Assembly: GCA_949296115.1 (NCBI GenBank)
Contig: CASFNR010000008.1
Location: 1-49,281 of the forward strand
Direction of reading: 5' to 3'
Length of the DNA stretch: 49,281 nt
Source: an uncultured Eubacteriales bacterium
GTDB taxonomy: Bacteria > Bacillota > Clostridia > Oscillospirales > Oscillospiraceae
A program made the translations under genes and the position numbers. This document shows, one piece after another, positions 1-49,281 of the stretch. The first letter of the stretch is position 1. Every line of letters starts with the position of its first letter. A model generated the notes under the pieces. The model searched no databases. It was given only the letters and a program-made list of their open reading frames with translations, and was not told the origin of the DNA.

Positions 1-1
1 G

Positions 2-172
2 ACCGGGCCCCAAGGTCCCGCTGGTCCCCAGGGAGAAACCGGGCCGCAAGGGCCTGCCGGTCCTCAAGGACCCGAAGGACCCCAAGGTCCCGCCGGTCCC
101 CAGGGAGAAACCGGGCCCCAGGGTCCCGCTGGTCCTCAGGGCCCCGAAGGGCCGCAAGGTCCGGCTGGAACC
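2..172 (+). repeat. Gly-X-Y collagen repeat with a 72-nt higher-order unit
   Basis: Inside the collagen-like gene, the nine-nucleotide triplet pattern is organised into a longer unit of eight triplets (24 residues, 72 nt) beginning [12 protein letters not shown]. One copy covers 29-100 and the next 101-172, with silent differences between copies; a partial copy precedes them at the window edge. Confidence 0.85.
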
Positions 173-604
173 GTCCCGTCTCTTAATCTGCTGTCCGCCT
201 ATTCTACACCCACCCAGGGGTTGGCCTCCGGCAGCCCCATTGAGTTCGACCGCAACAGTTTGAGCTATGGTTCCAGCATCACACACAGTCCAGGAAGCAC
301 CACATTCACCATCACTCAGCCGGGTGTCTACCAGGCCAGCTTCCACGGCGTCATTTCCGCCACCTCTCAGAATAAATTTCCTGTCAGCATGGCCACTTCC
401 CTTCTGGTGAACGGGAGTGTTTTCCCCGGCGCCACGGTTCCCCATGTTTTCCAGAGCACGAATGATTCCTCGGAACAGTCCTTCGTCGTTCCCATTGCCG
501 TCTCCACCGTGCCCACGACCGTTCAGGTCGCCGCTTCCGGCGGCTCCTATCTGGCGGATGCCGTGACCCTGTTCCTCCTTCGGCTGGGGAACATTCCCTC
601 CTGA
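2..604 (+). CDS. Collagen-like surface protein, C-terminal part (5' truncated by window edge)
   Basis: The reading frame is open from the window edge to a TGA at 602. Residues 1-57 are uninterrupted Gly-X-Y triplets dominated by GPQ, GPA, GPE and GET, which form a collagen triple helix. About 140 non-repetitive residues follow, with the look of the trimeric beta-sandwich (C1q/TNF-like) tip of BclA-type proteins: a Thr/Ser-rich strand pattern, a GVYQASFHG segment and a hydrophobic end ([10 protein letters not shown]). In Firmicutes such proteins form exosporium filaments or cell-surface fibres. The N-terminal anchor or targeting region is outside the window, so location is inferred. The gene stands alone here; a weak hairpin follows it. 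The call of a collagen-like protein is firm; the BclA-type tip is inferred from pattern only. Confidence 0.85.
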
Positions 605-617
605 ATTTTTTTCTCAC

Positions 618-639
618 TGCCGCCGGGAAGCCGGCGGCA
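618..639 (+). terminator. GC-rich hairpin after the collagen-like gene
   Basis: A 9-bp perfect stem TGCCGCCGG/CCGGCGGCA closes a GAAG tetraloop 14 nt after the stop codon. The tail (AAATTCTTCT) is only moderately T-rich, so termination is likely but not certain. Confidence 0.45.
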
Positions 640-738
640 GAAATTCTTCTCCCTTCCATTATACCGGTTCTGGTCTCGGTAGTAAACGAAAAAATGCACA
701 AAACTTCAGGTACCTCCATCCCGCAGTTCAAAATACAC

Positions 739-767
739 TTGACTTTCCTCTGGGAAGCGTTTATTTT
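739..767 (+). promoter_or_regulatory. Promoter of the M20 peptidase gene
   Basis: TTGACT at 739-744 and TATTTT at 762-767 are separated by exactly 17 nt, about 78 nt before the start codon. A small imperfect hairpin (about 801-823) lies in the resulting leader. Confidence 0.5.
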
Positions 768-844
768 GAAAGGCAGACATCAACTTCAAAAAAAGAAGGT
801 CGACGGATTTTTATCCATCGTCGTATCATGCAGGAGGATATGCA

Positions 845-2254
845 ATGCAAAATAACGCACAGCTGGCCGAGCGGATTGACCGCTTTATTGAGGAAAATAA
901 AGCGGCCCTGTTTGAAGATTTAAGCACCCTGGTAGAAGTCAACAGCGTTCGTTCCCAGCCCATGGAACACGCTCCTTTTGGTCTCGGCGTTCGCAGAGCC
1001 ATGGACACAGCCCTGGGGATCGCCCAGCGGATGGGTCTGAAAGCCCAGGATTGCGACGGCTATCTGGTATATGCCGATGTGCCGGGCGCCTGCGAAAAGC
1101 AGATCGCTGCCATTACACACCTGGATGTGGTGCCTGCCGGGAACGGCTGGCACTGTGACCCCTTTGCCCTGACTCAGCGGGAGGGATACGTTCTGGGCAG
1201 AGGTGTGGCTGATGACAAGGGCCCCGCCGTCGTCACCCTGTACATGGCAAAATTCTTTCAGGAGTTTTGCCAGGAGACCGGAACCGCTCTCCCCTATACC
1301 CTGCGGATTCTTCTGGGCGGGGCGGAAGAGACTGGAATGGAGGACGTGGATTACTATCTGGAGCACAATCCCATGCCCGCATTCTGCTTTACGCCTGACG
1401 GCTCCTTTCCGGTGGGACACGGTGAAAAGGGAGGCTTCGGCGGCAGCTTTGTAAGCCAGCCGCTGTCCGGTAATCTGGTGGATTTCCAGGGCGGTGTGGC
1501 CGATAACGTGGTTCCGGACCTGGCCTATGCCGTTGTCCGTGGAAAGGCATCTGAGCTGAAATCCACAGGGACCATCACAGTAACCGAAGAAGCAGACGGC
1601 CTAGTCCGCATTACCGGCCACGGAAAGGGCGGTCATGCTTCCACCCCGGAGGGCACCGTCAACGCCATTGCCCTGGTGGCCAACTACCTTCTGGACAATC
1701 AGCTTTGCACAGATCAGGAGAACCTGTATCTGACCATGCTGCGCACCCTGATGGCATCCACCGACGGTTCTTCCTTCGGCATCGCCGCTCAGGATGAATA
1801 CTTCACACCCCTGACCTGTATTGGCGGTGTGATCTCCATGGAAAACGGCGTGCTGCGCCAGTCCATTGACATTCGATTCCCCACCAGCACCACCCCCCGG
1901 AAGCTTCAGAAGGCCTGTGACGCCCTGGCCGCCCAGGGAAACGCCCGGTTCGAGGCGGACAAGGCCCGGCTGCCCTTCTATATCCGGGCAGATTCTCCGG
2001 AAATTGACGCCTGCATTCAGGCCTATCGGACCGTAACCGGCCGGGATGACAAGCCTTTCACCATGGGCGGCGGAACCTATGCCCGTCACTTCAAAAATGC
2101 CGTCAGCTTCGGCATGGAAGAGCCCCAGGCAAACTATCCGGACTTTGTGGGGCAGATGCATGGCGCCAACGAAGGGGTTCCCAAGTGTCTGCTCCTGAAG
2201 GCGTTGAAAATCTATATTCTGGCAGTTGCCCGTTTGATGGAGCTGCCCCTGTAA
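845..2254 (+). CDS. M20 family metallopeptidase (PepV/Sapep-like dipeptidase)
   Basis: Cytoplasmic zinc dipeptidase that hydrolyses short peptides, inferred from family. The 469-residue length fits PepV-type members. Metal ligands are visible in order: His92 in THLDVVPAGNGW, the Asp pair in GRGVADDKGP (residues 119-127), Glu161-Glu162 in GGAEETG, Asp185 in FTPDGSFPV, and a late His in GGGTYARHF. The lid/dimerisation-type insertion sits between about residues 190 and 370. The start is the ATG preceded by AGGAGG (832-837) at 7-nt spacing. The gene has its own promoter and ends in a bidirectional terminator shared with the convergent siroheme synthase. Dipeptidase rather than acetylornithine- or succinyl-diaminopimelate-type activity is favoured by the PepV-like GVADDKGP and length, but the exact substrate is unknown. 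Confidence 0.88.
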   Translation: MQNNAQLAERIDRFIEENKAALFEDLSTLVEVNSVRSQPMEHAPFGLGVRRAMDTALGIAQRMGLKAQDCDGYLVYADVPGACEKQIAAITHLDVVPAGNGWHCDPFALTQREGYVLGRGVADDKGPAVVTLYMAKFFQEFCQETGTALPYTLRILLGGAEETGMEDVDYYLEHNPMPAFCFTPDGSFPVGHGEKGGFGGSFVSQPLSGNLVDFQGGVADNVVPDLAYAVVRGKASELKSTGTITVTEEADGLVRITGHGKGGHASTPEGTVNAIALVANYLLDNQLCTDQENLYLTMLRTLMASTDGSSFGIAAQDEYFTPLTCIGGVISMENGVLRQSIDIRFPTSTTPRKLQKACDALAAQGNARFEADKARLPFYIRADSPEIDACIQAYRTVTGRDDKPFTMGGGTYARHFKNAVSFGMEEPQANYPDFVGQMHGANEGVPKCLLLKALKIYILAVARLMELPL

Positions 2255-2261
2255 CCGAAAG

Positions 2262-2293
2262 CCAGCCTGCCCCATAAGGAGCAGGCTGGTTTG
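2262..2293. terminator. Bidirectional terminator between convergent genes
   Basis: Stem CCAGCCTGC/GCAGGCTGG with a 10-nt loop, followed by TTTGATTT on the plus strand and TTTCGG on the minus strand, fills the 41-nt gap between the M20 peptidase and the siroheme synthase gene. Confidence 0.75.
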
Positions 2294-2295
2294 AT

Positions 2296-3621
2296 TTAAA
2301 TCGCATCCCGGACGATTGCCTTTGCAATTGCAGAAATCGAGTTTTCATCCGCAACAAGAACCGGACGATCCGTATGCATACGCAGCGCTTTCGCCGCATC
2401 AAGGCCGGTACACACACAGCGGGTTTCCATCCGAAATGTGCCATATAAGTGAAAAAACTGTTCGGCTGCCCCTGCGTCGGAGAAGAAAATGTAATCCATA
2501 TGGGGCAGGCTCTCCGGGGCTTCTTCCAGATCATTTTTCTGTGCCGGGAGCGGCAGCCGACAGGTTTCCGCCCCCATTTTTTCCAGGGCCATTCGCAGCA
2601 TCTCCACAGTCTTTGCATCTCCGGCAGCGCCCACCCGGACGCCGGATAGGATCCCGTCTGTTTTCTGTCCGCTTCCGTCCTCCGGCACAATCCGGCAGGA
2701 TATTCCCGCCGAACACAGGGATTCCCGGACAAGCGCCCGGTCAGAGGGTACGCCTCCCCTTTCCAGCCAGACCGTTCGCAGCCCGGACTGGGCAAGTTCC
2801 TTCAGCATTTGCGCCATCTGCTGGGGCCAAACCTGGGGGGAATCCTCCAGTGGAAGCCGCTGAGCCGCTTCCGGTGCCGATTCCAACAGCGCCAGGTCTA
2901 TTGCGGGATCATATACCAGCGCCTGGCACTGCTGCACCAGGCGAAGCCCCTCCACACTGAGTTCCGATGCCCAGTCATTTCCAGCATCCACAATGGCTAC
3001 ACTGCCCTCCGAGAAGCCGTTCAGGCAGTTCTCCCGCTCCTGCTGGGTCAGGGGCCTCCCCAGCTCCAGGCAAGCGTCAAACATCCGGCGGAATATTCCC
3101 GCCCGTTTGGTCTGCTCCGGGACAGTCCGCTTCAGTTCCCGGCGCTGGTCCTCCAGCCAGGAGAGCAGTTCCTCCAAGTGATCCGGAAGCATCCCCTGTA
3201 TCCGCTCTTTGAAGTAAATTGCGGCCGTTGGGCTGGCACCGCCGGTGGAAATCCCGGCGCAGAATCCCCCCTGCTGAACCAGCGCAGGAAAAACAAATGT
3301 GCAGGCATCCGGATCGTCCACCACGTTCACCGGAATGTGCTGCTCCCGGCAAAGCCGGGAGACCAGGTGGTTCACTTCCCGGTCGTCGGTTGCCGCCACC
3401 ACCATGGCGGGCCTGGGGCACAGATCTTCGGGACAAAACGCCCGGCAGACCGTCTCCACCGCCGGAAGCGCCGTCAGTTCCGGCGCAATCCGGGGCGATA
3501 TGATGCGAATTCTGGGACCAAAGGGCAGCAGCTTCAGGACCTTTCGGCGGGCAACGCTTCCTCCCCCAACCACAATCACGGGCTGCTCCCGCAAATTCAG
3601 AAACATGGGAAAATAGGGCAT
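2296..3621 (-). CDS. Siroheme synthase: Met8-type dehydrogenase/ferrochelatase fused to degenerate SUMT-like and HemD-like regions
   Basis: 441 residues. Residues 1 to about 155 form a precorrin-2 dehydrogenase/sirohydrochlorin ferrochelatase of the Met8/CysG N-terminal family: NAD-binding VVGGGSVARRK (17-27), VVDDPDACTF (100-109) and GISTGGASPT (123-132). It makes siroheme from precorrin-2. Residues about 207-314 follow the SUMT (uroporphyrinogen-III methyltransferase) pattern, but the SAM-binding GAGPGDPELLT is now DAGNDWASELS and the GGDP block is ERGGVPSD; the domain is also too short. Residues about 326-441 resemble the second half of uroporphyrinogen-III synthase. The start is an ATG with GAGGAG 6 nt upstream. 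The gene follows the lysR gene by 35 nt and lies next to a siroheme-dependent reductase, which fits its role. The two C-terminal regions are probably not catalytic (inference). Confidence 0.85.
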   Translation of the reverse strand: MPYFPMFLNLREQPVIVVGGGSVARRKVLKLLPFGPRIRIISPRIAPELTALPAVETVCRAFCPEDLCPRPAMVVAATDDREVNHLVSRLCREQHIPVNVVDDPDACTFVFPALVQQGGFCAGISTGGASPTAAIYFKERIQGMLPDHLEELLSWLEDQRRELKRTVPEQTKRAGIFRRMFDACLELGRPLTQQERENCLNGFSEGSVAIVDAGNDWASELSVEGLRLVQQCQALVYDPAIDLALLESAPEAAQRLPLEDSPQVWPQQMAQMLKELAQSGLRTVWLERGGVPSDRALVRESLCSAGISCRIVPEDGSGQKTDGILSGVRVGAAGDAKTVEMLRMALEKMGAETCRLPLPAQKNDLEEAPESLPHMDYIFFSDAGAAEQFFHLYGTFRMETRCVCTGLDAAKALRMHTDRPVLVADENSISAIAKAIVRDAI

Positions 3622-3656
3622 ACAAGTCTCCTCTTTTTCTGGTATCTCTTATCCGC

Positions 3657-4508
3657 TTATTCTCCGAAAAACAGCCGGATTTTTTCCTGAATATCCGTAT
3701 TTCGGAGCCATACAATGTTGAATTCCCGGACGATGGCGTCCCCCCGGATGGAAAACTGTCCCAGCTCCGGCTCGCTGTCCGCCAGCACCTTGTAGACAAA
3801 GGAAACCCCGATGCCGCTTTTCACCGTTTCCAGAATCAGCTTGAAGCTGGAAATGCAGATATTCCGCCGGAAGTGAAGGAAGGATTCATTGTAGCCAAGC
3901 AGCTTCTGCTCCAGGATAGCCCGGGTGCCGGAGCCCTTCTCCCGATGGATGATGGTTTCCTCCAGCAGCTGGCTCAGGGTGATTTCCTTTCCGGCAAATC
4001 GATGGTCCTTATGGCAGATGCCCACAAAAGGCTCCCGGCGCAGGCATCGGCTGTTGTAATGATTTTTGTCGAAATATCCCTCCACAATGGCAAAATCCAG
4101 CCGGTTCTCGTCCAAAAGGTGGAGCAGGCGCTCCGTATTGTCCACGATCATCGTCAGGGAATTGGCCTCCTTCTCCAGATACCGCTGGACCTGGGCGTTG
4201 ATGACAAAATCCCCGATGGTTTTGGTTGCGCCCACACGCAGCTCATACATTCGGTTGTTGCGCAGCTGCCGCCGGATGTCCGTGTCCTGACTGCGCATGG
4301 ACAGGGCGTACTGCTCCAGCATCTGGGCGGCGGGGGTTTTCAGCAGGTTCCGGTTCTGGTAAGTAAACAGCTTGCACCCATACTCCCGCTCCAGGAACTG
4401 GATATGCTGGGTTACGGCAGGCTGGGATATGTGCAGCATCTCCGCCGCCTTGTGATAGCTCAGGGTCTCGCACAGGGCAAGAAAGGTATCCATCCGATAA
4501 TCCAGCAT
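3657..4508 (-). CDS. LysR family transcriptional regulator of the sulfite reductase/siroheme locus
   Basis: 283 residues with a typical N-terminal helix-turn-helix (residues 5-60, containing AEMLHISQPAVTQHIQFLE) and a C-terminal effector-binding domain. GSGTRAILEQKLL and VKSGIGVSFVYK match the ligand pocket seen in CysL/CysB-like and related LysR proteins. GGGAGG lies 5 nt before the ATG. It is transcribed divergently from the CoA-disulfide reductase/sulfite reductase gene, and its own promoter overlaps the divergent one across a 21-bp palindrome, so it probably regulates itself and the reductase. The siroheme synthase gene follows in the same operon. The effector is unknown; a reduced-sulfur or nitrite-related signal is only an inference from context. 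Confidence 0.9.
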   Translation of the reverse strand: MLDYRMDTFLALCETLSYHKAAEMLHISQPAVTQHIQFLEREYGCKLFTYQNRNLLKTPAAQMLEQYALSMRSQDTDIRRQLRNNRMYELRVGATKTIGDFVINAQVQRYLEKEANSLTMIVDNTERLLHLLDENRLDFAIVEGYFDKNHYNSRCLRREPFVGICHKDHRFAGKEITLSQLLEETIIHREKGSGTRAILEQKLLGYNESFLHFRRNICISSFKLILETVKSGIGVSFVYKVLADSEPELGQFSIRGDAIVREFNIVWLRNTDIQEKIRLFFGE

Positions 4509-4551
4509 AGGCGCCTCCCGTCAATAACCAGCAAAAATCAGACGATAAGCA

Positions 4552-4591
4552 ATGATAAATTGATTTTATCATGCCCTCATGCTATAATCAA
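4552..4591. promoter_or_regulatory. Overlapping divergent promoters with a LysR-type palindrome
   Basis: A perfect 8-bp inverted repeat ATGATAAA-N5-TTTATCAT spans 4552-4572. On the plus strand the central TTGATT (4560-4565) is a -35, with TATAAT at 4583-4588 after 17 nt and a TG extension at 4580. On the minus strand TTGATT (4591-4586) and TAAAAT (4568-4563) are also 17 nt apart. One bound dimer would cover the -35 of the reductase and the -10 of lysR. Confidence 0.75.
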
Positions 4592-4631
4592 CACAGGTTT
4601 GAAAAAAACACAAAACTAAGGAGTGACACGC

Positions 4632-7193
4632 ATGAAGTATATCGTGATCGGCGGCGTGGCAGCCGGAACCAAAACCGCTGCCAAACTCAAGCGCCAGGAT
4701 CGCAATGCCGAGGTCTGCATCTACACCAAGGGCCAGGACATCTCCTATGCCGGATGCGGCCTTCCCTACTATGTGGGCGGCAGCATTGAAACACGGGAGG
4801 AATTGATTGTCAATACCCCGGCCAGCTTCTCCGGTCTGACCGGGGTTCAGGTGCGCACCGGAATGGAGGCCATCGGCCTGGATGCCAACGCCAAGGTGGT
4901 TTCCTTCGCCAATGGAGAGATTGTCAGCTATGACAAGCTGATTATCGCCACCGGTGCTGTTCCCTTCGTCCCCAATGTCTCCGGCACCCAGCTGTCCGGC
5001 GTGTTTACCATGCGGACTCCTGACGATGCCATTGCCCTGCGGGACTATGTGGATGAAAAACACTGCGCCAGCGCCGTGGTGGTGGGTGCCGGCTTTATCG
5101 GCCTGGAAGTGGCCGAAAACCTGATGGCAAAGGGTCTGAAGGTCACCGTGGTGGACATGGCCGATCAGGTTATGCCCAATCTGTTCGACACGGATATGGC
5201 TGACTATCTTCGCCGCCAGCTCCAGACCCGGGGCATGCGGATTGTGACCGGCGCCGGTCTGGAAGAAGTGACGGGCACGGAAGCCGCTTCCGGCGTCCGT
5301 ACCAGCGTCGGAGCCTTCCCCGCTGACGTGGTGGTGCTTGCCATTGGCGTGCGTCCCGCTACCGCCTTCCTGAACGGCTCCGGGCTGGAAATGAACCGGG
5401 GTACCATTGTGGTCAACGAGTATCAGCAGACCAATCTGCCCGATGTTTACGCAGTGGGTGACTGCGCCCAGGTGTTCAATCGGATTACCGGGAAGGGCCA
5501 GTGGTCTGCCATGGGCTCCACTGCCAACATCACCGGCCGCTGCCTGGCCCGGAACCTCACCGGCGATACCATCGCTTACGGCGGCTGCCTGGGCACCGGT
5601 GTGGTGAAGCTGGCCAAGGACCTGAACGCCGGCCGGACCGGTCTGACAGAAGGTCAGGCCAAAGACGCCGGATTCGATGTCGTAAGCCTGACCTGCGTCA
5701 CCGATGACAAGGCACATTACTATCCCGGTGCTTCCAGCTTCGTCACCAAGGTGATCGCCGATCGTACTTCCCGGAAGCTGCTGGGCATCCAGGTAGTCGG
5801 CGCAGGCGCCGTGGACAAGATGGTGGACATCGCCGTCACCGGCATCAGCATGGGCGCCAAGGTGGACGACTTCTCCACGCTGGATTTCGCCTATGCGCCT
5901 CCCTTCTCCACTGCCATTCATCCCTTTGCCCAGGCCTGCGGCATTCTGGAAAACAAGATGGACGGTATTCTGGACAGCTTTACCCCTGCGGAGTACGCCA
6001 ACGGCGCCGCCAAGGGCTACAAGGTCCTGGATGTGCAGGCTGTTGCCTCCATTCCCGGCGCCCAGTGGGTGGAACTGAACAAGGTGAACGGCTCCATCGA
6101 CGGGCTGAACCTGGATGATAAGCTGCTGCTGGTCTGCACCAAGGGCAAGCGGGGCTATTTCCTCCAGAACCGGCTGAAGGCGTTCGGCTATACCAACACC
6201 CGGGTGCTGGAGGGCGGCATCACCGTGAATGTGGTGAAGGTGCCCCGGGCCGAGGGCGGCAAGCTCAGCCCCGCCGAAATCAAGCGGGTCAAGGGTTTGG
6301 GCTGTCTGCAGGACAAGCGCTATGACGATGTTTTCAACGTCCGTGTCATTACTCGCAACGGTTTCATCTCCACCGAGGAGCATCGGGCCATTGCGGAAGC
6401 CGCCGAGCGGTTCGGTTCCGGCGCAGTGACCATGACCACCCGGCTGACCCTGGAAATTCAGGGCGTTCCATACGACAACATTGAGCCGTTGATCGCCTTC
6501 CTGGGCGAGCATGGGCTGATGACCGGCGGCACCGGCAGCCTGGTCCGTCCCGTGGTTTCCTGCAAGGGCACCACCTGCCAGTACGGTCTGATCGACACCT
6601 TCGATCTGAGCCAGAAGATTCACGAGAAATTCTATCTGGGCTATCACACCGTCACCCTGCCCCACAAGTTCAAGATTGCGGTGGGCGGCTGTCCCAACAA
6701 CTGCGTCAAGCCGGATCTGAACGATCTGGGTATCGTGGGCCAGCGGGTGCCCATGGTGAATTTCTCCAAGTGCCGGGGCTGCAAGAACTGCCAGGTGGAG
6801 AATAACTGCCCCATCAAGGTAGCCAAGGTTGCGGATGGAAAGATTCAGATTGATCCCAACGCCTGCAACAACTGCGGTCGCTGCAAGGGCAAGTGCCCCT
6901 TCGGCGCACTGGAAGAGTACCAGAACGGCTACAAGATTTACATTGGCGGCCGCTGGGGCAAGAAGGTTGCTCACGGTCAGCCACTGACCCGTCTGCTGAC
7001 TTCCGAGGAAGAGGTCATGGACGTGGTGGAAAAGGCCATCCTGCTGTTCCGGGATGAAGGCATCACCGGTGAGCGGTTTGCCGACACCGTCAACCGCCTG
7101 GGCTTTGACTATGTCAACGAGAAGCTGCTCAGCGGTTCCATCGATAAGGAAGCCATCCTGAACAAGGTTGTCAAGGGCGGCGCCTCCTGCTGA
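4632..7193 (+). CDS. CoA-disulfide/persulfide reductase - rhodanese - siroheme sulfite reductase fusion with two 4Fe-4S clusters
   Basis: 853 residues. Residues 1 to about 450 are an FAD/NAD(P)H flavoprotein of the CoA-disulfide reductase/NAD(P)H persulfide reductase family: GGVAAG at the FAD site and Cys42 in SYAGCGLPYYVGG. A rhodanese-like domain follows (about 460-540, Cys502 in LLLVCTKGKRG). From about 555 on is a sulfite/nitrite-reductase-type module with siroheme-4Fe4S cysteines Cys644-x4-Cys649 and Cys687-x3-Cys691 (GGCPNNCVKPD), then two ferredoxin-like motifs, CRGCKNCQVENNCP and CNNCGRCKGKCP. Electrons could pass from NAD(P)H via FAD and the clusters to siroheme, with a persulfide or sulfite intermediate handed over by the rhodanese (inference). 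AAGGAG 8 nt before the ATG at 4632 decides the start over an upstream GTG. The divergent siroheme synthase supplies the cofactor. Confidence 0.88.
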   Translation: MKYIVIGGVAAGTKTAAKLKRQDRNAEVCIYTKGQDISYAGCGLPYYVGGSIETREELIVNTPASFSGLTGVQVRTGMEAIGLDANAKVVSFANGEIVSYDKLIIATGAVPFVPNVSGTQLSGVFTMRTPDDAIALRDYVDEKHCASAVVVGAGFIGLEVAENLMAKGLKVTVVDMADQVMPNLFDTDMADYLRRQLQTRGMRIVTGAGLEEVTGTEAASGVRTSVGAFPADVVVLAIGVRPATAFLNGSGLEMNRGTIVVNEYQQTNLPDVYAVGDCAQVFNRITGKGQWSAMGSTANITGRCLARNLTGDTIAYGGCLGTGVVKLAKDLNAGRTGLTEGQAKDAGFDVVSLTCVTDDKAHYYPGASSFVTKVIADRTSRKLLGIQVVGAGAVDKMVDIAVTGISMGAKVDDFSTLDFAYAPPFSTAIHPFAQACGILENKMDGILDSFTPAEYANGAAKGYKVLDVQAVASIPGAQWVELNKVNGSIDGLNLDDKLLLVCTKGKRGYFLQNRLKAFGYTNTRVLEGGITVNVVKVPRAEGGKLSPAEIKRVKGLGCLQDKRYDDVFNVRVITRNGFISTEEHRAIAEAAERFGSGAVTMTTRLTLEIQGVPYDNIEPLIAFLGEHGLMTGGTGSLVRPVVSCKGTTCQYGLIDTFDLSQKIHEKFYLGYHTVTLPHKFKIAVGGCPNNCVKPDLNDLGIVGQRVPMVNFSKCRGCKNCQVENNCPIKVAKVADGKIQIDPNACNNCGRCKGKCPFGALEEYQNGYKIYIGGRWGKKVAHGQPLTRLLTSEEEVMDVVEKAILLFRDEGITGERFADTVNRLGFDYVNEKLLSGSIDKEAILNKVVKGGASC

Positions 7194-7200
7194 TTTTCAC

Positions 7201-7243
7201 CCCCGGGTACGGACTTGCCGTGCCTGGGGGGGCTGTTTTCTTT
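7201..7243 (+). terminator. Terminator after the reductase fusion gene
   Basis: A 12-bp stem (7201-7212 with 7218-7229, two G-U pairs) with loop ACTTG is followed by GGGCTGTTTTCTTT. Confidence 0.65.
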
Positions 7244-7264
7244 GACATTTCTCAAACATTATTT

Positions 7265-7340
7265 GTTAGAATTTTATCTAATAAACTACTTGACATTTAT
7301 CTATCAATGGTATATAATCCTCGTTAGATAAAGTTCTAAC
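7265..7340 (+). promoter_or_regulatory. Promoter with two identical palindromic operators for the MFS/ArsR operon
   Basis: TTGACA (7290-7295) and TATAAT (7313-7318) are 17 nt apart, a perfect consensus promoter. GTTAGA-N6-TCTAA(T/C) occurs at 7265-7282 upstream of the -35 and again at 7323-7340 just after the -10. The copies are 58 nt apart, and the downstream one covers the transcription start. The ArsR-type regulator encoded second in the operon is the obvious binder (inference). Confidence 0.8.
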
Positions 7341-7355
7341 AAGGATGTGAGCTGC

Positions 7356-8660
7356 ATGTCTAACATATCATTTCCCAAAGCCCCCCGGGTGCTGCACAAT
7401 CGGAACTATCTCCTGCTGGTCCTGGCCAACATCGTCAACCGTTTCGGCGACTCGGTGGACTCCATTGTATTTACCTGGCTGACCTACTCTCTCACCGGGA
7501 GCGCTTCCTTCAGTGCACTGATTTATGCCGCCAATCGGCTGCCCACCGTGCTGCTTCAGCCCATCACCGGGGTTCTGATGGAACGGCGGAAGAAGCAGCC
7601 TGTTATGGTGGCAACCGACCTGATGCGGGCCGCATTGGTGGGATACATCCTGCTCCGCCTGTACACCGGAGTTCCAACGCCGGCAGAGCTGCTGGCATTC
7701 ACCCTCCTGATCTCCACCGTAGAAGCCTTTCGCCAGCCTGCCGGGGGCAGCATTCTGCCCTATGTGGTGGAACCGGCGGATTATACGCAGGCAGTATCCT
7801 ATCAATCCGGGTGCAGCAGCGCTGCGGAACTGGCCGGGCTGGGCGCCGGCGCCGTGATCATTGGTCTGTTCGGCAACACCGGCGCCATGCTCATCGATGT
7901 CGTTACCTTCCTGCTCTCCGCTGTCTTTCTTAGTTCCATGGGGCTGAAGGAAACCGTAAGCCCCGACAAGGAGTCCTTCTCTCCGAAAAAAATCCTTCAT
8001 GAGTTGGGAGATGGGGTGAACGTCATCCGGGAAAGCCACGCCATGCGGTATCTGGTGCTGCTGGCGCTCCTGCTGAACGCCCTTCTGGTGCCCTTCAACA
8101 GCCTGCAGGCGGCCATGACTCGGGAAATCCTCCACGGCAGCGAAGAGATATTATCTCTGGTAGGCATCACCATAAGCCTGGGTATGATTGCGGGTTCCAT
8201 GGCCTATCCCACCATTGAAAAGATGCTTCCCAAGTCCATGCTGCTTTCCGCATGCAGTTTGCTGATGGGCGCCATGTATCTGGGCACCGTGGCCATCGGC
8301 GCCTGGATCCCTTCCCGAATGGGAATTTTCGCCGCCGAGGGCGTTCTGATGTTCCTGGTCGGCATGGGCGTCGCCACCATCAACACCTTCGCCAATGTCT
8401 CCATTATCCAGAAATGCGACCGGAACTATCTGTCCCGTCTCAGCGGATTGCTGGGCAGCGCCACCGTTGCCGCCATGCCGGTGGTCTCCCTGATGGTTTC
8501 CCTCTTGACAGGATTCGTTTCCGTTGGTATGTTCTTTATCATCAGCGGTGTTCTGGTGGTGCTGCTGTGCGGAATCATGTTCCGGAAGAAATCCATGCCC
8601 AAGGAATTTACCCAGGGCAGCGCCCCCATGCCCCATCAATCCAGGAAGAAAACGGTATGA
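7356..8660 (+). CDS. MFS transporter (drug/siderophore exporter-like)
   Basis: 434 residues with about 12 hydrophobic segments in two six-helix halves, split near residues 205-220 by a charged loop. The N-terminus NYLLLVLANIVNRFGDSVDSIVFTWLTYSLTGSASFSALIYA and the RRKKQPVMVATDLMRA loop are typical of the MFS_3/EntS-like exporters. AAGGA lies 10 nt before the ATG at 7356, which is preferred over an in-frame GTG at 7347. The stop overlaps the start of the ArsR-type regulator (ATGA), so the two are translationally coupled. The promoter carries two palindromic operators, suggesting substrate-induced derepression of a self-limiting exporter. The substrate cannot be told from the sequence. Confidence 0.88.
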   Translation: MSNISFPKAPRVLHNRNYLLLVLANIVNRFGDSVDSIVFTWLTYSLTGSASFSALIYAANRLPTVLLQPITGVLMERRKKQPVMVATDLMRAALVGYILLRLYTGVPTPAELLAFTLLISTVEAFRQPAGGSILPYVVEPADYTQAVSYQSGCSSAAELAGLGAGAVIIGLFGNTGAMLIDVVTFLLSAVFLSSMGLKETVSPDKESFSPKKILHELGDGVNVIRESHAMRYLVLLALLLNALLVPFNSLQAAMTREILHGSEEILSLVGITISLGMIAGSMAYPTIEKMLPKSMLLSACSLLMGAMYLGTVAIGAWIPSRMGIFAAEGVLMFLVGMGVATINTFANVSIIQKCDRNYLSRLSGLLGSATVAAMPVVSLMVSLLTGFVSVGMFFIISGVLVVLLCGIMFRKKSMPKEFTQGSAPMPHQSRKKTV

Positions 8661-9715
8661 AATTTCAGTCCTATATTGCGTATCCCCAGGAGTGCTTTGC
8701 CTTGCTCTGCGGTGTCGCCGACGGCTCCCACGGAATGCCGCAATATCTGAAGCCGGAAACGCTGCCCCAAAGCTGCCAGGATGATCTGGCAGTTCTGTCT
8801 GCCATTGCCCGGCAGGCAGTGGATGGGCTTGCTCAGGAGCGGATCGAATTTTACTTCAAGAAGCTGAACAATCGCTGGGAATGCATCGCTTCCCTGCTGG
8901 GCTGCTTCGACTCCATCCATGCGCTGGATGATCTGTCCAAGGAGGAAGTCCGGTTCGATACCCTCACGTTACTGGATCGCCTGGAGCACGTGACAGAAGC
9001 ATCTGCAGTCACGGTGGAAGAGAAGTTGGCAGATTACACACAAGTGCTTCAGTCTCTGGAACTGGAGGATTCGGTCCGGTGGAATGTGATCTCCGCGCTG
9101 CTCCACCCGGAGGAACACAAAGAGGCCATGTTTACCCTGCTGCGTCATGTTCAGGGGGTTCTGCTGCGGCACGAGGAAAAACTGAATCAGATCTTTTCCC
9201 GCTGCCGGGACGCTTTGATTGTGGAAGATCAGAAAAAGCCGCTGGAAGAATTGATGGCGGAGATGAGCACCTATCAGCTGGATTCCAGCATTATCCCGAA
9301 TGAGATGACCATGCTTCTGTTCGACGGATTCTCCATGCGCGGGCAGGTGACCGATTCGGGGCAGGTCTGGTTTATGGTGGGTGCATTTCTGCCTTATCAT
9401 GCCCCTCTTCCTCTTTCCAAGCACAAGCTGGACAGCAAGCAGATTATCGCCTTCGGGAAGCTGTTCTCCGATGCCAGCAAGCTGGAAATTCTCAAGCTGC
9501 TCTCCCACAAACCCTGCATCAACCGGGAAATTGCCCAGGCGCTGAGACTTTCCGCCGCCACCATCTCCTATCACATGGCGGTTCTGACGGAGATGGAACT
9601 GGTCAATACCTCCATTTCCGCCAACAAGGTGATCTACGAGCTGAACCGGGAGAATCTTTCCAATGTCATGGAGCAGATGACGGACTATTTTCAGAATCTG
9701 GATCAGCAAATCTAA
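8657..9715 (+). CDS. ArsR-type winged-helix regulator with a large N-terminal domain
   Basis: 352 residues. The C-terminal about 90 residues are an ArsR-like winged helix: FGKLFSDASKLEILKLLSHKPCINREIAQALRLSAATISYHMAVLTEMELVNTSI, with the recognition helix at LSAATISYHMAVL. The N-terminal about 250 residues are soluble, largely helical and not recognised; they probably hold the effector site. The ATG overlaps the MFS stop codon as ATGA. No arsenic-type cysteine pair is visible in the DNA-binding helix, so metal sensing is not supported. It likely binds the two GTTAGA-N6-TCTAAC palindromes at the operon promoter and represses the exporter until a ligand is present (inference). A strong terminator follows. 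Confidence 0.85.
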   Translation: MKFQSYIAYPQECFALLCGVADGSHGMPQYLKPETLPQSCQDDLAVLSAIARQAVDGLAQERIEFYFKKLNNRWECIASLLGCFDSIHALDDLSKEEVRFDTLTLLDRLEHVTEASAVTVEEKLADYTQVLQSLELEDSVRWNVISALLHPEEHKEAMFTLLRHVQGVLLRHEEKLNQIFSRCRDALIVEDQKKPLEELMAEMSTYQLDSSIIPNEMTMLLFDGFSMRGQVTDSGQVWFMVGAFLPYHAPLPLSKHKLDSKQIIAFGKLFSDASKLEILKLLSHKPCINREIAQALRLSAATISYHMAVLTEMELVNTSISANKVIYELNRENLSNVMEQMTDYFQNLDQQI

Positions 9716-9724
9716 TGTTGAAAC

Positions 9725-9757
9725 AAAAAGGGTGCGGAATATCCGCACCCTTTTTTT
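9725..9757. terminator. Strong terminator between convergent operons
   Basis: Stem GGGTGCGGA/TCCGCACCC flanked by A5 on the left and T7 on the right. It can serve both the ArsR gene (+) and the surface-modification operon (-). Confidence 0.9.
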
Positions 9758-9762
9758 ATTTA

Positions 9763-10245
9763 TCACAGTACCATGGCCCGATACTGGATGGAACTGACCT
9801 GGTCCCCCTCCAGAGAAATCAGTAATTCGGAGTGAGCCGCCGTCAGCCTCCGGACCGTTTCCCCCTCCGGCCAATCCGCGCCCAGAAGCTGTTCCACTTC
9901 CTCCCGGGTGCTGCCGATGTGGATGCCTTCCTCGGTTTGCACCGTTTCGTCTGTAAACCAAAGGCTGTAGAAATAGTCCACCCCATCCGCCGGATAGGTT
10001 GTCAGGCAGAAGCTGCCATAATCGTAGGTTTTGTCCATGCCGTCAAAGGCGCAGCTGGGCTCCTCGGTATATCCCTGGGGCGTTCCCAATTCCCCAATCA
10101 CCGCCGCAGCCTCTGCGTTCATCTGAATATAAGTATCCTGATAGAAAAATCCAAATTCTTTCTGCTCCTGTGCGTCCGGAGCGCCGCAGCCCACCAGGCA
10201 CAGGGACAAAATCAGGGTTAGCATCACTTTCATTGCAGCTTTCAT
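9763..10245 (-). CDS. Small lipoprotein at the end of the Dlt-like operon
   Basis: 160 residues with a signal peptide (MKAAMKVMLTLILSLCLVG) and lipobox LVGC, so Cys20 should be lipidated and the protein anchored outside the membrane. The mature part has GIHIGSTREEVEQLLG, the hallmark of small BLIP/SmpA-like beta folds, and ends VSSIQYRAMV. AAGGAGG lies 7 nt upstream. Its ATG overlaps the stop of the SGNH gene (ATGA), so it belongs to the operon. Function is unknown; an accessory or chaperone role for the surface-modification machinery is only suggested by position. Confidence 0.85.
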   Translation of the reverse strand: MKAAMKVMLTLILSLCLVGCGAPDAQEQKEFGFFYQDTYIQMNAEAAAVIGELGTPQGYTEEPSCAFDGMDKTYDYGSFCLTTYPADGVDYFYSLWFTDETVQTEEGIHIGSTREEVEQLLGADWPEGETVRRLTAAHSELLISLEGDQVSSIQYRAMVL

Positions 10246-11288
10246 AATCCGGCCTCCTTCTTTTGCTGTTCATATCGTTCTATTTTCTCAGCCCAGCGCA
10301 GCGCCAGAGCCTCCTCGTTCCGGCGGTCCGGCACGCCGCAGTCCCGGGACAGGATTTCCCCGAACCAGGCAGCGGTTTTCTCCGCCCCCAGGACATTCAG
10401 ATGCAGTCCGGCGTCATAAGTATCCCGGCTCCAGTCAATGCCGATTTCCTCCGCTGCTTCCAGCAGGTTGACATAGAGCAAATCATGGGATTGGGCGAAG
10501 GACTGAATCTGCGCCTCCCAGGCATCCCACCAGATTGGCGACAGAGACGGCGCTTTCATCAGCACCAGCCGGCTTCCCTTTTCTTCACACAGCTGAACCA
10601 TTTTTTCCAGGTACATCCAGCTGTTTGGTCCGAAGTTCTCATTCACCGGGGGCGGTTCCAGGTATTCTTCCGTATAAGGTTTGATTCCCGTCTGCATCAG
10701 GTAGCCGTTGTAAGACACCTGGTCCCGGTGAAACCAATAGGTGAAATCCTCCCGGGTCAGCTGATTCCATCGCTCATGGTAGCGCAGAATGGGAAACAGG
10801 TAGGTCAGCTCCGCCTGCCAATTGCATTCCTCCTGGGTCATGGACGCCTGAATGGCCCGCCATTTGGAAAGAGACCAGGCCATGGTGTCCAGTGTCATCC
10901 GGTTATAGGCTTCCCGCCTGGCTCCCGGCCCGGTGTCCGCCGGGGTGTCATACTGCATGGCCAGAACATTGAACACCACAACCTTCGGCGTTTCATAGCG
11001 GAAGGTTTCTTCCAGCAGGTAATAGGACTGCCAGATAGTCTGCTGGGCGCTGCCCCGGATGTAGGAAGAAATCCCGTACTCCTGCCAGAGGGTGACGGGA
11101 GAAAAATTTTCGTAAACCTCGCAATCACCGATAAAAATCACGTCCTGGTATCCGGCCTCGGCGTAGTATTCCCCAGTCAGCGCCCCCTCCGGGGTTCGAG
11201 TCATGTATTTGGGAACCAGCAGCAGCTGAAGCAGCCACAGGATCAGGCCGCAGGTCAGAAAAACCAGGAAGAGTCGAATACGCTTCAT
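10242..11288 (-). CDS. DltD-like SGNH-family membrane protein of the Dlt-like operon
   Basis: 348 residues. One N-terminal membrane helix (LFLVFLTCGLILWLLQLLL) places the rest outside. FIGDCEVYENFSPVTLW matches block I of SGNH hydrolase-like proteins found next to MBOAT acyltransferases, with Cys where the nucleophilic Ser is normally found. The C-terminal DAGLHLNVLGAEKTA supplies the Asp/His block. In Dlt and alginate-type systems the partner of the MBOAT protein completes transfer of the acyl or aminoacyl group to the surface polymer; that role is inferred here. AGGAGG lies close (4 nt) before the ATG at 11288. The gene starts 8 nt after the MBOAT stop. The Cys substitution could mean a thioester intermediate or a non-catalytic role. 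Confidence 0.82.
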   Translation of the reverse strand: MKRIRLFLVFLTCGLILWLLQLLLVPKYMTRTPEGALTGEYYAEAGYQDVIFIGDCEVYENFSPVTLWQEYGISSYIRGSAQQTIWQSYYLLEETFRYETPKVVVFNVLAMQYDTPADTGPGARREAYNRMTLDTMAWSLSKWRAIQASMTQEECNWQAELTYLFPILRYHERWNQLTREDFTYWFHRDQVSYNGYLMQTGIKPYTEEYLEPPPVNENFGPNSWMYLEKMVQLCEEKGSRLVLMKAPSLSPIWWDAWEAQIQSFAQSHDLLYVNLLEAAEEIGIDWSRDTYDAGLHLNVLGAEKTAAWFGEILSRDCGVPDRRNEEALALRWAEKIERYEQQKKEAGL

Positions 11289-11296
11289 GCCGCCTC

Positions 11297-12745
11297 CTAA
11301 AATTGGTTGTAGATGAAATTTCCCTGATCGTAGCCCACACCATACACGCCCATCAGCAGTACGCACAGAAACAGAGCAAAGGTCAGGCTGTATCGAAGAA
11401 TCGGGCGGTCCCACATCAGCTCCCGCAGACTGCCCGCTTTGGTCTGGACGATGCTGACGCAGGTCATCAGCCCGATTCCCGCCAGGAGAATTCCTACATC
11501 CGTCCCGGAAAGCCCCAGTGCCTTCCATACAGCCGTACTGAGATCCGGGATGGTTCCGAGTCGGCGGAAATAGGTCCCCACATTGGGAAACAGGTCCACC
11601 GCCCGGATCAGATTCATCAGACAGAATGTCCGGGCTGCCTCCCATGCCCCATACCAGGGCTGCTTTGTCCAGGAAAACCGGCGGTGAAACCGCTGATACA
11701 GCGGCGTAAGCTCCTGGGAAATGGTGATAACCCCCCAGTTCATCATCCCCCACACCAGAAAGTTGGGGGTTATCCCATGCCAGATGCCGGTACACAGCCA
11801 GGTCACGGCAGATGCAAGATAGACAGGAATCCGTTTTCCGAGAGGCCCCAGTTTTTTTCTCGCCTGCTGATTCAGCGCCCGCAGAGGTGCGCTGACGGAT
11901 ACGGGATAGAACACATAATCCCGCATCCACTGACCCAGGGTGACATGCCAGCGCCGCCAGTATTCCGCCACATTTTTCGAGCCGAAGGGATGCAGGAAAT
12001 TCTCCGGCAGCCGGATACCGAACGCCTGGGACAGTCCAATGGCGATGTCCATTCCTCCGGTAAAATCAGCGTAGATTTGAACGCCATAAAGCAGACTCAG
12101 AAGCCAGATGCCGGCATCGGCATTTCCGCGCAGAGCCGATACCGCCGGCGCAATCCGGTCAGCAATTACCAATTTCTTAAAATAGCCCCACAGCAGCCGC
12201 TGCAAGCCCATGGAGACCTGCTTCGGGTCATAGGAATGCGCCGCAAACAGCTGCGGCGCCAGCTGGCTGTACCGGCTGATGGGGCCTTGAACCAGCTGAG
12301 GAAAATAAGACAGGAACAGGAACAGCTTCAGTGGATTGGACGTTCCCGTCTCCCTGCCCCGGTGGATATCCAGCAGGTAGCCGACGGCCTGAAAGGTATA
12401 GTAAGAAATACCCAAAGGGAGCAGAATGTTGCGGAAAGAAAAACGAACCTTGCAAACACACAGCACGCTCAGCATGGTTCCAAGGCAGAGCAGCAGAACC
12501 ACTTTGTTTTTCCTCCGGGCCGTTGTCCGGTCAAAACGGGTCTGATTCCGGCGCAGCCATCTTCCGCCGCTCCATGCACACAGTGCGGCGCCGCCGAGAT
12601 AGGCCAGTGTGTTTCCGCTTTCTGCCGTAACAAAGGCAATGCTCGCCGTCAGGAGGATGGGCCACTGCCATTTTCCCGAAATGCGGTAATACACCACCAG
12701 CAGGATTCCAACAGACAGCACAAAGGAGTAGGAAACGAATCCCAT
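11297..12745 (-). CDS. MBOAT family O-acyltransferase (DltB/AlgI-like)
   Basis: 482 residues, polytopic. The family core is clear: GISYYTFQAVGYLLDIHRG, FFPQLVQGPISRY-type segment, YADFTGGMDIAIGLSQAFGI, NVAEYWRRWHVTLGQWMRDYVFYP and the catalytic-His block LCTGIWHGITPNFLVWG. MBOAT proteins move an activated acyl or aminoacyl group from a carrier protein in the cytoplasm to an acceptor across the membrane. The carrier-protein gene lies immediately upstream (1 nt between stop and start) and an SGNH partner gene immediately downstream, the same functional set as dltABCD in the order A-C-B-D. The acceptor (teichoic acid, another glycopolymer or a lipid) cannot be told from sequence. Confidence 0.92.
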   Translation of the reverse strand: MGFVSYSFVLSVGILLVVYYRISGKWQWPILLTASIAFVTAESGNTLAYLGGAALCAWSGGRWLRRNQTRFDRTTARRKNKVVLLLCLGTMLSVLCVCKVRFSFRNILLPLGISYYTFQAVGYLLDIHRGRETGTSNPLKLFLFLSYFPQLVQGPISRYSQLAPQLFAAHSYDPKQVSMGLQRLLWGYFKKLVIADRIAPAVSALRGNADAGIWLLSLLYGVQIYADFTGGMDIAIGLSQAFGIRLPENFLHPFGSKNVAEYWRRWHVTLGQWMRDYVFYPVSVSAPLRALNQQARKKLGPLGKRIPVYLASAVTWLCTGIWHGITPNFLVWGMMNWGVITISQELTPLYQRFHRRFSWTKQPWYGAWEAARTFCLMNLIRAVDLFPNVGTYFRRLGTIPDLSTAVWKALGLSGTDVGILLAGIGLMTCVSIVQTKAGSLRELMWDRPILRYSLTFALFLCVLLMGVYGVGYDQGNFIYNQF

Positions 12746-12746
12746 A

Positions 12747-12974
12747 TCAATTTGACGGCAGGCGGCGGATCAGCGCTTCCAGCCCTTGGGCAGAGTTGAA
12801 GTTCTCCGCTGTCAGTTCCTCGGGGGGAACGGCCACGCCGAAAACACGGTCGATTTCCGCCACCAGGGTCACCACATCAAAGGAATCCAGGATCCCCTTG
12901 TCAATCAGTCCGGTTTCCGTCTCTACGTCGATGTCCAAATTCAGGCTGCGCAGAATCTCCAGCAACTTATCCAT
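12747..12974 (-). CDS. Acyl/aminoacyl carrier protein (DltC-like)
   Basis: 75 residues, acidic, four-helix carrier-protein pattern. Ser31 in KGILDSFDVVTLV is the phosphopantetheine attachment site; DSF rather than DSL/DSM is common in stand-alone DltC-like carriers. The start is the ATG at 12974 with AGGAG 8 nt upstream; a GTG at 12983 lies inside that ribosome binding site. The start overlaps the end of the ligase gene by 8 bp. It would receive the adenylated amino acid from the ligase as a thioester and present it to the MBOAT protein. Confidence 0.9.
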   Translation of the reverse strand: MDKLLEILRSLNLDIDVETETGLIDKGILDSFDVVTLVAEIDRVFGVAVPPEELTAENFNSAQGLEALIRRLPSN

Positions 12975-14478
12975 GCTGCTCACTCCTTTGCTTCAATTCT
13001 TTTCGATCAATTTTTCCATTATCTGTCAACGGCATGGCATCCAGCCGACACAATCTCTGGGGCAGCAGATACCGGGGAAGCCGCTCCCGCAGGCGGCTCA
13101 TCAGCGCTCCGCTTGTCAGATCCCCGGTATAATACAGGAAAATCCACTGTCGGTTGGATTCGTAGATGCAGCAGGCAGCCTGAATCTCCTCCTGGGCCGT
13201 TGCGGCAGTCTCAATTTCCCCCAGTTCAATCCGGTGCCCCATATGCTTGATTTGGTTATCCTTCCTGCAGACGAACTCCAATTCTCCCCGGGTATTGTAT
13301 CGGCCCACATCTCCGGTGCGATAAATCAGCTCCGGATAATGGGGATTCAGCGGATTTTGAACGAAAGCCCTCTGTGTGGACTCCCAATCCCCATAGTATC
13401 CCATGGTCAGACGGGTGCCGCGGATGCAGATCTCCCCCGGAGCACCAGGTTCCGGAATCCGATTGTTTTCGTCCAGTAAAAAGACGTCTGTATTGGGAAG
13501 CGGACGGCCAATGGGCAAGGTCTGCTCCAACGCAAATTCCCGGTCCACTTCATACCAGCAGCAGATGCCCGTGGTCTCCGTGGGACCGTATAAATTAAAA
13601 AACCGGGCCTTCGGCGCTGCCGCCTGCCACCGTCTCAGCTGACGGATGGGAAAAACTTCACTGGCAAAGGCAACGGTGCGCAGATATTCCGGCTGCACCT
13701 TCTCCAATGTCCCCAGTGCGGAAACCAGGGAAAGGGCGGAAGCAACCCAGCAGATGGTGTTGATTTTTTGAGAATTTAAGAATTCCATCAACTTGACGGG
13801 CTGCAAAAACAGCGGCTTTGGAATCAGGTATGTACAGGCGCCGTACTTTAAAGCTGCGATAATCTCCTTCAGGCAGGCGTCCACATACAGAGGTGTCTGA
13901 TTCCCAAAAACCGTGTCCCGGTGGAATTCCAGCACCTGGCACAGCCCTTCCATATAGTCAATCACAGCCCGGTGGCAGCCTGCCACTGCTTTGGGCGTCC
14001 CTGTGGAGCCGGAGGTAAAGACCAGGTAAATCAAATCCGTGTCAATCTGCCTGGTACGCACCCCATTTAACCCGGGCCAGTCTATCTGCTCGTTCATCAG
14101 ATTTCCGCAGTCCAGCAGCTGCCCGGTCTGACTCAGGGATTGCGCCAGGGGCAGAAGGTCTGTGCTGCAAACACAGGCAGCGGGGGCGAGTTTTTCCAGT
14201 AGCAGCTGCATCCGCTTCCGGGGGCTCTGAGGGTCAATCGGGACGTAAAAGCAGCCGCTTGCTACGATTCCCAGGAAAACCGCAATGGTTTCCGCCCGTC
14301 TCTCCATCAATACCGCCACCGGCTGGCGGGAAAGTCCGGCTCGAAGGAGGCCGGACCCCACCGCCATGGCCCTATCGAACAGCTGCCGGAATGTCAGGCA
14401 GTCGTTTTCTGAAACGAATGCGGTTTTGTCTGGTACCTGCCGGACCGTGTGTTCCAGATACTCCAGAATATTTTTCAT
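12967..14478 (-). CDS. Amino acid adenylating ligase (DltA-like)
   Basis: 503 residues, a stand-alone NRPS-type adenylation domain. Motifs in order: LVFTSGSTGTPKAV (ATP loop), YVDACLKEI (with the Asp that binds the substrate amino group), FNLYGPTETTG, YRTGDVG and C-terminal NGKIDRKEL with the catalytic Lys. It activates an amino acid with ATP and loads it on the carrier protein encoded next. The length and single-domain build match D-alanine--carrier ligases, but the racemase gene directly upstream raises the possibility of a different D-amino acid. The start has GGAGG 7-8 nt upstream and lies 107 bp inside the 3' end of the racemase frame, an unusually long overlap. Confidence 0.9.
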   Translation of the reverse strand: MKNILEYLEHTVRQVPDKTAFVSENDCLTFRQLFDRAMAVGSGLLRAGLSRQPVAVLMERRAETIAVFLGIVASGCFYVPIDPQSPRKRMQLLLEKLAPAACVCSTDLLPLAQSLSQTGQLLDCGNLMNEQIDWPGLNGVRTRQIDTDLIYLVFTSGSTGTPKAVAGCHRAVIDYMEGLCQVLEFHRDTVFGNQTPLYVDACLKEIIAALKYGACTYLIPKPLFLQPVKLMEFLNSQKINTICWVASALSLVSALGTLEKVQPEYLRTVAFASEVFPIRQLRRWQAAAPKARFFNLYGPTETTGICCWYEVDREFALEQTLPIGRPLPNTDVFLLDENNRIPEPGAPGEICIRGTRLTMGYYGDWESTQRAFVQNPLNPHYPELIYRTGDVGRYNTRGELEFVCRKDNQIKHMGHRIELGEIETAATAQEEIQAACCIYESNRQWIFLYYTGDLTSGALMSRLRERLPRYLLPQRLCRLDAMPLTDNGKIDRKELKQRSEQHG

Positions 14479-15211
14479 TGTGCCCCTCCTCCTTGTCCCA
14501 GATTTCCCACTCCGGTCTGACCTTTTTCCCGCAGCGGAGAATGCACTCCCGGGCCAGCACCTCCATCACATCCACAAAGCCCGGTCCGATGTTCCGGTCC
14601 CGGCGCAGTAGCGACAGTTCGGTGCAGCCCAGTATGGAAACCTCTGCTCCCTGATCCAGCAATTCCTGATGGACCCGGCGAAAACGTTCCATTTCCGGGG
14701 GCTTTCCCGCCTTGATATTTTCATAGATCAGATGCATCACATCCGCCTGTCCGGATTGGGAGGGTACAATCGGGGTAATCCCCGCACGCTCCAGCTCCCG
14801 GGCCAGCAGACGGGAGCGAATCGTTCCGTCCGTGGCCAGGATTCCGGCGGTTTTACAGCCCCGTTCCCGGAGCAGCCGGGCGGTCTGTTCCACCCCATTC
14901 AGCACCGGAACCGGCACCGCCGCCTGAAGCTCCCCGTGGAAATAATGGGCTGTCACACAGGGAATGGCTATGCAGGTCACCTTCTGCCTGGCAAGCGCCT
15001 GGGACGCACTGAGCAGGCCGGGCAGCGGGCTTCTCAGATTGCTGCCCAGAATATAGCCTGTCCGGTCCGGGATGGATGGGAAATTATAGACGATCATATC
15101 CACGTTGTCCTGCTCCCGCTTCGTTTGGGTCATGTGGGCAGTTAGTTCCAGAAATCGGGCGGTGGCCAGAGGCCCCAGCCCGCCGATAACCCCCAGGATT
15201 CTCTTTTCCAT
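14372..15211 (-). CDS. Aspartate/glutamate racemase family protein
   Basis: 279 residues. The N-terminus RILGVIGGLGPLATARFLELT and the two catalytic cysteines, Cys85 (IPCVTAHYF) and Cys196 (ILGCTELSLL), identify the cofactor-independent Asp/Glu racemase family, which interconverts L and D amino acids. The usual Asn after the first Cys (CNTAH) is Val here. The last about 36 residues are read in a different frame from the start of the ligase gene and look unlike the family, so the natural end may have been lost by an indel; a TGA in the third frame would give a classic ATGA overlap with the ligase start. It is the second gene of the operon, 11 nt after the transglutaminase stop. It probably supplies the D-amino acid used by the ligase (inference). 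Confidence 0.85.
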   Translation of the reverse strand: MEKRILGVIGGLGPLATARFLELTAHMTQTKREQDNVDMIVYNFPSIPDRTGYILGSNLRSPLPGLLSASQALARQKVTCIAIPCVTAHYFHGELQAAVPVPVLNGVEQTARLLRERGCKTAGILATDGTIRSRLLARELERAGITPIVPSQSGQADVMHLIYENIKAGKPPEMERFRRVHQELLDQGAEVSILGCTELSLLRRDRNIGPGFVDVMEVLARECILRCGKKVRPEWEIWDKEEGHNEKYSGVSGTHGPAGTRQNRIRFRKRLPDIPAAVR

Positions 15212-15222
15212 GACACATCCTC

Positions 15223-16203
15223 CTATGGCGTCTCCGGATACAGGGATTTATCCCGGTTATGTGTGCCTCCGTGGGCCTCGGAATAGGCATCCAGGAAGGC
15301 ATCCGTCACCAGGCAGAAGTCATCGCCGCTGCCATAACGGGGCGTTGCGTCAAAGTGGTACCAGGTTTCCCCGCCGTCCACACTGACTAAGCTCCAGAAA
15401 TGGTCCGATTCTCCGGATTTTTTTGTCTTTTGTACATCAATATTGGGAATTCCCAGCTGCTCAAACAGCAATTTTGTCACCGCAAAATAGCCGAAGCAGT
15501 CTCCGGTTCCCTCAGTCAGCATGGTATAGGCTGCCTGACGCCAGTCCCCATGCTCAAATCCGTCTCCATAATGGAGGTTCATTCTTGCCCAGGCGTAAAT
15601 ATCATAAACCTGCTTCTCAGCCGATGCATTCAGGTCTGTAATCTGCGCCAGCTTGGCATCCGCCGCCAGCAAGATGTCGGCCATGTTTACGAACCCCTCT
15701 CCTCGCTGGAGAACCGTCACCTGGCAGGAAGCCTGACTGGTGTTGCCCGCCAGGTCCGAAGCCGTATAGACCGCCTGGTATACCCCGGGCTGGTCCAACT
15801 GCACCCCGCCGGAGTCTACGCTCACTGATGGATTCGGGTCCTGGTTGTCTGATAACGTGACCTGCCCCAGGTAGTCCGGGGTCTCATATTGATAAACCAC
15901 GAAGTCCCGGATGCCGGCAAGGACAGGCGGCTCCTCATCCGCCGGAATGCTCTGGGGCGGCGCTGTCTCCGCAAATGAGGCAACCGGCTCTGTCGTCTCC
16001 AGGGAGTGGCGGGCAATGGTACGCTGGATTCCGCCGAGCATCAGCTCCAGACCCTTCCAGCATCCCACCGCCGCTGTCAAAAGCAGCGCTGCCGCCAAAA
16101 TCAGGGCAGTCGGGGAAATCCGACTTGTTTTTTTCCGGCGCTGCCGTCTCCTCCGGGGTGCGGATCCGGACATGAAATAGGTCGCTTCGGCTTTTGCCGT
16201 CAT
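15223..16203 (-). CDS. Membrane-anchored transglutaminase-like protein with an Ig-like domain
   Basis: 326 residues. A basic N-terminus (RRRRQRRKK) precedes one membrane helix (about 31-47). Residues about 92-165 are an Ig-like DUF5011-type domain (GVYQAVYTASDLAGNTS). The C-terminal domain carries the transglutaminase/cysteine-protease triad: Cys236 in GTGDCFGYF, His268 in SDHFWSLV, Asp285 in HFDATPRY. It therefore acts outside the membrane and may cleave or cross-link peptide bonds at the cell surface. It is the first gene of the Dlt-like operon. Its start codon follows directly on the T-run of a terminator and its ribosome binding site (AAAGGGTG) is in that hairpin's 3' arm, so translation may depend on which promoter made the RNA. 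Confidence 0.87.
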   Translation of the reverse strand: MTAKAEATYFMSGSAPRRRRQRRKKTSRISPTALILAAALLLTAAVGCWKGLELMLGGIQRTIARHSLETTEPVASFAETAPPQSIPADEEPPVLAGIRDFVVYQYETPDYLGQVTLSDNQDPNPSVSVDSGGVQLDQPGVYQAVYTASDLAGNTSQASCQVTVLQRGEGFVNMADILLAADAKLAQITDLNASAEKQVYDIYAWARMNLHYGDGFEHGDWRQAAYTMLTEGTGDCFGYFAVTKLLFEQLGIPNIDVQKTKKSGESDHFWSLVSVDGGETWYHFDATPRYGSGDDFCLVTDAFLDAYSEAHGGTHNRDKSLYPETP

Positions 16204-16204
16204 A

Positions 16205-16254
16205 AAAAATCACCCTTTCGTTTCCTGTCATGGTGACAGTATAACGAAAGGGTG
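16205..16254 (-). terminator. Large terminator hairpin upstream of the transglutaminase gene
   Basis: Arms CACCCTTTCGTT and AACGAAAGGGTG (16211-16222 and 16243-16254) pair perfectly, with a nested CTGTCA-N3-TGACAG inside, and ATTTTTT follows on the minus strand. It ends transcripts from the two-component operon. The 3' arm contains the ribosome binding site of the transglutaminase gene and the 5' arm is contiguous with that gene's -10. Confidence 0.8.
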
Positions 16255-16293
16255 CATCATCATCTGTGTCAAAACTGCATCAAAACCGCATCA
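16238..16293 (-). promoter_or_regulatory. Response-regulator-type direct repeats and promoter of the Dlt-like operon
   Basis: On the plus strand TGTGTCA (16265), TGCATCA (16276) and CGCATCA (16287) are spaced exactly 11 nt, joined by AAAC spacers; a further TGCATCA is at 16253-16259. The -10 TATACT (minus strand, 16243-16238) follows 9 nt later. No good -35 is present, as expected for an activator-dependent promoter. Confidence 0.72.
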
Positions 16294-17124
16294 TATCGGG
16301 AAAATGACCATCAGGCTTCCGCCTTCATTCACATAGAATTCCAGCGTGATTCTCCCATACTGCTCGTCCACCAGGCTGTAGCGGGCGCAGGAAAATCCTC
16401 CGTCCCGCTCCCAATAGCCATATCCGGCCCCGACTGTCCGGGCATACGAAGCATAGTCCGCCAGATCCAGCTGGCGGAAATAGATTTCCGTAAAGGCCTC
16501 CATCCGCTGCTGATTCCCTTCCCCCGTGCCGCCCACAGGACCGACCGTATCGCTGTCATAGACAATTCGAAGGATTTTGCCGGTTTCGTCATCGATGTAC
16601 AAGCTCAAATTCTGATATGGTTCCTCCTCGTTGTAGTAGGTTACGCTCCAGAATACAAAGAACGTTGTGGTTTGTTCGCCATCCCACAATCGAAAGCCAA
16701 TGCACGGCTGAATCGAATAGCCTGTGTAGGAAAATGGCTGGAAAAGCCCTGCTTCCTCATAGTCCGCCATAGCGGACTCAACAGCCATCAGAACCGTTTC
16801 CTCTGTCATCACCGCCTGGCTGGAACTGATGGGCATGATTTCCATGCTGCACAGGCTTGCCAGCTTTGCGATGGTGGGCACGGACTGCTCTTTCTGGGAA
16901 ATCACCTCCAGGTTGACAGACTGCATGGTGCTGTAGCCGTAGCGTTTTTCCCCCATTCGATCCTGAAGCATGGCGGCTATGCGGGGAAATACCGCCCCTG
17001 TGATCAATAGGATCACCGCAAGCAACAGCAGCAGCCAGGTCTTTCCCATTTCCTCTGTCCCTGGTTTTTGCTCAGCCGCAAGATTCCGGCGGGGCGTCCC
17101 CTCTCTCTGTTTGGTCTTACTCAT
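16291..17124 (-). CDS. Membrane-anchored extracytoplasmic protein encoded with the sensor kinase (function unknown)
   Basis: 277 residues. A charged 28-residue cytoplasmic tail is followed by one membrane helix (WLLLLLAVILLITGAVF) and an extracytoplasmic domain of about 230 residues with no recognised family motif. It has a strand-rich look (SLYIDDETGKILRIVYD, SARYSLVDEQYGRITLEFYVN) like the small beta-rich PepSY/YycH-type domains of accessory sensor proteins, but this is weak. Its start overlaps the kinase stop by 8 bp, so it is co-translated with the two-component system. A role in modulating the kinase or in sensing is inferred from position only. The last codons overlap the upstream-most TGCATCA-type box. 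Confidence 0.8.
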   Translation of the reverse strand: MSKTKQREGTPRRNLAAEQKPGTEEMGKTWLLLLLAVILLITGAVFPRIAAMLQDRMGEKRYGYSTMQSVNLEVISQKEQSVPTIAKLASLCSMEIMPISSSQAVMTEETVLMAVESAMADYEEAGLFQPFSYTGYSIQPCIGFRLWDGEQTTTFFVFWSVTYYNEEEPYQNLSLYIDDETGKILRIVYDSDTVGPVGGTGEGNQQRMEAFTEIYFRQLDLADYASYARTVGAGYGYWERDGGFSCARYSLVDEQYGRITLEFYVNEGGSLMVIFPI

Positions 17125-18520
17125 TCTTTCCCCCCAGCTTTCCGTACAGGGTCACAGTCACCCGGGTTCCCTTCCCCGGCTCACTGGAAAAGTGGATGGT
17201 CCCCTCATGCAGCTGAACAATCTGCTTGCACAGGGCAAGGCCCAAGCCCGCCCCCCCCTGGCTCCGGGAGCGTGCCTTGTCCACCCGATAAAAGGCTTCC
17301 GTTATTTTTTCCAGTTCTCCCTGCTCCATGCCCCGGCCGTTATCCACCACCTGAAACTGGCAGCCCCCCGGGATTGCCGCAGCATGCACAGCGATGATGC
17401 CGCCGTTGTCCATGGCTTTTGCTGCGTTGTCCACCAGATTATACAGCAGGGATTTGACCAGATCCGGCTCCAATACCACCCGCTTCTGCTCCGACCGGCA
17501 GATCAGCCGCACATCCTTGTTTTTCATAACAGGCGCCAGGGCCTGCTCCACTTCCTTCATGTAGCTGCCCAGCCATACCCGTTTCATGGCGACCTCGTCT
17601 TTTTTCAGCAGCAGCAAGTCCAGAAGCTTGAAGGAAAGCCGCTCCAGCCGATGTCCCTCGGAGTGGATGTAGTCCGCCGCCATCATCCGGGTATTCTCGT
17701 CCAGGTTTCCCTGGCGCAGCAGATCGGAAAACCCGATAATGGAGGTCATGGGAGTTTTCAGTTCGTGGGCAAAGGCGCCCATGAACTGTTCCTGCCGCTG
17801 CATATCGTTCTCCAGCCGGCTGATGGTTTCCTGGAGCCGGTCCGCCATGGCGTCAAAGGCCTGAGACAGCTGCCCGAATTCGTCGTTTGCCGTTATCCGG
17901 GATCGTTTGGACAAGTCCCCCTCGGAAATCCGCCGGGCCGTGCTGGTCAAGCGGTGCAGATGCCGGGTCAGCGCAAAGGAAAGAACCATGGCGCCGGCAA
18001 TTCCGAAGCACACCACCGCAATATAGACCACAAAATACTGCCGCAGCTGAGCTTCCCGCATTTCGTAGGCCCGGGATACATCAAACCGGGCCAGCAGCTT
18101 CATATCGGTATTCCACGCCGTGATGCGGTTCACCATCACAAGGCCATGGCCGAACCGGTCCGATACCAGCAGGTAGCTGCACTGGCCCTCCGCGGGGTTG
18201 GGCAGGGGATAATTCAGCTGTTCCGGCTGCCCGCTCTGATAAAGCTCTTCGTCTCCACTGGTCAGGGACAGGGCCTGCCACCGTCCCATCCCCTCCATTT
18301 GGGACAGGGTTTGGGACAGGCCGCCCAGATCTGTCTGATCCGCCATGGTGTGAAACAGATACAGTGTATTCTGAATGGATTCAAAATTATTCAGCGCCGT
18401 CTGGGTTTCCTGGTCCAATGTATTTTGAAAAGAGGTGGAAATCATCAGCGTGCCGCCGATTCCAAAGGACAGGGCAATCAGCAGAGAGATGGTAATGGTC
18501 AGCTTCAGCCGATAGCTCAT
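17117..18520 (-). CDS. Sensor histidine kinase of an envelope two-component system
   Basis: 467 residues. TM1 (about 7-28), an extracytoplasmic sensor of about 130 residues, TM2 (about 163-184), HAMP (185-240), then HisKA with His252 in GAFAHELKTPMTSIIGFSDLLR and a complete HATPase: LLYNLVDNAAKAM (N box), VDNGRGM (G1) and GGAGLGLALCKQIV (G2). It should autophosphorylate on His252 and pass phosphate to the OmpR-type regulator encoded 2 nt upstream. No ligand motif is recognised in the sensor domain. The gene context (Dlt-like surface esterification) suggests sensing of envelope stress such as cationic peptides; this is inference. Confidence 0.93.
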   Translation of the reverse strand: MSYRLKLTITISLLIALSFGIGGTLMISTSFQNTLDQETQTALNNFESIQNTLYLFHTMADQTDLGGLSQTLSQMEGMGRWQALSLTSGDEELYQSGQPEQLNYPLPNPAEGQCSYLLVSDRFGHGLVMVNRITAWNTDMKLLARFDVSRAYEMREAQLRQYFVVYIAVVCFGIAGAMVLSFALTRHLHRLTSTARRISEGDLSKRSRITANDEFGQLSQAFDAMADRLQETISRLENDMQRQEQFMGAFAHELKTPMTSIIGFSDLLRQGNLDENTRMMAADYIHSEGHRLERLSFKLLDLLLLKKDEVAMKRVWLGSYMKEVEQALAPVMKNKDVRLICRSEQKRVVLEPDLVKSLLYNLVDNAAKAMDNGGIIAVHAAAIPGGCQFQVVDNGRGMEQGELEKITEAFYRVDKARSRSQGGAGLGLALCKQIVQLHEGTIHFSSEPGKGTRVTVTLYGKLGGKNE

Positions 18521-18522
18521 GG

Positions 18523-19176
18523 TTATCCCTCCAACCGGTAGCCCATTCCGTAAACCGGCTTGATCCGGTCATCCCAGCCTACCTTCTTCTTCATCCGCTG
18601 GACATGCAGCTCCACCGTCCGGGTGTTCTCCGGGTACTCTCCGCCCCAGACCCGTTCATAGATGGTCATCTTTGAGAGTACCACGCCTACATTCCGGGCA
18701 AACAGCAGCAGCAGCTCATACTCCTTCCGGGTCAGAGAGATTTCCTCTCCATTGCGCAGCACCTGCATGGAGAGGGTATTGATTTCCAGATCTCCGATTT
18801 TCAGATTGGTCTGCAATTTTCCATGGCGGCGCAGGACCCCTTCCACCCGGGCCAGCAGTTCCAGAACATCAAAGGGCTTGACCACATAGTCCTCTGCCCC
18901 CATCCGCAGTCCCTTCACCCGGTCCGCCACTGCGTTTTTTGCTGTAAGAAAAATTACCGGCACACCGGTGGAACGAATATAGTCCATCAGCTCGAACCCA
19001 TCAATCCCCGGCAGCATGATGTCCAGAAGAATCAGGTCAAAGCTTTCTTTTTCTATTAAATTGGCAGCCTCAATTCCGTCATAGGCGCACACACAGGTAT
19101 ATCCCGCCCGGCCCAGGCTCAGGCGGAGAAGCTGCGCAATGGGCGGTTCATCATCTACGGCAAGAATTCGAATCAT
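18523..19176 (-). CDS. OmpR/PhoB-family response regulator
   Basis: 217 residues. Receiver domain with acidic pocket DDE (8-10), phospho-acceptor Asp52 in LLDIMLPGIDGF, Thr/Ala TAK and Lys in VVKPFDV. The C-terminal winged helix (about 125-217) has the family pattern LTRKEYELLLLFARN and TVELHVQRMKKKVG. The ATG at 19176 is preferred to an upstream TTG because a purine-rich GGGAGG is placed correctly. The promoter of this gene carries two TGCATCA repeats with 11-nt period, also present at the Dlt-like operon, so it probably activates both itself and that operon. Confidence 0.94.
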   Translation of the reverse strand: MIRILAVDDEPPIAQLLRLSLGRAGYTCVCAYDGIEAANLIEKESFDLILLDIMLPGIDGFELMDYIRSTGVPVIFLTAKNAVADRVKGLRMGAEDYVVKPFDVLELLARVEGVLRRHGKLQTNLKIGDLEINTLSMQVLRNGEEISLTRKEYELLLLFARNVGVVLSKMTIYERVWGGEYPENTRTVELHVQRMKKKVGWDDRIKPVYGMGYRLEG

Positions 19177-19202
19177 GCTCCTGCCTCCCTTCTCATGAAC
19201 AA

Positions 19203-19233
19203 AGTATAGCATAACTGCATCACAATTGCATCA
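19203..19233 (-). promoter_or_regulatory. Promoter of the two-component operon with TGCATCA direct repeats
   Basis: Two TGCATCA copies at 19216-19222 and 19227-19233 (start-to-start 11 nt) precede TATACT (minus strand 19208-19203) by 7 nt. The same -10 and the same heptamer are found at the transglutaminase promoter. Confidence 0.72.
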
Positions 19234-19271
19234 AAAAGAATTACCCCCGGCTCCCCAAAGCCGAGGGTAAT
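19234..19271 (-). terminator. Terminator after the DUF1934 gene
   Basis: Near-perfect 13-bp stem ATTACCCTCGGCT/AGCCGGGGGTAAT (minus strand) followed by TCTTTTT. Confidence 0.85.
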
Positions 19272-19332
19272 CGGATGCATGCAGGATTTCAGTGCCGGAC
19301 CTTTTCGGTAAACGCAGGACAGGACATCCGCC

Positions 19333-19785
19333 TCATGCGCCGCACGGCGCCCGGTCCGCCGTCTCCTTCGCCCGTATGTCCAGGTGATAATCAATCTCAC
19401 CCGCTTCGCTGTTCTCAATGGTGATCTGATACACCAAATCAATGGCTCCGCCGTCCGGCACCAGGTCATAAAACACATGAGTAGCCTTGACCGTCAGCAT
19501 CAGTGCGCCAAACGGCATTTGGTACAGGGAATCATGGGACACCCCCTGCTGGAATACCATCTGGGAATGCAGGGAGCCGGTGCGGCTGAGCACAATCTTC
19601 CCCGGCTCCACCCGGAAAGTTGTGGTGACGCCCTCCAATCCGGTCAGGGCGCTCTCCTCGTAGGTGATGTCCCAGCCGCCGTCGTGGAACTCCATGGTCC
19701 CCTCGGTGGTCAGCTCAATCACTTCCGGCTCCTGGCCCACGTAGCTCTGACGGCCGCGGAGCATCAAAACCACCGGCTGCTTCAT
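19333..19785 (-). CDS. DUF1934 family beta-barrel protein (YwiB-like)
   Basis: 150 residues, soluble, strand-rich and without signal peptide or cysteine motif. VVLMLRGRQSYVGQEPEVIELTTEGT, the ITYEESALTGLEGVTTTFRV segment and the conserved pairing of YQMPFGALMLTVKAT match the calycin-like DUF1934 family often encoded beside argS, ddl or murein genes in Firmicutes. Biochemical function is unknown. Its start overlaps the ddl stop (ATGA), so it is co-translated with D-Ala-D-Ala ligase. The residues after about 140 (ETADRAPCGA) look non-conserved. Confidence 0.85.
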   Translation of the reverse strand: MKQPVVLMLRGRQSYVGQEPEVIELTTEGTMEFHDGGWDITYEESALTGLEGVTTTFRVEPGKIVLSRTGSLHSQMVFQQGVSHDSLYQMPFGALMLTVKATHVFYDLVPDGGAIDLVYQITIENSEAGEIDYHLDIRAKETADRAPCGA

Positions 19786-20852
19786 CGGGAAGCCTCCATT
19801 GCCAGTCGAATCAATTCGTCAATCAGCTTGCTGTAGGGAATGCCGCTGGCCTCGAACAGCTTGGGATACATGGAGATGGAGGTAAAGCCGGGAATGGTGT
19901 TGATCTCGTTGAAAACCACCCGGTTCTCGGCATACGTTACAAAGAAGTCCACCCGGCTCAATCCCTGGCAGCCAATGGCGCTGTACACCTTCACGGCGGC
20001 ATCCCGGACAATTTCTCCCACGCTTTCCGGAATCCGGGCGGGGATATAGGCTGTGGAGGTATCCGTCACATACTTTGCGTCATAATCATAGAACTCGGCA
20101 CCGGAATCAATCTCTCCGCAGATGGATGCCACAGGATTTTCATTGCCCAGCACCGCAACTTCCACTTCCCGGCCGTCAATGAATTCCTCTACCAGGATCT
20201 TGCTGTCATACTCCGCTGCAGTATGCAGCGCCTGGCGCAGCTGCTCCCGGTCCATCACCTTGGAAACGCCCACGGAAGAACCGGTGCCCGCCGGCTTGAC
20301 AAACATGGGGTAGCGGAAACGAAGCTCCAATGTTTCCAGCGTGTTCTCCATCCGGTTCACCAGTTCCCGGCTGCGCACCAGTTCCCAGGCTGCCTGGGGA
20401 ATTCCCGCCTGGTCCGCCACCAGCTTGGTTAAGGTCTTGTCCATGGCAACTGCGGATGCTGCAACATGGGGTCCGACATAAGGAATTCCAGCCATCTGAA
20501 GCAAGCCCTGCATGGCGCCGTCCTCTCCGTTTTCCCCATGCAGCACCGGGAAAACCACGTCGATCTGTTCCCGGACCACGCTCTCTCCCTCAAAGCTGAG
20601 CAGGCCCTGCCCCCGCACCGGGGAAATGGCGGCAGGCCGATTCATGGGATGGTTGACCCAGGTTCCCTTGGGAAGCATGGAGTAATCCGTGCCGCCGAAC
20701 AAAATCCAGGCGCCTTCCCGGGTAATGCCCACCGGGAAAAGGTTGTATTGCTCCTTATCGATGTTGTTCAGAACCGACTCTGCCGAGCGAAGGGATACTT
20801 CATGCTCCGGACTGATGCCGCCAAACAAAATGCAAACATTGACTTTTTTCAC
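19782..20852 (-). CDS. ddl: D-alanine--D-alanine ligase
   Basis: 356 residues of the ATP-grasp family. The N-terminus NVCILFGGISPEHEVSLRSAESV, GENGEDGAMQGLLQMAGIPYVG, the ATP-binding KPAGTGSSVGVSKV and the metal/active-site FNEINTIPGFTSISMYPKL are all present. It joins two D-Ala molecules to make the end of the muropeptide stem in the cytoplasm. The start is a GTG at 20852 with a GAGG-type ribosome binding site. Length is typical for the DdlA-like subgroup. The gene is followed by DUF1934 and lies beside murC and the Dlt-like module, both relying on D-amino acid supply. Confidence 0.95.
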   Translation of the reverse strand: MKKVNVCILFGGISPEHEVSLRSAESVLNNIDKEQYNLFPVGITREGAWILFGGTDYSMLPKGTWVNHPMNRPAAISPVRGQGLLSFEGESVVREQIDVVFPVLHGENGEDGAMQGLLQMAGIPYVGPHVAASAVAMDKTLTKLVADQAGIPQAAWELVRSRELVNRMENTLETLELRFRYPMFVKPAGTGSSVGVSKVMDREQLRQALHTAAEYDSKILVEEFIDGREVEVAVLGNENPVASICGEIDSGAEFYDYDAKYVTDTSTAYIPARIPESVGEIVRDAAVKVYSAIGCQGLSRVDFFVTYAENRVVFNEINTIPGFTSISMYPKLFEASGIPYSKLIDELIRLAMEASR

Positions 20853-20890
20853 ACTATCGCCTCATTCTAAAGTTTATTCTCATTTTTCAG

Positions 20891-20919
20891 CTGGAAATCC
20901 ATTGAATTCATGCTATAAT
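20891..20919 (+). promoter_or_regulatory. Extended -10 promoter of the 130-residue hypothetical gene
   Basis: TGCTATAAT (TG at 20911, TATAAT at 20914-20919) with a weak CTGGAA at -35 after 17 nt. Confidence 0.6.
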
Positions 20920-21002
20920 AGGATTGAGAGAAACCACAGCGGACGCCGCACAGGCAAAGCCAATCCCGTCCGCCGCCCCGGCTGTGGGAAAGGAGGTTCG
21001 TC

Positions 21003-21395
21003 ATGCAGATAGAACTGAGCAACAAAGAATTCCGAAGGCTTCTGGATCTGGTCTACATTGGGAACTGGGTTTTAAATTCTACCCGCGGGGATGACCGTTT
21101 TCAGGATTATGATGCCCTGGAAAGCAAAATTTTTTCCCTTTCTCCCGCACTTTCTGAGGTTTGGAACGGAACCATCGTGCCGTCCCGGGCCTACACCGAG
21201 GGAGGAATTCACGAAGCCATATCTTACTACGAGGATAATATCTTTTACGAAATTCTTGCAGAGGAATTATCCCGCCGGGATATGGACTACCCGGAAATTA
21301 CCGATGATAATTACGATGAAATCGTTGGGAGAATGAATCAATACATGTCCGAGTTTGAGGCCTCCGGTGTTGATCATCTGGTGCTGGAAACCTGA
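21003..21395 (+). CDS. Hypothetical acidic cytoplasmic protein
   Basis: 130 residues, strongly acidic, mostly helical, without signal or membrane segment. Near the start it has ELSNKEFRRLLDLVYIGNWVLNSTRGDDR, and the C-terminal half is rich in Glu/Asp. No family is assigned with confidence. It has its own extended -10 promoter, AAAGGAGG 8 nt before the ATG, and a strong terminator, so it is a genuine single gene between ddl and murC. Confidence 0.85.
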   Translation: MQIELSNKEFRRLLDLVYIGNWVLNSTRGDDRFQDYDALESKIFSLSPALSEVWNGTIVPSRAYTEGGIHEAISYYEDNIFYEILAEELSRRDMDYPEITDDNYDEIVGRMNQYMSEFEASGVDHLVLET

Positions 21396-21410
21396 ACTGC
21401 CTGTTGTATA

Positions 21411-21440
21411 AAACGTGCCGGCTGGACCGGCACGTTTTTT
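21411..21440. terminator. Bidirectional terminator between the hypothetical gene and murC
   Basis: Stem AAACGTGCCGG/CCGGCACGTTT with loop CTGGA, flanked by A and T runs on both sides; it lies directly at the murC stop. Confidence 0.92.
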
Positions 21441-21441
21441 C

Positions 21442-22803
21442 CTATCCTTCCAGCAGCGCCTCGCCTGCCCGGAAAATATCCCCGGCGCCCATGGTGATGA
21501 CAACGTCATTCTCCTGGACATGGTCCCGAAGATAGGCCGTCACTTCCGGCAAGGTCTCGCAGAAAACCGACCCGGGGATTTTCTCCGCCAGATCCGCAGA
21601 GGAAATCCCGATGGTATTCCGCTCCCGGGCGGCGTAAATTTCTGCAAGTACAACCACGTCCGGCTCCTGCAGCTCCCGGACAAAGTCGTCGAACAGCGCT
21701 TTGGTCCGGGTATATGTATGGGGCTGGAACGCCAGCACCAGCCGCCGTCCGGGCATGGCGCTGCGAACCGCATTGATGGTAGCTGCCAGTTCATCCGGGT
21801 GGTGGGCGTAATCATCGTATACATCCGCACCGTTGAATTTCCCCTTGAACTCCATCCGGCGTCCTGCGCCATGGAAGGATTCCAGCCCGTGGGATACCGC
21901 CTCCCCGGGGATGCCCATCATCCAGGAAGCAGCTGCGGCGGCCAGGGCATTCAGGGCATTGTGCTTCCCCAGTACCCCCATATCCAGGTGGCAATAGAAT
22001 TCTCCGTCACAGATGACGTCGAAGTGCTGCCAATCCGGGTGCATGTTGGCAGCGTGAATCCGGTTCCCCTCCCCAAGGCCAAAGGAGACATACTCAATGC
22101 CCTGCATGGCGGAAACCGTATGGGGATCGTCCCCGTTGGCAATCACGCCAAAGGTCGCAAGGGAGGCGAACTTATGGAAGGACTTCTGAATGTCCTCCAA
22201 ATCCTCGAAATAATCCAGATGGTCCGCCTCTACATTCAGAATGACAGCCAGTGTGGGGAAAAAGTTCAGGAAGGAATCGCAATACTCGCAGCTTTCCAGC
22301 AGGATGGTATCCCCATGTCCGACCCGATACCCCGCATGGAGCAGCGGAAGATAGCCCCCGATCATCACCGTGGGGTCCAGATTTGCCTCCATCAGGATGT
22401 GGGTCATCATGGAGGTGGTAGTCGTCTTGCCATGGGTGCCGGAAATGCAGATGGCGTTCTTGTAGGACCGCATGATCTGTCCCCACGCCTGTGCCCGCTC
22501 AAAAACCGGAATTCCGGCGGCCCGAGCCGCTGCGATTTCAGGGTTGTCGTTGTGGGCTGCCGCCGTGCGGATAATGCACTCAGCGCCCCGGATGCTCTCT
22601 GCGTTATGACCGATTGTAACCGGAATTCCCTGGTTCTCCAGTTCCTGTGTGGAAACCGACGCACTCATATCCGAGCCGGTCACCTCCATGCCCATTCCCT
22701 TGAGGACCAGTCCCAGGGCCCGCATGGAAACACCGCCAATGCCCACCAGATGTACATGACGTCCGGGGACCAGATACTTGGCAATTTTTTTATTCTTAAA
22801 CAT
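21442..22803 (-). CDS. murC: UDP-N-acetylmuramate--L-alanine ligase
   Basis: 453 residues. HLVGIGGVSMRALGL (N-terminal Rossmann of MurC), the Mur-ligase P-loop SGTHGKTTTTSMM, ECCE-like segment LLESCEYCDSFL, and DDYAHHPDEL near residue 340 are diagnostic. It adds L-Ala to UDP-MurNAc in the cytoplasm, the first step of muropeptide assembly. The ATG at 22803 is preferred over an upstream TTG because the GGGAG site then has usable spacing (11 nt). A consensus-spaced promoter lies 45 nt upstream. Confidence 0.95.
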   Translation of the reverse strand: MFKNKKIAKYLVPGRHVHLVGIGGVSMRALGLVLKGMGMEVTGSDMSASVSTQELENQGIPVTIGHNAESIRGAECIIRTAAAHNDNPEIAAARAAGIPVFERAQAWGQIMRSYKNAICISGTHGKTTTTSMMTHILMEANLDPTVMIGGYLPLLHAGYRVGHGDTILLESCEYCDSFLNFFPTLAVILNVEADHLDYFEDLEDIQKSFHKFASLATFGVIANGDDPHTVSAMQGIEYVSFGLGEGNRIHAANMHPDWQHFDVICDGEFYCHLDMGVLGKHNALNALAAAAASWMMGIPGEAVSHGLESFHGAGRRMEFKGKFNGADVYDDYAHHPDELAATINAVRSAMPGRRLVLAFQPHTYTRTKALFDDFVRELQEPDVVVLAEIYAARERNTIGISSADLAEKIPGSVFCETLPEVTAYLRDHVQENDVVITMGAGDIFRAGEALLEG

Positions 22804-22847
22804 AGATGTCAAAACTCCCGCAGATCAAAATATGCATAGCCTGAGGT

Positions 22848-22876
22848 ATTATACAGCATCCTAAGAAAATTTACAA
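22848..22876 (-). promoter_or_regulatory. murC promoter
   Basis: TTGTAA (22876-22871) and TATAAT (22853-22848) on the minus strand with a 17-nt spacer. Confidence 0.7.
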
Positions 22877-22891
22877 CTACAAAATTAGCTG

Positions 22892-22925
22892 AAAAATGAC
22901 ATTTCCGTTCTGTTTTGTCATTTTT
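22892..22925. repeat. 10-bp AT-rich inverted repeat upstream of murC
   Basis: AAAAATGACA and TGTCATTTTT flank a 14-nt loop, 16 nt upstream of the murC -35. It could be an operator or a weak terminator of upstream transcripts. Confidence 0.5.
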
Positions 22926-23005
22926 CCTCTCTTTCCCGGTTCGTTTTCCCGGAAAGGTGAACAGGAATTCCCTTGGGCCATTGTATGCATTCTCTTTCCC
23001 CGTTG

Positions 23006-23040
23006 CCAAAAAGAACCGGCACGAAAATTCGCGCCGGTTC
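23006..23040 (-). terminator. Strong minus-strand terminator
   Basis: Arms GAACCGGCGCGAA and TTCGTGCCGGTTC (one G-U pair) close a TT loop and are followed by TTTTT on the minus strand. Confidence 0.85.
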
Positions 23041-23195
23041 CCGATATGAAGGTTCCGCCAAGCAGCCTCCTGCGGGTGGTCACACAGCCTGCCGTCAGGA
23101 AAGCTCCCCCATTAAGTCTATTCTTGAGAGACGTTCCTTTGCCGCAGTTCCACGAAAAACGTCACAAAATTCATCAGAACATTCAGTCATATTTT
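23006..23195 (-). ncRNA. Candidate small structured RNA ending in a strong terminator
   Basis: The 517-nt stretch 22804-23320 has no convincing gene. Its minus strand ends in a terminator (23040-23013, 13-bp stem with 2-nt loop, then TTCTTTTT) about 280 nt after the phosphatase stop. The 150-180 nt before it contain complementary segments: GACGTT/AACGTC (about 23175-23142) and CCTG/CAGG pairs around 23110-23070 (the motif GTGTGACCACCCGCAGGAGG). Length and position would suit a 6S-like or other regulatory RNA, but no family was recognised with certainty. It may instead be only the 3' untranslated region of the phosphatase gene. Confidence 0.35.
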
Positions 23196-23320
23196 CCCGT
23201 TTTTTGCCGCAAATACCCTGTGCCCAATGCAGCCATCCGGCATTAAACCAGATGTGCCGACGGCTGGTATGTATTGGAGGCCCTCAATGCACACACCGGA
23301 AGCATGCAAGGAATGCCGTT

Positions 23321-23779
23321 TCACGCCTGCTTGTATGTATTCATAATTCCCTGGCAGCCTTGCAGGATGTCCTGCCATGCAGCTTCAAAATCTCCGGTAT
23401 ACCAAGGGTCTGCCACCTCTTCCCCCGGACGTCCCGCAAATTCCAGCAGCGGATGGATCTTTCCTTCCGGGTCGCCTCCGCAAATCCGATGCATGTTCCG
23501 CAAATTTGCCATATCCATGCCTACCAGAAGGTCAAACCGGTCATAGTCTCCCCGCTGGAGCTGCCGGGCTGCATGTCCGTCGCAGGAAATCCCATGCTCG
23601 GCCAGCTTTCTGCGGGCAGGCGGATAAACGGGGTTCCCGATTTCCTCCCTGCTGGTGGCCGCTGAAGCAATCTGAAATTGCTCCTGCTTTCCTGCCTTCT
23701 TCACCAGGTCTTTTAAAATGTATTCTCCCATTGGGCTGCGGCAGATATTGCCGTGGCACACGAAAAGTATTCTTACCAT
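23321..23779 (-). CDS. Low molecular weight protein-tyrosine phosphatase
   Basis: 152 residues. MVRILFVCHGNICRSPMGE holds the C-x5-R phosphate loop (Cys8, Arg14) at the N-terminus, and EVADPWYTGDFEAA holds the general-acid Asp of the DPW motif. It dephosphorylates protein tyrosine (or arginine) residues in the cytoplasm. The start at 23779 is chosen because the catalytic loop must be N-terminal; the frame stays open upstream for 80 unrelated residues. It stands alone. The ribosome binding site (AGGGAG) is about 12 nt away, suggesting modest translation. Confidence 0.93.
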   Translation of the reverse strand: MVRILFVCHGNICRSPMGEYILKDLVKKAGKQEQFQIASAATSREEIGNPVYPPARRKLAEHGISCDGHAARQLQRGDYDRFDLLVGMDMANLRNMHRICGGDPEGKIHPLLEFAGRPGEEVADPWYTGDFEAAWQDILQGCQGIMNTYKQA

Positions 23780-24266
23780 CGATTCAAAACTCCCTGAAAG
23801 TACTGTGTTTTCTTGATTTTTCTGCCTTCCTGTTTCCCTTCTTCCTGGGTTGTTCCAGCGAAAATTCGCTTCTCCCGCCCTCAAAAGCAACACAAAAAGC
23901 AGGAAATTGAGTGGCGGATTTCGGCGCACATCCCTTGCAGCCCCTTGGCACGGACGGCTGTTTTGGGTCATTTCCCGGGGCTTCTGGGTTTCTCCCAGCC
24001 GAACTCTGTCACCGAACACCCCGAACCAGGCACAGCCATTGTATCACGTCGCATAGGCTTTTGCACCACAAATTTCAGGAAAGATTCTTTGATCTATGGT
24101 TACACAAGGCCCTCGTTCAGCGTGAACAGTGGGGGCATGATGTGTTTCTTCAATGCGCACATTCGGCCTGAATGGGGTTATCAGGGCCGCAAAGAATGGA
24201 CTCTGTCCATCGGAAAATCCCATTCGATTGGTTCTGCTTCACCGGATGTTGTTGGAAAGAGGATGC
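23780..24266. other. 487-nt intergenic stretch without a recognised gene
   Basis: No gene is supported here. On the minus strand a TACAAT-like -10 (about 24042-24037) precedes a GC-rich stretch with a CTGGG-AGAAA-CCCAG hairpin (about 23987-24001) leading toward the phosphatase start. The part nearest 24266 may be further debris of the decayed CMD-cupin locus. Confidence 0.4.
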
Positions 24267-24590
24267 TTATGTCAAGGCCTTAAACACCTCATCCACAACC
24301 GCTTCCAGCCATTCGTTCCGGGTCTCTGTTCCCGGCACTTCCACCGTAATATGGGAAAACCAGCAATCTTTTTTCGCACCATGCCAATGTTTTACATTTG
24401 CGGGAATGGTGACCGCAGTTCCCGTTGTCAGGCTCACCGCCGTGCAGTCTGCGTTCAGTGAAGCCTGCACATGGACCTTCAGCTGGGGCAGCGCGGTCAG
24501 TACGGTAACGGTAATCAGCTCTCGCATTCGATTGTCCAGGCTCCCGGTAATACAGACATCTCCAGAAATATAACCCTGCAAAATCTGCAT
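24267..24590 (-). pseudogene. Remnant of a carboxymuconolactone decarboxylase-cupin gene
   Basis: The first about 45 residues (DNRMRELITVTVLTALPQLKVHVQASLN) match the CMD helix core. They run directly into a cupin end (TGTAVTIPANVKHWHGAKKDCWFSH, then EVPGTETRNEWLE). In intact CMD-cupin proteins more than 100 residues separate these parts, so an in-frame deletion has removed the rest, including the CMD active-site region. No ribosome binding site was seen. The piece is still in frame with the LysR remnant upstream. Confidence 0.75.
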
Positions 24591-24659
24591 GAAACCGCCG
24601 TTTCCATGGAATGTCCAATACTTATCTTTTATCTTTATCCATGCATACAGCAAATTGAT

Positions 24660-24692
24660 AAAAAAGACGTCAAGCCTTTGGGGCTTGACGTC
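24660..24692 (-). terminator. Terminator left inside the fused remnant
   Basis: Perfect 11-bp stem GACGTCAAGCC/GGCTTGACGTC with 5-nt loop followed by TTTTTT on the minus strand. It marks the old end of the LysR gene, but the open frame now reads through it. Confidence 0.85.
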
Positions 24693-24728
24693 AAACTGTC
24701 GGATGTTACCCTTCTTTCTCCCCTGCCG

Positions 24729-24965
24729 CCCGGCTGATTTTCTGGATAAACAAAGCAGCCGCAGGAGAAAAGATTCAATTATTCTTCCACGGGAGTACAC
24801 TTCTTGTGTTTTTTTCGGAGAAAGCGGAATAAATTTCAAATCAGGGCAGCTGGCCGCTGCAAAAGCTCCGTCCAAGCAGAAGGCGCATCCCATTCCCTCC
24901 GCCGCCCGGGTCATATTCCCCTCCCCGGCCGCAGCCAGAAAGTAGCGAAGTGTGCGCAGTTCCAT
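24729..24965 (-). pseudogene. Remnant of a LysR family regulator
   Basis: MELRTLRYFLAAAGEGNMTRAAE is the start of a LysR helix-turn-helix, cut after about 23 residues. It joins directly to GCAFCLDG and DLKFIPLSP, which belong to the end of the LysR effector domain. About 200 residues including the recognition helix are missing, so the product cannot bind DNA. LysR genes commonly sit next to CMD-cupin genes, matching the second remnant downstream. Confidence 0.75.
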
Positions 24966-25056
24966 CCCGTAATCCTCCATGTTGTCAGAGCCTATGCTCT
25001 CTGCCGGCGGCATCCGCCCTCAATGCGTCCCTTCTTGGTGCCGGGAAATGATGTGA

Positions 25057-26142
25057 CTACAGCGCAAGCCATCCCTGGTTTTCCTCAACCCGGCAGGTGA
25101 AAATTTTAGACGCATCCCCAGGATCCTTCGCCTGGTGGAATTTGAAAATCATTTCCTCGTCGGAGACAGCTCCGATAATTTCCACCTTTCCCCGTGGCGT
25201 AGACATGATGTAGCGAACGCATTTGCCCTGTCCGTTCTGCATATTTTTGGCGCCATCCACAATCTGCACACCCTGCCGAAGGGGGACCTGGAATTGGTTC
25301 TTCACCCCGCGCACCGGGCGGCACTGGAAAATATAGTATGGCACAACCCCCGCAGCGGTCAGTTCCCGGAGCAGGGTTCCCAAAACTGCCGGATCATCAT
25401 TGACACCCTTCAAAAGCACCGTCTGGTTTTTGACAATTATCCCCATCTGATTGAACAGGCGGATCACCGCCCGGGATTTGTCGGTGAGTTCCCGGGGATG
25501 GTTGAAATGGGTGACAATGTAAATCTGCTTTTTCGGTGCGTAGGTTCGGAAAATATCCTGTATCCGCTGGTCCCGCAGGATCCGGTCGGGCAACACCACT
25601 GGGATCCGGGTTCCGAACCGGACCAAATCCAAGTGATCCATGGAGGTAAAAGCTTCCAGGTATTTTTCAACCATAGTGTCGGACAGCATCAGGGAATCGC
25701 CGCCGGAAATCAATACATTGGAAATTTCCTTGTGCTGGGAAATATAGCGGACCGCACTGTCGAAATTCTTGCTGATCTCCTCGTCACTCATTCCAACCAG
25801 CCGCTTCCGGAAGCAGTGGCGGCAGTACATGGCGCAGTGATTGGTGGAGAGAATCAGGACGGTTTCCCGGTACTTGTGCTGCAGGCCCACCTCTACGGTG
25901 TTATCCGCCTCGCCGCTGGTATCCCATTCTCCCTCCCAGTCGCTCTCCCGGACGCTGGGAATGGCCATCTTCCGGATGGGGTCATCCGGGTCCCGGGGGT
26001 CAATCAGCGACAGGTAATAAGAGGGCACCGCCATGGGAAATTCCGATACAATGTTTCCCAACATCGTTTCTTCTTCTGCTGACAACCCAAGATATTCGCT
26101 GACTTCTGATGCGTGTACGTATCGTTTTTCATTGCTGGACAT
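25057..26142 (-). CDS. KamA family radical SAM aminomutase (glutamate/lysine 2,3-aminomutase-like)
   Basis: 361 residues. The radical SAM cluster cysteines are Cys103, Cys107 and Cys110 in NHCAMYCRHCFRKR. Conserved KamA-family segments follow: VLISGGDSLMLSD, RFGTRIPVVLPDRI, THFNHPRELT, NQTVLLKGVNDDP and PYYIFQCRPVRG. The family uses SAM and PLP to move an alpha-amino group to the beta position. Which amino acid is used cannot be read from sequence; members of this short type in Clostridia are often annotated as glutamate 2,3-aminomutase (osmolyte beta-glutamate) or KamA. A perfect consensus promoter precedes it. It stands alone between the decayed LysR locus and yggS. Confidence 0.88.
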   Translation of the reverse strand: MSSNEKRYVHASEVSEYLGLSAEEETMLGNIVSEFPMAVPSYYLSLIDPRDPDDPIRKMAIPSVRESDWEGEWDTSGEADNTVEVGLQHKYRETVLILSTNHCAMYCRHCFRKRLVGMSDEEISKNFDSAVRYISQHKEISNVLISGGDSLMLSDTMVEKYLEAFTSMDHLDLVRFGTRIPVVLPDRILRDQRIQDIFRTYAPKKQIYIVTHFNHPRELTDKSRAVIRLFNQMGIIVKNQTVLLKGVNDDPAVLGTLLRELTAAGVVPYYIFQCRPVRGVKNQFQVPLRQGVQIVDGAKNMQNGQGKCVRYIMSTPRGKVEIIGAVSDEEMIFKFHQAKDPGDASKIFTCRVEENQGWLAL

Positions 26143-26209
26143 ATCCTATGTGCCCTCCTTTTTTCAGTTTTTCAGTGGTTTTCTATCGCCTTTGTGCGAT
26201 ATTAACAAT

Positions 26210-26238
26210 ATTATAGCTCTGTTTCGGGCAATTGTCAA
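26210..26238 (-). promoter_or_regulatory. Consensus promoter of the KamA-family gene
   Basis: TTGACA (26238-26233), 17-nt spacer, TATAAT (26215-26210) on the minus strand: exact match to the housekeeping consensus. Confidence 0.88.
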
Positions 26239-26294
26239 GAAAACGGCCAAAAACCAGTTGAGATAAGGCAAAGAATTTGTAAGTTATGACCAGC

Positions 26295-27020
26295 TTACTT
26301 TTTTGTTCCGTAATCCCGGGGACCGTATATTGCGGTTCCGATTCGGACGATGGTAGCGCCGTGGGCAATGGCGGCAGCAAAGTCCTGACTCATGCCCATG
26401 GAGAGGATGTCCATTTTGCCGGAATGGCCCTGCCGCTCCCGGGCCTGGTTCAGAAGGATGTTCATGTTCTCAAAATAACCTTCGGTTTCCCGTTCTTCGG
26501 CATCTGCGGGCGGAATGGCCATCAACCCCCGCACCCGGATATTTGCTTTCTCCTGAGCCGCCTCCAGCAAAGGCCACAATTCCTCCGGACGAACACCGCT
26601 TTTGCTCTGTTCTGCGCCAATGTTGACCTCCACCAAAATTTCCTGGATGATGTTCAGCTTCTGAGCGGCAGAGTCAATTTTCTCCAGCAGCCGCAGGCTG
26701 TCCACGCTGTGGATCAGGGCAGCCCGACCAACCACTTTATTTACCTTGTTTGTCTGCAAATGACCAATGAAGTGTCCCGGTTTCCCCAGATACGCACCGG
26801 CATCCGTCTTTTCCACCAACTCCTGCACATGATTTTCTCCGAACAGATCAATGGGTAGGCCTGCGCTGAAGCGGACCTCCTCCACCGTTCTGGTCTTGCA
26901 TGCCGCACATAGGAGAATCTCCTCCGGTTTTCGCCCTGCCCGGATTGCCGCCTCCGCCATTTTCTCCCGAATATGGAGAACCGCCTGGGTCATTCGCTCC
27001 ATCTGTTCCTGCGTCATCAT
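26295..27020 (-). CDS. YggS family PLP homeostasis protein
   Basis: 241 residues, alanine-racemase-like barrel. Lys42 in CAACKTRTVEEV is the PLP-binding lysine; FGENHVQELVEKT, HFIGHLQTNKVNKV and SMGMSQDFAAAIAHGATIVRIGTAIYG are the family signatures, the last binding the PLP phosphate. These proteins buffer and deliver pyridoxal phosphate. In Firmicutes the gene often lies with sepF and ftsZ, but here it stands alone, next to a PLP-dependent KamA-family gene. GGGGAG lies 8 nt before the first of two ATG codons, with an extended -10 promoter upstream. Confidence 0.93.
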   Translation of the reverse strand: MMTQEQMERMTQAVLHIREKMAEAAIRAGRKPEEILLCAACKTRTVEEVRFSAGLPIDLFGENHVQELVEKTDAGAYLGKPGHFIGHLQTNKVNKVVGRAALIHSVDSLRLLEKIDSAAQKLNIIQEILVEVNIGAEQSKSGVRPEELWPLLEAAQEKANIRVRGLMAIPPADAEERETEGYFENMNILLNQARERQGHSGKMDILSMGMSQDFAAAIAHGATIVRIGTAIYGPRDYGTKK

Positions 27021-27049
27021 AGGATTGTCTCCCCTTCCTGTTTTTCCTG

Positions 27050-27078
27050 ATTATATCACGTTCCAGCTTCCAGGGCAA
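27050..27078 (-). promoter_or_regulatory. yggS-like gene promoter
   Basis: TTGCCC (27078-27073), 17-nt spacer, TATAAT (27055-27050) with a TG extension, minus strand. Confidence 0.65.
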
Positions 27079-27087
27079 TCCGCTCTA

Positions 27088-27116
27088 TTGACAAACAGTG
27101 CCCTTCTGAGTATGAT
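27088..27116 (+). promoter_or_regulatory. AEC transporter promoter
   Basis: TTGACA (27088-27093), 17-nt spacer, TATGAT (27111-27116); divergent from the yggS-like promoter. Confidence 0.8.
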
Positions 27117-27148
27117 GAAACAAACTGGCGAGGCAAAGAGGAAGTTGT

Positions 27149-28063
27149 ATGAACCTGACCAATCTGCTGCAGATGCAGGGGATGCTGATCATCATTATGC
27201 TCCTGGGTCTGTTTCTTGGAAAGCAAGGCACTATCACACCGGATGGAAAAAAACTGCTCACCGATCTGGTGATCAATGTCACCCTTCCCTGCAGTATTGT
27301 CAAATCTTTCTTAATTGAATTTAACATGGACATTCTGCAGCGCTGCATTGCCATCTTCATTGCCGCCATTGTAATTCAATTTCTGGGAATGGCGCTGAGT
27401 CATGTGCTATACCCGGGATATGAAGGCGCCCGAAAGCGGGTGCTGCAGTACGCCACCATCTGCTCCAACGCCGGTATTCTGGGGAACCCCATTGCCGAAG
27501 GCGCCTTCGGCACGCTTGGGCTGATGTATGCCTCAATTTATCTGATTCCACAGCGCAGCTTCATGTGGTCCTTTGGGCTGACCTATTTTACCATCTGTCC
27601 CAGCAAAAAGGAATTGCTGAAAAAAATTCTCACCCATCCCTGCATCATTGCGGTGGAATTGGGAATCATCCTGCTCATCGGGCAGTTTCAGCTTCCCGGC
27701 GTTATTTCCGCCACCATCAGTTCCCTGGGTTCCGCCAACACTTCCATCTCCATGCTGCTCATCGGCGCCATTCTGGCATCGGTGGATTTAAAGCACATAA
27801 TTGACCGGCATACGCTCTATTATTGCGCCGTTCGTTTGCTTCTCATGCCCGGACTGGTTTACCTTGGCTGCCGGCTGGCAGGACTGGACGCCACCGTCAC
27901 CGGCGTTTCCGTGCTGCTCAGCGCTATGCCCGCAGCCAGTGTCACCGCCGTAATGGCGTCAAAATATCGTCAGGATTCCGCCTTTGCGGCAAAGATCGTG
28001 GCGCTTTCCACCATCTTATCCATGATCAGCGCCCCAGCGTGGTGTCTTTTATTTGTAAAATAA
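27149..28063 (+). CDS. AEC (auxin efflux carrier) family transporter
   Basis: 304 residues, about ten hydrophobic segments in two five-helix halves. The family pattern is seen in GLFLGKQGTITPDGKKLLTDLVINVTLPCSIVKSF and CSNAGILGNPIAEGAFG (the crossover Asn-Pro), and in the second half ASVTAVMASKYRQDSAFAAKIVALSTILSMIS. Bacterial members move malate, malonate and other organic acids across the membrane; the substrate here is unknown. AGAGGAAG precedes the ATG. It is followed 19 nt later by a small zinc-ribbon gene, with one terminator after both, so they form a two-gene operon. Confidence 0.9.
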   Translation: MNLTNLLQMQGMLIIIMLLGLFLGKQGTITPDGKKLLTDLVINVTLPCSIVKSFLIEFNMDILQRCIAIFIAAIVIQFLGMALSHVLYPGYEGARKRVLQYATICSNAGILGNPIAEGAFGTLGLMYASIYLIPQRSFMWSFGLTYFTICPSKKELLKKILTHPCIIAVELGIILLIGQFQLPGVISATISSLGSANTSISMLLIGAILASVDLKHIIDRHTLYYCAVRLLLMPGLVYLGCRLAGLDATVTGVSVLLSAMPAASVTAVMASKYRQDSAFAAKIVALSTILSMISAPAWCLLFVK

Positions 28064-28082
28064 TTTCAAGGAGGAAAAGGAT

Positions 28083-28289
28083 ATGATTTTGGATGGCTGC
28101 CATGAAGGTAAACACACCCCGAAGCTGGTGGAAGGTATCTGCCCCCAATGCGGCGCTTCTGTAGAGCTCTTCGTCCGGATGAACGGCGCTCCAGGAGAAG
28201 CAGGAACCCTGGTTCATGAGGAGACATGCAGCTGCGGTTATGTGTTCCACGTGGGAGATTTTGCTGAGAAATACGGCATCACACTTTAA
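28083..28289 (+). CDS. Small zinc-ribbon-like protein
   Basis: 68 residues with two Cys pairs, CPQC (about 20-23) and CSCG (about 48-51), spaced as in a rubredoxin-like zinc ribbon. AAGGAGG lies 9 nt before the ATG and a strong terminator follows. It is co-transcribed with the AEC transporter. Zinc binding is a prediction; the function is unknown. Confidence 0.8.
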   Translation: MILDGCHEGKHTPKLVEGICPQCGASVELFVRMNGAPGEAGTLVHEETCSCGYVFHVGDFAEKYGITL

Positions 28290-28295
28290 TATCAG

Positions 28296-28334
28296 AAAGG
28301 ACAGATTTGATTTTCTCAAATCTGTCCTTTTCCT
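28296..28334 (+). terminator. Terminator after the zinc-ribbon gene
   Basis: 15-bp perfect stem AAAGGACAGATTTGA/TCAAATCTGTCCTTT with loop TTTTC, followed by TTCC. Confidence 0.92.
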
Positions 28335-28343
28335 TTCTCTCTC

Positions 28344-28398
28344 TTGACAAAATTAGTTTATCGTGTTAAACTTCCCTTGTAAGGTTTAATCCAATAAA
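28344..28398 (+). promoter_or_regulatory. Promoter and two operator-like palindromes of the blaI/blaR1-type pair
   Basis: TTGACA (28344-28349) and TAAACT (28367-28372) are 17 nt apart. AGTTTA-N6-TAAACT (28355-28372) overlaps the -10, and TTTA-N6-TAAA recurs at 28385-28398, 28 nt downstream. BlaI/MecI-type dimers normally bind such dyads over the promoter. Confidence 0.7.
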
Positions 28399-28425
28399 TC
28401 TCTTAGTTTGAACGGAGGCTTTCGT

Positions 28426-28788
28426 ATGGAGACACCCAAGATTTTTGAAAGCGAATACCGGTTCTGCCTGATCCTGTGGCGGCATGAGCCTATCAACTCC
28501 ACCAAGCTGGTGGAAATCTGCAAGGCAGAGCTGGGATGGAGCAAGGCCACCACTTACACCGTCATCCGGCGGCTCTCGGAGCGGGGGGTCCTGGTCAACG
28601 AGAACACCATCGTCCGCTCCCTGGTTTCCAAGGAGCAGGCCCAGGAAAGCCGGTTGGAGGAACTGATGGAGGAGACCTTCGAAGGCTCTCTGCCCGCCTT
28701 CCTGGCTGCCTTCTCCCGAACCAAGAAATTGACCGCCGACGAGGTCAATCAGCTGCAGCAGCTGATTGACAACTTCCAGGAGGGATAA
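28426..28788 (+). CDS. BlaI/MecI/CopY family repressor
   Basis: 120 residues. Winged-helix N-terminus with EYRFCLILWRHEPINSTKLVEICKAELGWSKATTYTVIRRLSERGVL and the dimerisation tail LEELMEETFEGSLPAFLAAFSRTKKLTADEVNQLQQLIDNF. GGAGG lies 7 nt before the ATG at 28426. The stop is 2 nt before the BlaR1-type sensor protease, the standard pair in which the sensor triggers repressor cleavage. Two dyads at the promoter indicate autoregulation. The inducer need not be a beta-lactam because the sensor lacks a penicillin-binding domain. Confidence 0.92.
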   Translation: METPKIFESEYRFCLILWRHEPINSTKLVEICKAELGWSKATTYTVIRRLSERGVLVNENTIVRSLVSKEQAQESRLEELMEETFEGSLPAFLAAFSRTKKLTADEVNQLQQLIDNFQEG

Positions 28789-28790
28789 CC

Positions 28791-31700
28791 ATGGAAACCG
28801 TATTTGAACATGTTCTCAATGCCAGCTGGCAAGGCGCAATTCTGATTGCCGTGGTGCTGGTTCTGCGGCTGCTGCTGCGAGGCGCTCCCAGAAAATATGT
28901 GTGCCTGCTGTGGCTGTTGGCCGGAATCCGCCTGCTGCTCCCAATCGATATTTCCAGCGAATTCAGCCTGCAGCCCAATATCTCTGCCCAGAGGGTACCG
29001 GTCCAAGTTGTGCAGACCCAAACCACGCAAAACCGCAGTCCTGCCACTCAGGGTCTCTTCCTGGAAGAGGAACGGGATTCCCAAGTCTTGGAGAACACGC
29101 CGGCTTCCCGGCCTGACCGCACCCCCGACCGGACTTCCGCTCCCGCCGCTTCCACAGCGAATTCCGTGCAGGAGCCTGCCGCCCCGGATCTGGCAGAAAT
29201 CGCCAGCTTTGTCTGGGCTGCGGTAGCAATCGGATTCGGTGTTTACAGCTTTGCCGCCTATTTCCTGCTGCGCTTCCGGCTGCGGGAAGCCGTCCGGGTG
29301 GGCCGTGGAATCTGGGAGAGCAGCCGGGTCCGCACGCCCTTTATTCTCGGCTACCTTTCCCCCCGCATCTACCTGCCCACTCAACTCACCCCCGGCAACC
29401 GGCACTATATTCTGGCCCATGAACGGACCCACCTGAAAACAGGAGACCACTGGTTCAAACTGCTGGCCTTCATTGCCCTGGCCATCCACTGGTTCAATCC
29501 CCTGGTGTGGGTCGCCTACATTCTGCTGTGCAAGGACATTGAAATGGCCTGTGACGAGCGGGTGGTCCAGTCCATGAGTCTGGAGGACCGGAAGCATTAC
29601 TCTGCCGCCCTGCTGGCCTGCAGCGCCGGACGGGCCCACCTCACCGCCTTCCCAGTGGCCTTCGGAGAAGTCAGTGTGAAACAGCGGATTCTGCGAGTGC
29701 TGAACTACCGCAAGCCAAGCTTCTGGATTTCCCTGCTGGCAATCATCGCCCTGGTTTTTGTGGGGGTCTGTTTCCTGACCTCCCCGCCGGAGGAAACGCC
29801 CCTGCCGGAGGGAACCACCTCCACGGCTGAAACGGCGTCTTCCGAAGATACCGCATTGGAAACCCAAGGCGCCGTCTCCCAGGAAATCCCCTATGATCTC
29901 AGCGACTTCCTGCCCGACGAAAGCAGCGAGGACCCCAACGGCTTTGGCATCCAGCTGGCCGCCTACTCCAAAACGGCCACCAGCGCCACAGTCTATCTGA
30001 GTACCAGTGACCGTGACCAGGGCGCCAATTATCTGACGGACGACTCCTACTGGATTGAGGAAAAAACAGAATCCGGCTGGGAAGCACTTCCGGAACTGCA
30101 TGCCCCGGACTGGTCTGCTGCCACTTATAATCTGGGCTGGGATGGCTTCCGGGAGCAGACGGTGGACTGGTCGGAGCGCTACGGTCCCCTGTACGGCGGT
30201 CCCTTCCGGCTGTGCAAAACCGTAACCGTTGCCGGGCAGGAATACACCTATTCCTCCCAGTTCTTTGTCTATGAAAATGACCCGGTGACGGAAGCGGAAG
30301 AGCTGGCTCTCCGGCAGCGGATTGCCGAGGTTGTGGGAGAGGTAACCGGCCGGGAAACCTTCCATGTTCTCCAGGTGGTCACCGACACCGCCGGAGAAAC
30401 GGAAAGCACCGTTGAGGCCATGAAAAACGGCAGCGATTTCCTGGCAATAAGTGAGTATTCGGGTACGCAGTTCAGCGGAATGTCCTATAACGGTACCGAC
30501 TATACCCTCTTCGGAGATTACTGGATTGAATCATCTAACAATACCTTCCTGGAGCAGCCGGACGACTGGGCTTATACCTACACCGAGGGAACTATCCGTG
30601 TCTCCCTGCCGGACACCCTGCCCGCCGCCACGGATCAGTCCTTCTCCTGCCAGCTTGACAGCAGCGGATACCGGCAGTACATCACCTTCTCCCTGGACGA
30701 GGCGGGAAAGCTGACCCAAATTCACCTTGACCGTTTCTTCTACAGTGGTTATCCCACCCAGAATCTCACCTGGGCAACCGGTGATGTGGACATCCTGGAT
30801 ACCGATGCCCAGACCATTGACGCAGCCATCGCCGAGAAAGCCGCCCAGAGCAGCGAAATGACATTTGAAGAAATCGAACAGATGTACCGGGAAGAGGAAT
30901 TCCACCAGGACTTCTCCCTGGGTGCAGGCAGTTTCCTGTGGCGGATGTCTGACTGGTACTTCCGTACCGGTGGGGAAAACGCCACCAGCACCGGGATGCG
31001 GGTAACCTACAGTGATGCCGGCGCCGGCAGTTCCGGCAGCCTGACCACTCAGGGGGCATACTGGCTGGAGCAGATGGTGGAAGGCCAGTGGATTTCTGTC
31101 CCCGCTCTGGCAGACCCGGAGGCGGATTCCAAGGTTCTGTTCTCCAATCCCGGCGGAATGACCGCCGTCAGCCTGGACTTCGACTGGACGGACAGCTATG
31201 GTTCCCTGGAACCGGGGTTCTATCGGCTGGCCCAGACGGTGGTCCTGAGCAGCGGCGGGGAGGAACTGACCAAAACGGTCTATACCAAGTTCCGTGTCTA
31301 TGCCGAGAACGCCATGGAGCTGCTGAGCCAGTGCCGGAACGCCATAACGGACCTTCTGAATCAGGACAGCTACCACCTGTTCGTTACCGACTGGCTTACG
31401 GATATATCCGACCGAGATGGTGACGGTGAAATTGATTCGGATGCCCACTACTATACCACGGAAATTTGGAAATCCGGCGACAACTATCTGGATGAAAAAT
31501 ACTACATTTATTATGGGGACGGTTCCCTGATGGGGCACCAGGGAATTCTGCTTCGCAATGGCAGCGCCTACAGTCTGGAATGGTCCGCAGAATCCGTGAC
31601 CAGCCCCCTGAGCGGTGTGACGGAAAATGGATACGCCGATCCCTCCACCTTCCAGATCTGGACTTACTCAATGGACATCTATGACTCCCTGCTGTACGAG

Positions 31701-32237
31701 ATCACCCAGGAAGGCAATTCCATTCAGGTTCTGGAAACCTGGGGAGATTCGGCAGACAACACCTTCGAGGAATCCACCTATACCTTCCGGGATGACGGTT
31801 CCCTGGAATCCATTGTGATTTCCATTGTAGGTTCCGATGGAAGCCGGGTTACCAGAGAAGAAGTGACCGTTTATGACACCTCCAAGGCGGAAATTGACCA
31901 GCTGATCAACAGCATCGATGTGGACAGCCCCCCGGCTTTCTCCTATGCTGAGGAAGAGGCCTCCCTGGCTGCCCGGACCATCACCACCACCGGTTTCGTG
32001 AATACCACCGCTTCTCCGGTGGAGACGGTGCGGCAGGCCATCGACCGGGCCAAGAAGGAATGCACCCTTCCCTACTGGGACGAAACCAACTATGTGGAGG
32101 GCAGCTACAACATGATTGAGGCCTTCTATGACCCCACAACCGATCTGTGGAAGGTGGAATTCACCTTCTCCCAGGGCGGCGTGTATCAGGCCGTCTACAT
32201 GGGCTCTGACGGCATCACCACCATGATTGTGGAATAA
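28791..32237 (+). CDS. BlaR1-like M56 metallopeptidase with a very large duplicated extracellular region
   Basis: 1148 residues. The N-terminal part (1-330) is the M56 membrane zinc protease: several membrane helices, His210-Glu211-x-x-His214 in HERTHLKTGD and the third ligand region DIEMACDERVV; a helix at about 305-325 leads outside. Instead of a penicillin-binding domain, about 800 extracytoplasmic residues follow. They appear duplicated: a YWIEE...W-type Ig-like unit (about 395-495) followed by a lipoprotein-like beta domain, then a second set from about 765 (YWLEQMVEGQW, DWTDSYGSLEPGFYRL) with another such domain (SYHLFVTDWLTDI). A DxDGDGE Ca-binding-like motif occurs near residue 882. 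The ligand is unknown; it likely signals to the adjacent repressor. Confidence 0.88.
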   Translation: METVFEHVLNASWQGAILIAVVLVLRLLLRGAPRKYVCLLWLLAGIRLLLPIDISSEFSLQPNISAQRVPVQVVQTQTTQNRSPATQGLFLEEERDSQVLENTPASRPDRTPDRTSAPAASTANSVQEPAAPDLAEIASFVWAAVAIGFGVYSFAAYFLLRFRLREAVRVGRGIWESSRVRTPFILGYLSPRIYLPTQLTPGNRHYILAHERTHLKTGDHWFKLLAFIALAIHWFNPLVWVAYILLCKDIEMACDERVVQSMSLEDRKHYSAALLACSAGRAHLTAFPVAFGEVSVKQRILRVLNYRKPSFWISLLAIIALVFVGVCFLTSPPEETPLPEGTTSTAETASSEDTALETQGAVSQEIPYDLSDFLPDESSEDPNGFGIQLAAYSKTATSATVYLSTSDRDQGANYLTDDSYWIEEKTESGWEALPELHAPDWSAATYNLGWDGFREQTVDWSERYGPLYGGPFRLCKTVTVAGQEYTYSSQFFVYENDPVTEAEELALRQRIAEVVGEVTGRETFHVLQVVTDTAGETESTVEAMKNGSDFLAISEYSGTQFSGMSYNGTDYTLFGDYWIESSNNTFLEQPDDWAYTYTEGTIRVSLPDTLPAATDQSFSCQLDSSGYRQYITFSLDEAGKLTQIHLDRFFYSGYPTQNLTWATGDVDILDTDAQTIDAAIAEKAAQSSEMTFEEIEQMYREEEFHQDFSLGAGSFLWRMSDWYFRTGGENATSTGMRVTYSDAGAGSSGSLTTQGAYWLEQMVEGQWISVPALADPEADSKVLFSNPGGMTAVSLDFDWTDSYGSLEPGFYRLAQTVVLSSGGEELTKTVYTKFRVYAENAMELLSQCRNAITDLLNQDSYHLFVTDWLTDISDRDGDGEIDSDAHYYTTEIWKSGDNYLDEKYYIYYGDGSLMGHQGILLRNGSAYSLEWSAESVTSPLSGVTENGYADPSTFQIWTYSMDIYDSLLYEITQEGNSIQVLETWGDSADNTFEESTYTFRDDGSLESIVISIVGSDGSRVTREEVTVYDTSKAEIDQLINSIDVDSPPAFSYAEEEASLAARTITTTGFVNTTASPVETVRQAIDRAKKECTLPYWDETNYVEGSYNMIEAFYDPTTDLWKVEFTFSQGGVYQAVYMGSDGITTMIVE

Positions 32238-32252
32238 TCCCAGAATCACAAC

Positions 32253-32287
32253 TGCCCCGGACAGGGTTTCCTGTCCGGGGCATTTCT
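32253..32287. terminator. Terminator between the BlaR1-like gene and pyrG
   Basis: 13-bp stem TGCCCCGGACAGG/CCTGTCCGGGGCA with loop GTTT, then TTTCTCC; it also lies downstream of convergent pyrG. Confidence 0.9.
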
Positions 32288-32329
32288 CCTGTGGGGCAGT
32301 CAGCCCCTCCCTTTTTCTTCACAATGGGT

Positions 32330-33946
<1,617 letters not shown>

Positions 33947-35764
33947 TTATTCCACCGTAACGGATTTTGCCAGATTCTTGGGCTTATCAATGTCGCAGCC
34001 GTTTTCCTTCGCCACATGATAGGCAAGCAGCTGCAAAGGGATAATCTCCACGCAGGCACTCAGCAGGGTATCCACCCGGGGCACATAGAGCATATCGTCC
34101 GCCACGGACAGGACGGTCTGGTTGCCCCGCTCCGCCACCGCCAGAACCTCCGCCCCCCGGGCTTTGACCTCCACGATGTTGCTCAGGGTTTTCTCCATCA
34201 CTGCCGGATTGCAGCACAGGGCGACCACCGGCTGCCCCTCATGGATCAGGGCAATGGTTCCGTGCTTCAGCTCCCCTGCGGCGTAGGACTCGGCGTGGAT
34301 GTAGGAAATCTCCTTCATCTTCAGCGCCCCTTCCAAGGCCACGGCATAGTCCGTATTGCGGCCAATAAAGAACAGGGAATCCGCCTTATGATATTTCTTT
34401 GCCAGTTTGGGAATCCGGGGATTCATATCCAGCGCCTGCTGCATCCGCCTGGGAAGGCTCCTTAGTTCGCCCACCAGCCTGTGATACTGGTTCGCCTCCA
34501 AAGTGCCACGGAGCTTCCCGGCATACAGGGCAAACAGATACAGCACCAGCAGCTGGGTGGTATAGCCCTTGGTGGTGGCCACCGCAATTTCCGGCCCCGC
34601 CCAGGTGTAGAGCGTATGGTCCGCCAGCTTTGCGATGGTACTCCCCACCACATTCACAATTGCCAGAATCTTCGCTCCCCTGCTGCGGCACTCCTTCATG
34701 GCGGCAATGGTGTCCGCCGTTTCCCCGGACTGGGAGAGCACAATCAGCAGCGTATGCGCATCCACCAGCGGGTCGGAATAGCGAAGCTCGCTGGCCAGTT
34801 CCAGCTGGACCGGAATCCGGCACAGCTTCTCAATGGTATATTTTCCCGCACATCCGGCATAATATGCCGATCCGCAGGCTGTAATCATAATTTTATTTAT
34901 CTGGTGAAAGTCCAAATCCAGGTCCTCCAGCACCACTTCCCCGGACTGGATTCGCGGCGTCAATGTAGCCTTGGCTGCCCGGGGCTGCTCCATGATCTCC
35001 TTGAGCATAAAGTGCTCATACCCGCCTTTTTCCGCTGCCTGGATGTCCCAGGTAATCCGGCTGATGGGTTTGGGAATCTCCCGCCCTGCGCAGTCGTATA
35101 CCTGAACCCCCTCCGGTGTCAGTTCCGCGAATTCCCCGTCCTCCAGGTAAATCACGTTCCGGGTGTAGGCAACCATGGCGGTGACATCCGAGGCAAAGTA
35201 GGTCTCCCCAATGCCCAAGCCCACAATCAGAGGGCTTGCCTCCCGCATTACGAAAATCCGTCCGGGCTCATTGGCACAGACGATGCCCAAAGCATAGGAG
35301 CCTCGGAGGCGGTTGGCCGCCTTCATCACCGCCTGCTTGAAGTCCCCTCCATAGTACATCTCCACCAGGTGGACAATCACCTCGGTATCGGTTTCGCTCT
35401 CAAAGCGATACCCCTTCTGGGTCAGTTCCCGGCGCAGCTCCACATAATTCTCTATGATGCCATTGTGGACCACGGCAAACCGGCCGTCATTGCTGGTATG
35501 GGGGTGGGCATTGGTATCCGTGGGGGCGCCATGGGTGGCCCAGCGGGTGTGTCCGATTCCCGTGGTTCCCGGAATGCCCTGTCCGTCCCCCGTTTTTTCG
35601 CACAGATTGGCAATTCTTCCGGTGACCTTGCGGATGTGGATGGTGTTTCCCTCCACCACCGCAATTCCCGCAGAGTCATAGCCCCGGTATTCCAGCTTTT
35701 TCAGCCCCTCCAGCAGAAGCGGCGCAGCATTCTGGCTTCCTGTATAGCCCACGATTCCACACAT
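33947..35764 (-). CDS. glmS: Glutamine--fructose-6-phosphate aminotransferase (isomerizing)
   Basis: 605 residues. MCGIVGYTGSQNAAPLLLEGLKKLEYRGYDSAGIAV begins with the Ntn nucleophile Cys2; the two SIS sugar-isomerase domains follow, with SQSGETADT and the C-terminal LAKSVTVE. It makes glucosamine-6-phosphate from fructose-6-phosphate and glutamine, the entry to peptidoglycan precursors. AGGAGG precedes the start. No glmS ribozyme core is seen in the 171-nt region upstream. It is followed by pyrG. Confidence 0.97.
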   Translation of the reverse strand: MCGIVGYTGSQNAAPLLLEGLKKLEYRGYDSAGIAVVEGNTIHIRKVTGRIANLCEKTGDGQGIPGTTGIGHTRWATHGAPTDTNAHPHTSNDGRFAVVHNGIIENYVELRRELTQKGYRFESETDTEVIVHLVEMYYGGDFKQAVMKAANRLRGSYALGIVCANEPGRIFVMREASPLIVGLGIGETYFASDVTAMVAYTRNVIYLEDGEFAELTPEGVQVYDCAGREIPKPISRITWDIQAAEKGGYEHFMLKEIMEQPRAAKATLTPRIQSGEVVLEDLDLDFHQINKIMITACGSAYYAGCAGKYTIEKLCRIPVQLELASELRYSDPLVDAHTLLIVLSQSGETADTIAAMKECRSRGAKILAIVNVVGSTIAKLADHTLYTWAGPEIAVATTKGYTTQLLVLYLFALYAGKLRGTLEANQYHRLVGELRSLPRRMQQALDMNPRIPKLAKKYHKADSLFFIGRNTDYAVALEGALKMKEISYIHAESYAAGELKHGTIALIHEGQPVVALCCNPAVMEKTLSNIVEVKARGAEVLAVAERGNQTVLSVADDMLYVPRVDTLLSACVEIIPLQLLAYHVAKENGCDIDKPKNLAKSVTVE

Positions 35765-35786
35765 AGGTTACCTCCTAGTTCCGGTC

Positions 35787-35838
35787 TTTCCTGCAAAATC
35801 AGGAAAATTATATGGATAAATACAAAGAAAAAGTTCAA
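35787..35838 (-). promoter_or_regulatory. glmS upstream region with -10 and hairpin
   Basis: TATAAT (35812-35807) on the minus strand has no good -35 at 17 nt (TTGAAC lies 20 nt away). A 7-bp hairpin TTTCCTG-N6-CAGGAAA overlaps the expected start of transcription. Confidence 0.35.
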
Positions 35839-35867
35839 AAAGATAAATTCAACCGTAAAAAGGCATC

Positions 35868-35920
35868 AAAAAAATGCACCCCCGGAAGCAGCGGCCCTTG
35901 GCCGCCGCTCCCTCAGATGC
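35868..35920 (-). terminator. Terminator after guaA
   Basis: GATGC-type outer pairs and an inner AGCGGC/GCCGCT stem on the minus strand end in GGTGC followed by a run of seven T. Confidence 0.75.
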
Positions 35921-35935
35921 CAGTATTTCGTTCTT

Positions 35936-37465
35936 TTACTCCCACTCAACCGTCGCCGGGGGTTTGCTGGTGATGTCATAAACCACGCGGCTGACACCGG
36001 GAACCTCATTGGTAATCCGGCTGCTGGAACGCTCCAGCACCTCGAAAGGCAGCCGGGTCCATTCCGCAGTCATAAAGTCGTCCGTGGTCACCGCCCGCAG
36101 CGCAATGGTCCGACCGTAGGTCCGGGCGTCGCCCATGACGCCCACACTCCGCACATCGGTCAGCACGGCAAAGTACTGGTTGGAGACAGCGCCTGCCTTC
36201 TCCAGCTCCTCCCGGAAAATGGCGTCTGCGTCCCGCAGCAGCTCCAGTTTCTCCCAGGTGATCTCACCGATAATCCGAACCGCCAGGCCGGGACCGGGGA
36301 AGGGCTGCCGCCAGACCAGCTCGTGGGGAATTCCCAGCTGAGTACCCACTTCCCGGACTTCATCCTTGAACAGATCCCGCAGAGGCTCCAGGATCTCGTC
36401 AAAGTCAATCACATCCGGCAGGCCGCCCACATTGTGGTGGCTCTTGATGGTGGAGGCATCCCCCGCACCGCTCTCGATTACGTCGGGGTAGATGGTACCC
36501 TGGACCAGCACGTTGACCTTGCCGATCTTCTTGGCTTCCTCTTCAAATACCCGGATGAACTCTTCGCCGATGATCTTGCGCTTGCGCTCCGGTTCGGTGA
36601 CACCGGCAAGCTTGGTCAGGAACCGTTCCTGGGCGTTGACCCGGATCAGATTCATGTCGAACTGTCCCCGGAAGGTCTGCTCCACAAAGTCCCCTTCGTT
36701 CTTCCGAAGCAGGCCGTGGTCCACAAACACACAGGTCAGGTTCTTGCCGATGGCCTTGTGCAGCAGCACCGCCGCCACAGAGGAATCCACACCGCCGGAC
36801 AGGGCCAGCAGGACCTTCTTCCCGGCCAGGGTCTCCTTGTACCGGGCGATGGACTGCTCCACGAAGCCCTCCATCTTCCACTCGCCCTTGCAGCCGCAGA
36901 CGTCGAACAGGAAGTTGCGGAGCATCTGCTTGCCGTACTGGGTGTGGGTAACCTCCGGGTGGAACTGCACCGCATAAAGCTTCCGGCTCTCGTCGCACAT
37001 GGCTGCGCAGGGGCATTTGTCCGTATAGGCAATGGTCTGGAATTGGGCCGGTGTTTCCGCAATGTAGTCGGTATGGCTCATCCAGCAAATGCTGGTCTCC
37101 GGGACATCCCGCCAGAAGCCATCGGGGCGGGTATTTACCACAGTTTTGCCGTACTCGCTGGAATTTTCCGCACTGGCCACCCGGCCGCCTGCCATGTAGG
37201 CCATCAGCTGAGCGCCATAGCAGATTCCCAGAATGGGAATTCCCAGGTCCAGCACCTTGGGGTCATAGTGGGGAGATTTCTCATCGTAGACGCTGTTTGG
37301 GCCGCCGGTGAAAATAATGCCCCGATATCCTTCTGCCTGAATGGCTTCCGGTGTTATTTTATTATAAGGCTTGATTTCCGCATAGACATGCTGCTCCCGG
37401 ACACGGCGGGCAATCAGCTGATTGTACTGTCCGCCAAAGTCCAGAACGAGAATTTTCTCTTCCAT
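35936..37465 (-). CDS. guaA: GMP synthase (glutamine-hydrolyzing)
   Basis: 509 residues. N-terminal class I amidotransferase with [32 protein letters not shown] (catalytic Cys) and [13 protein letters not shown]; then the ATP-pyrophosphatase loop [21 protein letters not shown], and the C-terminal dimer domain ending in [13 protein letters not shown]. It converts XMP to GMP. The ATG at 37465 has AAGGAGG 7 nt upstream, preferred to an upstream start inside the purB stop region. It follows purB by 14 nt. Confidence 0.97.
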
Positions 37466-37479
37466 GCCGTTCCTCCTTG

Positions 37480-38895
37480 TCACAGATCAATCTGGGCAGT
37501 TTCGCCGGACACGCCGGAAAGCACCGGCGCCAGCTTCTCCAGGTAGCGGGTGACCTGCTCCGGGCAGCGGCCGATATAGAGCATCGGGTCCAGCACCGCT
37601 TCCATCTCCGCCTTGGTCATTCCGAACTCCGGATGGGTCGCCAGGTCCGCCAGCAGGTCCCAGCCCTCTCCGGCCTTCATTTTTGCCGTGGCATCCATGG
37701 AGCATTCCCGGATGATTTCGTGAATCTGCTGCCGGTCGCCGCCCCGCTTTACCGCCTCCATCATCAGGTTTTCCGTGGCAATGAAGGGAAGATACTCCCG
37801 CACCGTCTTTTCCACGATCTTCTCATTCACATGGAGGCCGTCGGTCACATTCTGGGCCAGACGCAGAATGGCATCGGCGCAGAGGAAGCCCTCCGGCATG
37901 GAAATCCGGCGGTTGGCGGAATCGTCCAGGGTCCGCTCCAGCCACTGGGTAGAAGCGGTCATGGGGGCGTTCATGGCATCCGCCATCAAATACCGGGCCA
38001 GAGAACAGATGCGCTCAGAGCGCATGGGGTTGCGCTTGTAGGCCATGGCGGAAGAGCCGATCTGGTTCTTCTCAAAGGGCTCCTCCACCTGCCGGTCGTG
38101 CTGGAGCAGCCGGATGTCATTGGCCATCCGGTAGCAGCTCTGGGCAATGGAGGATAGGCAGTTCAGAATCCGGCTGTCCACTTTCCGGGGATAGGTCTGG
38201 CCGCATACATCAAAGCACTGGGTAAAGCCAAACTCCCCGCTGATGCGGCGATTCATCTCGTCAATTTTCGCCGTGTCCCCGTCAAACAGGTCCATAAAGC
38301 TGGCCTCTGTACCGGTGGTGCCCCGGCAGCCCAGGAATTTCATGTTGGCAATGACAAAGTTCAGCTCTTCCAGATCGGCAGCCAGGTCCTGAAGCCACAG
38401 GGTGGCCCGCTTGCCTACGGTCACCAGCTGGGCAGGCTGATAATGGGTATAGCCCAGGGTGGGCACCGCCTTATAAGCATCCGCAAACTTCACCAGGTTG
38501 GCCATCACCTTTTTCAGCTGCTCCCGGAGATACTCCAGTCCCTGACGGTAGATGACAAGGTCAGCGTTATCCGTCACATAGCAGCTGGTAGCGCCCAGAT
38601 GAATGATTCCTGCCGCAGAGGGGGCCGCTTTGCCATAGGTATAGACGTGGGCCATGACGTCATGGCGCACTTCCTTTTCCCGGGCGGCAGCACACTCGTA
38701 GTCAATGTCTGTCACATGGGCTTCCAGCTCCGCCACCTGCTCCGCCGTCACCGGCAGCCCCAGCTCATGCTCCGCCCGTGCCAGGGCAATCCAGAGCTTT
38801 CGCCAGGTCTGAATCCGGGTGTCCGCAGAAAACAGCCGGAGCATATACTCCGAAGCGTAGCGGGAACTCAAAGGGGATTCATAATGATCTTTCAT
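37480..38895 (-). CDS. purB: Adenylosuccinate lyase
   Basis: 471 residues of the fumarase/aspartase superfamily. [15 protein letters not shown], the [14 protein letters not shown] region, and the signature loop [17 protein letters not shown] are present. It releases fumarate in both the SAICAR-to-AICAR and adenylosuccinate-to-AMP steps of purine synthesis. It lies between purA and guaA with short gaps (10 and 14 nt), so it is in one operon with purC-purA-purB-guaA. The longer type with KamA-like N-terminal [14 protein letters not shown] is usual in Firmicutes. Confidence 0.96.
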
Positions 38896-38905
38896 CTGTC
38901 TCTCC

Positions 38906-40180
38906 TTATCTCAAAATGATGCTGTCCCGCTCCGGGCCAACGGACACATAGCCAATGTGGCAGCCAATTTGCTGTTCCACATAGAGCACATAATCCCTGG
39001 CCGCCTGGGGCAGCTCCTCCCAGGTTCTCACGCCGGAAATATCACACTTCCAGCCTTCCTTGTATTCCAGCACAGGCTCCGCATCCGCCAGCTGCGCCGG
39101 GAACGGGAACTCATCGGTGATCTCTCCATCCAGCCGATAATGGGCGCAGACAGGAATCTGGTCCATATAGCTCAGGACATCCAGCTTGGTCAGGGCAATG
39201 TTGGTTGCACCCTGAACCTGCACCCCATAGCGGGTTGCCACAATGTCCAGCGGCCCTACCCGGCGGGGACGTCCGGTTTTGGCGCCGTATTCTGCGCCGG
39301 CCTCCCGGAGGGCATCCGCCTCCGCACCGAACATCTCGCAAGTAAAGGGGCCTTCGCCCACGCAGCTGGAATAAGCCTTCACCACACCCACGACCGCATC
39401 CAGTTTTGCCGAAGGCAGACCGGACCCCACCGGGGCATAAGCCGCAATGGCGTTGGAAGAGGTGGTATAGGGATGGATGCCGTAATCCAGGTCCCGGAGG
39501 GCCCCCAGCTGTGCCTCAAAGAGAATCTTCTTTCCCTCGTTCTGGGCCTGGCGCAGGAAAGCGCCGGTATCACAGATATAGGGTTTGATCTTTTCACAAT
39601 AGGTTTCCAGCCAGGTTTCCAGATCCGCCATGGTCACGGCGGGAGCGCCGTACACCTTGGTCAGGGTCAGATTCTTCCACTCCAGCAAGTCCCGCAGGTG
39701 CTCCCGCAGGTGCGCCGGATGCAGCAATTCCCCAGCCAGGACCGTCTTTTTCTGATATTTGTCGGAATAGAAGGGGGCAATGCCCTGCTTGGTAGAGCCA
39801 AACTTCTTATCCTTCAGCCGCGCTTCCTCCAGGCCGTCCAGATCCCGGTGCCAGGGCATCAGAAGAGAGGCCCGGTCGCTGATCTTCAGATTATCCGGGC
39901 TGAGAGGCACCCCTTTCCCAGCGACTTCCTCCATTTCCTTCCAGAGGTTTTCCGGGTCCAGTGCAACGCCGTTGCCCAGGATATTCACCACGCCCGGGCG
40001 GAAAATACCGGAGGGAAGCAGATGCAGAGCAAACTTACCATAGTCATTGATCACCGTGTGCCCCGCGTTGCCGCCGCCCTGATAACGGACCACCACATCA
40101 AAGTCCTGGGTCAGCAGGTCCACCATCCGGCCCTTGCCTTCGTCGCCCCAGTTGATGCCGACAATCGCGCAGTTCTGCAT
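38906..40180 (-). CDS. purA: Adenylosuccinate synthetase
   Basis: 424 residues. The N-terminal GTP-binding signature is IVGINWGDEGKGRMVDLLTQ (canonical GxQWGDEGKGK has Gln-Trp; here Asn-Trp), followed by VVRYQGGGNAGHTVI. GIAPFYSDKYQKKTVLAGELLHP and VGPLDIVATRYGVQVQGA are also recognisable. It joins IMP and aspartate with GTP. The ATG at 40180 is fixed by the conserved N-terminus; the frame is open 43 codons further. It is the second gene of the purine operon and is followed 10 nt later by purB. Confidence 0.95.
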   Translation of the reverse strand: MQNCAIVGINWGDEGKGRMVDLLTQDFDVVVRYQGGGNAGHTVINDYGKFALHLLPSGIFRPGVVNILGNGVALDPENLWKEMEEVAGKGVPLSPDNLKISDRASLLMPWHRDLDGLEEARLKDKKFGSTKQGIAPFYSDKYQKKTVLAGELLHPAHLREHLRDLLEWKNLTLTKVYGAPAVTMADLETWLETYCEKIKPYICDTGAFLRQAQNEGKKILFEAQLGALRDLDYGIHPYTTSSNAIAAYAPVGSGLPSAKLDAVVGVVKAYSSCVGEGPFTCEMFGAEADALREAGAEYGAKTGRPRRVGPLDIVATRYGVQVQGATNIALTKLDVLSYMDQIPVCAHYRLDGEITDEFPFPAQLADAEPVLEYKEGWKCDISGVRTWEELPQAARDYVLYVEQQIGCHIGYVSVGPERDSIILR

Positions 40181-40197
40181 AGATACTTCCTCCAAAC

Positions 40198-40911
40198 TTA
40201 CAGGTGGGTCTCCAGACGGTTCATTATCTCCGCGTAGGCTTCTTCCACACCGCCCATATCCCGGCGGAAGCGGTCCTTGTCCAGCTTCTCGCCAGTCTTG
40301 GAATCCCACAGGCGGCAGGTGTCGGGGCTGATCTCGTCGGCCAGAACGATGGTACCGTCGCTGAGGCGGCCGAACTCCAGTTTGAAGTCCACCAGCGTCA
40401 CGCCGCAGGACTTCCAGAAAGCCCGCAGGAAGTCATTGACCTGGAAGGCGTACTTCTTGATGGTCTCGATTTCAGCGGGGGTTGCCAGCTTCAGGGCCAG
40501 CGCATGATAGGTATTGATCAGGGGGTCGCCCAGATCGTCATTCTTGTAGGAGAACTCAATGGTCGGCTGTTCAAACACAACGCCCTCTTCCACGCCGTAG
40601 CGCTTGGAGAAGGAGCCGGCAGCGATGTTACGGATGATGACCTCCAGAGGGACAATGCGGACCTTCTTCACCAGGGTCTCCCGCTGGTTCAGTTCCTTGA
40701 CATAGTGGGTCGGAACGCCTGCGCTCTCCAGCTTGGCCATCAGGCGGTTGCTCATCTGGTTGTTGATGACGCCCTTGCCATGAATGGTGCCCTTCTTCAG
40801 GCCGTTGAAGGCCGTGGCATCATCCTTGTACTCCACGATCAGGAGTTCGGGATCGTCTGTTGCAAACACTTTCTTGGCCTTTCCTTCGTAGAGCTGTTGC
40901 AGCTTTTCCAT
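40198..40911 (-). CDS. purC: Phosphoribosylaminoimidazole-succinocarboxamide (SAICAR) synthase
   Basis: 237 residues. [82 protein letters not shown] and [13 protein letters not shown] are all family signatures. It condenses CAIR with aspartate using ATP. GGAGG sits 8 nt before the ATG at 40911, ruling out an upstream TTG. It leads the purC-purA-purB-guaA set, 96 nt after asnB; the gap has no clear promoter, so read-through from asnB is possible. Confidence 0.97.
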
Positions 40912-41007
40912 GTTGTTATCCTCCAAAAAGTATTTATTTAAAACTTGCCGCTGTCCTCCTCCCGGGTGGGGTAATGGGGTATGGGGAAAAGGACAACAAG
41001 AGTTTTA

Positions 41008-42585
41008 CTACTTTCCACTGTCACCGTAGTTGGCCAGCACACGGGCGGAGGGATCGTCCACATCGCAGCCTTCCCACGCCTTGTTAGGCATCCAGAAATC
41101 CACAATCATCTGCCCCTGGCCCGGGTAGTATTTTTCAAACAGTTCCCGGTAGAGCAGGGATTCCTTGGTAAAGGGCCGGGCATGACGGTATTGTTCCCGC
41201 TTTTGGGCAAACTCCTCGTCGGTATACTCCGTCTGGGCATAGGCTTTCAGGTGATCCACCATGGAATGGCCCACCGCATCGGAAAACGCCGCCTTCTCCC
41301 GCCACAGGATATCGTGGGGCAGATAGTCCCCCTCGAAGGCACGGCGGAGCAGGTATTTGCCCTTGCCATAGCGGTTCAGCTTCCGCTCCGGGTCCACCGC
41401 CATCACATACTTCACAAAGTCCAGGTCGCCAAAGGGAACCCGGGCTTCCAGGGAATTGACGCTGATACACCGGTCAGCCCGGAGCACATCGTACATATGC
41501 AGCTGGCGAATCCGCTTCTGGGCTTCCTCCTGGAAGGCCTGGGCGGAAGGAGCGAAATCGGTGTACTTGTACCCGAACAGCTCATCGGAAATTTCTCCCG
41601 TGAGCAGCACACGGATGTCAGTGTTTTCGTGAATGTATTTACACACCAGATACATGCCGATGCTGGCACGAATCGTGGTAATGTCAAAGGTAGCCAGCAG
41701 TTCCACCACCGGTTCCAATGCGGCCAGCACATCCTCCCGGGAGATGATGACCTCGGTGTGGTCACTGCCGATATGCTCGGCAGCCTGCCGGGCATATTTC
41801 AGGTCGATGGCATCTTCGCTCATGCCAATGGCAAATGTGCGGATTGGATTCTCGCTTTCCCGGGCCGCAATGGCGCACACCAGGGAAGAGTCCAGGCCGC
41901 CGCTGAGAAGAAATCCCACCTTGGCATCAGCGACCAGGCGCTTCTTTACCCCCGCTTCCAGTTTGGTGCGGATGTTGGCGCAGACCGTTTCCAGGTCATC
42001 CCGGCAAATTTCATCCACCGCTGCAATGTCACAGTAGGGGATGAATTTTCCATCCTGATAATAATGACCGGGAGGAAACGGCAGGATTTTCTCCACTACC
42101 CCAACCAGGTTCTTGGGCTCGCTGGCAAATACAATGGTTCCCCTGGGGTCATACCCGTAGTACAGCGGCCGAATCCCAATGGGATCCCGGGCTGCAAGGA
42201 AGGAGTCCGTCCCGGCATCGTACAGGATGCAGGCAAATTCCGCATCCAGCATGGCGAACATTCCGACGCCGTATTTTTCGTACAGGGGCAGGAGCACCTC
42301 ACAGTCCGACTGGCTGACAAAGGTGTACTCCCCTTCCAGTTCCCGTCGGAACCGCTGGAAACCGTAAATCTCGCCGTTGCACACCAGTGCGTTCCCGTGC
42401 AGGGTAAACGGCTGCATTCCCTCCGGGTGCAGCCCCATGATGGACAGCCGGTGGAATCCCAGCAGCCCCTTTCCCACCGGAAGAATCCGGGTGTCATCGG
42501 GACCTCTGGACAAGGTTCTGTCGAACCCCTTTCGGAACATTTCAGAATCGGCGACAGCGCCGCAATAACCAATGATGGAGCACAT
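41008..42585 (-). CDS. asnB: Asparagine synthase (glutamine-hydrolyzing)
   Basis: 525 residues. MCSIIGYCGAV starts with the Ntn nucleophile Cys2; RGPDDTRI and VCNGEIYGFQRFR complete the glutaminase domain, and FLLSGGLDSSLVCAIAARE is the PPi loop of the synthetase domain. It makes asparagine from aspartate, glutamine and ATP. GAAGGAGG precedes the ATG. The leader (about 170-190 nt) begins with a hexaloop hairpin like those of glnN and glnA, so expression may be tied to nitrogen status. The length is close to the shorter bacterial/plant-like AsnB type. Confidence 0.95.
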   Translation of the reverse strand: MCSIIGYCGAVADSEMFRKGFDRTLSRGPDDTRILPVGKGLLGFHRLSIMGLHPEGMQPFTLHGNALVCNGEIYGFQRFRRELEGEYTFVSQSDCEVLLPLYEKYGVGMFAMLDAEFACILYDAGTDSFLAARDPIGIRPLYYGYDPRGTIVFASEPKNLVGVVEKILPFPPGHYYQDGKFIPYCDIAAVDEICRDDLETVCANIRTKLEAGVKKRLVADAKVGFLLSGGLDSSLVCAIAARESENPIRTFAIGMSEDAIDLKYARQAAEHIGSDHTEVIISREDVLAALEPVVELLATFDITTIRASIGMYLVCKYIHENTDIRVLLTGEISDELFGYKYTDFAPSAQAFQEEAQKRIRQLHMYDVLRADRCISVNSLEARVPFGDLDFVKYVMAVDPERKLNRYGKGKYLLRRAFEGDYLPHDILWREKAAFSDAVGHSMVDHLKAYAQTEYTDEEFAQKREQYRHARPFTKESLLYRELFEKYYPGQGQMIVDFWMPNKAWEGCDVDDPSARVLANYGDSGK

Positions 42586-42740
42586 GGTGCATCCTCCTTC
42601 AGCCCATCCGGTTCTGAAACAAATTTCAAAGCCGGAATCGTTCTCTCCACTCCCCAGGAGCAGAGGATTCTCCACGGACCAGCCGCAGCAGGAGCCATAT
42701 TGGTATGAAACGTATCCGTCAGGGCGAAGGCGTGGTGAGA

Positions 42741-42811
42741 GCGCCGCTTTGCACGCCTTACGCATTCTACCTTGCTCCGGATATTATATCAAATCCCAAT
42801 AGGCAAAACAA
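42741..42811 (-). promoter_or_regulatory. asnB promoter region with an ANTAR-type hexaloop hairpin
   Basis: Minus strand: TTGATA (42792-42787) and TAGAAT (42769-42764) are 17 nt apart; TAGAATGCGT is shared with the glnN promoter. An alternative TTGTTT/TATAAT pair (42811-42806 and 42788-42783, 17 nt) overlaps it upstream. The RNA would begin near the hairpin GUGC-AAAGCG-GCGC (42754-42741), whose loop has A1 and G4. No T-run terminator was found after it, though an 8-bp stem AAGGCGTG/CACGCCTT encloses it. Confidence 0.6.
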
Positions 42812-42891
42812 GAGGTGCAGGTGCAAAAATCCGCCGGATCTTACGGAAGAATCCTTAGAATTTTCCGCACCAAATGGGTCTATTTTTGTTC

Positions 42892-42926
42892 AAAACTGTC
42901 CCCGGGAGGCTGGTCGGGCCTCCCGG
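42892..42926 (-). terminator. Terminator after glnN
   Basis: Stem CCGGGAGGC/GCCTCCCGG with a 7-nt loop, followed by GGACAGTTTTG on the minus strand. The rest of the 393-nt stretch 42586-42978 is the asnB leader and promoter region. Confidence 0.75.
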
Positions 42927-42978
42927 TGCTGCCACCCCACAGGCAGCGCGGACAGCATAGAAAGGAGCAGTCCAATTT

Positions 42979-45075
42979 TCAGCGGACGCTGTAAAGCAGC
43001 GCCCCATAGGTCGGGAAGGGCCAGTATTTTTCGGCAGTCTGGGTTTCCGCTTCGTCCGCCACAGCCCGCAGGGAAGCCATCTTGCCCAGGATTTCGTCCC
43101 GGATCTTCTCCGACTCCCGAATGGTGTCCGTACAGGCGCTTACTTCCATGACACCGGCCTCCAGTTCGTCCGTGCAGATGGCAATCTGGTCCGTCAGCAC
43201 AGACAGTTTCCGCAGCAGGCCGGACTCATAACCGCAGGATATATCCGCCGCAGCCGCACGCTTGGCGGCAATGGTTCCGGCCAATTCGGAACAGTACCCC
43301 TCCACAGCAGGAAGAATCTGTTTTCTTGCCATATCCACCATGGTGTTGGCTTCAATGATTACCGTTTTGCAGTAGTTTTCCAGCATAATCTCACAGCGGC
43401 TGTGAAGCTCCGCTTCGGAGAAAACCTTGTGGCTGGTGAGCATTTTCACATTTTTCTCATCCAGCAGGTGGGGCATGCAGTCCGGGGTGGTGGGATAGTT
43501 GGACAGGCCCCGGACCTCTACCGCTTCCCTGATCCAGGCATCATCGTAGCCGTTGCCGTTGAAGAGGATGCGCTTGTGGTCCTTGATGGTCTTTTTGATC
43601 ATCTCGTGCAGAGTGGTTTCAAAGTCCCTGGCGTTCTCCAGTCGGTCTGCGTAGATGCGCAGAGACTCCGCCACCGCCGCATTGAGCATCATGTTGGCAC
43701 AGGCAATGGAGTTGGAGGAGCCCAGCATCCGGAATTCAAACTTGTTGCCGGTAAAGGCAAAGGGGGACGTCCGATTCCGGTCCGTGGTATCCCGGGCAAA
43801 CCGGGGCAGCACATCCACCCCCAGCTTCATGGTGGTTTTCCGGGTGCCCTCGTAGGGACGATCCTCTTCGATTGCGCTGAGGATGGCGGAGAGTTCATCT
43901 CCCAGGAAGATGGATACCACAGCGGGAGGGGCTTCGTTGGCGCCCAGCCGGTGATCGTTGCCCGCCGTTGCCACGGACAGCCGGAGCAGGTCCTGGTAGT
44001 CGTCCACCGCCTTGATAACGGCGCACAGGAACAGCAGGAACTGGGCGTTTTCATAGGGCGTCTCGCCGGGGGACAGCAGGTTCACGCCGGTATCCGTGGC
44101 AATGGACCAGTTGTTATGCTTGCCGGAGCCGTTGACCCCGGCGAAGGGCTTCTCATGGAGCAGACACACCAGCCCATGCTTCGCCGCAACCTTCTGCATG
44201 ATCTCCATGGTCAGCTGGTTGTGGTCCGTGGCCACGTTGGTGGTGGTGTAAATGGGTGCCAGCTCGTGCTGGGCGGGAGCGACCTCATTGTGCTCCGTCT
44301 TGGCCAGTATCCCCAGCTTCCACAGTTCTTCGTTCAGATCCGCCATGTACGCCGCCACCCGGGGCTTGATGACGCCAAAGTAGTGGTCATCCATTTCCTG
44401 GCCCTTGGGCGCCTTGGCTCCGAAGAGGGTGCGGCCGGTATAAACCAGATCCTTGCGTTTCTCATAGAGTTCTCTGGTAATCAGGAAATATTCCTGCTCC
44501 GGCCCCACGGACGTGCGAACACACTTCACGTCATCGTTGCCAAACAGCTTCAGAATCCGCATGGCCTGGCGGTTCAGGGCCTCCATGGAACGCAGCAGCG
44601 GGGTTTTCTTGTCCAGCGCCTCACCCCCGTAAGAGCAGAACGCGGTGGGAACGCACAGCGTCTGACCTTTGATAAAGGCATAGGAAGTGGGGTCCCAGGC
44701 GGTATAGCCTCTGGCCTCAAAGGTGGCCCGGAGGCCGCCGGAGGGGAAGGAACTGGCATCCGGCTCGCCCTTGATCAGTTCCTTGCCGGAGAAGTCCATA
44801 ATCACGCCGCCATCCGGGGCCGGTGAAATGAAACTATCGTGCTTTTCCGCCGTAATACCGGTCAGCGGCTGGAACCAATGGGTATAGTGGGTCGCACCAT
44901 GGGCAACCGCCCAATCCTTCATGGCAGCAGCCACCACGTTCGCCACGGAAAGATCCAGCTTTGCCCCCTGATCGATGGTCTTTCTCAGGGACTGATATAC
45001 CTCTGCGCTGAGGCTGGCTTTCATCACCCGGTCATCAAATACCAGACAGCCAAAGTAATCCGAAACAGTACCCAT
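42979..45075 (-). CDS. glnN: Glutamine synthetase type III
   Basis: 698 residues, the large GSIII class. Signatures: [39 protein letters not shown], the metal/ammonia region [59 protein letters not shown], and [16 protein letters not shown]. It forms glutamine from glutamate and ammonia. The ATG at 45075 has a weak GGAG-type site about 8 nt upstream. Its leader contains an ANTAR-type hairpin overlapping a terminator, and a back-to-back promoter with glnA. Confidence 0.97.
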
Positions 45076-45112
45076 AACGATCGCTCCTTCTTTGAAAAGC
45101 AAAATAAAACAG

Positions 45113-45151
45113 AAAAAGGCGCCTTCGAGCCTATTGCTCAAAGACGCCTTT
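45113..45151 (-). terminator. Attenuator terminator in the glnN leader
   Basis: 16-bp stem (45151-45136 with 45130-45115; two G-U pairs), 5-nt loop, then TTTTTCTGTTTTATTTT. It begins about 8 nt after the transcription start, so most transcripts should stop before glnN unless antiterminated. Confidence 0.85.
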
Positions 45152-45194
45152 GCCTTATGGGACGCATTCTACACCAATGATTTCCATTTGTCAA
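45141..45194 (-). promoter_or_regulatory. glnN promoter and ANTAR-type hexaloop hairpin
   Basis: TTGACA (45194-45189), 17-nt spacer, TAGAAT (45171-45166). The RNA starts near 45159. The hairpin AAGGC-AAAGGC-GUCUU (45156-45141) has loop A1 and G4, and its loop and 3' arm are part of the terminator's 5' arm, so the two folds exclude each other. Confidence 0.75.
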
Positions 45195-45230
45195 CACCCT
45201 GCACAAAAAAAGTTTTTGCCTTTGGATACA

Positions 45231-45259
45231 TTGACAAAACGGCCCTGATCTGCTACACT
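45231..45259 (+). promoter_or_regulatory. glnA promoter
   Basis: TTGACA (45231-45236), 17-nt spacer, TACACT (45254-45259). It is divergent from the glnN promoter, with the two -35 elements 36 nt apart. Confidence 0.85.
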
Positions 45260-45264
45260 GTTCT

Positions 45265-45284
45265 TGTGAGCAAAGACGTTCACA
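45265..45284 (+). promoter_or_regulatory. ANTAR-type hexaloop hairpin in the glnA leader
   Basis: UGUGAGC-AAAGAC-GUUCACA: seven base pairs (one G-U) and a hexaloop with A at position 1 and G at 4, beginning at the expected 5' end of the RNA. It overlaps the terminator's 5' arm. Confidence 0.75.
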
Positions 45285-45327
45285 CCCGGGTTCTGTCCTG
45301 TTTGGGGTGTGGTTCTTTGCCTTTTTT
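45270..45327 (+). terminator. Attenuator terminator in the glnA leader
   Basis: GCAAAGA (45270) pairs with TCTTTGC (45314), and CACACCC (45281) with GGGTGTG (45305), followed by CTTTTTTC. It competes with the hexaloop hairpin. The remaining leader to 45433 holds no gene. Confidence 0.8.
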
Positions 45328-45433
45328 CATTTTGGGCAAGTCGATTCTGGTTTTTCCCATATGGAGCAGATTCACCATGATTGGCTGTAATTCCACCCCC
45401 AGGGCTGGAAATCGGAAGAAAGCAGGTTATCCT

Positions 45434-46642
45434 ATGAACTATACACCCCAGGAAGTGATGCAGTACATCCAGGAAGAGGACGTGAAATTCATCCGTCTGG
45501 CCTTCTGTGACTGTCTTGGCCGCCAAAAAAACATCTCCATCATGCCCCAGGAACTGGAGCGTGCTTTCAAATACGGCATCTCCCTGGACGCCTCCGCAAT
45601 CGCCGGATTCGGGGATGAAGCCCACTCTGATCTGTTCCTCCACCCGGACCCCTCCACCATCATGATTCTGCCCTGGCGGCCGGAGCACGGCAGAGTGGTG
45701 CGGATGTTCTGCTCCATTACCCATCCTGACGGCGCGTTATTTCCCATGGACACCCGGAGCATCCTCAAGCGGGCAATCCAGGATGCCGCCGACGCAGGAT
45801 TCACCTTTGCCTTTGGTTCGGAAATGGAATTTTACCTGTTCAAGCTGGACGAGCAGGGAGAACCCACCAAGACACCCTACGATCACGCCTCCTACATGGA
45901 CGTCTCTCCAGAGGATAAGTGCGAAAATGTGCGACGGGAAATCTGCCTGACCCTGGAAAAAATGGGAATTCAGCCGGAATCCTCCCACCACGAGGAAGGT
46001 CCGGGGCAGAACGAAATCGACTTCCGTTATTCGGATGCCCTTACTGCGGCTGACAACGCCATCACCTTCTGCACCGTGGTAAAAACCATTTCCGCCCGGA
46101 ACGGACTGTGGGCCGACTTCTCCCCCAAGCCCCTTCCCGGGGCCCCGGGAAGCGGGTTCCACATCAACATCTCTGTGCGGGGCGACAGGCCGGATGCCAT
46201 GCAGCACATGATGGCAGGCATCATGAACCGGGTTGCAGAAATTACCCTGTTTCTGAATCCATCCGAGCAGTCCTATCGCCGTCTCGGATCTCACAAAGCC
46301 CCCAAATACATCTCCTGGTCCAGCAATAACCGGTCCATGCTGATCCGCATTCCCGCCGCTTCCGATGAGTACCAGCGGATGGAGCTTCGATCTCCGGATT
46401 GCAGCGCCAATCCTTACCTGGCCTTTGCGCTGCTGATCTGGGCAGGCCTGGAGGGACTGGAGCAGCAGATGCCCCTTTCCCAGTCCTCCAATGTGAACCT
46501 GTTCACAGCCGCTCAGCATGATGTTTCCAACCTGCAGTCCCTCCCCCTCTCCCTGGCTGCTGCCTGCCGCTGTGCGGAGCAGAGCGCTTTTCTGCAGGCC
46601 CACCTGCCGCAATCCTTGATCGACTATTTTCTGGCAAAATAA
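45434..46642 (+). CDS. glnA: Glutamine synthetase type I, short form
   Basis: 402 residues, shorter than the usual 440-470 of GSI. Motifs: GSEMEFYLFKL (metal), HHEEGPGQNEIDFRYSDAL, WADFSPKPLPGAPGSGFHINISV (ATP/glutamate), YRRLGSHKAPKYISWSSNNRSMLIRIP, and ELRSPDCSANPYLAFALLIWAGLEG. The adenylylation-loop tyrosine segment of enterobacterial GlnA is not evident, as expected for the Firmicute-type enzymes. The ATG at 45434 has a weak AGCAGG site; the frame is open upstream without homology. It is followed 33 nt later by the ANTAR regulator, and its leader is an ANTAR-type attenuator. Confidence 0.93.
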   Translation: MNYTPQEVMQYIQEEDVKFIRLAFCDCLGRQKNISIMPQELERAFKYGISLDASAIAGFGDEAHSDLFLHPDPSTIMILPWRPEHGRVVRMFCSITHPDGALFPMDTRSILKRAIQDAADAGFTFAFGSEMEFYLFKLDEQGEPTKTPYDHASYMDVSPEDKCENVRREICLTLEKMGIQPESSHHEEGPGQNEIDFRYSDALTAADNAITFCTVVKTISARNGLWADFSPKPLPGAPGSGFHINISVRGDRPDAMQHMMAGIMNRVAEITLFLNPSEQSYRRLGSHKAPKYISWSSNNRSMLIRIPAASDEYQRMELRSPDCSANPYLAFALLIWAGLEGLEQQMPLSQSSNVNLFTAAQHDVSNLQSLPLSLAAACRCAEQSAFLQAHLPQSLIDYFLAK

Positions 46643-46675
46643 CACCCTGAATTTTCTCGAAAAGGAGGGAGCATT

Positions 46676-47257
46676 GTGGTGTTCCGGGAGCAGACATACA
46701 GCGTCCTGGTGGTTTCTGCGCCAAAATTCTTCGAAAGCGTCTCCCCCATGCTCCCCAGTTCAGAGTACGACCCGGTGTGTGCCGTCACCAGCGCTGCCGC
46801 AGCCCGGCGGGAGCTTCTGGAGCGCTCCTTTGATTTCATTTTAATCAGTGCCCCTCTATCTGATGAATTCGGCACCCGGTTTGCCATTGACACAGCCAGG
46901 CGCACAGACTGCGTTGTCCTGCTGCTTGTCCGGGGTGACGTCTATGAAGAGGTATCCGCAAAAGCTACAGTTCACGGCGTATTCACCCTGTCCAAGCCCA
47001 CCCCTTCCCTTCTCCTGCAGCAGAGCCTGAAGTGGATGGCGCCCGCCAGGGAACGGCTGCGGAACCTGGAGGAAAGAGCCACCTCCGTCGAAGAGAAAAT
47101 GGAGGAAATTCGCTTGGTTAACCGGGCAAAATGGCTTCTGATTGAGCACCTGAAAATGACCGAGGCGGAAGCGCACCGCTACATTGAAAAGCAGGCCATG
47201 GATCGCTGCATATCAAAAAAAGAAATTGCATCGGGAATTATTAAAACCTACCAATGA
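46676..47257 (+). CDS. ANTAR-domain antitermination regulator with a receiver-like domain lacking the phospho-Asp
   Basis: 193 residues. Residues 1 to about 115 follow a receiver fold, but the phospho-acceptor segment is FDFILISAPLSDEFG instead of ..LLD..MP, so phosphorylation is unlikely. A coiled linker (ERLRNLEERATSVEEKMEEIRLV) leads to the C-terminal ANTAR RNA-binding helices: NRAKWLLIEHLKMTEAEAHRYIEKQAMDRCISKKEIASGII. ANTAR proteins bind hexaloop hairpins in leaders and prevent terminator formation. It starts with GTG (AGGAGG 7 nt upstream), 33 nt after glnA. Target hairpins are present in the glnA, glnN and asnB leaders, so it probably antiterminates them; a signal through glutamine synthetase itself is possible. 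Confidence 0.9.
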   Translation: MVFREQTYSVLVVSAPKFFESVSPMLPSSEYDPVCAVTSAAAARRELLERSFDFILISAPLSDEFGTRFAIDTARRTDCVVLLLVRGDVYEEVSAKATVHGVFTLSKPTPSLLLQQSLKWMAPARERLRNLEERATSVEEKMEEIRLVNRAKWLLIEHLKMTEAEAHRYIEKQAMDRCISKKEIASGIIKTYQ

Positions 47258-47290
47258 AATCCGGCAGTACGGAAACCGCACTGCCGGATT
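47258..47290. terminator. Bidirectional terminator between the ANTAR gene and the RNHCP gene
   Basis: Stem AATCCGGCAGT/ACTGCCGGATT with inner CGG/CCG pairs around a short loop. The T-tails are short on both sides. Confidence 0.7.
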
Positions 47291-47292
47291 GC

Positions 47293-47745
47293 TTATTCTT
47301 CGGTCTTGCTTCGATATTCCCGGGGGAGTTCCCCCTGGCCGCCCATCATGGCCGTCATCTCCTCAATCCGTTCCAGGGGGAACGGTGGATTGGCCAATGG
47401 CCGCATGGCGATGGACATGAGTTTCATGGGATTGTCGTCTGCCAGGACCCGATTGGAGGAAAGTTCCCCACAGCGGCGGCAGCGGTGTATGATGGCCCAC
47501 TCTCCTTTTCCGCGGACCCAGACAGCAATGGGCTCCATCAGACTGCCGCAGTCGGATTCCCGGTCTCCCGGTTCCACATCCACATGGAGACTATACAGGC
47601 AATTGGGACAATGATTGCGGTGGTCGCTTCCGGCCCCAAAGGGGACCACCTCCCTGCCGCAGTTCTTGCAGGTGAATACTTCCTCACAGGCGTGAGTCTT
47701 ATAGTAGCCCTTCTCATACTGCTTGCGTTTGTTCTCCCGGTTCAT
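47293..47745 (-). CDS. RNHCP domain zinc-binding protein
   Basis: 150 residues. Four Cys pairs or motifs: FTCKNCGREVVP, HRNHCPNCLYSLHVD (the RNHCP signature) and HRCRRCGELSSNRVLADDNP. The pattern fits a double zinc ribbon of the RNHCP family, whose function is not known, though the LSSNRV-AADDNP segment suggests nucleic-acid binding. It has its own promoter and does not appear to be in an operon. Confidence 0.9.
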   Translation of the reverse strand: MNRENKRKQYEKGYYKTHACEEVFTCKNCGREVVPFGAGSDHRNHCPNCLYSLHVDVEPGDRESDCGSLMEPIAVWVRGKGEWAIIHRCRRCGELSSNRVLADDNPMKLMSIAMRPLANPPFPLERIEEMTAMMGGQGELPREYRSKTEE

Positions 47746-47777
47746 AATTCAAACTCCCGTCGTGACATTTTGAGTCT

Positions 47778-47805
47778 ATTATATCGGCATTCCGGGAGAA
47801 GTCAA
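47778..47805 (-). promoter_or_regulatory. RNHCP gene promoter
   Basis: TTGACT (47805-47800), 16-nt spacer, TATAAT (47783-47778) on the minus strand. Confidence 0.75.
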
Positions 47806-47825
47806 TACTTTCTCCGAGAATTCCT

Positions 47826-48756
47826 TCAGGGATTGGAGGCCAAAAACTCCTCGGCATAATGCACGGCCACCGCCCCATCTGCCGCAGCAGTTACGATTTG
47901 CCGGACTGTCTTGGTGCGGACATCCCCCACCGCAAACACGCCGGGAATGCTGGTTCTGGTAGACTCGTCCGCAGCAATATAACCGCCCTCATCCAATGCC
48001 AGCTGCCCCTTGACAAGCTCGGTTACAGGCTTTCGCCCAATACTCACAAACAAGCCGTCGCAGGGGATGGTATTGGTTTCTCCGGACTGAAGATTCTTCA
48101 CAACCACACCCGTAACGCCGCCTTCAGTCAAGATTTCCGTTACCCCGCTGTTCCAGAGAAATGTGACATTGTCCGCTTCCATCAGCGGCTTATGATAAAT
48201 CTTCGTGGCACGAAGGGTGTCCCGGCGGTGAACAACATACACTTCTTTCGCCACCCGGGACAAAAGCAGCGCATCCGCAGCTGCGGTATTTCCCCCGCCA
48301 ACTACTACAACTGTCTTTCCCCTATAAAACATACCGTCACAGGCGGCGCAGTAATGAACGCCTCTTCCGGTCAGCTCCCACTCCCCGGGAAGTCCAAGCT
48401 CTCTGGGACCGGCGCCGGTCGCAATGACAACCGTTTTCCCATAGTAGGTTCCGTCCGTTGTCTCAATCCGCTTGGGACCGCTTGGGACTTTCTTCCAGAC
48501 CCAGGGATACAACTTCCGTTAGCTCTGTTTTAGCGCCAAATTTCTCCGCTTCCTGGCGCATCCGCTCAGCAAGCATGTATCCATCTGCGCCGGGCTGAAC
48601 CCCCGGGTAATTATCGATCTGCGTTGTCATAGCCATCTGTCCGCCTGGAGACAGTTTCTCCAGAACGATGGTGCTCAGCCCTGCCCGGGCACCGTACAGA
48701 GCCGCTGTGTAGCCCCCCGGACCACCGCCAACAATCACCAAGTCAAAAAGCTTCAT
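47826..48756 (-). pseudogene. trxB: Thioredoxin reductase gene broken by a 10-bp tandem duplication
   Basis: The N-terminal part (48756-48463) starts MKLFDLVIVGGGPGGYTAALYGARAGLSTIVLEK with the FAD-binding motif, then shifts frame after residue 92. The rest (about 48467-47826) has the redox motif CAACDG (normally CATCDG-like CxxC), the NADP-binding VVVGGGNTAAADALLLS and the FAD-binding GVFAVGDVRTKTVRQIVTAAADGAVA. Deleting one copy of a 10-bp repeat (48468-48487) joins GLEESPKR directly to IETTDG and restores one continuous frame of about 306 residues. The intact enzyme reduces thioredoxin with NADPH, fitting trxA 12 nt upstream. The lesion may be real, phase-variable or a sequencing artefact. 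Confidence 0.88.
48468..48487. repeat. 10-bp tandem duplication inside trxB
   Basis: CCGCTTGGGA is present twice without a gap (48468-48477 and 48478-48487). It adds 10 nt and therefore shifts the trxB frame. Confidence 0.97.
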
Positions 48757-48768
48757 AGCGCCCTCCGA

Positions 48769-49077
48769 TCAAGCCAGTGTTTCCCGTATGAAGGAATCGA
48801 TCTTCGCCTTGGAATCCGGCGCCACAATTCTTCCAAGCACCTCACCGCTGCGATAGAGAATCAGCGTGGGAATCACTTCATCCGCAAGGGACGGAGCGTT
48901 GTCGATGTTCACCTTGGCCACTGTGAGCAGTTCTTCATTCTGCTCCGCAACCTTATCCAACGCCGGTGCAATCCGACGGCAGTATCCGCACCAAGGCGCC
49001 CAAAAATCCACCAGAACAGGGGTATCCTTTGCAATTTCACTATGAAAGGTTTCGGTTGAAAGCTCTTTGATCAACAT
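48769..49077 (-). CDS. trxA: Thioredoxin
   Basis: 102 residues, complete thioredoxin fold. Active site Cys30-Gly-Tyr-Cys33 in DFWAPWCGYCRRIAPALDKVAE (canonical CGPC has Pro, here Tyr), cis-Pro in EVIPTLILYRSGE. It reduces disulfides in the cytoplasm and is recycled by TrxB. AAGGAG is 8 nt before the ATG at 49077; an in-frame GTG at 49086 overlaps that site. It precedes trxB in an operon and lies just downstream of an rRNA gene terminator. Confidence 0.95.
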   Translation of the reverse strand: MLIKELSTETFHSEIAKDTPVLVDFWAPWCGYCRRIAPALDKVAEQNEELLTVAKVNIDNAPSLADEVIPTLILYRSGEVLGRIVAPDSKAKIDSFIRETLA

Positions 49078-49103
49078 ATGCGTCACTCCTTTTCTTTTTC
49101 TAC

Positions 49104-49145
49104 AGTATATCCCGAAAAGAGCAAATCATCTGTGATAAGATCACA
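49104..49145 (-). promoter_or_regulatory. trxA promoter -10 and upstream palindrome
   Basis: TATACT (49109-49104, minus strand) is the likely -10; no good -35 was found. TGTGAT-AAG-ATCACA (49131-49145) is a perfect inverted repeat in the -35/upstream region. Confidence 0.5.
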
Positions 49146-49177
49146 AAAAAAGAGTCAAGCAAATGCTTGACTCTTTT
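49145..49177 (-). terminator. rRNA operon terminator
   Basis: 13-bp stem AAAAGAGTCAAGC/GCTTGACTCTTTT with 4-nt loop followed by TTTTTT on the minus strand, directly after the 5S gene. Confidence 0.92.
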
Positions 49178-49186
49178 CTATCATGT

Positions 49187-49281
49187 TGGCATTACCTATC
49201 TTCCCGGGCAGTCGCCCGCCAAGTATTGTCGGCGCATGTGAGCTTAACTTCTGTGTTCGGGATGGGAACAGGTGGACCCTC
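49187..49281 (-). rRNA. 5S ribosomal RNA, 3' part (5' end beyond the window)
   Basis: The minus strand reads ACCTGTTCCCATCCCGAACA and then AGAAGTTAAGC, the conserved loop of bacterial 5S rRNA, followed by GCGCCGA and a GGTAATGCC-type 3' stem. The 5' about 25 nt are outside the window; the exact 3' end is approximate. Its position suggests the end of an rRNA operon running off the window. Confidence 0.92.

Follow-up and report, generated by a model that had tools for sequence, protein, structure and literature searches.

Single-hexaloop leaders of the divergent glnN and glnA genes of an uncultured Eubacteriales bacterium as probable ANTAR antiterminators

The RNA targets of ANTAR proteins studied so far are built from two hairpins. 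Ramesh (2012; PMC3369931) defined the ANTAR target as two hairpins, P1 and P2, and showed that deletion of P1 abolished the induction of eutP. The tested eut, nasF and amiE leaders carry both hairpins (PMC3369936, PMC3369931), and antitermination by EutV requires both (PMC3369931, PMC8934654). Walshe (2022; PMC8934654) reported that the EutV dimer contacts one hexaloop and that the minimal binding motif is a single hexaloop, while two hexaloops are still required for antitermination. The same paper allows for single sites where the timing of the polymerase is irrelevant, names EutX and mycobacterial RNAs as possible single-hexaloop targets, notes exceptions to the dual motif among mycobacterial targets, and calls for bioinformatic work. 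The control of glutamine synthetase (GS) by ANTAR proteins is already known: NitR, an ANTAR regulator of Clostridium saccharobutylicum, is reported to induce GS/GOGAT genes on nitrogen limitation (Stutz 2007, cited in PMC6316151), ANTAR control of GS/GOGAT genes has been suspected in C. thermocellum (PMC4676874), and glutamine synthase genes are listed among the dual-motif hits of Ramesh 2012 (PMC3369931). The pairing of regulator and target is therefore not new. AmiR has a pseudo-receiver (PMC3369931, PMC8934654) and NasT works with a ligand-sensing partner, NasS (PMC3795266).

We analyzed a stretch of 49,281 nucleotides from an uncultured Eubacteriales bacterium (contig CASFNR010000008.1; the window). 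An earlier note, made from the letters of this DNA, had proposed that the leaders of two divergent genes, glnN and glnA, both fold as ANTAR-type antiterminators. The sequence reading places glnN, encoding a type III glutamine synthetase, on the minus strand (42979..45075; Pfam GSIII_N 1.1e-79, Gln-synt_C-ter 1.8e-40) and glnA, encoding a 402-aa GSI-like protein, on the plus strand (45434..46642; Pfam Gln-synt_N/C), with the two leaders between them. The ANTAR gene that the note had placed after glnA was recovered as a PF03861 match at 46676..47257 on the plus strand.

The glnA leader has a predicted sigma-70-type promoter (45231..45259, plus strand), read from the sequence and from an alignment of 31 leaders, with the -35 element TTGACA at 45231-45236, a 17-bp spacer and the -10 element TACACT at 45254-45259. 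The predicted transcription start at about 45266 leaves 0 nt before the candidate antiterminator hairpin, GUGAGC[AAAGAC]GUUCAC (45266..45283), which has a single hexaloop, AAAGAC (45272-45277), with A at position 1 and G at position 4 (A1 and G4). The intrinsic terminator (45270..45327) has its stem at 45270-45320 and a U-tract of six Ts at 45322-45327, and its 5′ arm takes in most of the hexaloop. On the minus strand, the glnN leader has a predicted promoter at 45166..45194 (TTGACA at 45189-45194, a 17-bp spacer, TAGAAT at 45166-45171; again from sequence and the 31-leader alignment), with a predicted start at about 45159, 3 nt before the hairpin AAGGC[AAAGGC]GUCUU (45141..45156). Its single hexaloop AAAGGC (45146-45151), likewise with A1 and G4, is contained in the 5′ arm of an intrinsic terminator (45113..45156) with the U-tract at 45113-45117. 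The hexaloops that the note had described, closed by C-G and then G-U, are thus present in both leaders.

The minimum free energy fold of both leaders is the terminator, at -22.9 kcal/mol for glnA (z -2.85) and -28.6 kcal/mol for glnN (z -6.16). Forcing the hairpin gives -16.0 and -10.4 kcal/mol, a cost of about 7 and 18 kcal/mol, respectively. By itself, the glnA hairpin folds at -7.6 kcal/mol and the glnN hairpin is weak (-3.1 kcal/mol). These energies indicate that hairpin and terminator are mutually exclusive, with the terminator as the default. Because hexaloop bases lie inside the 5′ arm of the terminator, termination would be prevented if a protein kept hold of the loop.

Two covariance models were used, R1 built from the 31 aligned leaders including both window leaders, and R2 built from 29 relatives with the window sequences left out. 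R1 matched the glnN leader with 49.6 bits and the glnA leader with 37.9 bits; in the bacterium's own genome, a 2.4 Mb assembly rated 89.6% complete, its top three matches were the leaders of glnN, glnA and the glutamate synthase gene gltB, in that order. R2 ranked the glnN leader first (E 5.8e-6), an unrelated site second (E 0.0016), the gltB leader third (E 0.007) and the glnA leader fourth (E 0.012). The glnN leader is clear by itself; that of glnA is less so and draws support from its context. The gltB leader (C30:20198-20254), which lay outside the training set, consists of AAGAGC[AAAGGC]GUUCUU plus a terminator and represents a third target in this genome.

Like the dual-hexaloop targets of EutV upstream of eutP, these leaders have an A1/G4 hexaloop closed by C-G and then a pair ending in U, a hairpin that is exclusive with a T-tailed terminator, nitrogen genes downstream and an ANTAR protein encoded in the genome. 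Unlike them, each window leader shows a single hairpin, located at the predicted start of transcription, in place of P1 and P2 in tandem with a short linker. The label 'ANTAR-type' thus holds for the loop, the closing pairs and the exclusive terminator, but not for the tandem arrangement.

The earlier note had suggested a covariance search of related genomes and had stated that homologous leaders without the conserved loop or terminator would refute the proposal. R1 found the leader in 68 of 150 genomes of the family. The search yielded 130 matches, and 127 hits after the removal of three repeated sites (two in locus L108, one in L071); these hits represent 126 distinct sites, as one repeat (L107, equal to L083) remains, and leave out locus L090 and 12 of the loci L106-L183. 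A hairpin with an overlapping T-tailed terminator was present in 121/127 hits, versus 1/16 weak control hits in the own genome, and automatic loop choice found A1 in 115/127 and G4 in 122/127. At the variable loop position 3, 90% of the covered leaders have a base that pairs with the terminator arm, compared to a mean of 50% and a maximum of 59% in shuffled controls; for all six loop bases, 94% pair with the terminator arm versus 79% in shuffled sequences.

The stem of the 31 aligned leaders exchanges G-C for A-U and other pairs, with 52 cells showing changes on both sides compared to at most 15 in slid controls, in rows preselected for their stem. Because of this preselection (stem of at least 4 bp, A1, G4, C-G closure, promoter and ORF), stem pairing percentages are partly built in. 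The identity of the U in the second closing pair lay outside the selection, and U is present in 31/31 leaders, opposite A or G. We also read 17 glnN upstream regions gathered by synteny with the motif unused, and found an A1/G4 hexaloop in 15/17 and a G1/G4 hexaloop in 2/17 (L057 and L072); the pattern [AG]C[ANNGNN]GU is present in 14/17, and L060 combines A1/G4 with a G-C closure. A scan for promoter plus terminator, with no loop requirement, returned 57 rows, many with the same hexaloops, and the 31 aligned leaders were drawn from this material. A G at loop position 1 with G4 kept was seen in L142, L165, L175 and L035 as well as in L057 and L072, and these leaders, as read, challenge A1 as an absolute rule.

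Within the 150 family genomes, 90 have a PF03861 match, and 88 of these 150 sampled genomes gave a match to the window ANTAR protein. The leader is present in 57/90 genomes with an ANTAR gene versus 11/60 without (Fisher odds ratio 7.7, p 5e-8). At the R1 threshold used, 33/90 ANTAR-positive genomes are without the leader, and the 11 leader-only genomes compare with about 5.5 predicted from incompleteness; among these 11, G038 carries a truncated ANTAR homologue (E 4e-23). In genome G049 (of the same genus as the window, labelled 99% complete), a leader (L162) precedes purC and no ANTAR match was found. We fetched 55 ANTAR neighborhoods (L032-L086, a chosen subset of the 88 ANTAR-positive genomes), in which glnA, often with glnN or asnB, stands beside the ANTAR gene; no glnA match lies nearby in 9/55. 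Among the best 80 of 544 named loci, which were picked by ANTAR similarity alone, therefore lean towards close relatives, and cover at most 6 kb on each side of the ANTAR gene, 33 loci together contain 52 leaders detected by R1, which agrees with the family survey. Across the class, 81/291 genomes, in many families, gave a match with an E-value of at most 0.001. The hexaloop is seen in 18/19 new class loci inspected, as expected for model matches; one locus near a contig end (L199) had the wrong register and was left unread. The class loci precede genes that we take to be gltB-like, gdhA, carA, glnN, glnA and genes for NAD synthase and a class II tRNA synthetase. Given the co-occurrence of leader and ANTAR genes, the conserved A1/G4 and closing pairs, and the covariation of stem and terminator, ANTAR-type antitermination of glnN and glnA is well supported by comparison.

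The genes downstream of the 127 hits, taken as the first ORF with a ribosome-binding site and left uncurated, are glnN (43), gltB or gltB-like (24), glnA (19), pyrG (10), amt (4), purF (3), gdhA (3), guaA (2), purC (2), PPDK_N-like (2), and carA, asnB, antar and CP_ATPgrasp (1 each), with 5 others and 6 hits without an ORF. The summed classes place 111/127 hits before ammonium or glutamine genes or antar. Ten representatives were checked with Pfam, which identified glutamine amidotransferase domains in the pyrG, guaA, purF, carA, asnB and gltB-like products; the genes named purC and full-length gltB are presumably those, from their sequences. The earlier note had named an ammonia-assimilation pair as the regulated unit. 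Both glnN and glnA indeed have leaders, but the enzymatic role of GlnA is doubtful, with a Lys in its flap, and the regulon is wider: as judged from the leaders, it includes gltB in the own genome and pyrG, purF, guaA, carA, asnB, gdhA and amt in relatives.

We consider it quite probable that the leaders are single-hexaloop ANTAR antiterminators located at the transcription start, with termination as default and read-through held by the ANTAR protein. The nascent RNA would by default fold as terminator, including the hexaloop bases, and transcription would stop within about 60 nt. The active ANTAR protein encoded behind glnA would bind the A1/G4 hexaloop and hold the small hairpin, which would keep the loop bases from the terminator and allow the transcription of glnN, glnA(-antar) and gltB. 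The signal is probably low glutamine, and it probably reaches the ANTAR protein via a partner, for which the altered GS-like GlnA encoded next to it is the likeliest candidate; we favor signaling through a partner because the receiver looks unphosphorylatable and no PII protein was found in the 89.6% complete assembly.

The two-hairpin architecture of the tested eut, nasF and amiE leaders raises the alternative that these are standard dual-hairpin targets, with a start further upstream and a P1 that was overlooked. In one of the 17 glnN leaders (L079, upstream of glnN at 3874 on the minus strand), the hexaloop hairpin is preceded at about 15 nt by an extra pentaloop hairpin, possibly a degenerate P1 or an intermediate between the dual and the single type of site. 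Yet a TTGACA-17-TATAAT-like promoter is aligned in 31/31 leaders, and a predicted start at the hairpin leaves no space for P1. The median distance from predicted start to hairpin is 3 nt, and a gap of at least 17 nt occurs in 0/121 leaders with terminator, a set selected for spacing because R1 contains the promoter and therefore finds promoter-proximal hairpins. In the 17 glnN regions chosen motif-free, a script placed the promoter 4-17 nt before the best hairpin in 16. Several of these best hairpins are the terminator itself or tetra- and pentaloop readings, as bases 1 and 6 of the hexaloop can pair, and the count supports the spacing more than the loop size. The pick in L036 is not credible; its hexaloop is off the promoter and belongs to a second, downstream terminator unit. 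Between hairpin and U-tract, 4/121 leaders have a candidate second A..G.. hexaloop. We regard an overlooked P1 as quite improbable.

A different objection accepts the switch and assigns it to another reader, either a small molecule, as in a riboswitch, or another RNA-binding protein, which would fit the leaders found in 11/60 genomes without a PF03861 match. Rfam families tried for the leader region gave chance matches only, with no credible family (the best, a snoRNA model, reached 21.4 bits where its gathering score is 88), and a hairpin of 18 nt seems too small for a metabolite pocket. The strong co-occurrence with ANTAR genes, their linkage at the locus, and A1/G4 and closing pairs that match those of EutV targets (PMC3369931) also speak for an ANTAR reader, and we regard any other reader as improbable. 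It is very improbable that the leaders are plain constitutive attenuators in which the hairpin is an unregulated accident of the terminator 5′ arm. Any GC-rich terminator arm can fold locally, and both window leaders default to the terminator, but this explanation accounts neither for the conservation of A1 and G4, the compensatory stem changes and the set of downstream genes, nor for the difference in terminator frequency between hits and control promoter hits.

The protein that would hold the single hexaloops has a C-terminal ANTAR domain (PF03861, 59.2 bits versus a cut-off of 27.3, E 3.4e-16); the 2.4 Mb, 89.6% complete assembly gave no other PF03861 match. Its nearest solved relatives by profile matches are Rv1626, EutV and AmiR, and the nearest named relatives among the matches listed are from metagenome-assembled Clostridia, Oscillospiraceae among them, with 'Candidatus Faecousia intestinavium' as the best of those listed (76% identity). 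The N-terminus is a degenerate (pseudo-)receiver. Its acidic pair is Ser-Ala in the window, and two acidic residues were found in 0/50 aligned ANTAR proteins (L083 and L084 have one, and L047 is uncovered there). At the phosphoacceptor position, 58, the window protein has Ser, while Asn occurs in 37/50 and Asp in 7/50 proteins; Asp is present in 4/7 rows without adjacent glnA versus 3/40 with adjacent glnA. The window protein thus lacks the acidic pair and phosphoacceptor Asp of phospho-regulated REC-ANTAR proteins such as EutV and Rv1626, and we rejected phosphorelay control on the basis of these residues. This differs from EutV, the receiver of which is phosphorylated. We compared the RNA-contacting positions of EutV (numbering from PMC8934654) by a correspondence of our own, drawn from the profile matches. 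All 50 homologues retain the residues aligned with K149 and E160, and 49/50 that aligned with M172, whereas the position of the G4-contacting R142 is Ile in 35/50, that of the stacking residue Y164 is His in 47/50, as in AmiR, and that of R168 is Glu in 44/50.

The window GlnA scores 322.9 bits against TIGR00653, under the cut-off of 429.15. We aligned 45 of 47 glnA hits from the fetched loci and the window (two were dropped for length or stops), of which 37/45 encode proteins of 389-411 aa. The flap VPGYEAP of a solved GS becomes G-x-x-KAP and reads GSHKAP in the window. At the position of the flap Glu, 36/45 proteins including that of the window have Lys, 6/45 have Glu (L040, L080, L083-L086) and 3/45 have other residues; Lys is also present in 77/77 glnA hits of the best 80 of 544 named loci. 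The Ser53 position of the DGSS loop is Ala in 36/45. The combination of flap Glu and DGSS loop expected of an active type I glutamine synthetase is absent from the window GlnA. We take the flap Glu to be the catalytic E327 of GS, and most metal-ligand motifs are kept, so that loss of activity is a prediction. In L035, L042 and L047 the GS-like neighbors have changed metal-ligand motifs too, as expected for a non-catalytic role.

Of the 45 aligned glnA genes, 39 from the fetched loci plus that of the window lie at most 125 nt upstream of the ANTAR gene. The distance is at most 130 nt in 74/77 named loci with glnA (best 80 of 544), and in the remaining three the contig ends within 115 nt of the ANTAR gene. 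Two other GS-type genes are present in the own genome, the window glnN and a 708-aa frame at C1:169075. No PII match was found in the 89.6% complete assembly, in which 13/14 controls were positive, and PII was rejected as the sensor on this basis. Because Lys replaces the flap Glu in the window GlnA and in most relatives, this protein may serve in sensing and not in catalysis. The degenerate receiver, the altered adjacent GlnA and the lack of a PII match lead to the hypothesis that GlnA is the sensor for the ANTAR protein, and suggest, without proof, a GS-like sensor paired with an ANTAR protein as in AmiC-AmiR.

In AmiC-AmiR and NasS-NasT, too, an ANTAR protein is gated by a ligand-sensing partner, but the candidate partner here would be GS-like. 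In Bacillus, glutamine synthetase acts on the nitrogen regulator TnrA (PMC6316151). The putative pair described here resembles GS-TnrA in that a GS-type protein would act on a nitrogen regulator; it differs in combining an altered GS-like protein with an RNA-binding regulator, where Bacillus has an active GS and a DNA-binding regulator. The resemblance to the NitR/glnA system of C. saccharobutylicum (PMC6316151) lies in an ANTAR regulator with GS/GOGAT targets. An antisense RNA is reported for that system, and its available description does not mention targets of the GSIII or amidotransferase type.

More tentatively, we consider it possible, though less likely than not, that in many Clostridia a glutamine-sensing pseudo-GS gates a pseudo-receiver ANTAR protein that reads single 5′-end hexaloops and so controls a glutamine/ammonium regulon of GS, GOGAT, Amt and the amidotransferases for CTP, GMP, purine, carbamoyl-phosphate and asparagine. 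One hexaloop would suffice in such a system because the protein would encounter it directly after the polymerase has initiated. Antitermination by a single hexaloop looks new, as does the breadth of the regulon: in the open-access literature searched, we found neither single-hexaloop antiterminators nor ANTAR control of pyrG nor a GS-like ANTAR partner mentioned. The leaders provide a large natural set of single hexaloops before terminators, from many families of one class, and their position makes the question of one versus two hexaloops directly testable on a short template (about 65 nt). With such a regulon, these bacteria could balance the supply of glutamine against its use in a simple way, and a concrete sensor candidate is at hand in the altered GS gene beside the ANTAR gene.

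Three further observations concern the sites themselves and the window. Several leaders, for example those in L045, L053, L064 and L187, have two single-hexaloop hairpin-terminator units in series, about 60-145 nt apart, before one gene. A 5S rRNA gene identified by Rfam (49184-49281, minus strand) runs off the contig end. The fourth R1 match in the own genome (L090; C1:211254-211312, minus strand), which is the second-best match of R2, has a weak hexaloop hairpin without a terminator and was not counted as a target. Here a hexaloop-like hairpin (ACAGGC) lies between a promoter and the ribosome-binding site, directly ahead of the latter, of a gene that we take to be cytidylate-kinase-like, and the site could be one acting at the level of translation or a chance match.
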